Assembly (NCBI GenBank): GCA_002839705.1
Contig: PGYO01000005.1
Span: 62,001 to 126,000, forward strand
DNA from: Methanobacteriales archaeon HGW-Methanobacteriales-1
GTDB lineage: Archaea > Methanobacteriota > Methanobacteria > Methanobacteriales > Methanobacteriaceae
Length of the DNA: 64,000 nucleotides
Direction: 5' to 3'
The notes under the pieces were generated by a model. That model searched no databases. It was not told the origin of the DNA and worked only from the letters and a program-made list of their open reading frames with translations. Positions within the stretch are counted from its first letter, which is position 1. The number at the start of each line of letters is the position of its first letter. Of the stretch, positions 1 through 64,000 are shown in pieces. The translations under genes and the position numbers were made by a program.

Positions 1-421
1 TTGATCCTATTCCTGTAGAAAATGCTCCTAGTGCTCCATGAGTACATGTATGGGAATCAGTTCCCACAACTACTTCACCAGGAACTATATGTCCTTTTTC
101 AGGTAGCACTTGATGGCATACTCCTTCCCGAACATCGTAAAAATTTTTTATTTTCTGCTCTTTTACAAACTGGCGCATTACCAAGTGATTATTGGCTGCA
201 TCTAGGGAATCTGCAGGGACTTGATGATCGAAAACTATAACTATTTTTTCAGGATCCCACACCTCAGGGGCCCCTATTTTTTCAAAAGACTCTACTGATA
301 ATGGTCCAGTGAGGTCGTGTGTCATGGCCACGTCAATGTTGGCCATAACAATTTCTCCAGCTTCTGATTCTTTTTTACCGGCGGATTTGGCCAGTATTTT
401 CTCTGCCATGGTCATGGACAT
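1..421 (-). CDS. 3-isopropylmalate/homoaconitate dehydratase large subunit, N-terminal part (cut by window edge)
   Basis: Partial gene running off the left edge; 140 codons are visible. The product belongs to the LeuC/HacA (AksD) branch of the aconitase superfamily, which isomerises 2-isopropylmalate (leucine) or homocitrate-type acids (coenzyme B, 2-oxosuberate pathway) using a [4Fe-4S] cluster. Visible hallmarks are the N-terminal [11 protein letters not shown], a THDLTGPL segment, [11 protein letters not shown] and [20 protein letters not shown], which are typical substrate/cluster-side motifs; the cluster cysteines lie beyond the window. The start is chosen at 421 because AAGGAGGA lies 8 bases upstream (429-436). 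Two further in-frame ATGs follow within five codons. Methanobacteriales usually carry both LeuC and HacA paralogues and the fragment does not decide between them, so no symbol is given. Confidence 0.85.
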
Positions 422-1124
422 TTTACAATCCTCCTTATTTTCATTTTATTTAATTAATTCTAGAATCTATTTTCAAGTGTTGATTTTTTTAAAAATTAGA
501 TATAAATTGTTAAAAACATTAAAATCAGGCCATTAATTTATGGCTAATATATTTATAAAATAATAAAAAAGTTTTTCAAGTGCAAAATACGTAAAACCCT
601 GCTTAAAATCCCGTAATGGACATATTCTATGGAAATAGAATTTAAATTTTGATATAGGGTGTTTTCAGTTTTCATATTTAAAAAGATTTAAAATATTTTA
701 AACAGCCTAGCTGCTTGTTAATCTATTATATATTGATAGTATATAAATCTTAAAAAAATTTTAGTAATTTAGAATTATATTCCTTATAGTCTGGGTGGGG
801 GCATATCCTTTTTAGTTTTTTTAATAAAAAATTAATTATATTTATTCTATAAATTGTTCAATAATAATATCTATCAAGATATCCTATTGATATACATATA
901 AAAAAATTTAAAATGAAATATATGATTAATTTGAATAATATTATTGTTTAGATTATTAAAAAATAATAACATTTATATATTTGGTAATACTATTTCTTAA
1001 ATAAAGTGTTACTTAGCTAGTGAAATATATGATTATGTGCAAATAGAAATCATTACTTTTCACAAGCTCTCACTAATATATTATAAAGATAGAAATTGAA
1101 CATCATTATAAGAGAGGGACCTAA
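422..1124. other. AT-rich divergent intergenic region with promoters
   Basis: 700 bases without a coding frame between the divergent dehydratase and rpa genes. On the - strand a TATA-like TTTATA at about 501-507 could serve the dehydratase. On the + strand TATA-like AT runs at about 1073-1085 precede rpa. A near-perfect inverted repeat (AGCTAGTGAAA at 1015-1025, TTTCACAAGCT at 1058-1068, one mismatch) lies just upstream of the rpa promoter. A short G-rich island at 789-800 stands out from the AT background but has no partner I can see. No small gene is supported. Confidence 0.5.
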
Positions 1125-3497
1125 ATGAATGAGGAAATAATGCAGGAATATCAGAAAATTGAAGATAAATTATCTGAAGCAGAGTTCCTGAAAAAAATGG
1201 ACGAAATGAAAAAGGACTATGAAGATGTAAGCTTTATGAATGATATTGATATTGCGCGCATGATTGTAGGGCAGTTCATTAGTGAAAAAAATACTCCATT
1301 ATCCGAAAAAAAAGAACATAGTATGGATAAAATTTCAAAAATGGAGGAAGGGGCAGATAAATTAAAAATTAAAGGTCGTGTAATGCGAGTTTCTAATCCA
1401 AAACCTTTTACCAGCCGTAAAGGAAAAAACGGCAAAGTGGCCAATGTGATTTTGGCTGATGAAACAGAAGAGGTAAGGGTTGTTTTCTGGACTGAAAACA
1501 TAAAACTCCTTAAAAATATAAAAGAAGGAGATGTAATTGAGATTGATAAGGTGGCAGTAAGAGATGGTTACCGGGGAAGAAAAGAAATTCATCTTCAGCC
1601 TAGATCCACTCTGGAAAAAATAGAATCTGAAGATAATTTACCTGATTACAGTGAAGAAATTACTGCAATAGGCTCTATTGAAGAAGATAATGAAGTTAAT
1701 ATAATTGCTAGAATAATAAGGCTTCCCGGCATAAGAACCTTTGATAAAGATGGTAAAGAAGGAAAGGTAGCTTCTCTAGAACTTCAGGATGAAACTGGAA
1801 AGATTAGCTATACTCTTTGGAATAAAGATACTGATTTAATCGAGGAACTACATCTTCAGGAAGGAGATTCTGTAAAAATATTAGGTGCTCAAAGCCGTAA
1901 GCGGAATGATGAAATTTCTCTAACACATCCTTGGGTGGGACGGATAATAAAAGGAGATTATGAAGTTCCTGAAGCCGAAGAAAATGTTTTAAAAATAGGA
2001 GACGCCCACGAAGTAAAAGATGTAACTGTGATGGGCCTAGTAACTAAAGTACAGGATCCTATAACCTTTGAACGATCTAATGGTAAATCTGGATCAGTAA
2101 AATCAATAGAAATTATTGATGATACCGGTTCCATCCGGGTAACTCTTTGGAATGATGATACTAACTTGGAAATTAATAAAGGAGATATAGTAAAAATTAC
2201 TGGCGGAAACGCTGAATTTGATGAATATTCTCCTTCAGGATATCGTTTGAATACTAATTGGAATACTAGTATTGTTATTAATCCTGAATCTGATGGAAAT
2301 CTACGAGAAGTTCTTCAAGAGTATAAAAAACATTTGGAACCGGTTAAAATTGGAACCATAAGTGAAATGGAAGATGATGGGGAGGAAATAGATATTGTAG
2401 GTCGTGTGGTATCTATTAGTGAAGCTCGAGAATTCCAGAGAGAAGACGGAACTTCGGGATTAGTACGTTCTGCAGATATTGCCGACGAGAGTGGCGCGGT
2501 TAAGATTTCACTTTGGGATGAAAAGGCCCATACTAACTTGAAATTAGGTGAAGCTCTTAGAATAGAAAATGCTAGAACCAAATTAGGACTTTATAGTGTG
2601 GATCTCAGTGTGGGAAAAACTGCTAGAGTAATGAATCCTCTGCCTGAAGATTTAGAGGGCTTACCTTCATTGGAAGAATTGGAAGAAATGATTTACACTA
2701 CTAAAAAAATTGATGATCTGGAAGAAGATGATCGTAATGTGCGAATCATAGCTAGGGTCATTGATTTATATGATCCTAATGAATTCCAACGAAGTGATGG
2801 CAGCCCTGGAATCGTTCGATCCATGGAAATTGGGGATGATACTGGTGCTATTAGAGTATCACTGTGGGATGAAAAAGCAGAAATTCCAATAACCATTGGG
2901 GATGCTATGCGTATAGAAAATCCTAGAGTGACTTTCCGTAATGACAATCTGGAACTGAGTATTGGCAGAAACACCCAAATGGTTAAAGCTAAAGATAAAG
3001 ACTTAGAGGGCCTGGCCACATTTGAAGAACTGGAAGAGATGATTTATCAGTCCCGAAATATTGAGGATCTGGATGAGGAAGATAGAAACATCAAAGTTTC
3101 TGGAGAAATCACAGATGCCTTTGGCGGTCGAGTATTATCTTACAGGTGTCCTAATTGTAATAACCGTTTAGAATCAGTAGAAGAAGAGTATGTTTGTGAT
3201 TTCTGCGGTGAAACTGCGGAAGAGCCAAAATATCTGCTCATGCTTCCTGCAAGAATTGCTGATGACACTGGAGAAATTAGAGTAACCTTCTTTGGAAAAC
3301 AGGCTGAAAGACTGTTGGGCATGACCACTCCAGAAGTGGCAGATATAATTGCCAAAAGTGCAGATGAAGGTGCTTTAGAAGACAAAGTAGAAGATTTAAA
3401 TGGATTGCATATAACGGTTATCGGTGATGCTAAATTTGATGAATATAATGAAGAAATACGCTTAAATCCTAAAAAAATCCTCGAATTTGAATTATAA
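1125..3497 (+). CDS. rpa: Replication protein A (RPA-like single-stranded DNA-binding protein) with six OB-fold modules and a zinc finger
   Basis: Binds single-stranded DNA during replication, repair and recombination; radA follows directly. The 790 residues contain six OB-fold modules, each marked by a G-x-V-x-S-x-E-I-x-D-D-T-G-x-I-R-V-x-L-W type strand, at about residues 108-122, 220-232, 331-343, 452-464, 570-582 and 712-724. The last module carries a C4 zinc finger (CPNC near 675, CDFC near 691), as in euryarchaeal RPA. Modules 4 and 5 are followed by almost the same acidic linker (DLEGL...LEELEEMIY), which points to internal duplication. The first 75 residues are acidic and predicted helical. 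The start is supported by a GAGGG site 7-10 bases upstream. A hairpin terminator overlaps the stop codon. Single-gene transcription is likely. Confidence 0.92.
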   Translation: MNEEIMQEYQKIEDKLSEAEFLKKMDEMKKDYEDVSFMNDIDIARMIVGQFISEKNTPLSEKKEHSMDKISKMEEGADKLKIKGRVMRVSNPKPFTSRKGKNGKVANVILADETEEVRVVFWTENIKLLKNIKEGDVIEIDKVAVRDGYRGRKEIHLQPRSTLEKIESEDNLPDYSEEITAIGSIEEDNEVNIIARIIRLPGIRTFDKDGKEGKVASLELQDETGKISYTLWNKDTDLIEELHLQEGDSVKILGAQSRKRNDEISLTHPWVGRIIKGDYEVPEAEENVLKIGDAHEVKDVTVMGLVTKVQDPITFERSNGKSGSVKSIEIIDDTGSIRVTLWNDDTNLEINKGDIVKITGGNAEFDEYSPSGYRLNTNWNTSIVINPESDGNLREVLQEYKKHLEPVKIGTISEMEDDGEEIDIVGRVVSISEAREFQREDGTSGLVRSADIADESGAVKISLWDEKAHTNLKLGEALRIENARTKLGLYSVDLSVGKTARVMNPLPEDLEGLPSLEELEEMIYTTKKIDDLEEDDRNVRIIARVIDLYDPNEFQRSDGSPGIVRSMEIGDDTGAIRVSLWDEKAEIPITIGDAMRIENPRVTFRNDNLELSIGRNTQMVKAKDKDLEGLATFEELEEMIYQSRNIEDLDEEDRNIKVSGEITDAFGGRVLSYRCPNCNNRLESVEEEYVCDFCGETAEEPKYLLMLPARIADDTGEIRVTFFGKQAERLLGMTTPEVADIIAKSADEGALEDKVEDLNGLHITVIGDAKFDEYNEEIRLNPKKILEFEL

Positions 3498-3532
3498 GTT
3501 AAGTCATGGAATTATGATTTAACTTAATTTTT
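3495..3532 (+). terminator. Hairpin terminator of rpa
   Basis: Arms 3495-3507 and 3514-3526 pair over 13 positions with one G-U, loop GGAATT, followed by an ATTTTT tract. The left arm begins at the rpa stop codon. Confidence 0.7.
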
Positions 3533-3613
3533 AAATTCAATATAAAATTCATTAACATAAATTTCATAAACTAACAAAAAATTCAATAAATTAAGATTTA
3601 AGGGAGATTAAAC

Positions 3614-4549
3614 ATGGTAGAATTAGAAGATTTGCCTAATGTAGGCGAAAAAACTGCCCAAAAACTTCGAGACGCTGGATTCGCGGACATGATGCGGCTG
3701 GCCACAGCTACAGCTAAAGAATTATCTGTTAAAGCAGAAATTGGTGAAGGTGTTGCTGAGAAAGTAATTGAAGCAGCCAGAAAATCAGAACAAATTGATT
3801 TTGAAACAGCTTTAGATGTAATGGAAAGGCGAAAAGAAATTGGTCGTATAAACACGGGAAGCGAAGGATTAAACGAGCTAATAGGTGGTGGAATAGAAAC
3901 TCAGGCCATCACTGAAGTTTTCGGTGAATTCGGATCTGGTAAAAGTCAAATTTCGCACGAATTAGCTGTTACAATTCAATTACCTCCAGAACAGGGAGGT
4001 TTAGATGCGGAATGTGTCTTTATAGATACTGAAAATACTTTCCGTCCAGAAAGAATCGAGCAAATTGCAGCTGGTTTTGAACTGGATATGGAGGAAGTTT
4101 TACAAAAAATCCACATTGCACGTGCATTTAACTCCAGTCACCAGATATTAATGGCTGAAAAAGTTAATGAATTAATTCAAAGTGGAACCAATATCCGCCT
4201 GGTTATAGTGGACTCCTTAACTGCTCACTTTAGAGCTGAATATGTTGGAAGGGAAGCTTTAGCATCCAGACAGCAAAAATTGAACCAGCATTTGCACACT
4301 CTGCAAAATCTTGCTAACACCTATAACACTGCAGTTTTTGTAACTAACCAGGTCCAGGCCAGGCCAGATGCTTTCTTTGGAAGCCCTACTAAGGCTATTG
4401 GTGGTCACGTACTAGGTCACGCAGCTACTTATCGAGTATGGTTGAAGAAAGGATTAGCTGGTAAGAGAATTGCTCGTTTGGTGGACAGTCCTCACTTACC
4501 TGAAGGTGAAAGTGTCTTTAAGATCACTACAGAAGGTATTGTGGATTAA
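3614..4549 (+). CDS. radA: DNA repair and recombination protein RadA
   Basis: Archaeal Rad51/RecA-family recombinase: forms filaments on single-stranded DNA and drives ATP-dependent strand exchange. An N-terminal helix-hairpin-helix domain ([20 protein letters not shown], about residues 3-60) precedes the ATPase core. Walker A is GEFGSGKSQ (about 104-112) and Walker B lies around [15 protein letters not shown] (about 196-210); the L2-side [14 protein letters not shown] segment is present. Length (311 aa) is normal and no intein is present. The SD AAGGGAGA lies 7 bases before the ATG. It follows rpa after 116 bases that contain the rpa terminator, so it probably has its own promoter. Pairing of rpa and radA fits a joint role in recombinational repair. 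Confidence 0.97.
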
Positions 4550-4800
4550 TTCTACAATTTCATTTTTTTTATTTGAAAAATTAAATATTTTATAAGAATA
4601 TTAAATCAATTTTAATCTGATTTATTGTTTTTAATACGCATTTTCCAGGTTTTAGTATCATAATTATTGATTTTTCTTGTTTTTTTGATTAAGTTTTATG
4701 TTAAATTAGCCATTAATTAATTTTCAAAAAGAATAAAATAAACATTATAACTCCCAAATTGAAATTAATTGCTTTAATGTTATTTATATAAGTGATTTAA

Positions 4801-5709
4801 ATGGATCTCAAATTAATAGAAACAATTCTAGCCATAATTATAATGGTATTTTTAGGATATGGTATGAGGATGTCAGGATTATTAAAATATGGTGATGCTA
4901 AATCTCTAAATAAAATCGTGGTTAATCTGGCCATTCCTTCCCTGATTTTTATGGCCCTGTATCGGATTGATATTTCTGTAATTCCTTCTTTAATACCCAT
5001 ACCTTTAATATGTATTTTGATAGGTTTAATTTCGGGTTTAATAGCTTATTTCTGGGGAAAAATGAAAGGATACTCCAAAAAAACCCTTTGGAGTATAATG
5101 CTGCCAGTTATAATGTTAAATTCTGGTTTTTTAGGATATCCCATAGCTCTTGGTGTTTTTGGAGTTAATGGTCTGGTAAGGGCTATATTTTATGACTTGG
5201 GATCTATTCTGGTTTTTATTGGTTTGGGAATAATTCTTTTAGCTATTTTTGGGGGAAGTAAGAGAGATGTTTTAAATAGGGCTATGCTATTTCCACCATT
5301 ATGGAGTATAATTTTAGGACTCATGGCCAATTATTTCAATTTCCCTATTGGCTTTGTGCTTTCTGATGTCCTTACTTTTTTATCAGGAGCAGCCATACCA
5401 CTTATAATGATATCTTTAGGTCTTTCTATGGAATTGAAAGGAATTAAAGAACATTTAACTGATGCTGCATTTGTAAGTGTAGCAAGACTGATAATTTCAC
5501 CCGCTTTAGCTGTTTTAATTGTATCTATTTTTGGTTTAGGTGGCTTAGAGCGGACAGTAACTATCATGGAGGCAGCTATGCCTTCGGCTATGCTCAGTGT
5601 GGTACTGGCTATTACTTATGATTTAGACATAAAACTTACTGCATCATGCGTATTCTTCAGTACAATTCTGAGTTTAATCACTTTACCACTGGTATTAAGC
5701 ATCCTATAA
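4801..5709 (+). CDS. Auxin efflux carrier (AEC) family transporter
   Basis: Integral membrane protein of 302 residues with about ten hydrophobic segments arranged as two similar halves, as in the AEC/BART superfamily (YfdV, MleP-type carriers). Family members export or exchange organic acids and other small anions; the substrate here cannot be read from sequence. Recognisable features are the N-terminal VFLGYGMRMSGLL, KIVVNLAIPSLIF and MLNSGFLGYPIALGVFG segments and the C-terminal MEAAMPSAMLSVVLAITYDLD, which form the conserved crossover regions. A TATA-like TTATTTATATAAG lies immediately before the ATG, with GTGAT as a weak SD, so the transcript may have little or no leader. It is flanked by radA and hdrA without operon linkage. 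Confidence 0.85.
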   Translation: MDLKLIETILAIIIMVFLGYGMRMSGLLKYGDAKSLNKIVVNLAIPSLIFMALYRIDISVIPSLIPIPLICILIGLISGLIAYFWGKMKGYSKKTLWSIMLPVIMLNSGFLGYPIALGVFGVNGLVRAIFYDLGSILVFIGLGIILLAIFGGSKRDVLNRAMLFPPLWSIILGLMANYFNFPIGFVLSDVLTFLSGAAIPLIMISLGLSMELKGIKEHLTDAAFVSVARLIISPALAVLIVSIFGLGGLERTVTIMEAAMPSAMLSVVLAITYDLDIKLTASCVFFSTILSLITLPLVLSIL

Positions 5710-5778
5710 CTTTTATAATTATTCATTAATCTTAAATATGCTTCAATAGATTAAAAAAACTTATAAAACGCTTTTTTA

Positions 5779-5792
5779 TTTTATAATATATA
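5779..5792 (+). promoter_or_regulatory. TATA box of hdrA
   Basis: TTTATAATATATAA sits about 112-125 bases before the hdrA start. Transcription beginning some 25 bases downstream would give a leader of about 85-90 nt. Confidence 0.5.
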
Positions 5793-5840
5793 ACCTTTAC
5801 TCAAAATTATGGATAGAAAGCTTTTTATGTGTTAGTGATA

Positions 5841-5860
5841 CACCTAAATTCACCTAAATT
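5841..5860 (+). repeat. Tandem 10-bp repeat in the hdrA leader, complementary to the hdrA SD
   Basis: Two exact head-to-tail copies of CACCTAAATT. TCACCT at 5850-5855 is the exact complement of AGGTGA (5894-5899) in the hdrA ribosome binding site, and the first copy offers five of these bases. The leader could fold to cover the SD. Confidence 0.6.
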
Positions 5861-5903
5861 ATTCAATATTAGACATAAGATTCAACTTGTACAAGGTGAT
5901 CTA

Positions 5904-7883
<1,980 letters not shown>

Positions 7884-7885
7884 GT

Positions 7886-7921
7886 GTGAGATTTAATCTC
7901 TCACCTTAAATTTTTCTTTTT
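7886..7921 (+). terminator. Hairpin terminator of hdrA
   Basis: GTGAGA (7886-7891) and TCTCAC (7899-7904) form a stem with a seven-base loop, followed by a T-rich tract, two bases after the hdrA stop. Confidence 0.7.
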
Positions 7922-8168
7922 TAATATAATTTACTTAATTCTAAAATTTAAAATAAAACCATTTTATTCTATAATATCATTAATTGCAAAATGTTTAAAA
8001 CAATAATAACCATCAATTCTTCATTTTTTTATTTATCACATAATTATTAAAATTTAATAAATTTAAGGGCATTAATTTTTTAAAATATGAATATTTATAA
8101 CCACCATCTCACCATCATTAAAATGTGAATGAATTATCCCTACTATAGATTATGGATGCTGATGAAAT

Positions 8169-9437
8169 ATGTCTGAAAATCAAAATTACGTTCAAGAAAT
8201 ACGAAATATTATGAAAGAGCACAATCAGTGGATGGAAAATAGTATGAATCTCATTGCCAGTGAGAATATCACTAGTTCTGCTGTTAAAGAGGCTATGGTC
8301 TCTGATTTGTCCCACAGATATGCAGAAGGCCTTCCCTGTGATAGACTATATGAAGGGTGTCATCTCATTGATAATATTGAAAACATAACTATTGACCTAT
8401 CTAAAAAGCTTTTCAATGCAGAACATGTCAATGTACAACCAACTTCGGGTGTTGTAGCTAATTTAGCCTGTTTTTTTGCCTTTGCCAATATAAATGACCC
8501 TATGATGGCCATGGAAGTACCATACGGTGGCCACATATCTCATGCTAAAGTTAGTGCCGCGGGTATAAGGGGATTAAAAGTTCATACTCATCCTTTTAAT
8601 CAAGAAACCATGAATATTGATGCGGATGCTATGAAAAAGCAAATTTTGGAGATTAAGCCAAAAATTGTTTTATTAGGCGGTAGCTTATTTTTATTCCCTC
8701 ACCCTGTAGAAGAAGCCCGTGAGGCTGCTGATGAAGTAGGAGCCAAAGTAATGTATGATGGGGCTCATGTTCTGGGATTAATTGCTGGAGGATGCTTCCA
8801 GGACCCATTAAAAGAAGGTGCAGATCTTCTGGTGGGAAGTACTCATAAAACCTTCCCAGGACCTCAAGGCGGAATTATCCTTTGTAAAGAAGAATTAAAG
8901 GAAAAAATTGACGAAGCAGTTTTCCCGGGTGTAGTAAGTAATCATCACCTGCACCACGTGGCTGGTTTAGGAATTTCTACCGCAGAAATGTTGGAATTTG
9001 GTCAGGACTATGCTCAACAAATAGTCAAAAATGCCCAAGTCCTGGCCCAAAACCTTCATGAACTAGGATTCAATGTGTTATGTGAAGATCTTGGATTTAC
9101 TGAGTCTCACCAAGTGGCTATGGATGTTTCTGATATTGGAAGAGCAGCAGAACTTTCAAAACGCCTGGAAAGTAACAATATAATTCTGAACAAGAATCTA
9201 CTCCCATGGGATAATGTTAACCGGTCTGATGATCCATCAGGTATTAGGGTTGGAACTCAAGAGCTCACCAGAAGAGGAATGAAAGAATCTGAAATGAGTG
9301 AAGTGGCTGAATTCATTAAAAAAGTAGCTGTTGACAACTTAAATGTTAAAGAAGAAGTTACTGAGTTCATGAGCAATTACACTAAAGTAAATTATGCCTT
9401 TTCAAATGATGAGGCCTACAAATACATAGAAATTTAA
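8169..9437 (+). CDS. glyA: Serine hydroxymethyltransferase (archaeal type)
   Basis: PLP enzyme that interconverts serine and glycine; in methanogens the one-carbon acceptor is tetrahydromethanopterin. The 422 residues carry [17 protein letters not shown] at the N-terminus, a [16 protein letters not shown] region, the His-rich [16 protein letters not shown] segment, and the PLP lysine in [12 protein letters not shown] at K227. Length and sequence match the archaeal/methanogen class rather than bacterial GlyA. The ATG lies just after GCTGATGAAAT. A hairpin with nine paired bases overlaps the 3' end and probably terminates transcription. No operon partner on either side. Confidence 0.95.
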
Positions 9438-9455
9438 ACACATTAAATTTCTATT
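9429..9455 (+). terminator. Hairpin terminator of glyA
   Basis: GAAATTTAA (9429-9437) and TTAAATTTC (9443-9451) pair perfectly around loop ACACA, followed by TATTTTATTATTTT. Confidence 0.6.
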
Positions 9456-9649
9456 TTATTATTTTAAGTTTATTTTTAACATTAATTTTAATATAAAAAT
9501 TAAATACATACTGAAATCACATTTTAGGTATTTTTAAGCTAATAACTATAAAATAATATAATTGTTAATAATCTGAATTTTATTAAATTAATTAAATTAT
9601 ATTAATATTTACAGAAACTTAAAATAATTTACAACATCGAGGAAAAAAC

Positions 9650-10342
9650 ATGCGTATTGCTTGGGCATTTACCGGAGCGGGACATCTTCTTTTAGAAAGT
9701 GTAGAAGCACTGGAAAAAATAGTTTCAAAACACGAAGTCACAATAATGCTTTCTAGGGCTGGTGAAGAAGTATTAAAGATGTATGGTCTTTATGAAAGAG
9801 TAGTCAATGTCACAGGTGGTTATTATAGGGAATTGGCAATGGAAAAAGACCAAGAATTTAGTTTTCCCATAACAGGCCGTCTTTCTATGGGACGCTACGA
9901 TCTTTTAGTGGTTTCTCCTACTACTTCTAATACTATCTCTAAAATAGTACATGGGATTGCAGATACATTAGTTACCAATGCCGTGGCCCAGGCAGGTAAA
10001 GGTGCTGTGAAAACCCTAATAGTCCCGGTTGATATGGAAGCAGGAGATGTAGAAACAGTTCTACCTTCCAAATTGGAATTAGAAGAATGTAAGAACTGCC
10101 AACCTTGTGAAGCTGCGGCATCTTGTCCTTCAAGTGCTATAATTCCTGGAACTGAAATCAATCTCTTAAAATGCTTGGGATGTGGGGATTGTCAACAGGC
10201 CTGCCCTTTCAATGCAGTTTCTGGAGGTAAAATAATTACTATCCATATGAGGCAATTGGACGTGGAAAATACTCATAAATTGATTCATTTAGAAGAAGTT
10301 ATTGTTTTAATGAGCCCTGAACAGGTTTTAATCCATATTTAA
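9650..10342 (+). CDS. DmrX-like archaeal iron-sulfur flavoprotein (possible dihydromethanopterin reductase)
   Basis: The 230-residue protein joins a flavoprotein (Rossmann-like, FMN-binding) domain (residues 1-135: [42 protein letters not shown]) to a cysteine-rich part with two 4Fe-4S motifs ([14 protein letters not shown] near 147, and [12 protein letters not shown]). This is the arrangement of archaeoflavoprotein AfpA and of DmrX from Methanosarcina, which reduces dihydromethanopterin using electrons from a low-potential donor. A role in tetrahydromethanopterin synthesis is therefore an inference from family. The glyA gene, whose enzyme uses this cofactor, is upstream but separated by over 200 bases and a terminator. 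SD GAGG lies 8 bases before the ATG. Confidence 0.75.
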
Positions 10343-10488
10343 CTCTTTAAATTTTTTAGGCCTATTTATTTAGCTGGATTGATTTAATTTAATTGGTTGG
10401 ATATTTGAAATCTTTAAATTATATAATAAATTTTAATAGTAAAATTAATATTAAATGTATCACAGATTATTTATCATGAGGTGTTTCC

Positions 10489-10884
10489 ATGGCTGAAGAA
10501 ATGAAAAGAATTGATTTTCTCGTTAAAGAACTGGAAAATGGTGAATGGAATGATAGGGAGGATGCAGCAGAGCTTTTAGCTGAAGTTGGAGACCCTAGGG
10601 CAATAGATCCACTCATAAAAGCCCTAGAAGATGAAGATTTCCATGTTAGGGAGGCTGCAGCTCTTGCTTTAGGCACCTTTGATGATTCTAAACCTACACC
10701 TAACTTGATTAAACTTTTAAAAGACGAAAGTCCTGGCGTTAGGTACGCTGGTGCCCTTAGTTTGTCAATGATTGGAGATGAGAGGGCTCTTGAGGAATTG
10801 GAAAATTCAAAAGATGATGAAAATGAAGTGGTTCAAAAAGTAGCACGGCTAGCTATTTCAGAGATTAAAAAGAAATCCACTTAA
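10489..10884 (+). CDS. HEAT-repeat (PBS-lyase-type) protein
   Basis: 131 residues made of about three 31-residue HEAT repeats, recognisable by the recurring [25 protein letters not shown] pattern ([37 protein letters not shown]). The family forms an alpha-solenoid and acts as a protein-protein binding scaffold; no catalytic residues are present and no specific partner can be named. Acidic overall. The SD GAGGTG lies 5-6 bases before the ATG. It is a stand-alone gene with no functional hint from its neighbours. Confidence 0.85.
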
Positions 10885-11060
10885 TAATTTATAATTTATT
10901 TTTATTATTTAATTCTTATTTCAGCATATATTTTGAATTAATACTTCTATTTTTATTTAATCTTTATTTTAATCTTATTTTCTTAAATTAATTTATAATG
11001 GAACTTAATTAATTGGATAGATTATTTTTAGAGCATAAATAAAATTAATAATTCCATTAA

Positions 11061-11426
11061 TTAATCATTAAACTCAAGCAAATCACCAATTTCGGTTTCT
11101 GAATCTTTAATTAAACCTTTTTCGAGTTCAATTGCAAATCTAGCCGCCAATTTAGGAGTATATGTTGTCCAGGGGTCTAGTGAAACTACATCCACTACTT
11201 TTAGGTCTTCATCTGCGAATATGACGTCCAGGGGAATTCTCATAAAGAACATGTGTATCGCTGAACCTCTTTTGCCTCGTCCAGATGGAATTTTAAGAAT
11301 CAAGCCGGATTTTAAATCTTTTTTTAACATTAAACCACGAAATCTGGAAAAAAAGCTATCAGCAAATTCTACAAGCCCTAAATTATTATTTTTGCTTTTA
11401 TTGACTAAATAAGTTTTAGAATTCAT
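11061..11426 (-). CDS. DUF192 family protein
   Basis: Small conserved protein of 121 residues. The DUF192 signatures are visible: [11 protein letters not shown] near residue 28, a short Gly/Arg loop ([22 protein letters not shown]) and the C-terminal [11 protein letters not shown]. Bacterial members are often exported lipoproteins, while archaeal ones like this lack a signal peptide. The biochemical function of the family is unknown to me. It is convergent with the HEAT-repeat gene and divergent from the SAM synthetase gene. Confidence 0.85.
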
Positions 11427-11734
11427 TTAAACACCATATTAATGTAAAATTTATTTGAAGAACTATAGTTTTGGTTAATCTTATTATAATAATAAATTTT
11501 AAGGTTAGATTTAATTATTTAATTTAGATATATAGACTTTTTATCTAACTATTCTTTCCTAAAAATATATCTTTGAAGAATATAACAATAGTTATATGTT
11601 AAGGTTATCATTAAACTATGTATATTTATATATAATCAATTCAAAATCATATCTACTATAAATGCCAATTATGAAAGACCAGCTTAATTACTTTAACTCA
11701 AGTTATTCATGGTTTATAATTGGGAGGTATTTAA
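11427..11734. other. Divergent intergenic region with SAM synthetase promoter
   Basis: 308 AT-rich bases between divergent genes. A TATA-like TATATTTATATATAAT at about 11622-11637 would start the SAM synthetase transcript near 11660, leaving a leader of about 75 nt with SD GGGAGG before 11735. I saw no convincing riboswitch fold. Confidence 0.5.
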
Positions 11735-12940
11735 ATGAGAAACATAATTGTAGAAACACTCAACCAAACTCCCATAGAGGAGCAAGACATAGAAATTGTT
11801 GAGAGAAAGGGTATAGGGCACCCTGACAGCATAAGTGATGGAATAGCTGAATCTGTGAGCCGTGCACTATGTAATGCTTATATAGAAAAATTCGGAGGCA
11901 TACTCCACCATAACACTGACGAGGTACAGATTACTGCAGGTGAATCTGATCCTAAATTCGGCGGCGGAGAAATAATAAAGCCTATGGATGTCCTTTTAAC
12001 TGGAAGGGGAGTTCCAGAATATGAGGGAGAAAAAATTGGAATAGATAGAATAGCTATAGCTGCAGCCAAGGAATATTTAAATGAAAATATCATAAACCTT
12101 GATGTGGAAACCTGTGCTGTAGTGGAATGTAAGATTGGACACGGTTCTGGGGACCTGGTGGATGTGTTCCGAAGACAAGGAATGCCTGCTTCCAACGACA
12201 CATCTTTTGGTGTGGGTTTCGCTCCATTTTCTGAAACTGAACATCTGGTCATGACCACTGAAGAATTACTAAATTCCAGATCATTTAAAAAGAAATATCC
12301 TGCCGTAGGAGAAGACATAAAGGTCATGGGCCTAAGGGAAAATGATAAAATTACCCTAACTGTGGCTGCGGCCATGGTATCCAAATATGTGCATGATAAA
12401 GACGCCTACATAGGTGTAAAGGATGATTTAAAGAACATAGTATCTGATCTGGCAGCTAAAAATACTGACCGTAATGTGGAAATATTTGTTAACACTGCAG
12501 ATGATCCTACCTGTGAATCTGAAAAAGGATATTACCTCACTGTAACTGGAACTTCTGCTGAGATGGGAGATGATGGTTCGGTAGGTCGAGGAAATAGAGC
12601 TAATGGTCTCATTACTCCTAACCGGCCAATGTCTATGGAAGCAACTTCTGGTAAAAATCCATTAAACCACGTGGGTAAGATATACAACCTTCTATCCAAT
12701 AAAATGGCAGAAGAAATTGTAAGCTCTGTGGAAGGAGTGGACCAGATACATATCATGCTTTTAAGTCAAATAGGAAAACCTATTGACCAACCTAAAGCAG
12801 CATCCTCTCAGATTATTGTTCAGAATGGATACAAATTGGAAGATGTGCAGAAAAAAGTGGAAAGCATCATGAATACTCAACTTGAAGAGATATCTAGTAT
12901 CACAGAAATGCTGGTAAAAGGTGAACTCCGAACCTTTTAA
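11735..12940 (+). CDS. mat: S-adenosylmethionine synthetase, archaeal type
   Basis: Makes S-adenosylmethionine from methionine and ATP for methylation reactions. At 401 residues the sequence belongs to the archaeal MAT family, which is very different from bacterial MetK. Visible family motifs are [18 protein letters not shown] (about residues 25-42), [23 protein letters not shown], the glycine-rich [23 protein letters not shown] stretch, and the C-terminal [20 protein letters not shown] is 8 bases before the ATG. A layered hairpin lies 38 bases beyond the stop. In this window SAM would also feed the ArsM and CbiL methyltransferases. Confidence 0.95.
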
Positions 12941-13414
12941 AAAATTTGCTTTATTAAACAATAGCAATCATGTTGGGGTGGTGATTAAGAAACCATTCTT
13001 TTAATTTAAAGAGGGTTTTTCATTTGTAGATAATCACCATTATAATTCTATTTTTAAAAAAGTTTTTAGAATCTTTTAAATAATTATTTTCTTGGACTGT
13101 TTTTTTATTTTAGAATTTTATATTTCTTTCCTTAGTTAATTAATAACTATAATCAATCATAATCCAATTAAAAATGCTAATTTAAAATGATTTAATATGT
13201 ATCTAAATATTAAATTAAATTAAAAAATATTTTTAAAAAATTTTTGAATTTATATATAAATAATCACAACCTAAGTATAACTATAAATCAATTATAATTA
13301 TTTTAATGAATTTTAATTATTCAAATAATTAAGAAATTACTTTAAAAATGTTGAATAACCTAAATACTTAATAATAACAACATAAATTTATTAATAAATT
13401 TCAGGAGAGTTTGC
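12941..13414. other. Intergenic region between mat and ileS
   Basis: 474 bases without a gene. The first 100 contain the layered mat 3' hairpin; the rest is AT-rich. A TATA-like TTTATATATAAATAA at about 13249-13264 may belong to ileS, but the gap to the start would make a leader of about 125 nt. Confidence 0.45.
12979..13039 (+). terminator. Three-tier hairpin downstream of mat
   Basis: Outer arms TGGTGATTA (12979-12987) and TAATCACCA (13031-13039) match perfectly. Inside them AAACC (12990-12994) pairs with GGTTT (13014-13018), and TCTTT (12997-13001) pairs with AAAGA (13008-13012). A T-rich tract follows. Termination or 3'-end protection is the simplest reading. Confidence 0.5.
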
Positions 13415-16648
<3,234 letters not shown>

Positions 16649-16857
16649 ATTTTTCCATATTTTTTGTTTTATTCTTTAATTTTATTTTTTTAATAAACTA
16701 AAATAAGTTTTCAAAATATTTCATAAAAAGATTAATTAATCTATTTATTAAACTAAATTATAGGATGAATATTTAAAATTTAGTTTAGATAAGTGAATAA
16801 AAGATATTAATTTAAATAAATATTATTTCGTAATCTAATTTAGTCAAGGGTGGTAAA

Positions 16858-19008
16858 ATGGCATTAACTGATTCAGAAATGGATTTTATAAGAGAAAAAC
16901 TTGGTAGGGAACCTAACTCCCTGGAACACGGCATGTTGGATATTATGTTCTCAGAGCACTGTTCCTACAAGAGCAGCCGACCAGTACTGGGACTATTTCC
17001 CACAGAAGGTGAGAATATAATAATGGGGCCTGGTGATGATGCGGGAGTAGTATCTATAACGGATGATTTGGCCCTGACCGTGGGAATTGAAAGTCACAAC
17101 CACCCTTCAGCCATAGAACCTTATGGTGGAGCAGGAACTGGTATTGGTGGTATATTAAGGGATATTATTTCCATGGGTGCCATGCCCATAGCTCTTTTAG
17201 ATTCTCTTCGTTTTGGTCCGCTGGAAGATCAAAAATCATGCTATCTTTTTGAACATGTGGTAAAAGGAATTTCAGATTATGGTAACCGGGTGGGAATACC
17301 TACGGTAGGGGGAGAAGTAGAATTTGATGAAAATTTCCGATCCAATCCTCTGGTCAATGTGATGTGTGCCGGTATTGTACCTAAAAAAGACCTGGTAAAA
17401 GGAATTGCACCTAATGTAGGTGATGTTTTTTTACTTATGGGTGGCAGAACGGGCAGAGATGGTATTCATGGTGTAACTTTTGCCTCAGAAGAACTTACCA
17501 CTGCTTCTGAAATAGAGGACCGCCCGGCAGTGCAAATTGGTGATCCATTCACTAAGAAAAAGGTTTTAGAAGCTAGTTTAGAGATTATGGAAAAGTTTCC
17601 AGTTACCGGAGTTAAGGATCTGGGTGGTGGAGGCTTGACCTGCTGTATCAGTGAACTGGCTGATAAATGCGGCAACGGGGCCCTGGTGGAACTGACTAAG
17701 ATACCTCTTCGTGAGGAAGGAATGACTCCTTATGAAATAATGCTTTCTGAATCTCAGGAAAGGATGGTTTTTGTTATTAATCCTTCTCAAACTGATGCCG
17801 TACTGGATATATGTGAAAAATACGAACTCCCGGCAGCAGTAATTGGTGAAGTAACCAATACACAATTAATGGTAGTGGAAGAAGAAGGGGAAATAATAGC
17901 TGATCTCCCAGCTAACCTTTTGGCAGATCCTCCAACAGTAGAACGAGAGGCCATAGCACCAGTGAAAAATGAAGAATATGTGGAAGTAGAGCATCCTTCT
18001 GCTGAAGAAGCTCTTTTAAAACTATTGTCCTCTCAGAACATGGCCAGCAAGCGCTGGGTGTACCGTCAGTACGACCACGAAGTTCAAATTCGAACCATGG
18101 TTAAACCAGGAGACGATGCTGCGGTCTTAAGAGTAGATGATGAAAAAGCTGTGGCTTTAACTGCGGATTGTAATAGTATACACACTAAACTGGACCCTTA
18201 TCATGGTGGGGCTGGATCAGTGGCCGAGGCCATAAGAAATGTGGTATCTATGGGTGCAGAGCCATTATGTGTAGTGGACTGTCTGAACTTTGGAAATCCA
18301 GAAAAACCTGAAGTATTCTGGCAATTTAGGGAATGTGTTAAAGGGATGTCGGATATAGCTGGAAAGTTCGAAACTCCAGTTATCAGTGGTAATGTAAGTT
18401 TCTACAATGAAACTGAGGGAATCACAGTTAACCCTTCTCCAGTTGTGGGGGTAGTGGGAGTGGCCAATATTGGGGATGTGCGGACTATGGACTTCAAAAA
18501 AGAAGGTGACCATATTATTGTAATTGGATGGACCTATAACGAACTTGATGGCTCCGAATACCAGAGAACTGTGCATGGACTGGTTCAGGGGTCTTCCCCA
18601 CAGATAAGGATTGATGATGAAATCCAATCTGCCCACAGTATCCTTGATTTATTGAAAGATGATGTGGAAGGTAATATTACTGCTATCCATGATTGTTCTG
18701 CTGGAGGGATAGGTATTGCTTTATCTGAAATGGCTATTAAAAGCGGTTTAGGGGCCAGTGTGGATATTTCTTTAGCTCCACGGGAAGATATGTCTGAATT
18801 TGAGACTTTACTTTCTGAATCACACGCCAGATACATAATCACAGTTAAAAATGACGCTGTTGACGCAGTTTTGGAAAAAATTGATGCACCATGCTCGGTC
18901 ATTGGAGAAGTTAAGGGTAATGAGTTAATTATTGATGAACTTGCCCAAGTGAAAGTTGAAAAACTTCAAGAATCTTATAATGGAGTAATTGAGAAATTTA
19001 TGGCTTAA
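16858..19008 (+). CDS. purL: Phosphoribosylformylglycinamidine synthase subunit PurL
   Basis: ATP-dependent amidotransferase-acceptor subunit in de novo purine synthesis (FGAR to FGAM); works with PurQ and PurS, which are not in the window. The 716 residues match the small, stand-alone PurL class. They show the [14 protein letters not shown]-type active-site start near residue 30, the ATP/FGAR-site motifs [21 protein letters not shown] and [16 protein letters not shown] [19 protein letters not shown], and duplicated AIRS-type halves (second half from about 390, with SGNVSFYNE and [17 protein letters not shown]). SD GGTGG lies 4 bases before the ATG. A hairpin terminator follows. Confidence 0.97.
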
Positions 19009-19033
19009 AAACCCTTTTAAAGATAAAATTGAG

Positions 19034-19072
19034 AGACTAAAGAGATTATTTTTTGGTCTATTAATTTTTTTT
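19034..19072 (+). terminator. Hairpin terminator of purL
   Basis: AGACTAAA (19034-19041) pairs with TTTGGTCT (19052-19059) with one G-U, followed by TTAATTTTTTTT. Confidence 0.55.
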
Positions 19073-19128
19073 ATTTTATGTATTTATTTTTTTATTTTAA
19101 TTAAAAAAAGAATCAGGTGCTAATTTTC

Positions 19129-19680
19129 ATGCAAAAAGAGACTTTAAGACAATTAGTACACGCATCTGGTCTTTTATTTATTTTCCTGGAGCCTTTTTTA
19201 TCGCTTCCCTATTTAATTGCTTTGGCTATTTTCGCCACGGTAATGGGAGAAATAATCTATAAAATAGATAAAAAAAGAGAAATTTTTCTTTTTTCCATGC
19301 TTTTAAACAGTTGTAGAAGAAATGACAATGAAAAAGGGTTTATTTATTTTTTTGCTGGTTTGTCGCTGACTTTGATAATTTTTGGACAAAACCTGGCTGT
19401 GGCCAATGCGGCTATATTGACTCTGGCATTGGGTGATTCTCTTTCTACCATAGTGGGGACGCGATGGGGTAAACATCCTTTGATTTTTAATCCGAAAAAG
19501 ACGTGGGAGGGTTCTTTAACCTTCATGACAGCAGCCTTTTTAGGGGGCCTAACTCAAGTCCCCCTGCTAGCAGCCTTAGCAGGGGCCATTGCTGGTGCAA
19601 TAAGTGAAGCTTACAGCCCTATTGATGATAATTTAACTATTCCTCTGGTGGCGGGAGCAGTGATTTCCCTGGTTATTTAA
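19129..19680 (+). CDS. Polyprenol/dolichol kinase-like (CTP-dependent lipid kinase family) membrane protein
   Basis: 183-residue membrane protein with about five to six hydrophobic segments. LRQLVHASGLLFIFLEPF at the N-terminus, TLALGDSLSTIVGTRWGKH and NPKKTWEGSLTFMTAAF are characteristic of the SEC59/DGK1/VTE5 and phosphatidate cytidylyltransferase superfamily. Members phosphorylate dolichol, phytol or diacylglycerol with CTP. In an archaeon a role in recycling or activating isoprenoid alcohols for lipid or glycan synthesis is plausible but inferred. The start at 19129 is preferred to the in-frame GTG at 19117, because that GTG lies inside the ribosome binding site CAGGTG. Confidence 0.75.
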   Translation: MQKETLRQLVHASGLLFIFLEPFLSLPYLIALAIFATVMGEIIYKIDKKREIFLFSMLLNSCRRNDNEKGFIYFFAGLSLTLIIFGQNLAVANAAILTLALGDSLSTIVGTRWGKHPLIFNPKKTWEGSLTFMTAAFLGGLTQVPLLAALAGAIAGAISEAYSPIDDNLTIPLVAGAVISLVI

Positions 19681-19790
19681 ATTTCATGTAAAATAAAAAT
19701 TTTTTCTAATTAATTTAAGTCTTTTTGAATCCTATTCCATTTTTATTTCAACTTTAATGAAAATTTCACGGCCTATTAAAGTTTCTATTT

Positions 19791-20927
<1,137 letters not shown>

Positions 20928-21009
20928 AATTTCCACCTGCATGAAGAGGGGCTGGTTTTAAGACAACCAACACAGTCCTTAATCTGACAGCAATTTATTT
21001 CTATTAACA

Positions 21010-22221
21010 TTAAACTCCCCTTACCCTTTTAATAATTTTACTAAACCCTATAAAATCCATTAAAAGTTTAAATAATCCTGGACGGGGTCCAAATACAATA
21101 TCGTCTCTTCTAAATAACCATATTGCTGCCCAATAGGAAATGGCACTTATTATAAGAATAAATACTAGGGGAATTACAATATCTCCCCAACCCATCGGTG
21201 ATCCGGAAAATATCTTTATAATCAAGGTCATGGTGGATAAACTAACGGATTTTCCTTGTTGGGCAACATAAGCCAATGCTGGAACTATTAAAAACCCAAT
21301 TATAGCAATGTAAGCAAAAGTTATTCCGATTCCAGCCTCTTTATAATTTTTAGCATAAGCAGCTATAATGGAGGTGAGGCCTACAATAGGCACCGCAGTA
21401 ATTACTACAATAAGGTAAACCAGCAATGGATTACCAAGTTTAAAACCCGCTAAAATCATCAATATCATCCACAAAGCTACTTGAACGGCCATTGTCAATA
21501 CAACAGCCATGCTTTTGCCTAAAATAATGTAAGCTCTGGATATGGGCATGGCTATTAGTATTTCCCCGGTTTTACGTTCCTTTTCACCAACTATGCTGTC
21601 TACTACCAGATTTCCAAAGAGGAATAATGGTAAGAATAATAAAACTGCAGTCATGATTTTGGTTATAAGTTGCAGGGGGAGTGATTCTCCAGTAGATTGT
21701 TGCTGAACTTGCGGTCCTGCAGGTGGTTGTGATGAGGAATTAGGACTTACACTATTAATTAACTCCTGTGAAATAATAGCAGAAGTTTTATTACCGGCTA
21801 ATTGGACCTCATCTCTCACTACACTTCGCTTAGGATCACTGTAATCAATAAAAATCTCGCTCTCAAGAGGGGATATGGAATTATTAGTTAAGCTAACATT
21901 TTTTGTAACTAAGAGCAGACCAGTTAATTTGCCCTGACTTATAAGTTGTAGGGAACTATTTGATGCCGGGCCTATATCAAGTATCTGTGGATTTAGATTA
22001 TTTTTGAAAATCCCCTGAGAATCACCCACATCTAATGAGGCAAACCCATTTAAAGAAGGGGTAAGTCCCACTCCTTGCTGAGATTCAATATTACTCATGA
22101 AACCATTAAAAAACAGCACCATCATTAATAACACTGCTAACTGAAAAAAGAATATTAAAATAAATTTACGGCTTTGAATTGTATTCTTTAGTTCCCATCG
22201 GGTTATAGTCCAGGATCCCAT
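21010..22221 (-). CDS. ABC-2 type transporter permease, first permease of the operon
   Basis: 403 residues with the same plan as the next gene: N-terminal helix, an extracytoplasmic domain of about 150 residues (ending in a Pro/Gln/Ser-rich stretch near 165-180), then six helices. The conserved SIVGEKERKTGEILIAMPISR loop is present. It pairs with the ATPase encoded upstream. Start chosen at ATG 22221 (AAGG lies 8 bases before) rather than the in-frame TTG at 22251. The gap to the second permease is 82 bases, so co-transcription is likely. Efflux of a small molecule, ion or peptide is the family role; nothing nearby narrows it. Confidence 0.85.
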   Translation of the reverse strand: MGSWTITRWELKNTIQSRKFILIFFFQLAVLLMMVLFFNGFMSNIESQQGVGLTPSLNGFASLDVGDSQGIFKNNLNPQILDIGPASNSSLQLISQGKLTGLLLVTKNVSLTNNSISPLESEIFIDYSDPKRSVVRDEVQLAGNKTSAIISQELINSVSPNSSSQPPAGPQVQQQSTGESLPLQLITKIMTAVLLFLPLFLFGNLVVDSIVGEKERKTGEILIAMPISRAYIILGKSMAVVLTMAVQVALWMILMILAGFKLGNPLLVYLIVVITAVPIVGLTSIIAAYAKNYKEAGIGITFAYIAIIGFLIVPALAYVAQQGKSVSLSTMTLIIKIFSGSPMGWGDIVIPLVFILIISAISYWAAIWLFRRDDIVFGPRPGLFKLLMDFIGFSKIIKRVRGV

Positions 22222-22327
22222 ATTTAAAACCTTTTTATGATAATTAAACAAATAATTATATAAATTGTAAAAGATGTAGCTATGACGTGTTTAATATATT
22301 GAATATCTCGAAGTTATACCCTATTTT

Positions 22328-23266
22328 CTAAATTCTGTTAATATTACTGACGGTTTGAATAAAAACATCTTCTAAAGTAGGTTCTTTGGTATTCACGGCC
22401 ATAAGATTGGAACCTATGTGCTTGACAATATCAGAAATGTCTTTTCGACTATTTAATGAAATATCTAAATCTTTTCCATTCAAAACAATATTTTCCACAC
22501 TGGAATAAGAGTCTATCGATTTAAAATCACTCTGAGAAAACTGAGCGGGGTCTTTTAAATTTATTTTCAAAATTAAATCGCCATGAATTTTTGATTTTAA
22601 TTCTCCAGGACTACCCATGTCTAGTATCTGGCCTTGATTTAAAATAGCCACCCTATCACATAATGAATCAGCTTCATCCATGTAATGAGTGCATAAAATA
22701 ATGGTTTTCTCTCCTTTCAAGCCACCAATAAATTCTCGGATGGATATGGCTGTGGCGGGATCCAGGCCCATGGTAGGTTCATCAAATATAATTATTTCCG
22801 GGTCATGAACCAATGCTCGAGCAATTCCAACTCTCTGACGCAGTCCCTTAGAGAAAGTATTGATTCTGTGCTGGGCTCGGTCACTCATACCTATCAGTTC
22901 CAATAATTCCTCAATTCTGGAGTCTAAGAGGTCTTTAGGAACACCATAAAGTTCACCAAAATATTTTAAAAGATCGTAGGCCTTAAAACGCTCGTATAAA
23001 TTAGGCTCTTCAGGTAAATAGCCAATCATGCTCTTTATTTCCAGGGGATTTTTCCCTACATCGTAACCGCCCACCATGACCTGGCCCTGGTCCGGGTGAA
23101 GGATGCAGGAAATAATCCGAATAGCCGTGGTTTTACCGGCCCCATTAGGACCAATTATTCCTAAAAGTTCTCCTTTTTTTACATTGAGACTGAGTTCGTT
23201 TAAGGCAGTAATCTTCCCAAATCTCTTGCTAAGTGAACTTATTTCGATCATGTTTTCCTGAATCAA
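22328..23266 (-). CDS. ABC transporter ATP-binding protein (NatA-like)
   Basis: 312-residue ATPase driving the two ABC-2 permeases encoded downstream. Walker A GPNGAGKTT (about residues 39-47), Q-loop, signature FSKGLRQRVGIARAL, Walker B IIIFDEPTMGLDP and the switch histidine in CTHYMDEA are all intact. A C-terminal extension of about 90 residues is typical of the DrrA/NatA class. Two starts are possible: TTG at 23266 with GAGGT 6 bases upstream (used here) or ATG at 23251 with AGGA 4 bases upstream. First gene of the operon, and divergent from moeA. Confidence 0.9.
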   Translation of the reverse strand: MIQENMIEISSLSKRFGKITALNELSLNVKKGELLGIIGPNGAGKTTAIRIISCILHPDQGQVMVGGYDVGKNPLEIKSMIGYLPEEPNLYERFKAYDLLKYFGELYGVPKDLLDSRIEELLELIGMSDRAQHRINTFSKGLRQRVGIARALVHDPEIIIFDEPTMGLDPATAISIREFIGGLKGEKTIILCTHYMDEADSLCDRVAILNQGQILDMGSPGELKSKIHGDLILKINLKDPAQFSQSDFKSIDSYSSVENIVLNGKDLDISLNSRKDISDIVKHIGSNLMAVNTKEPTLEDVFIQTVSNINRI

Positions 23267-23589
23267 GCTAAACCTCTTAAATTTTTTAAAAATGATTAAA
23301 TTGAATTATTCTAATAAATATAATTTATATTTCATAATCTATCCCATCAATAATTAAATCATTTGATACAATTTTATTATAGTTTATATTTTAAAACTAA
23401 TAAAGTTGTTTCAGGATTTAGAATTAACATAAAATAGAAATTAACATAGATATAAGTGGTTTTGAATAGATATATGATTTTTAATAAAACCCTAATAAAA
23501 TCAATAAAAACCTTTTCAACAAATAAAATCAAATTAAATTAATTATTAATTATATTTATCCATTAAAACACTTTAAAGAGCAAGATAAA
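23267..23589. other. AT-rich divergent intergenic region (ABC operon / moeA)
   Basis: 323 bases, very AT-rich, holding the promoters of two divergent genes. Several TATA-like runs are present (for example around 23317-23330) but none can be singled out. I see no clear palindrome or coding frame. Confidence 0.4.
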
Positions 23590-24804
23590 ATGTTTCTGTC
23601 CCAGCTCATTCCCGTAGAAAAAGCCCAGCAAATTATAGAAGAAAATCAGCAAATAATGTCTGAAGAGATAATAAAACTGGAAAAAGCCCATAAACGGGTT
23701 AATTGTAGTGAATTCATATCTCAACATAATTCTCCCCCCTTTGATAGATCGGCCATGGATGGCTATGCTCTCCAGGCCCAGGACACTTTTGGATCATCCC
23801 CTTCAAATCCCGCTCATCTGACAGTTGTTGATAGGATTGGTGCTGGGGACTCTTCTTGTGTGGAAATAATATCTGGTCAGGCAGTTAAAATTGCTACTGG
23901 GGCACCTATACCTGCAGGTGCTGATGCAGTGGTTATGGAGGAATATACTTATGAAAAAGGTGATCAACTGGAAGTTCTCACCACTCTAAGTCCGGGGGAA
24001 AATGTGTCTTATGTAGGCGAAGATATTAGTAAAGACGATGAGATTCTGGATGCTGGAAGAGTTTTAAGACCCCAAGAATTGGCCCTTATTGCTTCAGCAG
24101 GATATGGTGAGGTAGAAGTATATAAAAAACCTAAAGTGGGTGTAATTGTAACGGGTAATGAACTGGTTGACCCTAATTTCCACTTAGAAGGTGCACAAGT
24201 AATTAATTCCAATCAATATGCTTTAAAAGCACTGGTGGAGAGTTCTATGGCAGAATGTGAGGTAACTCACTGCCGGGATGATGCACAACTCATGGAAAGG
24301 GCCATTTCAGAGGCAGCTGAGAAATATGATGTCATTATCACCACGGGAGGAACTGCCATAAGCAAAGGCGACGTGGTGGTGGATACTGTAGATAAACTGG
24401 GCCAAGTATTGATTCATGGAGTGGCCGTGAGGCCTGGAAAACCGGTCGGCTTCGGAATCGTCAATGAAAAACCAGTATTTATGCTTTCTGGCTATCCGGT
24501 GGCGGCCATGGTTTTGTTTGATATATTTGTAAGGCCATATCTTTTAAAAATGCAGAATATAAATTATGAGCATAAATTGGTAAAAAAAGTGGCCCAGAAA
24601 AAGATTCCTTCTAATTTGGGTCGTACTGATTATATTAGGGCCTTTGTAAATGATTTTGGGGTTAGGCCCATAATGAGTAAAGGTTCTGGTGTTATAAGGG
24701 CCATGGTTGATTCTAATGCTTATGTATTTATTGAAGAAAATCAAGAAGGTGTGGGAGAAGGAGAAGAGTGTGATGTGATTCTCTTTGATTCTTTTAAGGT
24801 TTGA
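23590..24804 (+). CDS. moeA: Molybdopterin molybdenumtransferase MoeA
   Basis: Inserts molybdate (or tungstate) into adenylated molybdopterin, giving the cofactor used by formylmethanofuran and formate dehydrogenases. The 404 residues show the MoeA landmarks: DRSAMDGYAL near residue 52, TGAPIPAGADAVVMEEYT near 101, GEDI near 144, VGVIVTGNELVDP near 182, and the MPT-binding IITTGGTAISKGDVV near 256. A C-terminal MoeA domain IV is present. No strong SD is visible before the ATG. No other molybdenum genes are adjacent. The 3' hairpin at 24821 probably ends the transcript. Confidence 0.95.
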   Translation: MFLSQLIPVEKAQQIIEENQQIMSEEIIKLEKAHKRVNCSEFISQHNSPPFDRSAMDGYALQAQDTFGSSPSNPAHLTVVDRIGAGDSSCVEIISGQAVKIATGAPIPAGADAVVMEEYTYEKGDQLEVLTTLSPGENVSYVGEDISKDDEILDAGRVLRPQELALIASAGYGEVEVYKKPKVGVIVTGNELVDPNFHLEGAQVINSNQYALKALVESSMAECEVTHCRDDAQLMERAISEAAEKYDVIITTGGTAISKGDVVVDTVDKLGQVLIHGVAVRPGKPVGFGIVNEKPVFMLSGYPVAAMVLFDIFVRPYLLKMQNINYEHKLVKKVAQKKIPSNLGRTDYIRAFVNDFGVRPIMSKGSGVIRAMVDSNAYVFIEENQEGVGEGEECDVILFDSFKV

Positions 24805-24820
24805 ATTTATTTATTTTTCA

Positions 24821-24860
24821 TTAATAAGATTGTACCTTATTAAATTCATGATTTTTTAAA
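24821..24860 (+). terminator. Hairpin terminator of moeA
   Basis: TTAATAAG (24821-24828) and CTTATTAA (24836-24843) pair perfectly around a seven-base loop; a T run follows at 24851. Confidence 0.5.
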
Positions 24861-25008
24861 AAAATTTATTTAAAAAATCAATTAAGTTCAAGTACTTTTG
24901 AACGGAATATAAATATGACTTAGGTTTAAAATTAAAAAATATTAAACTTCATTAAAAAATTTAATATAAATGAAAAATATTAATCTAATAATTATTCATG
25001 GTGAACTA

Positions 25009-26166
25009 ATGGATGTTTTACAGTTTTATGCTGCTTTATTCGTAGCTATATGGGTAGTGGCATTTCTTTTCAAAGATAAACTCAAAATTGAGATTCATGG
25101 TCCTCTTTTAATGAGAAAGACCACCCGAATGAGGGGGCTAATTGATAGAATTGCCCAGAGACATAAACGGTTCTGGAAATGGACCATGAATATTGGAATA
25201 TTCGTGGCCTTCTTTTTCATGATAGTAATGATATATGCATTACTCAATTCCCTACAAGATCTTTTCACGGCTCCTCAAGCGGCTTTGATATTACCTGGAG
25301 TAGATTTGCCTGGATCTCCGATATTCGTACCCTTGGGCTATGGTATCCTGGCCCTGGCCACAGTAATGGTGGTTCATGAATTTGGACATGGAATATTAGC
25401 CAGAGTAGAGGGAATAAGTATAAAATCCATTGGAGTACTCATGTTAGCCATACTCCCTGGAGCATTTGTTGAACCGGATGAGGAAGAGATTAAAAAATCT
25501 AAAAGATCATCTAAACTTAGAATTTATGCGGCAGGATCGGTATTCAATCTCATGTTAGCAGCGTTGGCATTTATCATGGTTATTGGTATATCTAATTTCG
25601 CCATTCCTGCAGCATTTCATGCAGATGGTGTTCATATAGACAGTGTGGTACCCGGAAGCCCGGCTAGTGGAGTACTAAAAGATGGTATGGTTCTTGAAAG
25701 TGTTAATGGTGTTTCGGTTAGTAACTTTACCAATTATCAAAAACAACTATCTTCACTAAAAATAGGCCAGACAGCTATTCTGGCAACGGATCAGGGCACT
25801 TTCAACATAAAAACAGAAAAAAATCCCAACAACTCCACCAGAGCTTACATCGGAATAAGAAGTTCTGTTAACATGGAAGTAAATGAGAATGTGGCCAAAG
25901 CCTATGGGGATCAAATTCCATGGGTGTGGATGTACCTTAAAGATCTTTTCTGGTGGATTTTCTTCCTTAATTTTGCAGTAGGTACCTTTAATTTACTTCC
26001 GGTTAAACCATTAGACGGGGGCCTCATGCTCGAAGAAGCTTTAAGGTATAAACTTTCAGACGACAAGATAAAACCTATTATTTACACTATTTCCATATTG
26101 CTTATATCTGTAGTGGCGGTTAGTGTAATCTGGGGAACTGGAAGGGGTTTATTAATGATGTTTTAA
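25009..26166 (+). CDS. M50-family (site-2 protease) membrane metallopeptidase with PDZ domain
   Basis: Intramembrane zinc protease of 385 residues. The catalytic HEFGH is at H123-E124-H127 within a transmembrane helix, and the third ligand lies in LLPVKPLDGG near residue 335. Between them is a PDZ-like domain (about 195-265, with VDSVVPGSPASGVLKDGMVLESVNG) and several further helices. The family cleaves membrane-anchored proteins, often regulators; the target here is unknown. The start at 25009 is supported by GGTGA 4 bases upstream; an upstream ATG at 24970 would place that SD inside the gene. Single gene. Confidence 0.88.
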   Translation: MDVLQFYAALFVAIWVVAFLFKDKLKIEIHGPLLMRKTTRMRGLIDRIAQRHKRFWKWTMNIGIFVAFFFMIVMIYALLNSLQDLFTAPQAALILPGVDLPGSPIFVPLGYGILALATVMVVHEFGHGILARVEGISIKSIGVLMLAILPGAFVEPDEEEIKKSKRSSKLRIYAAGSVFNLMLAALAFIMVIGISNFAIPAAFHADGVHIDSVVPGSPASGVLKDGMVLESVNGVSVSNFTNYQKQLSSLKIGQTAILATDQGTFNIKTEKNPNNSTRAYIGIRSSVNMEVNENVAKAYGDQIPWVWMYLKDLFWWIFFLNFAVGTFNLLPVKPLDGGLMLEEALRYKLSDDKIKPIIYTISILLISVVAVSVIWGTGRGLLMMF

Positions 26167-26244
26167 TTAAAAGATTTAATTATCTTTTTACCCTATTTTT
26201 TATAAATTAAAATATGATAAATAATTTTAACTTTATCTTAAAAA

Positions 26245-26421
26245 CTAGAGAGACTTTTTCTGACAATCAAAACAAGTCCTTCTATCCCTATTAGTCTTGT
26301 AAACCTTTCCACAGGAAGGACATTGAACGGTTTGAGCAGTTTTCTTCTCAATGGGGAATGGCCTATCCTGGCACTGACATTTAATTCCCACCATTTTCTT
26401 AGATGAACGTCTTCTTTTCAT
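26245..26421 (-). CDS. Small zinc-ribbon protein (DsrE operon)
   Basis: 58-residue basic protein with an arginine-rich N-terminus (MKRRRSSKK) and a CQC...CPSC...CFDC cysteine pattern suited to one or two zinc sites. It closely resembles the C-terminal half of the small protein at 31504-31692 in the arsenic cluster (both end in KVYKT/KVFKT...C.DCQ.KS). It is last in the DsrE-type operon, 58 bases after the upstream gene. Start chosen at 26421 because GGTGA lies 5 bases upstream; an earlier in-frame GTG is part of that SD. Nucleic-acid binding or a metal-shuttling role is possible; function unknown. Confidence 0.75.
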   Translation of the reverse strand: MKRRRSSKKMVGIKCQCQDRPFPIEKKTAQTVQCPSCGKVYKTNRDRRTCFDCQKKSL

Positions 26422-26479
26422 TTTTATCACCAGAAATACATTTCAAGGCTATTTCTTTAAATATGAACTGGCAGAGTTA

Positions 26480-26803
26480 CTAGAAACTAAACACTTGATC
26501 CATTTCTTCCATTAAATCCACTACTAAATCATCATAATCGTGGAAGAGTTTCGCTCCAGGAATTAAATTCTCTTTTCCCTGGCCCCGGGCCTTTAAATCA
26601 TTCTCAGATACTGAAACTGAGTGATTTTCTGCCAGGAAATGGATTAAATCGGTATGGATATGTCCATGAACTCCTCCATAAACTCCATTCCCAATTAAAT
26701 AAATGATTATTTCCCCATGGGCTCGGTAAATGTTTAATAATGTGATAAAATTATTAAAACCTTCTTCCTGAGGAGTTTTAGTTATTATAAATCCAATTTT
26801 CAT
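26480..26803 (-). CDS. DsrE-family protein (TusB/DsrH-like position in the operon)
   Basis: 107 residues with the DsrE/TusD fold pattern: a beta strand MKIGFIITKTP, then the FNNFITLLNIYRAHG helix and the EIIIYLIGNGVYGGVHGH strand-loop, typical of small sulfur-relay subunits. No cysteine is visible in the usual active-site position, so it may be a structural partner of the cysteine-bearing DsrE protein at 27880. SD GGAG lies 7 bases before the ATG. It sits between the TBP-like/4Fe-4S gene and the zinc-ribbon gene. Confidence 0.75.
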   Translation of the reverse strand: MKIGFIITKTPQEEGFNNFITLLNIYRAHGEIIIYLIGNGVYGGVHGHIHTDLIHFLAENHSVSVSENDLKARGQGKENLIPGAKLFHDYDDLVVDLMEEMDQVFSF

Positions 26804-26841
26804 TTTTTTCTCCAGTTATATCTGTTTAGAAGAATTTTAAA

Positions 26842-27468
26842 TCAATACCCTTCCCAACCCAAGGTATTCATCATTTCTGGGCCCAGCAACTTTTCCAAAC
26901 ACTGCGTCTGGGCCTGATGCCAGGGTTCTTGCAGGGGAAAACACTCATTCAGAGGCTTGTCTCCCGAAAGTACTTTAAAAGAGAATGCCATGCATGTTTT
27001 TTCACCACATTCTGCACAATCGGTCTGAGGAAGACAGTTATAAATATCCATAGGTCCTATTTGTGAAATATTTGAAATATCTAATTTTTCTATAGCTTTA
27101 GAATCATTTGAATAGGATTCTAAATTATCGTAGGCCTGGTTTATGGCCTTCATCACGTCGGTTATTATTTCTACAGCATCTTCTTTATCCAAAGTCTTGT
27201 TCATGGTGACTTTACCCGACGGATAAAGTGTAACTAGGCGGCCATATATGGAAAGTGTCAATATTTTTTTCTTTTCTACGTAATTAACTTTTCCTGGTGG
27301 GTACATGCTGACTAAACTACTAATAATCTCTTCTAATGATGAATCTAACTGCATTAAAACTCTGACTTTACCTTCTGTGGCTATACAAGGTCTTATATTT
27401 TTAATACTCACTTCTCTAACCAGAGAACCATCTTCCAGCACTTCATATTTCAATTCTTTCATTTCCAC
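26842..27468 (-). CDS. 4Fe-4S domain protein with TBP-like N-terminal region
   Basis: 208-residue protein. The C-terminal part (from about 142) has the Fes-type cluster motif DIYNCLPQTDCAECGEKTC followed by MAFSFKVLSG, as in RnfB and the CO dehydrogenase/acetyl-CoA synthase corrinoid subunits. Residues 40-125 contain two YPxGKV strands (SMYPPGKV, TLYPSGKV), the second followed by TLDKEDAVEIITDVMKAI. This resembles a half of the TATA-binding-protein fold; the resemblance is my own reading and is unproven. The start is set at GTG 27468 with AGGTGG 7 bases upstream; the ATG two codons later is the alternative. It lies inside the DsrE operon, suggesting an electron- or sulfur-transfer role. Confidence 0.7.
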   Translation of the reverse strand: MEMKELKYEVLEDGSLVREVSIKNIRPCIATEGKVRVLMQLDSSLEEIISSLVSMYPPGKVNYVEKKKILTLSIYGRLVTLYPSGKVTMNKTLDKEDAVEIITDVMKAINQAYDNLESYSNDSKAIEKLDISNISQIGPMDIYNCLPQTDCAECGEKTCMAFSFKVLSGDKPLNECFPLQEPWHQAQTQCLEKLLGPEMMNTLGWEGY

Positions 27469-27515
27469 TTTTAGACCACCTGGAAATCTCAAATATTATT
27501 TAACGAATTTATGAT

Positions 27516-27878
27516 TTAAATTCTCAAAAACGCAGTATTTTTTGATTTTACAGCCATAATTTCGTACAATTCCTGGTCATTTATAATTTCTGCAGCTTCC
27601 ACCAGATCTTTTTCTTTAAATCCTCGCTCATGTAATGATTTTTTATGAACAAAAAGGCTTCCTTCTGGAAAAATAAGGTAAGTCAGCTCTTCCACGCTGG
27701 GGAAATTCAATCCACTCTCACTCTGCTGTCCTCCCAGGGCAGCATAGACGCCGTCACCAATTAGAAGAACATCTGAATCTAACTCTTTGTTTAAGCAGGC
27801 AATTGAAACATAAAATCCACTAAAAGCATCTTCATAACCGTAAGGGGCCCTATCAATTATGATTAAAGATGATTCCAC
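27516..27878 (-). CDS. DsrE/DsrF-family protein (TusC-like)
   Basis: 120 residues. IIIDRAPYGYEDAFSGFYVSI at the N-terminus and VLLIGDGVYAALGGQQ fit the DsrF/TusC subfamily, which in bacteria forms a TusBCD complex passing persulfide sulfur to tRNA modification or sulfur oxidation enzymes. No active cysteine is seen, as expected for TusC. GTG start with GGGGTG 5 bases before; the stop of the upstream DsrE gene is one base away, so translation is coupled. Confidence 0.8.
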   Translation of the reverse strand: MESSLIIIDRAPYGYEDAFSGFYVSIACLNKELDSDVLLIGDGVYAALGGQQSESGLNFPSVEELTYLIFPEGSLFVHKKSLHERGFKEKDLVEAAEIINDQELYEIMAVKSKNTAFLRI

Positions 27879-27879
27879 T

Positions 27880-28254
27880 TTAACACCCCAAACTGATTAC
27901 TTGATGACTTTCTTTTATCCATCCAGCCAGATCATAAACATTGGTGATTGCCACACCTTTGATATATGGCTTTTTGGCACAACTATGGCCACGTGCCGTG
28001 GCACATCGTACACATGCCCTCACATCAGCCCCTCTGTTTATAAGATCTCTAAATTTCTCAGCTACATTGGGAAATGAATGAGGATTCTGTTCTTTTTTAG
28101 GAATGTGGGTAGCATCCATATATAAAAATAAATTTACCCCGTATTTTTTATTAAGTGCACTCAGTGCTATTTCATAGGCCATATCTGCATACTGGGAGCG
28201 ATAAGGGCCCTCAGTAAGAACTATGGTAAGAACTTTAGGGGAGTCCTCTATCAT
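27880..28254 (-). CDS. DsrE-family protein (TusD-like, cysteine-bearing)
   Basis: 124 residues; first gene of a five-gene - strand operon. The N-terminal TIVLTEGPYRSQYADMAYEIALSAL and the VNLFLYMDAT strand are typical DsrE. Residues 98-120 contain C-V-R-C and a further Cys (RACVRCATARGHSCAKK), which could carry a persulfide as in TusD/DsrE. Bacterial TusD hands sulfur to TusE/MnmA; here the operon instead holds an iron-sulfur protein and a zinc ribbon. No SD precedes the ATG, while a TATA-like ATTTATCTT lies about 25 bases before it, so the mRNA may be leaderless. Confidence 0.82.
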   Translation of the reverse strand: MIEDSPKVLTIVLTEGPYRSQYADMAYEIALSALNKKYGVNLFLYMDATHIPKKEQNPHSFPNVAEKFRDLINRGADVRACVRCATARGHSCAKKPYIKGVAITNVYDLAGWIKESHQVISLGC

Positions 28255-28384
28255 ATTATATATTATGTTTTTTTCAAGATAAATAATTGTCCATGAATAA
28301 TAATGAGAAATTATTTAATTTATAAGCGGGGGATATTTAAAATAAAAAAATAATTTAAAAAATTAAACTTATGAAATAAGGCCT

Positions 28385-29467
28385 TTAAAAACCACTTTTC
28401 ACAAAATACTTCCTTTGGAACCATAAAGCTACATTAACCAGACCTATAAGTATGGGAACTTCAATTAAGGGCCCTATTACTGTGGCAAATGCCACTCCAG
28501 AACCAATTCCAAAAACAGCTATAGCAACTGCAATGGCCAATTCAAAATTATTACTGGCAGCAGTGAATGATATGGCAGTTGTTTTAGAGTAGTCTGCACC
28601 TATTCTACGCCCTAAATAGAATGTTACAAAAAACATCACCACGAAATAAATTAAAAGGGGAATGGCAATGATTATCACATCAAATGGTATCTGAACTATA
28701 TAATTTCCTTTTAGACTGAACATCACCACAATAGTAAATAACAGAGCTATGAGGGTTATAGGACTAATTTTAGGTATGAATTGCTCATGATACCAGATCT
28801 TACCTTTTCTTTTAACCAAAATAAATCTGGTTAGCATACCTGCCAGGAAAGGAATGCCCAGATAAATAAAAACACTTTGAGCAATTTCCCAAATGCTTAC
28901 ATCTATGCTGGTCCCATTTATTCCAAATAATGGCAACAAAACCATGATAAAGAACCAGGCATACACACTGTAGAACAAAACCTGAAATACACTGTTAAAA
29001 GCGACTAAACTGGCTGCATACTCATTATTTCCCCGGGCCAACTCATTCCACACTAAAACCATGGCTATGCAAGGCGCAATACCAATTAATATTAAACCTA
29101 CTACGTACTCGGGATAGTTGGATAAGAATATCACGGCCAGAGCAAACATAAAAATGGGTGCCACTATCCAGTTTTGGAACATGGCCAGTCCCAGCACTTT
29201 CCAGTCGCGAAAAACATCAGGTAGTTCTTCATAGCGCACTTTGGCCAGGGGAGGATACATCATGAGTATTAATCCAATGGCAATGGGGATGCTGGTGGTT
29301 CCCACGGAAAACTGATTTAAGAAAGAGTCAAATCCAGTTATAAAGTAACCGATGGAAACTCCCAGGATCATGGCCAGGAATATCCATAGTGTAAGATAAC
29401 GATCCAGAAAACCCAGCCCAGTGGAGTCACATCTTTTTGAATTATCTATTATTTCTTTAGATTTCAT
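28385..29467 (-). CDS. acr3: Arsenite efflux permease, ACR3 family
   Basis: Exports arsenite across the cytoplasmic membrane. 360 residues with ten hydrophobic segments in the BART/ACR3 fold. The near-invariant cysteine lies in [17 protein letters not shown] (TM4), and the conserved [20 protein letters not shown] of TM9 is present. The N-terminal [10 protein letters not shown]...[14 protein letters not shown] is typical. SD GGGG lies 7 bases upstream. The gene is last of the arsenic cluster in transcription order, but an 11-bp inverted repeat (29491-29532) overlapping the probable promoter suggests its own regulation. Confidence 0.95.
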
Positions 29468-29490
29468 TTTAAATCCCCTATTGCAACATA

Positions 29491-29532
29491 ATATATTCTT
29501 AATTGATTATTGTATGGTTAATAAGAATATAT
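29491..29532 (-). promoter_or_regulatory. Inverted repeat in acr3 promoter
   Basis: ATATATTCTTA (29491-29501) and TAAGAATATAT (29522-29532) are perfect 11-base arms 20 bases apart. The left arm includes the TATA-like AATATATT nearest to acr3. A regulator operator is likely. Confidence 0.5.
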
Positions 29533-29534
29533 CA

Positions 29535-30188
29535 TCATTTTTTAGACTCTTCCAAGCCTCTTTCAAAGGCGTCACGGTGCATATTAGCAGCCATTTCTTT
29601 TTTACACTCATCGTCACTTAATAATCGCATTTTAGGTGCCCGGCAGGGGTAGTGTTGAATCCTCAATCCGGCCCGGCTGGCCAGTCCCTCAGTATTCCTT
29701 CCAATAACGTCTTTGGCCACAAAATCGGTGGCCCCACAGGGAGATCCCCTTATGACTTCCACATCCACGACTTTATCGCCCTGGCAATTAATTTTGACTA
29801 TGGGTTGGCCAAATTTAGCTACGAATTCATCAAATACCGGATTTCCATTTTCCTCCAGATCGCACATGTTTTCTGGAGCAGTAATATTCCCAAATCTGGT
29901 TAGTTGTTGTTTGAAACCTTTTCCTCTCCAGGCCCCTACAATTATCCAGTCTACCTTATCATGGAGCTGTTCTACCAGTTCCAGGGTGAGATCCGGGTGG
30001 ATTACATAGGTTAAAATAACATCGGCTTCTGTTAATTTTTCCAGAGCATCCTCTGGAACGTCTATTTCATCAATAAATGCACCAACTGGTGGTTCAAGCT
30101 TGATAAATTCTGTTTCAAACTCTTCTTTGATGTTTTCATAGGCCCGTTCTCCATAAGGCCCGTCAGTTACTATGGCTATTTTAATCAT
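29535..30188 (-). CDS. DUF166 family protein
   Basis: 217 residues of the archaeal DUF166 family, which is sometimes labelled thymidylate synthase-like without proof. The N-terminus [19 protein letters not shown] and the [19 protein letters not shown] and [19 protein letters not shown] segments are the recognisable parts. Five cysteines are spread through the C-terminal half and could bind a metal or metalloid. SD GGAGG lies 6 bases before the ATG. Placement between arsC and acr3 suggests a role in metalloid handling, but that is inference only; the true reaction is unknown. Confidence 0.75.
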
Positions 30189-30235
30189 AATGGTCCTCCA
30201 CTAACCTAAAATCTATTAATCATTTTTTAAATATT

Positions 30236-30655
30236 TTAAATCTCTCTACTAAACTCTTTTTTTATCCAGCCATGGATTCCATCTCTTAAATTTCTGAAAG
30301 ATTCTAATCTGATTGTATCATCACCTTTAAATTCACGAGGGTCGGGAAATCCCTGATGGATATGGGTTTTACCTCCAATAAAAATTGGACAGGCCCCCTC
30401 CTCACACAGAGACACTACATAATCAAATTCCTGGCCCTGAAATTTTTCCAGGCTTTTTGATTTATTTTGAGAGATATCAATGCCTATTTCACTTAGAACT
30501 TCTATGGTAATGGGATTTATTTCCAGGGGTTCTGATCCGGCAGAGTAAACTTCATAATAATTCTCATAGGTGTTTTTGAGTAAAGCTTCCGCCAACTGGG
30601 ACCGCCCTGAATTATTTTTACATATAAAAATGACTTTTTTCTTATTTGATGCCAT
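30236..30655 (-). CDS. arsC: Arsenate reductase (low-molecular-weight phosphatase type)
   Basis: Reduces arsenate to arsenite, the form exported by Acr3 and methylated by ArsM. 139 residues with the phosphatase-like P-loop C12-K-N-N-S-G-R18 (CX5R), the second and third redox cysteines C84 and C89 (VSLCEEGACP), and the DPREF-type general acid loop FPDPREFKG. This matches the thioredoxin-coupled ArsC class, in which three cysteines relay a disulfide. SD AGGTG lies 5 bases upstream. It follows the DGC gene by 46 bases. Confidence 0.92.
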   Translation of the reverse strand: MASNKKKVIFICKNNSGRSQLAEALLKNTYENYYEVYSAGSEPLEINPITIEVLSEIGIDISQNKSKSLEKFQGQEFDYVVSLCEEGACPIFIGGKTHIHQGFPDPREFKGDDTIRLESFRNLRDGIHGWIKKEFSREI

Positions 30656-30701
30656 TTAAACACCTTTTGAACTGATAAGTAAATATTAAATTTTTAATGG
30701 A

Positions 30702-31076
30702 TTATTCAACACGATCTTTAATTATCTTTTTAATTTCCACCACACATTTTTCACCAGATTCACCTAATCTGGCCACACCCCCTGGCTTCAAGTCATTTTT
30801 CTGTAAGGGCGTCATGACATTCATACTGTCTGCAACTTTAACTCCTTTGCTGGCCAATATCATATCCACACAAGAGTGTTCACAGCCGTTTACGGCCATT
30901 ATGGGATATTTTTTTATAATCTCCTTAAAACCTTCTTTATCCGCAGATGTAGCAGTAATACAGATGGATATGGCATCTGGTGATTCTTCTATAATATCTG
31001 AACATGAAGCTCGGGCCACGAGGCCGTAGGGACTCATTCCATTACAGGGACACAGGGCAATTTTTTCTTTTTCCAT
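30702..31076 (-). CDS. DGC-type putative zinc-binding protein
   Basis: 124 residues with eight cysteines. ALCPCNGMSPYGLVARASCSD at the N-terminus, IMAVNGCEHSCVDMIL in the middle (NGC where the family name motif is DGC), and a C-terminal cysteine (GEKCVVEIKK) match the DGC-domain family of putative zinc-binding proteins. It lies between arsR and arsC. Metalloid binding or sensing is plausible from context only. SD GGAGAG is 8 bases upstream; a TATA-like TTATAAATAAT and the palindrome TATTCGAATA (31091-31100) lie just before, so an internal promoter is possible. Confidence 0.75.
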   Translation of the reverse strand: MEKEKIALCPCNGMSPYGLVARASCSDIIEESPDAISICITATSADKEGFKEIIKKYPIMAVNGCEHSCVDMILASKGVKVADSMNVMTPLQKNDLKPGGVARLGESGEKCVVEIKKIIKDRVE

Positions 31077-31090
31077 TCTAATTTCTCTCC

Positions 31091-31100
31091 TATTCGAATA
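31091..31100 (-). promoter_or_regulatory. Palindrome before the DGC gene
   Basis: TATTCGAATA is a perfect 10-base palindrome directly downstream of a TATA-like TTATAAATAAT (about 31101-31111, - strand) in the 52-base gap between arsR and the DGC gene. Confidence 0.35.
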
Positions 31101-31128
31101 ATTATTTATAAGACTCTGGTCACGATTT

Positions 31129-31485
31129 TTAAATTAAATCACTTAAATTTTCAATTAATTCCAGTAATTGGTCACTGGTGAGTTGGTAATGAATCCATAG
31201 TCCTTCTTTACGGCCCTGAATAAAACCTGCTTTTTTTAAAACATTTAAATGATGTGAAATGGTTGATTGAGGTTTTTCCAGAACGGCAATTATTTCACAA
31301 ACACACAGTTCACCATCTTGAAGCAAATACAATATTTTAAGCCGGGTGGGATCAGAAATTGCCTTGAATATCTCTGATTTATCTTGTAATTGATTATCCT
31401 CTGGAATTTTAGCTATGGTTTCTTTTAATCTTTTAATCTGGCCATTACAAGGGTTTCCTTCGCCAGTAATTTCACATGTTTTCAA
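31129..31485 (-). CDS. arsR: ArsR-family metalloid-responsive repressor
   Basis: 118-residue winged-helix repressor. The core FKAISDPTRLKILYLLQDGELCVCEI includes the ArsR-type CVC metalloid site at the start of the recognition region, followed by PQSTISHHLNVLKKAGFI and the wing RKEGLWIHYQL. Two further cysteines near the N-terminus (about 4 and 13) could complete a three-coordinate As(III) site. It probably binds the paired palindromes before arsM and releases them on arsenite. The start is taken as TTG 31485, because GGTGAT ends three bases before it in the same spacing as hdrA; the in-frame GTG at 31494 belongs to the SD. Confidence 0.9.
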   Translation of the reverse strand: MKTCEITGEGNPCNGQIKRLKETIAKIPEDNQLQDKSEIFKAISDPTRLKILYLLQDGELCVCEIIAVLEKPQSTISHHLNVLKKAGFIQGRKEGLWIHYQLTSDQLLELIENLSDLI

Positions 31486-31503
31486 ATAAATCACCTTAAG
31501 CTC

Positions 31504-31692
31504 TCAACTTTTATTTTGGCAATCAGGACAAATATATTCCTCTTTATCAGTTTTAAACACCTTATCACATTTTTCACATATGGCTTCTTTAAGATGAGAT
31601 TCTTTTTGCACGGTTATCCCCCACTTACATGAAATGCCACCTCTGCTGTGGGTGTTTTTCATTCTCACCTTTTCATTTTCTTCTTTAACCAT
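31504..31692 (-). CDS. Small zinc-ribbon protein (arsenic cluster)
   Basis: 62 residues. Cysteine pattern C-K-W-G, then CEKC and CPDC (EAICEKCDKVFKTDKEEY-type ribbon). It is a paralogue of the 58-residue protein at 26245-26421. It lies between the QueG-like gene and arsR, with an 18-base gap to the ArsR start. GTGAT precedes the chosen ATG at 31692. Function unknown; zinc or metalloid binding is the only thing the sequence supports. Confidence 0.7.
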   Translation of the reverse strand: MVKEENEKVRMKNTHSRGGISCKWGITVQKESHLKEAICEKCDKVFKTDKEEYICPDCQNKS

Positions 31693-31711
31693 CAAATCAC
31701 ACAGGTTAAGA

Positions 31712-32683
31712 TTAACAGCATTTATTTCTGTTTTTTGCCCTTAATTTAGCACTCATTTTGTCAAATTTAATTTTAACATGTTCATATCCTTTGCTGTGGA
31801 ATGGACAATCTTCTATACAGTAAGTACATCCCTGACTACAACCTATACACAGTTTTTGCACCAGTTCCGCTTCATTATTTCCACAACAGGTTTCTTTTTC
31901 TAGCAGTGCTTTTTCAGGGCAGGCCTTAACACAGTTACTGCATCTATTACAGTAATCACTTATCCAGGAATGATCATCTTCGTTTTTTACAGGTAAATTT
32001 GCGATACTGACGAATATGGCAGAAATTTTCAGTCGAGGGCCAAGTTCTGGGGTCATGAGAAGACCACTTTTCCCTATCCATCCTAATCCTGCTTTTTGAG
32101 CCAGAGGGGAGAAATTAACCATACCTTCGTAAGGATGAGCTACCTGGGTGGTGTAGCCATTTTTTCGAAGATAATCTGAAATTTTATAGCTTATTTCCCC
32201 TAATTTAGCATAGGCAGCATTATTTAACTCCTGAGCTTCCTCCCCGGGGGCAGTAGCAATGATGTCTTCACTCATGGGCATGGTCAATACAATGGTGTGG
32301 GGATAAGGGATGAATTTATCTTTAATTAACAAATCGGAAGTAATTTGGGCGTATCCTATGCTGCTAATTCCCAGGGATTTAGCATAGCTCTCAAATTCTT
32401 TGATAAACTCTTCAGATGCCAAAAATTCTGCATTTTCTGGATTATTAACTTGTGATTGATCGGGATATTCTACTTCTCCACATCCACATCCACATCCGGA
32501 ATCATCTGTTTCTACCGGTGATTCATCACATCCACAATTTTCGGGAGATTCTTCCTTATTTTCTGAGTATTTTTCACCACACAAGCATTCTTCATTTTCT
32601 TTAAGTGCATCCAATTTATTTTCTTCTGATTCTGCAGAATATTCATTATTCTCGGACTCGCATCCACATTTATTATTATCCAT
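31712..32683 (-). CDS. QueG-like 4Fe-4S protein with a Cys-x-Cys-rich N-terminal extension
   Basis: 323 residues. From about 90 onward it resembles epoxyqueuosine reductase/reductive-dehalogenase-like proteins: a corrinoid-type N-terminal domain ([50 protein letters not shown]) followed by two 4Fe-4S motifs ([12 protein letters not shown] and [16 protein letters not shown]). The first 70 residues are acidic and hold four CxC sites (6/8, 34/36, 50/52, and CGCGCG at 64-69); the protein ends in CC. The extension could trap arsenite or another soft metal. Encoded between arsM and arsR. SD GAGGT lies 7 bases upstream. Whether it reduces epoxyqueuosine is doubtful in this context. Confidence 0.75.
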
Positions 32684-32728
32684 AGTTCAACCTCGTAGAT
32701 ATTTTAGTTTAAACTCTATAAATTATTC

Positions 32729-33484
32729 TTATTTCACGGCTTTGAGTTGTATACTGGTGATTTTTCCTATAAGACGTTCGTCCATATTAGGTTCGGTGAA
32801 TAAACGCTGTCCTATTATTTCTACTTCTTTAAAACCGGCTTTTTTAATGGTACTTAAATAATCTTGCTTTTCCATGGCCCCACCAATACATTCAGACCAG
32901 GCCTGGAAACTTCTTTTTATTTCTTCAGGAAGGAAACCTTCAGTAACCAAATCAGAGACTAAAATTCTTCCTCCAGGTTTTAAAACCCGGTAAACTTCGT
33001 GATAAGCATTATTTTTATCTGGAGTTAGATTTATGACGCAGTTACTGATTATAACATCAATGGTATTCTCTTCAATTGGTAAATTTTCGATTTCACCTAA
33101 TTTAAATTCCACATTGGTGTATCCACCTTTTTGGGCATTTTTAATGGCAGTTTCAATCATATCCGGAGTCATGTCCACTCCAATGACTTTTCCTTCGTCT
33201 CCCACTTTATTGGCTGCCAGGAAAACATCTATACCTCCACCGGAACCTAAATCCAGCACGGTCTCCCCTTCCTGAATTTCGGCCAGTGCAGTGGGGTTTC
33301 CACATCCTAAACCAAATACGGCCTCTTCAGGAATACTTTTAAGTTCTTCGGTACTGTATCCTACTGCCTGAGCCTGTTCAGTAACGGAATCTGCTCCTGA
33401 ACAGCATGAACAAGAGGAATTTTCTTTTTTTGCTATTTTGGAATACCTGTTTTTTACGAATTCCTTGATTTCTTTTTCCTGCAT
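32729..33484 (-). CDS. arsM: Arsenite S-adenosylmethionine methyltransferase
   Basis: Methylates As(III) with SAM, yielding methylated and volatile arsines. 251 residues with the Rossmann SAM site VLDLGSGGGIDVFLAANKVG and GVDMTPDMI. The three cysteines that bind arsenic in ArsM enzymes appear as C61 (GLGCGNP), SNCVINLTPDK (about 150) and SECIGGAM (about 200). A cysteine cluster near the N-terminus (C25, C27, C28) is extra. It is the first gene of the - strand arsenic cluster and lies behind two operator-like palindromes. SAM supply would come from the mat gene product. Confidence 0.95.
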   Translation of the reverse strand: MQEKEIKEFVKNRYSKIAKKENSSCSCCSGADSVTEQAQAVGYSTEELKSIPEEAVFGLGCGNPTALAEIQEGETVLDLGSGGGIDVFLAANKVGDEGKVIGVDMTPDMIETAIKNAQKGGYTNVEFKLGEIENLPIEENTIDVIISNCVINLTPDKNNAYHEVYRVLKPGGRILVSDLVTEGFLPEEIKRSFQAWSECIGGAMEKQDYLSTIKKAGFKEVEIIGQRLFTEPNMDERLIGKITSIQLKAVK

Positions 33485-33544
33485 TTTAAAACCCTAAAAA
33501 GTTTAATTAATTAATGGTGAAATTTTTATTTGACTTATTTCCAT

Positions 33545-33564
33545 ATATCCAAATCCATGGATAT
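33545..33564. promoter_or_regulatory. Operator-like palindrome 1 before arsM
   Basis: ATATCCA-N6-TGGATAT; with flanking bases the arms are TATATCCA and TGGATATA. It is one of two copies of ATATCYA-N6-TGGATAT, 27 bases centre to centre, downstream of the arsM TATA box. Confidence 0.6.
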
Positions 33565-33571
33565 ACTCACT

Positions 33572-33591
33572 ATATCTAAATATATGGATAT
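33572..33591. promoter_or_regulatory. Operator-like palindrome 2 before arsM
   Basis: ATATCTA-N6-TGGATAT, the second copy, inside a wider ACTATATC/GATATAGT inverted repeat (33569-33594). It lies next to the TATA box, where a bound repressor would block initiation. Confidence 0.6.
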
Positions 33592-33824
33592 AGTATATAA
33601 ATCTTATTGTAGAATACCAAATCAATATCATAATGATGAATTTAAAAAATCGATTAATACTATCTTAAATTGATAAAGAACTCCAAGGGGATATTTCTCG
33701 TATAATTTTTATCTTCTAATCCTTTATGGATATTATAATTCCCACAACTTATAAGGAAAAATTTACAAATTATTCACGTAGAAAATAATTCAATAAATAA
33801 TTTCCATCAGGAGAAACTAACAAA

Positions 33825-35234
33825 ATGAAAATAGTAGTAATTGGTGGAGGAGCCGGTGGGCTTTCCACAGCTTCCAACATACGTAAATACGACGAAAATG
33901 CTGAAATAACCGTTATAACTCGGGACGAGCACATAGCATACTCTCCATGTGCGATACCCTATGTATTGTGTGGGGAAGTAGATTGCTTTGAAAATATAAT
34001 CATGCATGAACCAGAGGATTATCTGGAGCGGAATATCAATGTTATAACTCAAGCTGAGGTAGTTGAGGTAAAAGAAGTGGAAAATACCATAAAATACCAC
34101 ATTCAAGAGGGCAAAAATGTCGCTGAAAAGGTATTGGAATATGATTATCTGGTAATTGCCACGGGTGGATCTCCTTTTATTCCACCTATGGAAGGGTGTT
34201 ACCTGGACGGAGTTTTCAAAATCCGAACCATTAAAGATGGACAACAAATAATGGGGTGGGCTGAAAAAAGCAAAAAAGCTATTGTGGTAGGGGCCGGATT
34301 AATTGGTCTGGAAATTGCTTTTGGACTTAAAAATATGGGATTGGATGTCACCGTGACAGAAATGCTTCCTCAAATTGTTCCCCGCTCCCTGGATCCAGAT
34401 ATGGCCAAAATCGTACAAAATTACATTGAAAAAAAGGGAATAAATGTAATTTTGGGAACCCCTATTGAAAAAATCACGGGAGAAACCCAAGTGGAAGGTG
34501 CTATATTTGGTGATGAGGTAGAAATTGAAGCGGATATGGTAATTTTAGCTACTGGAGTGCGACCAGAAACTACCATGGCTAAAATGGCTGGCTGTAATCT
34601 GGGAAGATGGGCCATTGAAGTCAATGAGAAGATGCAAACCTCAGTTCAGAATATATATGCTGTAGGTGACTGTGTAGAAGTTTATGATGCTATAACTGGC
34701 CATAATACTCAATCTCCTTTAGGATCCACTGCAGTAAGGCAGGCTAAAATTGCGGCCAGAAATATTGTGGGAATTGATGCCCAATTTAATCCGGTTTTGA
34801 ACTCCATGGTATCACAGGTAGGTAATCTGGAGTTTGGGGCAGTAGGGCTTACCAAAACTGCAGCCTTACAAAACGGTATAAAAGTAATTTCCGGCAAAAG
34901 TAAGGCCCTTACCAAGGCCCGTTACTATCCGGGAGCAAAAAGAATTGATGTAAAAATGATCTGTGATATGAAAGGACGAATCATAGGTTGTCAAATCATC
35001 GCTGAAGAGCGAGTGGCCGAAAGAGTGGACACCATGTCTCTGGCCATTGCCCAAGAAATGACCTGTTCGCAACTGGCCAATACAGAATTTTCTTATGCTC
35101 CTCCAGTTTCCATGGTGATAGACCCTATAATTCTGGCGGCAGAAGATGCTTGCGCTAAACTGCAACGTTTACATAAAAGAAAGGAAAATAAAAAAGATTC
35201 CAATCCTAATAATTCGAATAATCTTAAATCTTGA
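33825..35234 (+). CDS. CoA-disulfide reductase / NADH oxidase-family flavoprotein
   Basis: 469-residue FAD enzyme of the pyridine nucleotide-disulfide oxidoreductase class I group. FAD motif VIGGGAGGLSTASNIR at the N-terminus; redox cysteine in YSPCAIPYVLCGE (C43); NAD(P) motif VVGAGLIGLEIAFGLKNMG near 155; FAD motif IYAVGDCVE near 283; dimerisation domain after 330. Relatives are CoA-disulfide reductases, water- or peroxide-forming NADH oxidases and elemental-sulfur reductases; sequence alone does not separate these. Divergent from the arsenic operon and close to the oxygen-defence locus, so a role in thiol or oxygen homeostasis is plausible. A Lys/Asn/Ser-rich tail follows the core. Confidence 0.82.
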   Translation: MKIVVIGGGAGGLSTASNIRKYDENAEITVITRDEHIAYSPCAIPYVLCGEVDCFENIIMHEPEDYLERNINVITQAEVVEVKEVENTIKYHIQEGKNVAEKVLEYDYLVIATGGSPFIPPMEGCYLDGVFKIRTIKDGQQIMGWAEKSKKAIVVGAGLIGLEIAFGLKNMGLDVTVTEMLPQIVPRSLDPDMAKIVQNYIEKKGINVILGTPIEKITGETQVEGAIFGDEVEIEADMVILATGVRPETTMAKMAGCNLGRWAIEVNEKMQTSVQNIYAVGDCVEVYDAITGHNTQSPLGSTAVRQAKIAARNIVGIDAQFNPVLNSMVSQVGNLEFGAVGLTKTAALQNGIKVISGKSKALTKARYYPGAKRIDVKMICDMKGRIIGCQIIAEERVAERVDTMSLAIAQEMTCSQLANTEFSYAPPVSMVIDPIILAAEDACAKLQRLHKRKENKKDSNPNNSNNLKS

Positions 35235-35277
35235 TTATTTAGGTGGATAATTCTTTTTTTAATTTCACTATTTCTTT

Positions 35278-35919
35278 TTATTTACCCAAACTATCATTCT
35301 CTTTGGACCCAAAACCAATTAAATATCCTCCAAATCCGATCAACCACAGCACAATGGGGTAAGCAACCCATCTTTCCACACCGCCTCCACCAATTATTGG
35401 TATGAAAATACTTGCGGTAAATAAAAAAAACAGGCCAGTAATTCCCAATAGAACGGATAAATACTTAAATGGTGAATTAATCAGACGATAGGTGTAAATA
35501 GCAGATAAACCACCACTGATAAAAGTAGTCATAGCAAATAATGGGTGCTGAGGATTGATATTTCCTGGAAATAAGCCTACACCTAAAGCCCCCAATCCTA
35601 ATAATCCTACTAAAACGGCAGCTATCGGATCACTAAAGGTTCTAAATAAGAAATAAGCACCTAAAATTACTAAAATTCCAGATATAATCATGATAAAATT
35701 GAATATAGTTGCTGAAGGCTGGGTTATGATACTGTTAGGTGGTTCAGTAGCTCCCAGATCACTAATAATACTATCTGATGTGGTATAAGTGTATTTATCT
35801 GGATAAAAAGCTTCAGCAGTAATGATTCCCATCAAAATTATAGAACCTGCCAGGAAAAAAAGAAGCCCTGCCCGAGCAGAATTTAATTTATTAGAAGAGT
35901 CTTGTGTATTATTAGTCAT
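35278..35919 (-). CDS. DUF998 family membrane protein
   Basis: 213 residues with six hydrophobic segments. The [12 protein letters not shown] loop after TM1 and the [17 protein letters not shown] loop between TM3 and TM4 are characteristic of DUF998. Function unknown. Convergent with the flavoprotein gene. GTGAT lies 4 bases before the ATG. Confidence 0.8.
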
Positions 35920-36054
35920 AGAATCACATTTTAGAAGTTTTTTTTATATAAATTGAATATTCTAATTTATAATGTCTTCTAATAATTAAATCCTATTTAA
36001 AGAATAAAAAGAGCTTTAATAGATAATCAGAATAAATCTGTTTTATAAAAAAAA

Positions 36055-36747
36055 TCAAATAAAATGATTAAATTCTTCTTCAGCCATTTCATTTAGTTTT
36101 TTTATTTTATTTTTTATTTTAGTGGTTCTTTCTCGGTTTATTTCAGAAATAGGAGTAAGTATTATGTGATGACCAAAGTCTTTTTGAGTTTTTTCTATTC
36201 GATAACGAAAGCCACTTACTTCTTCTAAAGCTGCTGCAGCAGTATTAGAATAGGGGCAGGTGGTAATCAACACGGACTGGTCTTCTAACTTACTACATGT
36301 GCTGAAAAATCTACAATTTTTCACTTCCATTTCTACAGTATCTTCTTTAATTTCATAGTCCAGGGCCCGGGCAAATTTATTAGCCTGAATAAAATAATCC
36401 TTAACCATTTCCAGAGCATGTTCTTTATTATCAAGTGTTATACCCTGACTTTTCAACTGAGTAATGAATAATTTACCTATCTCCCTGGTGACAGCACAGG
36501 ATCCTCTCCCACATATTTGCCATAAGCTCTGGGTAAGGGCCATTATCATGATATTTTGAGGGGCCTCTCCCGGAGGAACTGGTGAATCTTCACTCATAGG
36601 ATAAAAATTTTCCTTTCCCACACCACATTGAGGACACACCCAGGCAGAAGGCAGATCCTCTAAATCAGTTGCGGCTGCAATGTTCTGTTCTGGGTCACCT
36701 TGTTTTGAATCGTATATATAACTGCATATTTCGCAATGATATTTCAT
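36055..36747 (-). CDS. Rubredoxin fused to a methanogen sensory/output-type domain
   Basis: 230 residues. Residues 1-48 are a rubredoxin with iron ligands C5, C8, C38 and C41. A long second domain (about 60-205) begins ALTQSLWQICGRGSCAVTREIGK and contains CRFFSTCS and LITTCPYSNTAAAAL; it resembles the methanogen output domain (MetOD1-type) seen in archaeal signalling proteins, an assignment I make from memory of the family. The tail is Lys/Glu-rich coiled coil. Electron transfer linked to redox sensing is the likely theme: it lies downstream of rubrerythrin and fprA on the same strand. SD GGTGTG precedes the ATG. Confidence 0.72.
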   Translation of the reverse strand: MKYHCEICSYIYDSKQGDPEQNIAAATDLEDLPSAWVCPQCGVGKENFYPMSEDSPVPPGEAPQNIMIMALTQSLWQICGRGSCAVTREIGKLFITQLKSQGITLDNKEHALEMVKDYFIQANKFARALDYEIKEDTVEMEVKNCRFFSTCSKLEDQSVLITTCPYSNTAAAALEEVSGFRYRIEKTQKDFGHHIILTPISEINRERTTKIKNKIKKLNEMAEEEFNHFI

Positions 36748-36944
36748 TTTAACACACCATTGTATGATTAGATTAATAAGAATGAATTTAAGTAGTATTA
36801 AGGATTTTTTAAAATAATAATACTAATAATTGTTCAATTAAATTACAAAAATTAACTAATTTAAAAAAAATTAAAGGAAATGGAGAGAATTAGATGATTG
36901 CTTGGAGGCGGTACATCTAAAAAAATTAATTGAATGGATTTCAA

Positions 36945-37361
36945 TTAAAAATATCTCTCCAATAATCCCTGTAACATTTTGGCGTGTCTTCCTTCATCTC
37001 TAGAACTTTCATCAAAGAAATCATGGGCCGGATCAATATCACATTCTTTAGCCAGTTTCGCTGCTGCCTTTTTCTCATTGTTGGCCATGGTTTCGCCTTC
37101 CAACATCATTTCCAGGTTTTCTTTTAAGGAAGTTTTAATAACACCATTCAATTCAGCAAAATGCGATGCATGTTCTGCTTCTTCCCAGGCAATGGTCTTC
37201 AAGGTTTCAGCAATTTCTGGAAGTCCTTCTCTTTGGGCTAATCGGGCCATGGCCAGGTACATTCCTACTTCCTGACATTCACCATTAAAATTGGCAGCCA
37301 CGGCTTTTTCTAAGTCAGTTCCTTTACAAATTCCAATTTTGTGTTCGTTTATAATTTCCAT
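36945..37361 (-). CDS. Rubrerythrin-family ferritin-like diiron protein
   Basis: 138 residues forming one four-helix bundle with diiron ligands in [22 protein letters not shown] and DEGRHAKM. The C-terminal rubredoxin domain of full rubrerythrins is absent; the separately encoded rubredoxin fusion at 36055 could supply electrons. Family role: reduction of hydrogen peroxide in anaerobes. Same strand as fprA and the rubredoxin gene, but with 176 bases upstream that hold its own TATA-like box, a GC-rich hairpin and a TTCGC/GCGAA repeat. SD GGAGG lies 7 bases upstream. Confidence 0.88.
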
Positions 37362-37407
37362 ATTTTATTCCTCCAAAGGGTTTATTTTTATTTTTGTGAG
37401 TTTAATG

Positions 37408-37421
37408 CCCGGTTGCCCGGG
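37408..37421 (-). other. GC-rich GNRA-tetraloop hairpin upstream of rubrerythrin
   Basis: On the transcribed strand this reads CCCGG-GCAA-CCGGG, a perfect stem capped by a GNRA tetraloop, in otherwise AT-rich DNA 47 bases before the rubrerythrin start. No T tract follows on that strand, so it is unlikely to be a terminator. Confidence 0.55.
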
Positions 37422-37442
37422 ACATTTTAGTTTTTATATTAT

Positions 37443-37469
37443 TTCGCAAGGTTAGGGGGTTTTAGCGAA
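37443..37469. promoter_or_regulatory. TTCGC/GCGAA inverted repeat before the rubrerythrin promoter
   Basis: TTCGC (37443-37447) and GCGAA (37465-37469) flank 17 bases, directly upstream of a TATA-like AATATAAAAA (about 37431-37440, - strand). The half-sites match the TTCG/CGAA motifs of the msvR-fprA region. Confidence 0.4.
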
Positions 37470-37537
37470 TATAAAATTAAATTAAATAATTGAATGCTGG
37501 TGTTTAACTTATTGATTAAAAAAACCAGATTCATCAT

Positions 37538-38761
37538 TTACAATGTTTTAACTTCCTGGGCCAGTTTTTTACCCACTTCAAAGATGGCATCCAGCTCGTC
37601 CTGGTCAGGAACATATAATATTTCGTATTGTTCCTTGACATTGAATCCGCAGTCAGTTAAGTCCTTAGCCAGGCTGGCTGGTGCTCCTCCTTGACCACCC
37701 ATGGATCCAAAGGTGACTGCCAGTCTTTCTCTTCCAGTACGGTCGAATTTCAATCCTCGGAGATAGTATATGAGGTCTCCCACACTTGGGAATGGTTCAT
37801 CATAAATGGTTGGTGCACCCAGAGCGATAGCTTTGCTGTCCAGTATAGACTTAACGATTTCACTTCGCTCATCTTCGTGGAGGTAGTAGATTTCCACGTT
37901 TACTCCCTCACTCATTACACCTTCAGCCAGTGAATGTGCCAGTTTCTGTGTAGAGGAATGCATGGTATCGTATATGATGGTGACTTTGTCCTCGCACTTT
38001 CCAGTGGCCCATTCACTGTAGGCCCCAATAACTTTCATAGGGTCGGTCCAAATTTGACCGTGAGATGGTGCAATCATTTTTATTTGTTCTAATAATCCTA
38101 AATCAGTGACTTCCTGGAATTTTTTCAAAACTAATTTGGATAATGGTGTAATCAGATTGGCATAGAACTTTTTAGTGGCATCCATCAGGATGTATTCTGG
38201 AATTTCGTGATCGTATCTTTGTGGGAAGCACAGGTGCTGTCCAAAGGCATCATTTGGGAATAATATTCCGTCTTCTACCAGCAAGGTGAACATACTGTCT
38301 GGCCAGTGCAATAGGAAAGCTTCCAAAAAGGCCAGTGTTTTTCCTCCCAGTTCCAAAGCTTCGCCAGTACCTACTTTCACGAATTCTGCTCCTTCAAGTG
38401 CAGGGAAATGTTTTAAAAGACCTGGAATCGCAATTTCTGTGCAGTAAATAGGTGCTTGTGGGAATTTCTTATGTAATTCTACCAGTAATCCACTGTGATC
38501 TTTTTCCACGTGGTTTTGAACAATTAAGTCAATATTAACTTCTTTTCCCTCTTGCTGGAAGGCGTTTTCAATTCGAGCATAGAGTTCAGGGAATTTTCCA
38601 GGATAGGCATTGTCAATTAAGGCCACTTTTTCTTTACCAAATACTAGATATGCATTGTAGCTGGTTCCATTCAAGGTGTATCCATGGTAAGTTCTCAAAT
38701 CCCAATCTAATACTCCTACCCAGTATACTCCATCAGTAATCTTTGTTGCTTCTGCTTTCAT
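37538..38761 (-). CDS. fprA: F420H2 oxidase (flavodiiron protein)
   Basis: Reduces oxygen to water with reduced coenzyme F420, protecting the strict anaerobe. 407 residues: an N-terminal metallo-beta-lactamase-type diiron domain with H84-x-E86-x-D88-H89 in [10 protein letters not shown] and later ligands in LHWPDSM and APSHG, then a flavodoxin domain from about 255 ([18 protein letters not shown], with SMGGQGGAP near 352). Length is normal. Divergent from msvR, whose product is expected to control it; rubrerythrin and rubredoxin genes follow on the same strand. GGTGA precedes the ATG by 4 bases. Confidence 0.95.
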
Positions 38762-38875
38762 ATTTTCACCGTTATAATACTTTATTATTCTATTTAATTC
38801 TATTTTAACAATTTAATGAACTCATTGAACAAGGATTCCGTGCTATTTCTTGATAATAGTATGTCATTGTTCAAC

Positions 38876-38983
38876 TTGTTCGTCTTTCCTCGAATATACT
38901 ATACTATACGAACCAATATATAATATTTTCTGTTCGCTTCTCCTCGAACATTCTATAATGCGCGAACTATTATATACTAAAAC
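38876..38983. promoter_or_regulatory. Two tandem 54-bp operator/promoter repeats between fprA and msvR
   Basis: Units 38876-38929 and 38930-38983 align without gaps. Each has TTCG-N8-CGAA (38879-38894; 38933-38948), a second CGAAC 18 bases on (38909; 38963), and then a TATA-like AT run (about 38914-38925; 38968-38979). The region between the divergent genes is the expected target of MsvR. The second TATA-like run is about 35 bases before the msvR start. Confidence 0.65.
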
Positions 38984-39012
38984 TAACTATATCTATTATT
39001 CAGGTAGATCAA

Positions 39013-39837
39013 ATGGAAACCCCAAAAAATGTGCAGAAAAATATAATGTCGGAAAATGAAAATAAAAGCCCTATAAAGATTTTTTCAACTCCCAAAGGAC
39101 TTAATGTAGTTAAAAGTCCTGTAAAGTCTATTATTCTTTCTGCTTTAAGAGAAAAGGAACTGAGTTTCGATGAGATAGTGAAAGTAACTGGAAAATCTAA
39201 ATCCACCGTCTCGGTCCATCTCAAGGCCCTATCTCAAGACGGGGTAATTGGATCTAAAACTCATCCCTCAGATCAACGTAAGAAGATATTTTTTATTAAT
39301 TCTCGTTATATTGGTGAATTAAACCAGCAAGAAGTCCGGGAAAGAGAAGAAGAAAAAGTAGAATTTCTTATAAAGAATTTAATAAATAAAGGGGATCCTT
39401 TTGAATTTTTCCGGCTCATGTTCCATACTTTAAGAGTAGTAATGATTAAAGAAGGCATAAATTTGGACCCTATTCTCAATCAAACTGGAATGAGGATAGG
39501 CGAGGTATTTTACCGGCAATTGGAAAATAAAAATACGGGGGAACTTTTAAAAAATCTGGCCGATTTCTGGGTATCCAATGGCCTGGGTAGATTGGAGATA
39601 GAAAATCTAAATCCTATTACGGTGCGGGCCTATGATTGTTTTGAATGTGGTCTTCTTCCTAATGTGGGTGAATCTGCCTGTGCACTGGATGCTGGAATAT
39701 TAGAAGCTGTCTTTTCGGCTCATTTATCTAAAAAAATTATTGTTAATGAAATTAAGTGCTATGCTAAAGGAGATAAGTACTGCTGTTTTGTGATTGAATC
39801 TTTGGATGGGCTTTCTGAAGAGTTGTCTCCCGATTAG
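39013..39837 (+). CDS. msvR: MsvR-type redox-sensing transcription regulator (winged helix plus V4R domain)
   Basis: 274 residues. An N-terminal winged helix (about 33-95: SPVKSIILSALREKELSFDEI, SKSTVSVHLKALSQDGVI) is followed by a V4R (4-vinyl-reductase-like) domain from about 150 with cysteine-rich CFECGLLPNVGESACALDAG and IKCYAKGDKYCC. This is the MsvR architecture described in Methanothermobacter, where the gene is divergent from fpaA/fprA and its DNA binding responds to redox state; the same gene order here makes the assignment strong. SD AGGT lies 7-8 bases upstream. It probably binds the 54-bp repeats in the shared promoter and controls itself and fprA. Confidence 0.88.
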   Translation: METPKNVQKNIMSENENKSPIKIFSTPKGLNVVKSPVKSIILSALREKELSFDEIVKVTGKSKSTVSVHLKALSQDGVIGSKTHPSDQRKKIFFINSRYIGELNQQEVREREEEKVEFLIKNLINKGDPFEFFRLMFHTLRVVMIKEGINLDPILNQTGMRIGEVFYRQLENKNTGELLKNLADFWVSNGLGRLEIENLNPITVRAYDCFECGLLPNVGESACALDAGILEAVFSAHLSKKIIVNEIKCYAKGDKYCCFVIESLDGLSEELSPD

Positions 39838-39940
39838 CTTTATTAATATTTTTATATTTAAAAATTCAAATATAATATAAGAATCGGAACATTTTTCTGA
39901 TTTTAAACCATTAAGGAATCCATTAAAATGGGGAATAAAT

Positions 39941-40402
39941 ATGGAAAATCAACAATTTTCAATAGTAATTAATGCTCCAAAGGAAAAGGTCTGGCACACC
40001 ATGCTTGATCTGGATACTTACAAAATATGGGCTGAGCCATTTATGCCGGGTTCTTTCTATGAAGGGAACTGGAATCAAGGCAGTAAAATGCTTTTCCTGG
40101 CACCGGACGAGAACGGGAATATGTCTGGAATGGTGAGCCAAATTAAAGAAAGCAGGCCTTATGAGTTTCTTTCTATTGAACCTAAAGGTGTGGTGAAAGA
40201 TGGAAAAGAAGATACTACTGGTCAAGATGCCAAAGAATGGGCGGGATCACATGAAAATTATACCTTTAAAGAGATTGATGGTAAAACCGAGGTAATAGTT
40301 GATTTATCTTTGCCTGGTGAAATAGATGAAGAATTAAAGCAGTATCTTCTGGATGCCTGGATAAAAGCTCTACAAATACTAAAAGAACTGGCAGAGAAAT
40401 AG
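39941..40402 (+). CDS. SRPBCC (START/AHSA1-like) family protein
   Basis: 153 residues with the SRPBCC pattern: an N-terminal strand FSIVINAPKEKVWHTMLDLDTYKIWAEPF, then SYEGNW-like strand turns, and a long C-terminal helix DEELKQYLLDAWIKALQILKEL. Members bind hydrophobic ligands or act as stress-related co-chaperone-like proteins. It follows msvR on the same strand by 103 bases with its own SD (GGGG), so co-expression is possible but unproven. Confidence 0.82.
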   Translation: MENQQFSIVINAPKEKVWHTMLDLDTYKIWAEPFMPGSFYEGNWNQGSKMLFLAPDENGNMSGMVSQIKESRPYEFLSIEPKGVVKDGKEDTTGQDAKEWAGSHENYTFKEIDGKTEVIVDLSLPGEIDEELKQYLLDAWIKALQILKELAEK

Positions 40403-40522
40403 AAAAGTGCTTGAATTGATAATAAAAAAGGCATTTAATCTAATAAATACTAAAATAATTAAAATAATAAATAAATATTTAATTAAATTAATTTTTTTAA
40501 GTTTTTTAAGTTTTAATCGATT

Positions 40523-41221
40523 TTAATCACGGGAAAACTTCACCAGGGTGGTGGAGAGATATTTCTTATTTTTAACAAAACCTTGCACCACTTCTTCATT
40601 GTCCATGGTACAGTTCTGCACTGAAATTATTTCTTTATTTCTCGAATCGGCATCAATGGTTTTTTCCAGCAAGTCTCCGTGACGGGAGGTTTTCATTATA
40701 ACGAAGGTGTCTCCATCGTCTAGAATATTTTCCAGTCTATGATCAATTTTAGGAACAATAACCAGTATTTCATCTTTTTCTACCAGTGGAATACCTGCTG
40801 TCGAGGCACAGCCAGTAAAAGATGTTATTCCTGGAACCATTTCTACATCATATCCCTTCTCCAGTATCCTCTTTTGAAGATAGGAGAAGGTACTGAATAT
40901 GGAAGGATCTCCTAAGGTCACAAAGGCCACATCATCTCCATTTTCTAAATGAATGGCCACCATATCTGCGGCCTGGTCCCAGTGTTTTTCCAGGGATTTT
41001 TTATCCTCAGTCATAGGAAAAACAGGTTCTAGTGTTTCATAATCATCTTTTCTATTACTTAATGTGGGCTGAACAATGGACAGAGCAATACTGGGTTTTT
41101 TAGGGGCTGATCTAGGGGCACATATCACTGACACTTCGCTTAAAATTTTTCCGGCCTTGATAGTTAGAAGTTCCGGGTCACCAGGCCCTACTCCCACTCC
41201 TATTAATTTTCCTTTTGACAT
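40523..41221 (-). CDS. cbiL: Cobalt-factor II / precorrin-2 C20-methyltransferase
   Basis: SAM-dependent methylation at C20 in anaerobic cobalamin/corrinoid synthesis, needed for methyltransferase cofactors in methanogens. 232 residues of the tetrapyrrole methylase fold: GVGVGPGDPELLTIKAGKIL at the N-terminus, VAFVTLGDPSIFSTFSYL near 103, and VEMVPGITSFTGCASTAG near 130. Start 41221 chosen because the in-frame GTG at 41230 lies inside the SD AGGTG. Stand-alone; no other cbi genes nearby. Confidence 0.92.
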   Translation of the reverse strand: MSKGKLIGVGVGPGDPELLTIKAGKILSEVSVICAPRSAPKKPSIALSIVQPTLSNRKDDYETLEPVFPMTEDKKSLEKHWDQAADMVAIHLENGDDVAFVTLGDPSIFSTFSYLQKRILEKGYDVEMVPGITSFTGCASTAGIPLVEKDEILVIVPKIDHRLENILDDGDTFVIMKTSRHGDLLEKTIDADSRNKEIISVQNCTMDNEEVVQGFVKNKKYLSTTLVKFSRD

Positions 41222-41589
41222 AAAATACACCTAATAGCATTATTATTTAAATTAAGTTAGTAAATTTTTGTAAATTAAAAATCATTGATTATTATGGTCA
41301 CAAATGGAATTTAAATTCTTATTATCCTAATTAAGTCTTATATAGAAAATTCTAATGCAATAAATTAAGAATTTTAAACTTTTAGAATATAACTTCATTT
41401 TATGTAATTGATTATATTAATTTAATTAATTTTAGATTTTTTTATCTATTTGCTTATTAAACATTATAAAATGGAAGTTTTAAAGTTTTACACGGATCGA
41501 TTGCTTACTACCTCTGTAGAAGAGCGTATTAATACTTTTCAAATGGTCTCTTTAAATCTATTTATAACATCAAAACTAATATATGTGGC
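41222..41589. other. AT-rich divergent intergenic region (cbiL / helicase)
   Basis: 368 bases without a gene. A TATA-like TATTTATAAC at about 41559-41568 lies 22-30 bases before the helicase ATG, which would leave almost no leader. The less AT-rich patch at 41490-41530 shows only a trivial CTAC-GTAG hairpin. Confidence 0.4.
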
Positions 41590-43473
41590 ATGGCAAACCC
41601 TCTTTTTTGTCCTGATTGTGGAATGATGAGAAATCGTTGTATATGCAGTGATAGGAATAAAACTAAAAGTACAAACTCTTTTAAAAGCAAAATAGAATCT
41701 TACGTTAGGCCTGAGAGCACGAAACAGGAGAAATCCCGAGATATACTTTATAACAAATCCTCTAGAAATTCTTCTCCAAAACCCTCTACCTACACTCCAA
41801 AAAAACCTTCCAACAGCACAATTCTTTCATCTTCCCGACGGAGCGAAATAAAAAGCAGATTTCCGGATATCGACGAGGAAATAATTAATAATTTTCCTTT
41901 TCCAGACCCGAGGGAAGGGCAGCTGGACATTATATCGGATATTAAAAATGCTATTGACGAAGGATTTCGCTACATTGTCCTTGAAGCAGGGACTGGAACG
42001 GGTAAATCGGCTATAGCTACCACCTTGGCCAGAATATATGAACCTGCTTATATTCTGACCATGACTAAACAACTGCAGAATCAATACGCTCATGAATTTG
42101 ATTTTGGCCAAGTCAAAGGTAGGGGAAACTTTTCCTGCAAAACTGATGATCTGGAATCTGGTTGTGACATCGGGACCTGTCAAACCACTCCCAGCTCTAA
42201 AAAATTCCATTGTCGATATGGTGTGAGTAAATCACCAACTATCGGGGCCATTGAGGCATTTGATGATTCATTTGGCAACCCTGTATTTTTCCAATCGGCG
42301 GACCACTGTCATTACTGGGATCAAAAAGCGGATGCAGTTAATAGTGACATCACCCTTATGAATTATGATTATGCCCTTCTGGAACTGAATTACGTGGGGC
42401 ATTTCGGGTCAAGGGACCTTATGATACTGGATGAGGCCCATAATATTGAAGATAAGCTCATGAGGAGATTGGAAGTAATTGTTTCCAATCAGAGACTGGA
42501 AAAGGACATTAAAAAGGTTATTCCTCCAAAAATGGCGACCTTCACCGATCCTAATGACTGGATATTGCAGGTGGAGTCTTTAAGAGATTCTTATCAGGAT
42601 ATTAATGTTAAAGACATGCCTAAAAATAAGGCGGATAGAATAAATCATACTGTTTCTCGACTGGGAGATCTGGCAGAAAATCTGGAGAAGGAACCTAAAA
42701 ACTGGGTAGTAGATCCTAATCAGGGTGGAGTTTCATTTAAACCACTTAGAGTTCATCATTATGCTGAAGAAAATTTATTCAAACATGCAGAAACCTGTAT
42801 ATTCATGAGTGCCACTATTCTTTCTCATCAGATGTTTTGCAAGTGGCTAGGCCTGGATCCTAGGGAAGTTTATTTCGTTAAAGTGGACAGTCCATTTCCA
42901 GCATCTAAACGGCCTATTGAACTTAAATTAGCTGGTAAGATGTCTAAAAACCGTATTAAACGGACTGCTCCAGATACTTTACCTATTTTAAACAAGATTC
43001 TTAAAAGGCACCAGCATGATAAGGGACTAATTCATACTCACAATTACCAGTGTCAAAATTATATCATGCAAAAAATTCCTAACTCTCGTTTAACGGCCCA
43101 TAATTCCATGAATAGGGAGCGAGTTTTAAAGCAATTTGAAAATAGTTTATCTCCTTTGGTTTTGGTGAGTCCTTCCATGAGTGAAGGAGTGGATTTGCCC
43201 TATGATAAGTGCCGTTTCCAGGTTATTTACAAGGTTCCTTTCCCTTATCTGGGCGATAGACAGGTAAACATGCGCCGACAACGAGACCAGAAATGGTACG
43301 CCTATAAAACAGTAATGACTCTTATGCAGGCCTATGGGCGGGGAATGAGGGCCCAGGATGATGAGTGCTACACCTATGTGCTGGATGAGAATATAAAAAT
43401 GCTATTTAAAAGCCCACTGTACCGTTCCCTGGTACCTGAATTCTTTAAAGAGGCGGTTATTGAGGATGAATGA
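41590..43473 (+). CDS. XPD/DinG-type superfamily 2 DNA helicase with N-terminal zinc ribbon
   Basis: 627 residues. An unusual N-terminus has a C4 zinc-ribbon motif (C7, C10, C17, C19) and a 60-residue Ser/Lys/Pro-rich linker. The helicase core has Walker [11 protein letters not shown] (about 132-142), DEAH near 281 (MILDEAHN), a SATILS motif near 407, [11 protein letters not shown] near 535 and the Q/R-rich motif VI region [13 protein letters not shown]. Cysteines between motifs I and II (SCKTDD, GCDIGTC, HCRYG, HCHYW) fit an iron-sulfur cluster as in XPD and DinG. It probably unwinds DNA 5' to 3' in repair. No operon partners. Confidence 0.88.
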
Positions 43474-43543
43474 GGGAATTAATGTGTTTTAAATAGATAG
43501 TCCTTAAAATTTAAATAAATAATCTCGATAATGGCTATGATAA

Positions 43544-44122
43544 TTAAAATGGCTTTTCATTCTTCTCTACAGCTTTTATAACTTTTTCAATTCTTCTTTT
43601 CCTGGTCGCTGGTCTCTTGGCACTGACAATTAACCACAAAATCTGTTTTTTCACAGAATTTGAAAAATTATTATAATTTGAGTGGGCCTCTTTATTTTTT
43701 CTAAATTCAATTTCTAGATCACCTGGAACAATTAAATCTTCCACATCATCCATTATGTTCCATGAGCCATTTTTCTTGGCAATTTTAATTTTTTCCAGAC
43801 CCGAAGGGGTCATGGTACCTAGTTTTATAAGTTTTTCCACCCTTTGTTTGTTTATACGTGACCAGGTACTTTTTGGTTTGCGGGGAGTAAATAACTGCAT
43901 ATATCTCTCTTCATCCAGAGTATTGGCCGTGCTGTCAATCCAGCCAAAACTAAGGGCCTCTTCCACAGCATCATCATAGGATACTGTTGGTTTTTTACTT
44001 CCTTTTTTATAATAAATGATCCATATTCCTGGTGAGGTTTTATGGTTATCTTTTAACCACTGCCTCCATTCTTGGCGGGTGGCCGGATAATAACGGCCTA
44101 AGTGGGAGCTGGGAGATTTCAT
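43544..44122 (-). CDS. YdeI/OmpD-associated-family protein
   Basis: 192 residues. The pattern TRQEWRQWLKDNHKTSPGIWIIYYKKGSKKPTVSYDDAVEEALSFGWIDS is diagnostic of the YdeI (bacteriocin-protection-like) family, and RWSRIN-like STWSRINKQRVEKLI also fits. The C-terminal tail is basic. Molecular function unclear; widespread in bacteria and patchy in archaea, so acquisition by transfer is plausible. No clear SD. Convergent with the helicase gene. Confidence 0.82.
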   Translation of the reverse strand: MKSPSSHLGRYYPATRQEWRQWLKDNHKTSPGIWIIYYKKGSKKPTVSYDDAVEEALSFGWIDSTANTLDEERYMQLFTPRKPKSTWSRINKQRVEKLIKLGTMTPSGLEKIKIAKKNGSWNIMDDVEDLIVPGDLEIEFRKNKEAHSNYNNFSNSVKKQILWLIVSAKRPATRKRRIEKVIKAVEKNEKPF

Positions 44123-44403
44123 TATGTTACTATATGTTTGGGATTTAATTAAAAAATTTCTAATTGTGAAATTTTAATAATAAAAACTTAAGTAAAACTG
44201 AAATTTAAAACTAAAAAATTAAAGTTTAAAATAAAATCTGAAATAAACATAAAAAAATAAATTACTATTAAATCAGCGGTAACGATTAAAAGAAGCAGAA
44301 TTAACAAATTGTAGTTCTCTAGAGGCCATAGAGAGCGAAAGGTGATTTTTCAAGTCAATTGAAAATCGGCCTCTGTCAACGAACTGTAAAAATGATATAA
44401 TAG
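44123..44403. other. Intergenic region with candidate structured RNA
   Basis: 281 bases between the YdeI gene and tRNA-Arg. The first 150 are plain AT-rich DNA; 44272-44395 is richer in G and C and folds well on paper (see the ncRNA entry). Confidence 0.5.
44309..44389 (+). ncRNA. Candidate structured non-coding RNA beside tRNA-Arg
   Basis: Nested pairing: outer stem 44309-44317 with 44381-44389 (nine pairs, two of them G-U); inner stem AGAGGCC (44321-44327) with GGCCTCT (44368-44374); and a terminal hairpin GATTTTTCAA (44344-44353) with TTGAAAATC (44359-44367), one bulge and loop GTCAA. A 16-nt bulge (44328-44343) lies on the 5' side. The G-U pairs favour the + strand. I could not assign it to a family: no clear C/D boxes or ACA box is seen. 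Antisense transcription with the tRNA unit cannot be excluded. Confidence 0.4.
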
Positions 44404-44479
<76 letters not shown>

Positions 44480-44596
44480 TAATTTATAAGTACTCTTAAT
44501 ATGAGTAGATTAGTTGTTAGATGGTTTTCCTTTATAAACTATTCGTTATTAATAATTTTTTAAATTAAAATGAATTAAAAAATAAAAATGGAAAAG

Positions 44597-45361
44597 TTAT
44601 TCAACTGTTTCCAAGGTTTCTCTATAAACCAAAGCTACGGCCCGCGAACGGAATAGTATAATGAATGGGGTGAAAACCAAGGTCGTTATAAATTGTCCCA
44701 CTAATGGAATGGCCATATCTAAAGCAATTTGTATAATTCCCGCTAAAACTCCTATAGCTAATCCAATCATCATCATGAGTATTATAACTAAGAAATATTT
44801 TCCTTTTCCATAAGTAGATATCCGTCCTAAAATGTCGGGGATATTGAATGCACTTTTAAAACCTTTATAGGCCAAATTAGATTGGATAATTGGGGATATA
44901 AATGCATATATTATAAATAGGGCCATTCCAATTACTAAAAGAACTAAACTGCCGGTTCCAAAGTTAGGAATGCTCTGATTAACCATACTTTCTATGATTG
45001 GAATCAAACCAGCAAATATAAACAAAACAGGCAATATCAAGTAAATTAATTCGGTTAATCCTAGCTTAAAACCATTTATAAACATCTCCGCCCAGTTATT
45101 AAATTCTGGAGGTTCTTGATATCCTTCAATGGATTCTTTAATAGTTCTAAGCTGGTAACCAGATAATATTAGTAAAACAACCAATGCAAGAATTCCACCT
45201 ATTGATATAATTAAAACATTTTCATTAAAATATAAATATAAAAATGTAAATGCAACGATAATTGCCAAATATACTAAATAAATACCACCAAATCCTAAAA
45301 ACTTCTTTTTATTAGATAATGGAAATTTGATGGCATCATCCAAAAGATCACTAATTTTCAT
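44597..45361 (-). CDS. DUF4013 family membrane protein (paralogue 1)
   Basis: 254 residues, about six hydrophobic segments. Starts with the family signature KISDLLDDAIKFPLSNKKKF, has the TIKESIEGYQEPPEFNNW loop (equivalent to RIIExTxxGxxExPxF in its neighbours) and ends with RSRAVALVYRE. DUF4013 is a methanogen-rich membrane family of unknown function. It is last in a row of five relatives on the - strand and is separated from the next by 116 bases, so it may have its own promoter. Confidence 0.8.
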   Translation of the reverse strand: MKISDLLDDAIKFPLSNKKKFLGFGGIYLVYLAIIVAFTFLYLYFNENVLIISIGGILALVVLLILSGYQLRTIKESIEGYQEPPEFNNWAEMFINGFKLGLTELIYLILPVLFIFAGLIPIIESMVNQSIPNFGTGSLVLLVIGMALFIIYAFISPIIQSNLAYKGFKSAFNIPDILGRISTYGKGKYFLVIILMMMIGLAIGVLAGIIQIALDMAIPLVGQFITTLVFTPFIILFRSRAVALVYRETLETVE

Positions 45362-45477
45362 TTATTTTTCACATCCTGAATTGATATTATTCGCTTAATA
45401 CTATATTTTATAAACTTATCGACTTGATTTGATCAATATTCTATTATTTATTGGCCTTCCTGTGGAAAACGAGGTTT

Positions 45478-46275
45478 TTATGTGTCTGATTCCATAGAAT
45501 GATCTGAATCTTCATTTTCAATTTCACCCGGATAAATAAGGCCCATAAATCTTCCTTGGAAGGCATATTCAAAGGAACTTAACAATAAACCTATTATTGT
45601 CAGGCTTAGGAGGTAGCCACCGACTCCAAAGCTTTTAAGAAGGTCAGGTAAAATCAGGCCAATGGTGGTGGTTAAAAAGATGACACATACGAAGAAAATT
45701 CCGTAAATCAGATAGTTTCCCCAGCCCAGCATTTTAATCTCTTTATAAATACCTTTAATTTCAAAAGCGGCCCCAAATTTATTTTTGTAAACCATACGGG
45801 GTAGGGCAATCATCTGTACCAGATAACTCAGGGCCAGGAATATTATTCCAAGTCCCAATAATACTAGGGGCAAGGTGCCGTCAAACATTTGAAGATTCAG
45901 GGAATAGGCGGAACCAGAGTACATGGCCATAGTTTGATTACTGACCTGACCGGTTGCCAGTATGCTTTTACTAAAAGAGGTATATATGGATATCATAATT
46001 GCTAAAGTTATCAATATTCCTGCGGGAATAGAATATATAAGATTCACCAGCAGAAATTTTAATCCATCAATAAACATATCGACTAAATCTTCAAAAGGAG
46101 GCATTTCCCGAATTCCCTGAGACGTATTTCTGATTATTCTCAGTAAATATCCTCCAGCCAGTATCATGGGCAGTATGAGGGAACTGAATATTAGTATAAA
46201 TCCCAGGGTAAGGAATCTAACTGGATTGGAAAATGGAAAGGTTATTGAGTCGGATATTATTTCTTTAATTTTCAT
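45478..46275 (-). CDS. DUF4013 family membrane protein (paralogue 2)
   Basis: 265 residues, six hydrophobic segments. N-terminal KIKEIISDSITFPFSNPVRF, loop RIIRNTSQGIREMPPFED, C-terminal GRFMGLIYPGE. Its start overlaps the end of the preceding paralogue by 11 bases, with SD AAGGAG inside that gene, so the two are translationally coupled. The C-terminal tail is acidic. Function unknown. Confidence 0.8.
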   Translation of the reverse strand: MKIKEIISDSITFPFSNPVRFLTLGFILIFSSLILPMILAGGYLLRIIRNTSQGIREMPPFEDLVDMFIDGLKFLLVNLIYSIPAGILITLAIMISIYTSFSKSILATGQVSNQTMAMYSGSAYSLNLQMFDGTLPLVLLGLGIIFLALSYLVQMIALPRMVYKNKFGAAFEIKGIYKEIKMLGWGNYLIYGIFFVCVIFLTTTIGLILPDLLKSFGVGGYLLSLTIIGLLLSSFEYAFQGRFMGLIYPGEIENEDSDHSMESDT

Positions 46276-46966
46276 TTTGAATCTCCTTTAAATTTTTTCT
46301 TTTTTTCTTTTTTTCTGGATAGATCAAACCTGTAAATCGGCTGGCAAATATTAGTATATAGGTTAAAATCACCAGACTAAACAATATAAAACTTATATTT
46401 ACCCAGATTCCGCTAAAACCTATAAAATTTTTCATTATACCTATCGGGACCTCATTTATGAATTCAGCCACCAAGGTAAAAATAACTAATAAAAACGTGT
46501 ATTTTTTTATTCCCACTTTTTTTATTAAATTAAATATTTTTTTAATGTTAAAAGCAGATATAAAACGCTTTTCATGGGCCATATGGGCCAGAGACATGAC
46601 AAAAAACATGTTGAAGGCAATGGTGAAAATGGCGGTTATAATATAAGTTTCTGGACTATTTAATGTAGTAAAATTGATTAAAAATTTTTCTAAAGCCCAT
46701 AGAATCCCATAGAAAATTGTTCCAAATATTAGGAACATGGCCAGGAATTTCGCACCATCCAACAACAGATTTCTCTTAGTATCATAGGCCCATAATTCTG
46801 TAGAACCCTGAGTTGTCTTTTCGATTAATTGAAGTAAGTAACCGCATGCCATAACCCCAGGAAATATTAAAAAACTGGTTAAAAATAGAATAAACATGGT
46901 GAAAGTTTTTTTCAAATCCAGGAATGGATAAATAAGTGAATCTTCGATGATTTCTTTAGATTTCAT
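46265..46966 (-). CDS. DUF4013 family membrane protein (paralogue 3)
   Basis: 233 residues. N-terminal KSKEIIEDSLIYPFLDLKK, loop QLIEKTTQGSTELWAYD (the Pro of the usual ExPxF motif is lost), C-terminal SRFTGLIYPEKKKKRKN with a strongly basic tail. It lies 22 bases after paralogue 4 and overlaps paralogue 2. Function unknown. Confidence 0.8.
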   Translation of the reverse strand: MKSKEIIEDSLIYPFLDLKKTFTMFILFLTSFLIFPGVMACGYLLQLIEKTTQGSTELWAYDTKRNLLLDGAKFLAMFLIFGTIFYGILWALEKFLINFTTLNSPETYIITAIFTIAFNMFFVMSLAHMAHEKRFISAFNIKKIFNLIKKVGIKKYTFLLVIFTLVAEFINEVPIGIMKNFIGFSGIWVNISFILFSLVILTYILIFASRFTGLIYPEKKKKRKNLKEIQNEN

Positions 46967-46988
46967 ATATGGGCCTCTATTTTATAGG

Positions 46989-47741
46989 CTATGCTTCAGT
47001 ATTCGTTTCATTTTCACTTTTAAGAGATTTAATAGGGTAAATTAAACCTCTGAATCGGCTTCCAAATATCAATATGTAAGTGCTTATTATTCCGTTAAAT
47101 ATTAAATAGGCAAGGAATGAGTAAGAAATAGGATTTTCCCAGACCAGGGCAATATCAAGGGGACTAATGAAAATGACCATTGAACTGAGAACTAATGTGA
47201 TAAGGTCAACACCCTCTACCATCAGAGTAAAGAACAGCAGATAAATCAAGTATTTCTTCCAACCGACATTATTAATTAAGTTTATAATTCTTTTAAATTG
47301 AAATGCGCCGAAAATGGTTTTTTCATAGACCATATTGGTCAGGCCCATTAAAAAAATGATATTCACTATGAAACCAACAATTAGCGAGATTATAAAGGAG
47401 GCATAATTCATTGAATTTGGATCCAAGGTTAAGAATCCCCATGCAATGACTGAGACAACTAATAATGGTATTCCGTAAATTGTGCTAACAATAATAAATT
47501 TTATACCATCTATTATCAGTTTTTTGAGGTCAGAAAAAGCAGGAAATTCATCCGAACCTTCTAATGTGCTTTCAATAATCCGAATTAAATAACCATTTAA
47601 TATTATACTAATGGGAATGATTATTAGAATAAATTGGCCCATAAATACGGTAAATGAAACCAGAATTAACAATATTAAGAGTTTTTTCCAATTTGTAAAA
47701 GGAAAACGAAGAGAATCTGCAGCGATTTCTTTAATATTCAT
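46989..47741 (-). CDS. DUF4013 family membrane protein (paralogue 4)
   Basis: 250 residues. N-terminal NIKEIAADSLRFPFTNWKK, loop RIIESTLEGSDEFPAFSD, C-terminal GSRFRGLIYPIKS. The start at 47741 is preceded by GGTGAT, which overlaps the end of paralogue 5; the intergenic gap is one base. An in-frame upstream start at 47786 would run into paralogue 5 and is rejected. Function unknown. Confidence 0.8.
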   Translation of the reverse strand: MNIKEIAADSLRFPFTNWKKLLILLILVSFTVFMGQFILIIIPISIILNGYLIRIIESTLEGSDEFPAFSDLKKLIIDGIKFIIVSTIYGIPLLVVSVIAWGFLTLDPNSMNYASFIISLIVGFIVNIIFLMGLTNMVYEKTIFGAFQFKRIINLINNVGWKKYLIYLLFFTLMVEGVDLITLVLSSMVIFISPLDIALVWENPISYSFLAYLIFNGIISTYILIFGSRFRGLIYPIKSLKSENETNTEA

Positions 47742-47742
47742 T

Positions 47743-48441
47743 TTAATCACCATTAGATAGATCTTCATTTTCAGCTTTAATCGCATTTAAAGGGTATATT
47801 AATCCTTTAAATCTACTTCCAAATGTGAATAAATATGTATTGAATAGTAAAGTGATAAATAAAGTTCCTAAAAGGGACCACATTCCCATAAAGGCCATGA
47901 ATGGACTCAATAGGCCAACTATTAAACTAAATACTTCCACGATTATGGTGAAAACCACAATGTAAGCCAGGTATTTTTTCCATCCTACTTTTTTTATTAG
48001 TTCCAGTATTCTTTTAAAGGCAAAAGCTGCTCCGAATTTCTTTTCAAAGACCAGGTTACCTATTCCCATTATTAAAAACATATTCACAATAAACTCAATG
48101 ACTAGGGCGGCAACAAGCAACACTATGAACGACTGGAAAGAGGGTAATATAGTTATCTGGGATGGAATGTAGAACAATAACAAGTAGGCAGGAATGGAAT
48201 AAATTATATTAACTACTATTAACTCCAAACCCTTGCCTAAAAGCTCATTCTTATTATCAAAATCAGGCAGCTCATTAGAACCTTCAAAGGTGTGTTCTAT
48301 TATTCTCAAAAGGTAACCATTGGCCATTATGCCTGGAATTATGACTACACTTCCTAGAAAGAAAAGAAATAATGTTAATATTTTTTTAATATCAGTAAAA
48401 GGATAACGAAGGGAATCTACAAATACATCACTAAAATTCAT
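47743..48441 (-). CDS. DUF4013 family membrane protein (paralogue 5, first of the operon)
   Basis: 232 residues. N-terminal NFSDVFVDSLRYPFTDIKK, loop RIIEHTFEGSNELPDFDN, C-terminal GSRFKGLIYPLNA. First in transcription order, so the 150 bases between it and the divergent hisF probably hold the promoter for genes 5 to 2. Six hydrophobic segments. Function unknown; family members may be subunits of one membrane complex, since four adjacent copies are coupled. Confidence 0.8.
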   Translation of the reverse strand: MNFSDVFVDSLRYPFTDIKKILTLFLFFLGSVVIIPGIMANGYLLRIIEHTFEGSNELPDFDNKNELLGKGLELIVVNIIYSIPAYLLLFYIPSQITILPSFQSFIVLLVAALVIEFIVNMFLIMGIGNLVFEKKFGAAFAFKRILELIKKVGWKKYLAYIVVFTIIVEVFSLIVGLLSPFMAFMGMWSLLGTLFITLLFNTYLFTFGSRFKGLIYPLNAIKAENEDLSNGD

Positions 48442-48591
48442 GCTTATAATCTCCTATATCATAATAATTGTAATATTATTAGATTAATACGATATGTTAT
48501 AAATTTATTGAAAAAGTTATCTTAGGATAAATTATATACCACTTTTTAAAAAACTAAATGCATTACTTTATAATTATAAGGAGATTACTCA

Positions 48592-49416
48592 ATGCTTGCC
48601 AAAAGAATCATTCCCTGCCTGGACTGCGATTTGCAGGTGCCACACGGCCGGGTAGTAAAAGGAGTAGAATTTAAACAAATCCGTTATGCTGGGGAACCAG
48701 TAGAACTGGCCACTAAATACTATGAAGACGGGGCCGATGAAATAGTATTCCTGGACATCACTGCTTCCCACGAGAGAAGGGAAACCATGGCTGATGTAAT
48801 AAAGGCCACCACTGAGAACGTATTTGTGCCTATATGTGTAGGTGGGGGCATAAGGAAACCAGAGGACTACGTGAACATGCTCAAAGCTGGAGCAGATAAG
48901 TGCTCCACCAATACGGCGGCCATTCACAACCCGGATCTTATAAGTGAAGCTTCCAAGATTGTGGGCTCCCAGGCCTGTGTCATAGGGATAGATGCCAAGA
49001 GAAGGTACATTGAGGACGAGAGTGAGGCCCAGGATAAGATAATTGTAGAAACTAAAAAGGGCCTGGCCTGGTTTGATTGCAGTATCTATGGAGGCCGTGA
49101 ATTTACAGGTATGGATGCCATTGCCTGGGCCATGGAATGTGAGGACCGGGGAGCTGGAGAGATTTTACTCACCTCAATGGATAGGGACGGCACCAAGGAT
49201 GGCTATGACCTGGAACTGACCCGAGCCATAAGTGAAAGTGTGGACATTCCAGTAATTGCCTCGGGTGGTGTAGGTACTCCGCAGCATGTTCTTGAAGCTT
49301 TCACCCTGGGCAAAGCAGATGCCGCTTTGGCCGCAAGTATCTTCCACTTTAATGAGTATCCTGTGCCTGAGGTGAAGGCCTTCTTGAAGGATAATGGTGT
49401 TGTGGTTAGGGAGTGA
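48592..49416 (+). CDS. hisF: Imidazole glycerol phosphate synthase subunit HisF
   Basis: Cyclase subunit that converts PRFAR and ammonia (from HisH) into imidazole glycerol phosphate and AICAR in histidine synthesis. 274 residues, a TIM barrel with the classic [11 protein letters not shown] start (catalytic Asp at residue 11), [49 protein letters not shown] (second catalytic Asp) and [18 protein letters not shown] lies 6-8 bases upstream. Divergent from the DUF4013 array; hisH is not in the window. Confidence 0.96.
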
Positions 49417-49459
49417 ATTAATTATTTTTTTCAGATAATCTATTAATTGGGGTGAATTC

Positions 49460-49819
49460 ATGAAAAAAACAACTAAACAAAAAAATGAAGAAGCGGAAAA
49501 CATGGTACTGGCCAAGATCGCCGAGATGCCCGAACCAGATCGGGCCATGGGCCAGCGACTCCATGAGATCATCAAGGCCACTGCACCAGACCTCACACCG
49601 AGACTATGGTACGGAATGCCGGCCTATTCCAAGGACGGCAAGGTCATCTGCTTTTTCCAAAACTCGCAGAAATTCAAAACAAGGTACTCCACCTTAGGCT
49701 TCAATGAAAATGCCAACCTCGATGAAGGCCATATGTGGCCCACGGCCTTTGCTATTATGGAATTAGGGGCCAGTGAAGAGACCAGAGTTATTGACTTGGT
49801 TAAGATGGCGGTTAGTTGA
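49460..49819 (+). CDS. DUF1801-like protein
   Basis: 119 residues with the DUF1801/YdhG-type pattern: a helical N-terminus, [28 protein letters not shown], and a C-terminal helix. The function is uncertain; relatives include the iron-chaperone-like frataxin-fold protein YdhG. Codon use is unlike neighbouring genes: GCC, ATC, GAC and CTC predominate within roughly 49490-49760, suggesting recent transfer from a GC-richer genome. SD GGGGTGA lies 5 bases upstream. Same strand as hisF, 43 bases later. Confidence 0.72.
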
Positions 49820-49866
49820 GGGTTTTTGGCCTTCTTGAATGATATGGTGTTTTGTCCGGTATTGAT

Positions 49867-50382
49867 TTATTTATTACATCTTTTTTTAGCTAGTCGCTCA
49901 ACTCGTTCTGCATTTTGATAATAACTATCCTTATTTCGTTTTTTGAATCCACAATCAATGCATTTTAGAGTATACCAAAAAAAATTATCTTGTTCTTCTA
50001 GCTCTGTTCTGCATTTTGAACATAGTGGTGGCAGTGATATGTCTATATAATTACTTTGAGTTCCAGAAAAAGTATTAGGATTAGGTTTTTTAACTTCCCA
50101 TAATACGCCTGCGTAAGGTAAATAAGAAATTTTTTGCCAACCATCATGTGGAACAATACCATATGGGGAAATTGAAGCATTTTTCCTGTTTTTCCGTTGT
50201 TTTTGATAGGAATATAAAATTAAAGTCATAATAATTAATATAATTAAAAGAATCCAGATATAATATGGAATTTTAAATCCAATAAAAGAGGTTCCGATTA
50301 TTTTATTTATTGATAATAAAAATAAATTTGCCAATACTATGACTAAAAAAGATGTTATAAATGATTTTAACAGTTCTTTCAA
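49867..50382 (-). CDS. Membrane-anchored zinc-ribbon protein, unknown function
   Basis: 171 residues. Two transmembrane helices fill the first 60 residues, then a short basic linker and a soluble domain with a C4 zinc ribbon (CSKC...CIDCGFKKR, about 122-155). The C-terminus is basic (RLAKKRCNK). I do not recognise a named family. Convergent with the DUF1801-like gene; a weak SD only. Confidence 0.65.
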   Translation of the reverse strand: MKELLKSFITSFLVIVLANLFLLSINKIIGTSFIGFKIPYYIWILLIILIIMTLILYSYQKQRKNRKNASISPYGIVPHDGWQKISYLPYAGVLWEVKKPNPNTFSGTQSNYIDISLPPLCSKCRTELEEQDNFFWYTLKCIDCGFKKRNKDSYYQNAERVERLAKKRCNK

Positions 50383-50563
50383 GTTATCACATATTTTTAT
50401 TTTATAATTAAATTATTTTCATTAAAAATTTATTATTAATATAATATAAATTCTAACTATTTAGTAATAATGTTACTTGCTATAATTTTTTAAATTATCT
50501 AGTTGCTAAAATATTGAATCCGTATGTCTCAGTAATTTCATATTAAAACCATAATTTCCTCTA

Positions 50564-51385
50564 TTATCCAACAACCAAAACATCACCCATATCACACACC
50601 ACCCCTTCAGGGGCCCTACTCAAATATCTAACGGCCTTCATGGCCCCAGTCACAAATGACTGTCGGCTGTGGGCCCTATGAATTATTTCTATTCGTTCCC
50701 CTTCTCCGGCAAAGAGTACGGTGTGATCGCCTATGATGTCTCCACCACGGACGGCATGTATTCCTATTTCTCCGGGAGTTCGCTCCCCTACCATTCCCTG
50801 CCTACCAGGGACAAAAGTATCATCTTTATTTCTTCCCAGTGCTTGGGCCATGATTTCATAAGCTTTAAGGGCAGTTCCTGATGGTGCATCTGCTTCATGA
50901 TTGTGGTGGGCTTCTATTATTTCCATATCATAATCATTTAGAATTTTGGCCAGATCTGCAATGACTTTAAAGAATACATTCACCCCTATGGCCATGTTGG
51001 GTGAGATAACTGCTTTTATCCTATTTTTTGCTACAGCTTCCCTTATTTCAGCTAACTGCTCATCTGATAATCCAGTGGTGCCTACCACTATATTAACTCC
51101 GCATTCTGCTGAAATTTTAATGTTGCTGGTGGCGATATGGGCCCTGGTGAAATCAACCAGAACATCAGGCCTTTTTTCCTTTAAAACCTCGAAAAGTTTT
51201 TGGGCACCATTTATAGGAACACCTATATTTCCTATACCTATTACTTCCCCCACATCTTTTCCGTCCAGTGGAGTATCTGGTGATCCCAGGGCCGCCACCA
51301 GCTCCATATCGTCCTGTTTTAGAATGTTTTTAATTATCTTAGTGCCCATTCTTCCATTAGCACCAGTTACTGCTATTTTAATCAT
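50564..51385 (-). CDS. dapB: 4-hydroxy-tetrahydrodipicolinate reductase
   Basis: NAD(P)H-dependent step of the lysine/diaminopimelate pathway. 273 residues with the nucleotide motif VTGANGRMGTKII at the N-terminus, VDFTRAHIATSNI and VGTTGLSDEQL near 100, the catalytic EAHHNHEADAPSGTALKAYE near 158 and GEIGIHAVRGGDIIGDHTVLFAG near 213. SD GGAGAT lies 8 bases upstream. Other lysine genes are not in the window. The MFS gene upstream on the same strand ends 58 bases before it, so read-through is possible. Confidence 0.96.
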   Translation of the reverse strand: MIKIAVTGANGRMGTKIIKNILKQDDMELVAALGSPDTPLDGKDVGEVIGIGNIGVPINGAQKLFEVLKEKRPDVLVDFTRAHIATSNIKISAECGVNIVVGTTGLSDEQLAEIREAVAKNRIKAVISPNMAIGVNVFFKVIADLAKILNDYDMEIIEAHHNHEADAPSGTALKAYEIMAQALGRNKDDTFVPGRQGMVGERTPGEIGIHAVRGGDIIGDHTVLFAGEGERIEIIHRAHSRQSFVTGAMKAVRYLSRAPEGVVCDMGDVLVVG

Positions 51386-51443
51386 CTTGTTATATCTCCA
51401 TTAACAAATTTAGTCGTCATTATAAATTAAAAATTAACAAAAG

Positions 51444-52913
51444 TTATTCTACTTTCTCTACCCACCCATCAGAAACTTCCTCTTGAGATACAGGCGAATC
51501 TTCACCTAAAGGTATTTCTTTAAGGAAGAAGGCCACCATTAATCCTACCAGGGCCAGTATAATGGCCAAAAAGAAAATATTCTGGATAGAAAGTACCAGG
51601 GCTTGAGTTTTACTTAAAGTAGCCGCAGAACTCATCAGGGTGAGATTCATGATGTATCCAAATACAGGAACAAACACTATAGTCCCAATATTTCTAAAAA
51701 ACCGCATGGAAGCAGTTACAATACCTATATCTCGCAGGGTAAATGCATTCTGGGCAGTTATATTGAATAAGGGATAGGCCATTCCCGAACCAACACCCAG
51801 AATAGTGGAATAAGCTACCAGTAGATAATACGGTGTATGGACATTCATGGTAGAGAGAAGCACCACTCCTATTCCGATTATAATGAATTCCGCAATGACC
51901 AGGTTTTTATATTTCCCTCTCCAAGATATGATTTGTCCGGTGATTATTGAGGCCAGGGTAAGACTAAAAAGCATGGGAATCATTAAAAGCCCGGAATCGG
52001 TAGCACTCATGCCTAAAACGCCCTGAGCAAATAAGGGAACATAAATTACTCCACAAAACATCACTGCTGCTGATAATAGACTTTCTATTGATGAAACACT
52101 GAATATTGAATTTTTAAATAATCGCAGCGGTAAAATCGGCTCCACCGCTTTTTTCTCAGCCCGGATAAACAATAGAAACATCGTGGCTGAAAATAAAAGG
52201 AGCCCAACTATTTCCCATAAGGGATAGGCATTTAGATCTCCAACAAAGGTTAAGGCCAGGAACATGGAACTTAGAGCTAAGGTAAATGTAATGATTCCGC
52301 CATAATCAATGACTTTTTTAATATCTGGTAATTTGAAATTGGGAATTGAATAGAGAATCAGGGCCACGGCAATGATTCCAATGGGAACATTTACAAAAAA
52401 CACTCCTCTCCAACCAAAATTATCTGTAATTACGCCGCCCAGAACTGGTCCTAAAACATCGGCCAGGGCAAATACTGTGGCCATTATTCCCATGTACTTG
52501 GCCCTTTCCCGGGCTGTGAAAATCTCACCCACTATGATAAATGGGAGGGATATTAAAATTCCACCCCCAATTCCTTGAATTCCTCTAAATAATATCAATT
52601 GAAAGATATTGGTGGAAAAACCACACAGTATGGAACTTATAACAAAGGTGATGATTCCCGCAATTAAAATATGTTTTCTACCGTAAATATCTGATAATTT
52701 ACCAAAAATGATTATAGCAATGGTGGAGGTTAACATGTAAGTGCTAAAGGGCCATACATAGTACTCCATGCCCTGCAGACTGCTAATGACCCGGGGCATA
52801 GCCGTGGCCATAATGGAATAATCAAAGGCAGCTACTAGTAGGCCGACCATTAGTCCTGCCATGATCATAATTATTTTATCTTTAGCAAGGTTATAGGGGG
52901 TTTCATAAGTCAT
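51444..52913 (-). CDS. MFS multidrug efflux transporter (DHA2/EmrB-QacA type)
   Basis: 489 residues with 14 predicted transmembrane segments. Motif A-like GKLSDIYGRKHILIAG, motif C-like GPVLGGVITDNFGWRGVFFVNVPIG and the N-terminal AFDYSIMATAMPRVISSLQG are typical of the 14-helix drug/H+ antiporter family. The start at 52913 follows GTGATTACT; the in-frame GTG at 52922 is part of that ribosome binding site. With the DUF169 and TetR genes upstream on the same strand it forms a probable efflux unit in which the TetR protein represses export of a toxic compound. Confidence 0.92.
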   Translation of the reverse strand: MTYETPYNLAKDKIIMIMAGLMVGLLVAAFDYSIMATAMPRVISSLQGMEYYVWPFSTYMLTSTIAIIIFGKLSDIYGRKHILIAGIITFVISSILCGFSTNIFQLILFRGIQGIGGGILISLPFIIVGEIFTARERAKYMGIMATVFALADVLGPVLGGVITDNFGWRGVFFVNVPIGIIAVALILYSIPNFKLPDIKKVIDYGGIITFTLALSSMFLALTFVGDLNAYPLWEIVGLLLFSATMFLLFIRAEKKAVEPILPLRLFKNSIFSVSSIESLLSAAVMFCGVIYVPLFAQGVLGMSATDSGLLMIPMLFSLTLASIITGQIISWRGKYKNLVIAEFIIIGIGVVLLSTMNVHTPYYLLVAYSTILGVGSGMAYPLFNITAQNAFTLRDIGIVTASMRFFRNIGTIVFVPVFGYIMNLTLMSSAATLSKTQALVLSIQNIFFLAIILALVGLMVAFFLKEIPLGEDSPVSQEEVSDGWVEKVE

Positions 52914-53036
52914 AGTAATCACGGGTGGCCTATTTTACAGATTGCAGTTTTTATATTTTTGATATTCGATTGATCCTTAGTTTTTTTAATTATTCTTCAA
53001 AAAAATAAAAATAAAATAATTTCATTATTTAAAAGA

Positions 53037-53723
53037 TTATTCTTCCTTAAATAAGATTTTAGTCCTCATTTCTTCTAAATTAGAGACTATACGGGATAAG
53101 TCGCTGGCAGGAATACTAACCATGATTTCTTCTGGAGTGAGGCCCATGCTCTGCCTGGCTGCCACATCTCCAAATCCATAAGTGACTTTTCCAGCCATAT
53201 AGGGGGTGGCCGCCATGGAACTGCATATGGGGGATGCATCGGCGCCCAGTCCGTGTTCTCCAGAATCATAGGCATTGGCATGAAGTATTTTCATGCCCTG
53301 TTTGGCATTGCAGAGTATAAATATCACATCTACTTCAAATTCAGCCCTCTTTAAAGGAGCGAAAATCACTGAACTAAAAATTCCAGGTTCTATGTAGGTT
53401 TCATTTTGTCTGGAGCGCTGTAACGCAGGAATATTTTTATATAATCCTCGGGGAACCATAAAAGCACCACTTTGCACATTGGCCGGATATTCTTTCATGT
53501 CTTTAAGTCCAGAATATCTAGCACCACCCATACATTCTTCCTCTTCCAGTGTGGAATAGAATATTTCGCCCTGCATGGCTTTTCTAAGTTTGGCGCAGAA
53601 ACGGGACTTGCCTTCTTCCTTTTCCACGTTTCGGGGCTCTTTTACTGACCATCCTATGGCTACTGGTTCATTCTCTAATTTTAACATTTCACTTAAATTC
53701 TCACCTAATTCATTGTAATCCAT
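53037..53723 (-). CDS. DUF169 family protein
   Basis: 228 residues. DUF169 features: ENEPVAIGWSVKEP near residue 18, a RFCAKLRKAMQGEIFY segment, CMGGARYSGL, VFILCNAKQGM-like IFILCNAKQGM, and ADASPICSSMAATPYMAGKVTYGFGD near 168. The family is of unknown function and common in anaerobes. It sits between the TetR regulator and the MFS transporter. SD GAGGTG lies 5 bases upstream. Confidence 0.82.
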   Translation of the reverse strand: MDYNELGENLSEMLKLENEPVAIGWSVKEPRNVEKEEGKSRFCAKLRKAMQGEIFYSTLEEEECMGGARYSGLKDMKEYPANVQSGAFMVPRGLYKNIPALQRSRQNETYIEPGIFSSVIFAPLKRAEFEVDVIFILCNAKQGMKILHANAYDSGEHGLGADASPICSSMAATPYMAGKVTYGFGDVAARQSMGLTPEEIMVSIPASDLSRIVSNLEEMRTKILFKEE

Positions 53724-53807
53724 TTTAACACCTCTTTATCACAATAAACAACATTAATTTTCTTAATTCACCAATTCGCTAAATTTCGATTAAGATATTC
53801 AATATTC

Positions 53808-54452
53808 CTATTTCCTCAACATATGGAGAAATAAATCCCCTACATCGTTGTTAAATTTCTCTCCATCAATTCCCTTGCTTTCCAGTATATCTTTACTCCA
53901 GTCGCCCATATTCACCATACCATTGAAGATTATGGATAGAAGAATCATAGCTTCAGTTGGATCAACATCTGGTCTTATTTCACCTTCATCTATTCCTTTT
54001 TGTATGGAATCTATTCCTATGAACATTATTTCTTTGAATAATTCCTGTACTTCCTGGAATTCTTCACTACTGCTCATTTTATCCATATCAAATTGCTTTT
54101 TAATGGATGTGGGGGAATACAAGAGCCGGAAATAATCTGGATACTGATTAGAAAACTCCCTATTTGCTTTTCCATATAACACAAACTTTTTAAAACCACT
54201 ATTTCCTTTTTTAACCTCTTTTTTAATCATTTTGGCCCAAATACGAATTCCACGTAAGACTATGGCAAAGTACAATGATTCTTTATTTTTAAAATAAAGA
54301 TAAAGAGTACTTTTTCCAAGGCCAACCTCTCTGGCTATTTCATTCATTGAAATTTCATCAAAGTCCTTATCAATAATTAATTTCCTAGCAGCATCAATAA
54401 TATCGCTCTGACGCTGTTCTCTTTCTCTTTCTTTCCATTTTGCAAGTGACAT
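53808..54452 (-). CDS. TetR-family transcriptional regulator
   Basis: 214 residues. N-terminal HTH (about 14-60): QRQSDIIDAARKLIIDKDFDEISMNEIAREVGLGKSTLYLYFKNKESLY, which fits TetR_N closely. The C-terminal ligand domain is divergent. It is first of a - strand group with DUF169 and the MFS pump, and probably represses them and itself through the repeats at 54471-54526. SD AGGTGA lies 4 bases upstream. Confidence 0.9.
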   Translation of the reverse strand: MSLAKWKEREREQRQSDIIDAARKLIIDKDFDEISMNEIAREVGLGKSTLYLYFKNKESLYFAIVLRGIRIWAKMIKKEVKKGNSGFKKFVLYGKANREFSNQYPDYFRLLYSPTSIKKQFDMDKMSSSEEFQEVQELFKEIMFIGIDSIQKGIDEGEIRPDVDPTEAMILLSIIFNGMVNMGDWSKDILESKGIDGEKFNNDVGDLFLHMLRK

Positions 54453-54470
54453 GATTTCACCTATAATGTT

Positions 54471-54526
54471 TATGACTTACCAATCTTATTTATGACTCAT
54501 AGGTCAGTTACATAAACTGTGGTCAT
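54471..54526. promoter_or_regulatory. Candidate TetR operator region
   Basis: TATGACT is repeated at 54471 and 54491, two helical turns apart. ATGAC (54492-54496) and GTCAT (54522-54526) form an inverted pair around CAGTT-N5-AACTG (54505-54519). The block lies between the tetR start and a TATA-like CTTTATAACTT (54530-54540, - strand). Confidence 0.4.
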
Positions 54527-54613
54527 GATAAGTTATAAAGATTTTGGTTAAAATTAAAATTTTAAAATATTCAAAGAAAAAATTATATAAAAAATAGAAA
54601 AAATCAGCTTTTA

Positions 54614-54898
54614 TCAATCAATAATCTCAAATTCATCCACTTCCTCATAACTAATGGCTACGGTCAGCACCGGCTCATTAAATTCAAATCCTACAAAATA
54701 GGGGTTAATCCAAACATGGATGGCCTTACCAACGGTATCAATGGAAACCACAGGTCCAATACTAACTTTATTAATTATCAGGGTCACTGGTTCGTTATCA
54801 ACATTAAATGTTTTTCCATCCAGATTTTCTTCGGGGTATTCAACTTCCTCAAAACATTTACATTCTTCTATTTTTGCTATAATTTCTTCTTTAATCAT
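54614..54898 (-). CDS. Hypothetical protein, 94 residues
   Basis: Acidic soluble protein; not recognised. An N-terminal helix with a C-K-C pair (ECKCFEEVEYP) is followed by alternating strands (VTLIINKVSIGPVVSID, AIHVWINPYFVGFEF). GGG lies 8-10 bases upstream as a weak SD. No membrane segment. The coding frame is supported by codon pattern and its isolation between two genes rather than by homology. Confidence 0.55.
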   Translation of the reverse strand: MIKEEIIAKIEECKCFEEVEYPEENLDGKTFNVDNEPVTLIINKVSIGPVVSIDTVGKAIHVWINPYFVGFEFNEPVLTVAISYEEVDEFEIID

Positions 54899-55092
54899 TT
54901 TCTCAACCCTTTTTTTGCACAGTTTCTATCAAGATATTGTTTTTCACTAAGGTTATAACACTCGTCAAAACCATAATAGAATTATATTATTAATTTGTTC
55001 TTAGGTGTAATTAATTTTTTATTTCTCACCAAAAACCATTATAAACCACCTCCACCATAAGGAACTAAACACAGAACACTGAAGGCCCATAA

Positions 55093-55608
55093 ATGCAAAA
55101 ACGAAAACACATATTCTTCGATGATAACGTAAAAGTCGAGGTAATGGCCAACAAAATACGTAAATACGAGAAATACAAGCCTCACAGTATGAAAACTTCT
55201 GATGAGGATTTCCGTCTGCAGGAAAAATTGGCCATGCTCTCTATAGTAGCCAGTAATTTCATGATGACTGGACACAGCCCTACCTTAGTTATGACTAAAA
55301 GAGAGGAAGGAGACGAAGTCTTACTACCAGTAGGTGGAGGCCAGAAAGACCGGGCCCGGGAGATAATATCTAAAGTGGATTTCAGGAAACTCTATCGTGG
55401 GGGAAAGGGTAGAAAAACAGATCCATTAATGATAGTAACGGCTATCTGTATGTATGTTATGCGCCAGGATAACCCTAAAAGAGGAGATATTAGATATTCC
55501 AATGATTTTATTAGCAAAGTTGGGGTAACTAAGGATATTTATCAGCATGTTAGCCAAAAACTGGATGATTTGTTGAATTCCCAAAATTTGATAGGTCGCT
55601 CTATATAG
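55093..55608 (+). CDS. Orphan protein with TFB-like cyclin-repeat sequence
   Basis: 171 residues, basic, not matched to a named family by me. Residues 110-165 ([20 protein letters not shown]...[22 protein letters not shown]) resemble the cyclin repeat of archaeal TFB/TFIIB, in which an R-S/x-I-A-A-A-x-I-Y helix is followed by V-A-x-V-A-G-V-T-x-V-T. The preceding [19 protein letters not shown] also fits the helix before it. There is no zinc ribbon or B-finger. The N-terminus is Lys-rich with [14 protein letters not shown] role as a DNA- or polymerase-binding factor is speculation. Weak SD GAAGG before the ATG. A strong hairpin terminator follows. Confidence 0.6.
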
Positions 55609-55696
55609 TGATATCAAAAATATTTGCTATTTTTTTAAATTATTTTATTCAAAATTAAAAACTAATTAATCTGGATTTTATTTAATTAACACTAAT

Positions 55697-55738
55697 AAAA
55701 GGCCAGGCTGTTCTTGGCGAATGTTTCGGGCCTTTTTT
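55697..55738. terminator. Bidirectional hairpin terminator between convergent genes
   Basis: AAAAGGCC (55697-55704) and GGCCTTTT (55729-55736) pair perfectly; the 24-base loop contains a CGAA/TTCG mini-hairpin. T runs occur on the 3' side of both strands, suiting the converging genes at 55608 and 55779. Confidence 0.65.
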
Positions 55739-55778
55739 ATTATATGGGCTGGAAAAACTAATCGATTTTTTAATGTTT

Positions 55779-56204
55779 CTATTCTTCTTCTTCCATGGCA
55801 GCTAAATTCCACATTACACCGAATTTGTCACGGAGAATTCCATAAGACGGACTGAAAAATGTTTGCTGTAAAGGCATAAGTACCATGCCCTCTTCTTGTA
55901 AGACATCAAAGGCCTGTTTTACTACTTCCACAGTGCTTTCCACGACAACGGCTATTCTATCGGTGAGATCCTCATTTATTTCCAGGGGACTGTCTGATAA
56001 TCTAATAAAATTGTCTCCAAATGGTAAAGTGGCCTGTAAGATCCAGTCTTTTTGCTCATCAGATATTGGCATAGAATTGTCTGGACTTTCAGGCATATCT
56101 CTAAACCGCATAATCTCAGATTTTTCTATATTAAATGCTTTTGTATAAAGTTCGATTGCTTCTTGACATTCTCCATGAAAGCTAAGATATGGTCTAATTT
56201 GCAT
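55779..56204 (-). CDS. VOC-family protein, PhnB type
   Basis: 141 residues of the vicinal-oxygen-chelate fold, PhnB/3-demethylubiquinone-like subgroup. RPYLSFHGECQEAIELYTKAF at the N-terminus, FGDNFIRLSDSP in the middle and FFSPSYGILRDKFGVMWNL at the C-terminus are diagnostic. Substrate unknown; the family includes glyoxalase-like and antibiotic-binding proteins. SD GAGGG lies 6 bases upstream. It heads a stretch of small - strand genes of bacterial type. Confidence 0.85.
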   Translation of the reverse strand: MQIRPYLSFHGECQEAIELYTKAFNIEKSEIMRFRDMPESPDNSMPISDEQKDWILQATLPFGDNFIRLSDSPLEINEDLTDRIAVVVESTVEVVKQAFDVLQEEGMVLMPLQQTFFSPSYGILRDKFGVMWNLAAMEEEE

Positions 56205-56326
56205 TTTTTCCCTCTTTTTTTAGAATATAAATTTAGATATATTCTGTTATTTTATTCATTAATAACTTCTTTTTGTAGTTCTGGAAGATGCCATTTAATC
56301 TCTAATTTTAAATAAAGAGGCCCTAA

Positions 56327-56767
56327 TTATTTTCCTGCTTTTAATTTGTCGCGTTCGGCAGATGCCATGGCTATCATCCGGGCAATCTCTGATAGGTTTT
56401 GATTAACTTCTTTTAGATCAGTTTCTTTTCCATTTATAGACGCGGCTTTATAGTCAATGGCCCCTTCTAAAGAAAAATCATCTTCAGAAACAACTATCCC
56501 AAATTTCCTACCTATTTCTGGCTCAATGACCTCATCAAGCGGGTTATTGAGTCTTTCTTTAACATCAATTTTTAATCCGGACAGGTATTCATCAAGTTTG
56601 GTCTCTACAAAACCCATAACAATAATTTCCTGAGGATCATTGACATTTATGGCAGTGCACATTTTGGTGGGAGTTCCGAATCCAACTGTATGATACCACG
56701 CTTTTCGAAAATCTTCGTATGTTTTTCCTTCTTTGAGTCTTCGGGTAACAATGGCCACGGTTTTCAT
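56327..56767 (-). CDS. Conserved hypothetical protein, 146 residues (possible dimeric alpha-beta barrel)
   Basis: Not recognised with certainty. The N-terminus VAIVTRRLKEGKTYEDFRKAWYHTVGFG looks like an EthD/dabb-type ferredoxin-like strand-helix start. A later part holds ESxxE-type acidic segments and a C-terminal helix (NLSEIARMIAMASAERDKLKAG). No membrane segment. SD AGGGAG lies 7 bases upstream. Its stop lies 24 bases after the preceding membrane-protein gene in the same direction only in the sense that both are on the - strand; co-transcription is possible. Confidence 0.6.
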   Translation of the reverse strand: MKTVAIVTRRLKEGKTYEDFRKAWYHTVGFGTPTKMCTAINVNDPQEIIVMGFVETKLDEYLSGLKIDVKERLNNPLDEVIEPEIGRKFGIVVSEDDFSLEGAIDYKAASINGKETDLKEVNQNLSEIARMIAMASAERDKLKAGK

Positions 56768-56791
56768 ATTTATTCTCCCTTTTCTAGTTGA

Positions 56792-57274
56792 CTATTCCTT
56801 CGGTTCTCGAGAGAGATTCGCAGTGTGTTTTTTTGTTTCGGCATAGACGCTTGGTCCATAAAGCATGTATCCAATGCCCACAAAGATCAGAATGTACTCA
56901 CCAATGGTAACAGCAGGTGGAGGTGAGACCGTGAAGAAGAAAAGTGCCTGATCAGCGGGTCCTATGAGGAAAATGAGCACTGCGTCGATTACTGCCAAGA
57001 CACCGGCGAGCCTGGGTCTTCGTAGCCACAGCGAAACCAGCCCGGCAAGTGGAAGCAACAAACCCACGGCTATGAAGAACCCGGCAAACGCAAGGGTCCT
57101 TATTTCCTCCATACGAGGTTCGACTCCCAATGGAGTCAATAGAAAGCCCAAAATGAACCCAAACCCAAACAAGACGACCAATACGCGCTCTGCACTTGTG
57201 AAAAATGGCTTTCCCAACTCTCCTTTCCTGGGTGCTGGCTGGTCGTTTGTTGATTGAGAATTATTTTTTTTCAT
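56792..57274 (-). CDS. Four-helix membrane protein, unknown function, atypical base composition
   Basis: 160 residues. After a polar, Gln/Pro-rich N-terminus come four hydrophobic helices (about 28-48, 62-84, 90-110, 118-140) and a polar tail. GC content and codon choice (CTG, GGC, GCC, CGC, GTG) are much higher in GC than in flanking genes, visible especially at 56880-57190. This is a strong sign of recent acquisition. SD GGGGG lies 7 bases upstream. Family not recognised. Confidence 0.68.
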   Translation of the reverse strand: MKKNNSQSTNDQPAPRKGELGKPFFTSAERVLVVLFGFGFILGFLLTPLGVEPRMEEIRTLAFAGFFIAVGLLLPLAGLVSLWLRRPRLAGVLAVIDAVLIFLIGPADQALFFFTVSPPPAVTIGEYILIFVGIGYMLYGPSVYAETKKHTANLSREPKE

Positions 57275-57457
57275 AAATTACCCCCTAAATTATTTCATTT
57301 TATGTTAATATGACCTTAGAAATTAATAAATTTGCTGATTTAAAGATTTTGGCCAAGAAAAAAAAAGGGTTCAAATTGTTGAATAATCTAATAATAAAAA
57401 GATATTATTTTGCATAAAGAAAGAAATGAGTAGGGCAGTATTTTAAAAAAATAAGGA

Positions 57458-57808
57458 TTAATGGTGTTGAATTAGTGCTATCCGAACCCCATTTGGATCT
57501 TCTATAAATGCCAGGGTCCCCACCGTTATTTCCATAGGCCCCATGGTGATTTTGGCACCTTTAGCTTTAAGCTCTTCCAGTGTGGTATTCAGGTCTTCCA
57601 CGTCCATTCCTATGGAAAATAGTCCTGGTTCATCTACTGGATTTTTAATGATTTCCACCATGGCTTCTCCTTCACCTTTCAATAAGGTGATGTTTCCGGC
57701 TGGCCCGAGATCGTATTGGCTATCTATTTCGAATCCCATAACTTCTGTATAGAACTTAATTGACTCCTCCATATCCTTAACAATCAGGGTACTGTATTTA
57801 ATTTTCAT
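57458..57808 (-). CDS. VOC-family (glyoxalase-like) protein
   Basis: 116 residues with the glyoxalase/bleomycin-resistance fold pattern: [24 protein letters not shown] at the N-terminus and [17 protein letters not shown] at the C-terminus, with a beta-alpha-beta-beta-beta repeat. A metal-ligand Glu/His set is not clearly complete. Substrate unknown. SD GAGG lies 9 bases upstream. The DUF1801 gene upstream is on the same strand, 40 bases away. Confidence 0.85.
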
Positions 57809-57848
57809 AGATTTTAACCTCTCTTGTGTTAATTATCGATTATTAATT

Positions 57849-58208
57849 TCATTTTTGTAAATTCTCCTTTACTCTAAAAATAACGATCTTCTCCACCAAA
57901 TCATAAGGGATCGGTTCATCCAGCGGAAACTGCACGGCACCTTTTGAGCTTTTATATTCTGATATCTGTTCTTTAAATGTTTCAATTCCCGAGGGTGCAG
58001 GATAAAATCCTATATGGTTTTTGTAGGCTGCAAAATGTACCAAGTTACCATGGAGCTTGAAAGTGGGCATGCCATAACTTATAGCCTCTTCAGCTTCAGG
58101 GGCCGCTTTTTGGATGACTTTTCGAATTTTTTCTAAAATATCCTGCATCTCTTCAGGAAATTCTGCGATATATTCGTCTATGGTTTCGAATTTTTTTCTG
58201 GGAGGCAT
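57849..58208 (-). CDS. DUF1801 / YdhG-like (iron-chaperone-type) protein
   Basis: 119 residues with the DUF1801 hallmark: TIDEYIAEFPEEMQDILEKIRKVIQKAAPEAEEAISYGMPTFKLHGNLVHFAAYKNHIGFYP, then a C-terminal KGAVQFPLDEPIPYDLVEKIV. Bacillus YdhG is described as a frataxin-like iron chaperone, but most members are uncharacterised. Base composition is normal here, unlike the related gene at 49460. GTGA precedes the ATG weakly. Confidence 0.85.
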   Translation of the reverse strand: MPPRKKFETIDEYIAEFPEEMQDILEKIRKVIQKAAPEAEEAISYGMPTFKLHGNLVHFAAYKNHIGFYPAPSGIETFKEQISEYKSSKGAVQFPLDEPIPYDLVEKIVIFRVKENLQK

Positions 58209-58299
58209 AATTTTTCACTAGTATTATATTTAAATTAGTTTAATAATATTTTTAACGAAATTCGCCTGATTATTAATTTCTGAATAGGGGAGATTTAGT

Positions 58300-58791
58300 A
58301 TGGAATCATTAAGGGAACAAATGTTTGAATATAGAAAACAGTTAGAAAAAGGCCACATACAGGGAGCATATAGGGGATTAATGAGTTATATCATGGATTT
58401 AAGAAATTATTTAAAAAATAAATATCCTGAATATTCTGTATCGGGGATTTATCAGGGTTATATGGATATGACTTATTTTTCATTCACGCCCGACTCATTA
58501 AAAAGCCTTAAATTGAAAATAGCTGTGGTTTTTATTTATGATACCTTTAAATTTGAAGTATGGTTGGCGGGATCTAATAAAAATGTTCAGAAAGAGTACT
58601 GGGAACTATTTACTGAAAAGAGCCTGGAAAAGTACCACATTCCATCATCTATAAAAGGAAGAGATTCCATTGCTGAAAATGTTTTAGTGGAAAATCCAGA
58701 TTTTGGTGATTTAGATAGCTTAACCCAAGAAATTGAGGAGGGTACCTTAATATTTATGGCGGATGTGGTGGAATTCTTATCAAATGATTGA
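58300..58791 (+). CDS. DUF7000 family protein
   Basis: 163 residues. The pattern YRKQLEKGHIQGAYRGLMSYIMDLRNYLKNKYPEY, GYMDMTYFSFTPDSLKSLKLKIAVVFIYDTFKFEVWLAGSNKNVQKEYWELF and SLEKYHIPSSIKGRDSI matches what I recall as the DUF7000 family, found in bacteria and a few archaea. Function unknown. SD GGGGAG lies 8 bases upstream. It stands alone, divergent from the DUF1801 gene. Confidence 0.72.
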   Translation: MESLREQMFEYRKQLEKGHIQGAYRGLMSYIMDLRNYLKNKYPEYSVSGIYQGYMDMTYFSFTPDSLKSLKLKIAVVFIYDTFKFEVWLAGSNKNVQKEYWELFTEKSLEKYHIPSSIKGRDSIAENVLVENPDFGDLDSLTQEIEEGTLIFMADVVEFLSND

Positions 58792-58907
58792 TTTTTATTT
58801 AAAGAATTCTTTAACCCCACTATGTACAATAAAAAAAATTAATTTATTTTTATTAAAATTATTTCAGTAAACAGGTCCTTAAATTTTCTTTTAACTCAGG
58901 ACTTTCA
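58792..58907. other. AT-rich spacer, nothing recognised
   Basis: Between the DUF7000 gene and the HxlR pseudogene. No gene, repeat or clear terminator is visible. Confidence 0.4.
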
Positions 58908-59209
58908 TTATTTATCAACTTCCTCTAGGTCAAAATCAAACAATTCAAATATTATTTTATTTAATCTACGGCCCTGGTCAGTTAAGCAGTACTCCGTCTG
59001 AACGGGAGAGATTTTATTACTCTTTATCAATTAGGCCTTCCTCTTCTAATTCTTTCAATCTCTCAGCGAGGACTTTTGCTGCTTAAATCAGGGTGCTGTT
59101 TTTAAAAGTCCTTAAAATGTTTGAAATCACAGAATAATCCTTTAATTATCTTAATATTCCATTTCTTCCGGAGATAACTAAATGTCTCGTCAATATTTGA
59201 TAACTTCAT
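58908..59209 (-). pseudogene. Broken HxlR-family winged-helix regulator
   Basis: Remnant of a redox/aldehyde-type HxlR repressor of about 100 codons. Frame 1 starts with ATG 59209 and reads to F-K-H-F-K-D-F before an in-frame TAA at 59102-59104, then DLSSK. A one-base shift in AAAA near 59074 moves to KVLAERLKELEEEGLIDKE, stopping at 59017-59019. A third frame from 59009 gives SPVQTEYCLTDQGRRLNKI and the normal C-terminus with stop at 58908. So one nonsense change and two frameshifts are needed. It is divergent from a flavodoxin-family gene of the kind HxlR proteins often control. Confidence 0.85.
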
Positions 59210-59438
59210 TAAATAATAATAATCTTTAGTCATACTAAGGGGCCCTACTTACCAAATGGTATCTAGATTAGAACAAGTAAATGATTAAGATATAATAATT
59301 TAAAATAATTATAATATAGGAAATGAGATAATTATTAATAGTAAATTGAATTAATTAATGGCCTATTTTATTATTTAAGAGAATAAAAGAGAGCTGTATT
59401 AGCATCATTTTAGATCTTAAACAAGTCGAGGTATTAAA
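59210..59438. promoter_or_regulatory. Former divergent promoter of the HxlR pseudogene and flavodoxin gene
   Basis: The palindrome TACCA-AA-TGGTA (59250-59261) lies midway, a plausible operator for the lost HxlR protein. The rest is AT-rich and contains the promoter of the gene at 59439. Confidence 0.45.
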
Positions 59439-60074
59439 ATGAAAGTATTATTGGTAAATGGAAGCCCGCATAAGAAAGGTTGCACCTTCACAGCCCTTAC
59501 AGAAGTGGCAGAGACTTTGAATAAAGAAGACATTGGTACAGAAATTTTTTGGGTAGGGACCAAGCCCCTGGTGGGGTGCACGGCCTGTATGAAATGTGCT
59601 GGAATTGGGAAATGTGCCTTTGATGATCGTGTCAATGAATTTCTGGACATAGCTCCTGACGCTGATGGATTTATCTTTGGTTCTCCAGTACACTATGCAG
59701 CCGCCAGTGGTGCCATAACTTCCTTTATGGATCGAGTTTTCTATTCTGACATGATGGGAGGCAAACAGTCTTTTTATCTGAAACCAGGAGCAGCAGTTGT
59801 CTCAGCAAGAAGAGCAGGAACCACAGCCACCTTTGACCAAATCAATAAATATTTCACAATTTCACAGATGCCCATTATTGCTTCCCGCTACTGGAACATG
59901 GTTCATGGAGCACAGCCAGAAGATGTTAAAAAAGATTTGGAAGGATTGCAGACCATGCGTATACTGGCTCGGAATATGGCCTGGCTTTTAAAGTGCAAGG
60001 AAGCTGGAGAAAAAGCTGGCATCCCTTTTCCCACAAAGGAAGAAGCCATCTTCACTAATTTTATCCGAGAATAA
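59439..60074 (+). CDS. Flavodoxin-family NAD(P)H-dependent oxidoreductase (iron-sulfur flavoprotein-like)
   Basis: 211 residues. FMN phosphate loop VNGSPHKKGCTFTAL at the N-terminus; VGCTACMKCAGIGKCAFDD near 48 has the compact cysteine motif of Isf-like and NADPH-dependent FMN reductase proteins; FGSPVHYAAASGAITSFMDRVFY near 85 is the flavin contact. The C-terminal half is helical. A role in reducing quinones, flavins or oxygen species is known for relatives. SD GAGGT lies 7 bases upstream. Its neighbour is a second flavodoxin, 83 bases on. Its likely regulator (HxlR) is now a pseudogene, so expression may be constitutive. Confidence 0.85.
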   Translation: MKVLLVNGSPHKKGCTFTALTEVAETLNKEDIGTEIFWVGTKPLVGCTACMKCAGIGKCAFDDRVNEFLDIAPDADGFIFGSPVHYAAASGAITSFMDRVFYSDMMGGKQSFYLKPGAAVVSARRAGTTATFDQINKYFTISQMPIIASRYWNMVHGAQPEDVKKDLEGLQTMRILARNMAWLLKCKEAGEKAGIPFPTKEEAIFTNFIRE

Positions 60075-60157
60075 TCCATCAAGATAATTATCCCTTTCAA
60101 TAGATTAATTATTATTTAAATTTAGGAACAATAATAATGAAAAAGGAATGAGAAACC

Positions 60158-60685
60158 ATGAATTTAAAAGAAGAAAAATCTTTGATAGCTTATTTTTCAC
60201 GTGCAGGCAATAACTATGTTAGTGGCCAGATTGTGGACTTACCCGTCGGCAACACTGAAATATTGGCCAGGATGATTCAGGAAATAACTGGGGCGGATAT
60301 TCTCCGCATTGATCCTGTAAATTCTTATCCCGAAGATTATAATGAAACCACTGAGGTGGCACAAAAAGAACTTAATGAGGATGCCAGGCCCGAGATTTCT
60401 AATCATGTAGAAAATATGGCTGATTATAGTGTGATATTTTTGGGTTATCCTAATTGGTGGGGAACCATGCCTGCACCTGTTTTTACATTCTTGGAAGAAT
60501 ATGACTTTTCCGGGAAAACCATTATTCCCTTCTGTACACACGAAGGGAGCGGTTTAGGCCACAGTGCAAAAGATATTGTAAAACTTTGTCCTAAAGCAAC
60601 GCTTTTAGATGGTCTGGCACTACATGGTGCCAGGGTAAGCGATGCAAAAGAGAATCTTATGAACTGGTTGAGTAAATTGGAATAG
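60158..60685 (+). CDS. Flavodoxin
   Basis: 175 residues of the flavodoxin_4-type family. LIAYFSRAGNNYVSGQI at the N-terminus is the FMN phosphate loop in an extended form, GNTEILARMIQEITGADIL follows, VIFLGYPNWWGTMPAPVFTFLEEYDFSGK near 90 is the isoalloxazine loop, and PFCTHEGSGLGHSAKDIVKL closes. Carries single electrons or hydride between low-potential donors. SD AAGGAATG upstream. Probably co-transcribed with the gene at 59439. Confidence 0.88.
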   Translation: MNLKEEKSLIAYFSRAGNNYVSGQIVDLPVGNTEILARMIQEITGADILRIDPVNSYPEDYNETTEVAQKELNEDARPEISNHVENMADYSVIFLGYPNWWGTMPAPVFTFLEEYDFSGKTIIPFCTHEGSGLGHSAKDIVKLCPKATLLDGLALHGARVSDAKENLMNWLSKLE

Positions 60686-60726
60686 AATAATTTGTATTGG
60701 AAATTAAAAATTCAAAATGGGACCAT

Positions 60727-60826
60727 ATGATAAGTAAAAACGTATGGGTGCTGTCTGCCAGTCCCAGTCTATTTTTACACCATGGATGCCCAGATGAAAA
60801 CTTTGATTGATCGAACTTATGCCTGA
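60727..60826 (+). pseudogene. Internally deleted flavodoxin-family remnant
   Basis: A 100-base remnant. ATG 60727 reads MISKNVWVLSASPS, an FMN-reductase N-terminus. It then gives way, in another frame, to PVYFYTMDAQMKTLIDRTYA with stop at 60824-60826, which normally lies about 70 residues further in such proteins. A deletion of about 200 bases at the short repeat CAGTCCCAGTC explains it. It lies 41 bases after the flavodoxin gene and has no downstream part left. Confidence 0.7.
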
Positions 60827-60836
60827 TGCACTGAAA

Positions 60837-62588
60837 TCAACTAACCCATTCCTTTTTTACATCCTCTAAAGTTATACAATCCGGTAAATAATCCTTTACC
60901 AGCCGATTTACAAAAGTAGTATAAAAATTGTTACTGGAAAATACATTTTTAGGAGTGCTGTCAATTTGAATTGTCCCATCAAATAGTATAAGGCATCTTT
61001 TAGAATATTGGGCCGCAAAATCAATATCATGAGTTGTCATGACAATAGCGAGGCCATTTGCCTGTAATTTTTTTAATTTATGAGCAAGATTTATTTTAGA
61101 TATAGGATCTAATCCTTTGGTAGGTTCATCTAGAAATAAAATATCTGGATTTTTCAATAAGGCTTTTGCAATGGCAATTTTTTGTTTTTCCCCTCCACTA
61201 CAATCATAGGGGTGATTATCCAGCAAATGAGATAGGCCAAAAAATTCTATAAGTTCATTTTTTTGAATAAATTGATTTTCTTTTGAATTATATTTGGATT
61301 TAGAATTATTTTTGAATATTAATTTTTTAAATCGAGTATTATAATTCAATTTATCTTCTAAAGATTTTAAAGAGGGTTCTGATAATTCTTCATTAACGGT
61401 TTCCTGCCAGAAATGAATCATAGGATTTTGATGGACATAAGCAATTTTAATACCATTATTAAGATTTATTTTGCCTTTTTGAGGAGTGAGAATTCCGGAT
61501 AAAATTTGCAGAAAAGTTGTTTTCCCACTTCCATTTCCTCCGAGTATGTTAATGAATTCTCCTTTCTTTATTTCCAGCGAAATATCTTTTAAAATGATAT
61601 TTTCTTTCATATAAGCAAACCATACATTTTGACATTTCATTAATTCATTAGACTCTTTTTCATTTAATGAAAAGTTTTTGTTTTGTTTTTTAGTTTCACC
61701 AGGTTTGTATTGAGCTAATGATGTATGATAGGTTTCCTTTAGCTTTCTATCCAAAAAATTTAATTCTTGTTTGCCTTCACATATCTTTAGTGGAATTTTA
61801 AGTTCATTTAAAAAATCATGCTCAGATTGGAGCAAAAAATGCATTTTAGTGACTGATGGAAGATAATTGCTGAATAATGAATCCTGAACTACTTTTGAAG
61901 ATATTTTTTGGGGGCTATCCATGTATTTTACTTCACCGTTATCTATGAAGACTACTTTATCTAAAAAATGGAATATATTGTCAATTTTATGTTCTGTGGC
62001 CATTATTGTTATTGAAAATTCTTCATTTAATCTTCTAAGCATTGATAAAAAATTATACGAAGCAATAGGATCTAACTGTGATGTAGGCTCATCTAATAGG
62101 AGTAAATTTGGCTTTAAAACTAGTAGTGAACATAAATTAACTAGCTGCTTTTGTCCACCAGATAATTCATTGACATTTTTATGCAAGTACTTATCTATTC
62201 CAAAGAAAGCAGTCATTTCAGCAATTCTATTTCTAATTTCACTTGTGGGTAACCCCATATTCTCTAAAGGAAAAGCTATTTCCTGGATAACACTGTCTGA
62301 GACTAATTGATCGTCTGGATTTTGAAACAAAAACCCGATTTCACACGCAGATTTATCATCTTTAATGTTTTCTATATTTGTTCCATCATAATAGATTTTT
62401 CCATTATACTCTCCTTTAGGACGTATTTCTTTTTTTAGATTACTAAGCAGTGTTGTTTTCCCAGATCCGGATGGCCCGCAAAATAAAATGAATTCGCCAG
62501 GGAATATATCTAAATTGATTTTATTAAGAACATTATTATTTGCACCGGAATATCTAAAACTAAAATTTTTAAAGCTGACTAATGCCAT
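60837..62588 (-). CDS. ECF-type transporter, fused double ATP-binding subunit
   Basis: 583 residues holding two complete ABC ATPase domains joined by a linker of about 80 residues, as in fused EcfA1/EcfA2 (CbiO-type) proteins. Domain 1: Walker A GPSGSGKTT near 39, signature ELSGGQKQ near 142, Walker B LLLLDEPTSQLDP. Domain 2: Walker A GGNGSGKTT near 350, signature CSGGEKQK near 464, Walker B ILFLDEPTKGLDP and switch histidine TTHDI. The start overlaps the end of the T component gene by 10 bases. It powers uptake of a vitamin, cobalt or nickel through a substrate (S) subunit that is not in the window. Confidence 0.9.
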   Translation of the reverse strand: MALVSFKNFSFRYSGANNNVLNKINLDIFPGEFILFCGPSGSGKTTLLSNLKKEIRPKGEYNGKIYYDGTNIENIKDDKSACEIGFLFQNPDDQLVSDSVIQEIAFPLENMGLPTSEIRNRIAEMTAFFGIDKYLHKNVNELSGGQKQLVNLCSLLVLKPNLLLLDEPTSQLDPIASYNFLSMLRRLNEEFSITIMATEHKIDNIFHFLDKVVFIDNGEVKYMDSPQKISSKVVQDSLFSNYLPSVTKMHFLLQSEHDFLNELKIPLKICEGKQELNFLDRKLKETYHTSLAQYKPGETKKQNKNFSLNEKESNELMKCQNVWFAYMKENIILKDISLEIKKGEFINILGGNGSGKTTFLQILSGILTPQKGKINLNNGIKIAYVHQNPMIHFWQETVNEELSEPSLKSLEDKLNYNTRFKKLIFKNNSKSKYNSKENQFIQKNELIEFFGLSHLLDNHPYDCSGGEKQKIAIAKALLKNPDILFLDEPTKGLDPISKINLAHKLKKLQANGLAIVMTTHDIDFAAQYSKRCLILFDGTIQIDSTPKNVFSSNNFYTTFVNRLVKDYLPDCITLEDVKKEWVS

Positions 62589-63451
62589 AATAATCTCTCC
62601 TTAAATTCTAAATAAATAATCGGTAATAACAAGACTAAAAACGAAAAATAATAAATATTGAGTATGTTTTTATAAAATGAAAATTCTAACTGGGGATAAA
62701 TTTCTATACGGCCCTGGCCTTGCAGAAGTCCTATTATACATATGACTGATGAAATCAAGACAACTAGTATAAAATAATAATCAATTTTTCTAAAGTTAAA
62801 TGATAAATAGCTAGTTCTTTTAGCAATACCATATCCTCTGGCCTTCATTGATTTTGCAGTTAGCATAGATTCTTCTAAAGACCACGAAACAACCACAGCT
62901 AACATTTTAGCTGCATTTTTAACTTTTTCTACATATTTTTCTTCATCTTCATCAATATTTAAACTGGTTTTAATCCTAAAAACCTTATTTAATTCACTTA
63001 ACCTGTAATTTAATAATGGAATAAATCTTAAAGCCATTATAATTATCATGGAAATATTGGGAAATCTTTTTGAGAAGACATACAGCATCTCTTGATAGGA
63101 AATGGCTATATTATATGAAGCAAATAATAACAATATTATTAAAAAGGATAAACTCATTAAAATTCCATATACCAAAGCTTCAAGGGTTATAAAGAAATTT
63201 CCAATAATATGTATTTGTGTAACTCCTGCATGAGAGACTAAGGGGTTCAAAATAATAATTAATAATGACATGGGGATGAAAAACTTAATCAAGTTCATAA
63301 ATTCACTCCCCATACCTTGTAATAATATTAAAATGCTGATAAACATTAAAAAAGATATTAAATAGTAAGGATCATTAAAAAGGAAAGCAAAAATTATTAA
63401 AATCAAGTAGTAAATCATGTAAACTGCAGGATGGAGAACGGTAAATTTCAT
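62579..63451 (-). CDS. ECF-type transporter, transmembrane (T) component
   Basis: 290 residues with five to six hydrophobic segments and the EcfT/CbiQ coupling motifs: LEESMLTAKSMKARGYG (the Ala-Arg-Gly helix) near 205 and a first Ala-Arg-like helix around FRIKTSLNIDED. It connects the ATPase pair to a substrate-binding S protein. The ATG at 63451 is chosen because GTGAT lies 3 bases upstream; an in-frame TTG at 63514 would extend it by 21 poorly fitting residues. Overlaps the ATPase gene. Promoter probably lies near 63450-63550. Confidence 0.85.
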   Translation of the reverse strand: MKFTVLHPAVYMIYYLILIIFAFLFNDPYYLISFLMFISILILLQGMGSEFMNLIKFFIPMSLLIIILNPLVSHAGVTQIHIIGNFFITLEALVYGILMSLSFLIILLLFASYNIAISYQEMLYVFSKRFPNISMIIIMALRFIPLLNYRLSELNKVFRIKTSLNIDEDEEKYVEKVKNAAKMLAVVVSWSLEESMLTAKSMKARGYGIAKRTSYLSFNFRKIDYYFILVVLISSVICIIGLLQGQGRIEIYPQLEFSFYKNILNIYYFSFLVLLLPIIYLEFKERLLWH

Positions 63452-63554
63452 CAAATCACTATATTCCTGTGTTATTTTTTGATTAATGCCATAAATGACT
63501 AAAACCGGAATCAATTAATAGTTTGTAAAATTAAGCAAATTGAATTTTTAATTT

Positions 63555-64000
63555 TTAAGAACTATTTAGAATACACCAGGAACTAATTTTAATCCAAGAT
63601 TCGATTATAGAATCATTTTCCGTAATTATATTTTCATTTTTAGGAAAATCTTTAATTTTAAGAACTTCGGGCAGTGTATTCATTATCAAAAGTGCTGTTT
63701 TTTTACCTGTGAGTTCAGGGATTAATTTCCACTGAATTTCATCAACAATATGTAAAATAGAAGAAATCATGGCTACAACTAATGGATTTTGAGAAAAATA
63801 ATGGAGCTCTTTTATAAATTCACTTTCTTGATCTGTTCTATAGGTTGATGTAGCAATTTCCCAGTATTTTTCTTCATCTATATCAAAACGATTCAATCGT
63901 TTCATCATGCTAAATTGCGATTTCGGTGTCAAATTGGTTTGTTTTGCAAGAGCACATTTTGTAGCTTCTATTACACACTTTCCAATTAATTCTCCTAATT
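63555..64000 (-). CDS. Unknown protein, C-terminal part (cut by window edge)
   Basis: The frame stays open to base 64000, so the upstream part is missing and the visible 148 codons are partial. The extreme N-terminal visible part (LGELIGKCVIEATKCALAKQ) resembles the C-terminal helix of CbiZ-type adenosylcobinamide amidohydrolases, but the match is short and the rest (with a KYWEIATSTYRTDQESEFIKE stretch and an IPELTGKKTAL loop) is not recognised. It lies upstream of an ECF transporter on the same strand, so a link to cofactor salvage is possible. Two ATG codons at 63905-63910 are internal. Confidence 0.5.
   Translation of the reverse strand, partial: LGELIGKCVIEATKCALAKQTNLTPKSQFSMMKRLNRFDIDEEKYWEIATSTYRTDQESEFIKELHYFSQNPLVVAMISSILHIVDEIQWKLIPELTGKKTALLIMNTLPEVLKIKDFPKNENIITENDSIIESWIKISSWCILNSS

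Follow-up and report, generated by a model that had tools for sequence, protein, structure and literature searches.

A conserved TusBCD/DsrEFH-like gene cassette with a candidate 4Fe-4S sulfur acceptor beside arsenic genes in a Methanobacteriales archaeon

TusBCD and DsrEFH are alpha2beta2gamma2 complexes that carry persulfide. In Allochromatium vinosum, sulfur is carried by Cys78 of DsrE alone, and Cys20 of DsrH is dispensable for transfer in vitro and essential in vivo (PMC3397948). We analyzed a 64,000-nucleotide stretch of DNA from Methanobacteriales archaeon HGW-Methanobacteriales-1 (contig PGYO01000005.1, positions 62,001 to 126,000; hereafter, the window). It contains five close-packed open reading frames (ORFs), all on the minus strand, which in order of transcription encode TusD/DsrE, TusC/DsrF, an iron-sulfur protein (the FeS protein), TusB/DsrH, and a zinc ribbon (Table 1).

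Table 1. The cassette and the neighboring arsenic genes in the window
Feature	Position	Strand	Profile match
TusD/DsrE-like subunit, 124 aa	27880..28254	-	PF02635 E 9.4e-23; TIGR03012 E 1.3e-7, below cut-off
TusC/DsrF-like subunit, 120 aa, GTG start	27516..27878	-	PF02635 E 3.2e-11; TIGR03010 E 1e-9, below cut-off
FeS protein, 208 aa from GTG 27468 (216 aa from ORF opening 27492)	26842..27468	-	PF04060 E 1.9e-11
TusB/DsrH-like subunit, 107 aa	26480..26803	-	PF04077 E 3.8e-7, above cut-off; TIGR03011 E 1.7e-9, below cut-off
Small zinc ribbon, ORF opening 26430	26245..26421	-	weak zinc-ribbon matches
ACR3 arsenite efflux transporter, 130 bp upstream of tusD	28385..29467	-	TIGR00832 451 bits, cut-off 282.8
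DUF166 (DfsP-like) protein	29535..30188	-	PF02593 E 2.6e-69
ArsC-like low-molecular-weight phosphatase	30236..30655	-	TIGR02691 E 2.6e-27, below equivalog cut-off; PF01451
DGC-domain putative zinc-binding protein	30702..31076	-	PF08859 E 9.3e-15
ArsR/SmtB metalloregulator	31129..31494	-	NF033788 101.9 bits, cut-off 55
ArsM-type arsenite methyltransferase	32729..33484	-	NF008823 338 bits, cut-off 263

The intergenic gaps within the cassette are 1, 23, 38, and 49 bases, the second becoming 47 with the GTG start of the FeS gene. A first-pass annotation of the sequence had placed the tusC start one base after the tusD stop and the cassette 130 bases from the arsenic cluster; both distances are the same in our ORF coordinates, the latter as the gap between tusD and ACR3. 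Upstream and in the same direction lie genes for ACR3, DUF166, ArsC-like, DGC, and ArsR proteins, a second zinc ribbon, a QueG-like Fe-S protein, and ArsM, and the cassette and these genes form one co-directional run whose largest gap is 130 bases. A TATA-like stretch (gcttataaatt), seen by inspection only about 60-65 bases ahead of the tusD ATG, would allow tusD a promoter of its own. A bacterial sigma-70 promoter scan, which is not apt for an archaeal host, gave no more matches than in shuffled sequence. The FeS gene probably starts at GTG 27468 rather than TTG 27492, because AGGTGG lies upstream and homologues begin MEMKE-; translation of the cassette zinc ribbon probably starts at 26421. 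The QueG/reductive-dehalogenase-like Fe-S protein (31712-32683), encoded between ArsM and the second zinc ribbon, has a Cys-rich N-terminus with repeated CGC/GCGCG, and similar proteins occur in related ars clusters.

The cassette had been described as containing three DsrE proteins. A DsrE-fold trio in one operon is indeed present, but the supposed third DsrE type is TusB/DsrH, by a PF04077 match above the Pfam cut-off. The three small proteins represent three different DsrEFH/TusBCD types: DsrE (PF02635), DsrF-like (PF02635/TIGR03010), and DsrH (PF04077/TIGR03011). None of them reaches its NCBIfam Tus equivalog cut-off, though all match the models. Aligned with A. vinosum DsrE (2hy5_A), the window TusD has Cys81 at the position of Cys78, and Cys81 and Cys84 are invariant in 34/34 linked homologues. 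The window TusC matches 2hy5_B (E 7.2e-5), and TusB matches 2hy5_C weakly (E 0.028). BurrH matches of TusC in the PDB search were discarded as repeat artefacts, and a PDB search with the Methanosarcina TusB returned one spurious match only. The window TusB contains no cysteine and so lacks a counterpart of Cys20 of DsrH/TusB; TusB of Halobacteriota has a cysteine at one aligned column in 18/18 sequences. A cysteine-free TusB is nevertheless compatible with a sulfurtransferase, because in vitro transfer proceeds without DsrH Cys20, and DsrE Cys78 is the only bearer of the sulfur.

We modeled the FeS protein with AlphaFold2 from 58 sequences (pLDDT 90.5, pTM 0.80) and obtained a beta-alpha-beta domain followed by a helical Fe-S domain. 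The best Foldseek match of the N-terminal domain is half of archaeal TBP (approximately 84 residues, probability 1.0, E 0.03), and the C-terminal domain matches the 4Fe-4S N-terminal domain of CFeSP (probability 1.0, E 0.08); E-values in this search are weak (0.03-0.1) despite the probability of 1.0. The fold search agrees with the earlier description of a TBP-like/4Fe-4S protein: according to the predicted model, the FeS protein is an N-terminal TBP-half-like domain joined to a C-terminal CFeSP-type 4Fe-4S domain. Five cysteines (Cys36, 159, 162, 167, and 184; 216-aa numbering) are invariant in the 58-sequence alignment, including all four of the CFeSP-type cluster motif, C-x2-C-x4-C-x16-C.

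A gene-neighborhood search had been proposed as a check on the operon, and it found the four-gene linkage kept across two archaeal phyla in three gene orders, with the FeS protein recurring in bacterial ars loci. In Methanobacteriota, a full-length FeS protein occurs in 14/152 genomes and DsrH in the same 14 (a search gave 13, and hmmscan added that of the window). In the Halobacteriota sample, the FeS protein is present in 16/19 DsrH-bearing genomes, and the DsrH loci of those 16 genomes (Halobacteriota/Methanosarcinia) all lie within 1.2 kb of an FeS gene (17/17). Hypergeometric probabilities for FeS-DsrH co-occurrence are 4.6e-20 (Methanobacteriota) and 1.2e-12 (Halobacteriota), values that overstate independence because the loci are phylogenetically related. 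With F for the FeS gene, three orders occur: Methanosarcinia have FDCB, the main cassette of Methanobacteriota has DCFB, and a second cassette, placed behind ArsR in two genomes (G140 and G139), has BDCF. That the neighborhood is kept despite rearranged order argues for selection. Distances among FeS proteins track those among TusD, TusC, and TusB (r 0.82-0.95), as long-term co-inheritance would give. The linkage of the FeS protein to TusDCB is real. At a locus in another archaeon (L225, 5571-7301), TusB-TusD-TusC and a DsrE-like protein are encoded without an FeS protein, near a thioredoxin-like protein.

The cassette core is D-C-FeS-B, and the zinc ribbon falls outside it. The first-pass annotation had noted a zinc-ribbon family common to the cassette and the arsenic cluster, and the two ribbons do share 12/24 identical residues (E 3e-7). 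Its suggestion that the ribbon is a functional partner was not supported. The six main cassettes of the same family have the ribbon next to them, but the eight Methanothermobacter-like genomes carry its best homologue approximately 7-8 kb away, beside an M50 peptidase where the stretch analyzed extends that far. We therefore rejected the ribbon as a core member, given this distance and a genome (G143) that has a ribbon without a full-length FeS gene. Weaker copies were found at other places, and the cassette ribbon is one of a small family with several copies, which is also represented in the ars cluster.

We then considered where sulfur could come from and go to. The first reading of the cassette as one without a TusE partner was upheld, since a search of the window genome with the DsrC/TusE profile PF04358 gave no match anywhere. 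Apart from the cassette, that genome encodes an IscS/NifS-like cysteine desulfurase, a DsrE, and TusA together (contig C1, approximately 188-190 kb; locus L004). In Bacillota-type loci, bacterial groups being named here after the record titles of the loci that served as search centers, a TIGR01977 cysteine desulfurase adjoins the FeS gene or is fused to the FeS protein in 21/23 cases. In the fusions, which form one clade, the FeS protein is the C-terminal domain of a 575-586 aa chain. Single-chain fusions were seen at loci L201, L202, L204, and L206, where they lie beside ACR3, and also at L199, L200, and L205. A visible sulfur donor is present in 1/36 Desulfobacterota FeS loci. Among Archaeoglobi and ANME, copies that stand alone frequently lack both a sulfur donor and ars genes. 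Two ANME-1-like homologues (L038 and L040) directly follow, by eye, a thioredoxin-like protein and a TauE/SafE-type permease. In Halobacteriota, an N-terminal extension precedes the FeS part in 26 rows; the extensions tested are ArsR-type winged helices (wHTH), matching HTH_5 (E 1.6e-6 and 6.5e-5) and HTH_metalloreg. Such proteins, often as tandem copies, were seen at Methanosarcina/Methanothrix-like loci L136-L140 and L133-L135.

Genes for ACR3, ArsP, ArsM, or ArsC-like proteins lie within 5 kb of the FeS-family gene at 73/119 loci in five phylum-level groups. Control loci encoding a related CFeSP domain had ars genes in 0/13 cases (Fisher 1.3e-5), and by chance ACR3 would be expected within 5 kb of an FeS gene in <1% of loci. 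By group, the counts are 15/16 for Methanobacteriota, 20/41 for Halobacteriota, 15/23 for Bacillota-type loci, 1/3 for Spirochaetota, and 22/36 for Desulfobacterota, a set that includes a more remote subgroup (26/36) split off by a simple PCxA motif test. Only 6/16 Methanobacteriota loci have ACR3 or ArsP, the others counting through the ArsC-like protein (near the cassette in 13/16 loci) and DUF166 (14/16). In Methanothermobacter-like genomes, the arsenic link is the ArsC-like protein only, without ACR3, and the window orthologue of that protein falls below the equivalog cut-off. ArsR genes are frequent neighbors of FeS loci. Judged from gene neighborhoods, an association of the FeS protein with arsenic genes is well supported. 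The DUF166 family has selenoproteins among its members elsewhere (PMC13188914). We rejected a selenium system as a candidate on the basis of two genes: the Bacillota desulfurase scores below the cut-off for the selenocysteine lyase SclA, and DUF166 in the window is encoded by an ordinary open frame.

We propose, at a probability of roughly 0.45, that the cassette is a sulfurtransferase of the TusBCD/DsrEFH kind, with the FeS protein taking the acceptor role of TusE/DsrC, and that it serves the adjoining arsenic genes. The acceptor role is suggested by the combination of a sulfur donor, a 4Fe-4S protein in which one invariant cysteine is free, and no TusE. Briefly, a cysteine desulfurase (the IscS/NifS-like enzyme encoded near TusA) or sulfide would put sulfane sulfur on Cys81 of TusD, and the TusDCB assembly would hand it to the FeS protein, probably at Cys36. 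The adjacent low-potential [4Fe-4S] cluster would reduce the persulfide or hold it reduced, setting sulfide or thiol sulfur free at the place where arsenic is handled. This sulfur could serve (i) thiolation of trivalent arsenic, or (ii) rebuilding of clusters destroyed by arsenite. In Bacillota-type genomes, the desulfurase would supply the FeS protein directly, sometimes as a fusion. Context gives good support for a role of the cassette that joins sulfur and arsenic. The sequences themselves show the protein families, the invariant cysteines, the genome without DsrC/TusE, the conserved linkage, and the association with ars genes, whereas we infer that a complex forms and passes sulfur to the FeS protein, what Cys36 does, and which product results. 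Acceptance of sulfur may not be universal in the FeS family, given the rarity of donors in Desulfobacterota and the stand-alone Archaeoglobi and ANME copies.

Other roles for the FeS protein have to be weighed against that of acceptor. It could be a sensor in which arsenite, persulfide, or oxidants act on the cluster and Cys36, and which controls ars transcription, directly when fused to a wHTH and otherwise through ArsR or a partner, with TusDCB or the desulfurase setting the persulfide or cluster state that is sensed. The ArsR-type extensions in Halobacteriota and the ArsR genes near FeS loci point this way, and a sensor explains the wHTH fusion of Methanosarcinia no less well than an acceptor does. 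However, the window protein and the bacterial members examined have no ArsR-type extension, many loci already contain a separate ArsR, and a dedicated three-subunit sulfurtransferase would be much machinery for sensing. We regard a sensor as conceivable, if somewhat unlikely. A scaffold or carrier for cluster repair, through which sulfur from TusDCB or a desulfurase would rebuild [4Fe-4S] clusters damaged by As(III), is in our view unlikely. Pairing with desulfurases (fusions included), a 4-Cys cluster domain with a fifth invariant cysteine, and the ars context are all consistent with repair, whereas the C-terminal domain resembles the cluster domain of CFeSP, which is of the electron-transfer type rather than a labile scaffold, and a non-systematic look at the cassettes revealed no ATPase or other assembly factor.

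That same resemblance, together with ArsC-like and ArsM neighbors, would suit a low-potential electron donor for reduction of As(V) or pentavalent methylarsenicals, with the Tus genes having another role. We consider this very unlikely, as it leaves the strict co-occurrence with DsrH and the fusion to cysteine desulfurase unexplained. An ordinary tRNA Tus relay and sulfur oxidation were rejected as candidates on the genome-wide absence of TusE/DsrC. More broadly, tRNA 2-thiolation or some other housekeeping sulfur relay that lies near ars genes by chance is the least probable of these readings: the TusD, TusC, and TusB families are those of the tRNA relay, and TusA and an IscS-like enzyme are present, but there is no TusE, the cassette occurs in few Methanobacteriota genomes, and the FeS partner is repeatedly linked to ars genes in several phyla.

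The earlier suggestion of an uncharacterized sulfur or metalloid handling system is strengthened by the conserved four-gene linkage and by the recurrence of the FeS protein in bacterial ars loci. Generalized, it would be an anaerobic arsenic-defense module across archaea and bacteria, in which a TusBCD-like complex or a desulfurase charges the FeS protein, which in turn thiolates trivalent arsenic or senses it; we offer this extension tentatively and hold it to be doubtful. Our literature search found no title or abstract describing such a system, and a search for ACR3 with a cysteine desulfurase in an ars operon gave no match; both are weak evidence, as subscription journals lay mostly outside the search. 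The cassette is real and conserved, and apparently undescribed in the searchable literature. It suggests a role for DsrEFH-type proteins in organisms without sulfur oxidation and without TusE, and gives a testable acceptor. The FeS protein itself is a recurrent and apparently uncharacterized Fe-S protein of anaerobic arsenic operons, and its sulfur-donor and ArsR-type partners imply a sulfur step in arsenic defense. Anoxic sulfidic settings are rich in thiolated arsenic, and an enzymatic route to such forms, if real, would matter for arsenic cycling.

Compared with TusBCD of E. coli and DsrEFH of A. vinosum, the cassette likewise encodes the D/E, C/F, and B/H subunits together and keeps the active cysteine of TusD/DsrE. 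It differs in having the FeS gene between tusC and tusB, a TusB without cysteine, no TusE/DsrC in the genome, scores below the Tus equivalog cut-offs, and an arsenic context. The N-terminal domain of the CFeSP large subunit (AcsC/CdhE, PF04060) is likewise a 4-Cys [4Fe-4S] domain with the same fold by Foldseek (approximately 31-32% identity over about 55 residues); in contrast, the FeS protein has no corrinoid domain and carries a TBP-half-like N-terminal domain with the fifth invariant cysteine. In Bacillota-type ars loci, a member of the TIGR01977 cysteine desulfurase family (EF2568) adjoins the FeS protein or is fused to it; no such enzyme was seen next to the archaeal FeS loci examined, in which TusDCB often takes that place. 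SAO and selenoprotein metalloid loci (DfsP/DUF166, SaoE) have been implicated in metal/metalloid resistance (PMC13188914). No Sec machinery, SaoL, or SaoT was identified here, and the features in common with the loci analyzed are DUF166 and ArsP-type permeases.
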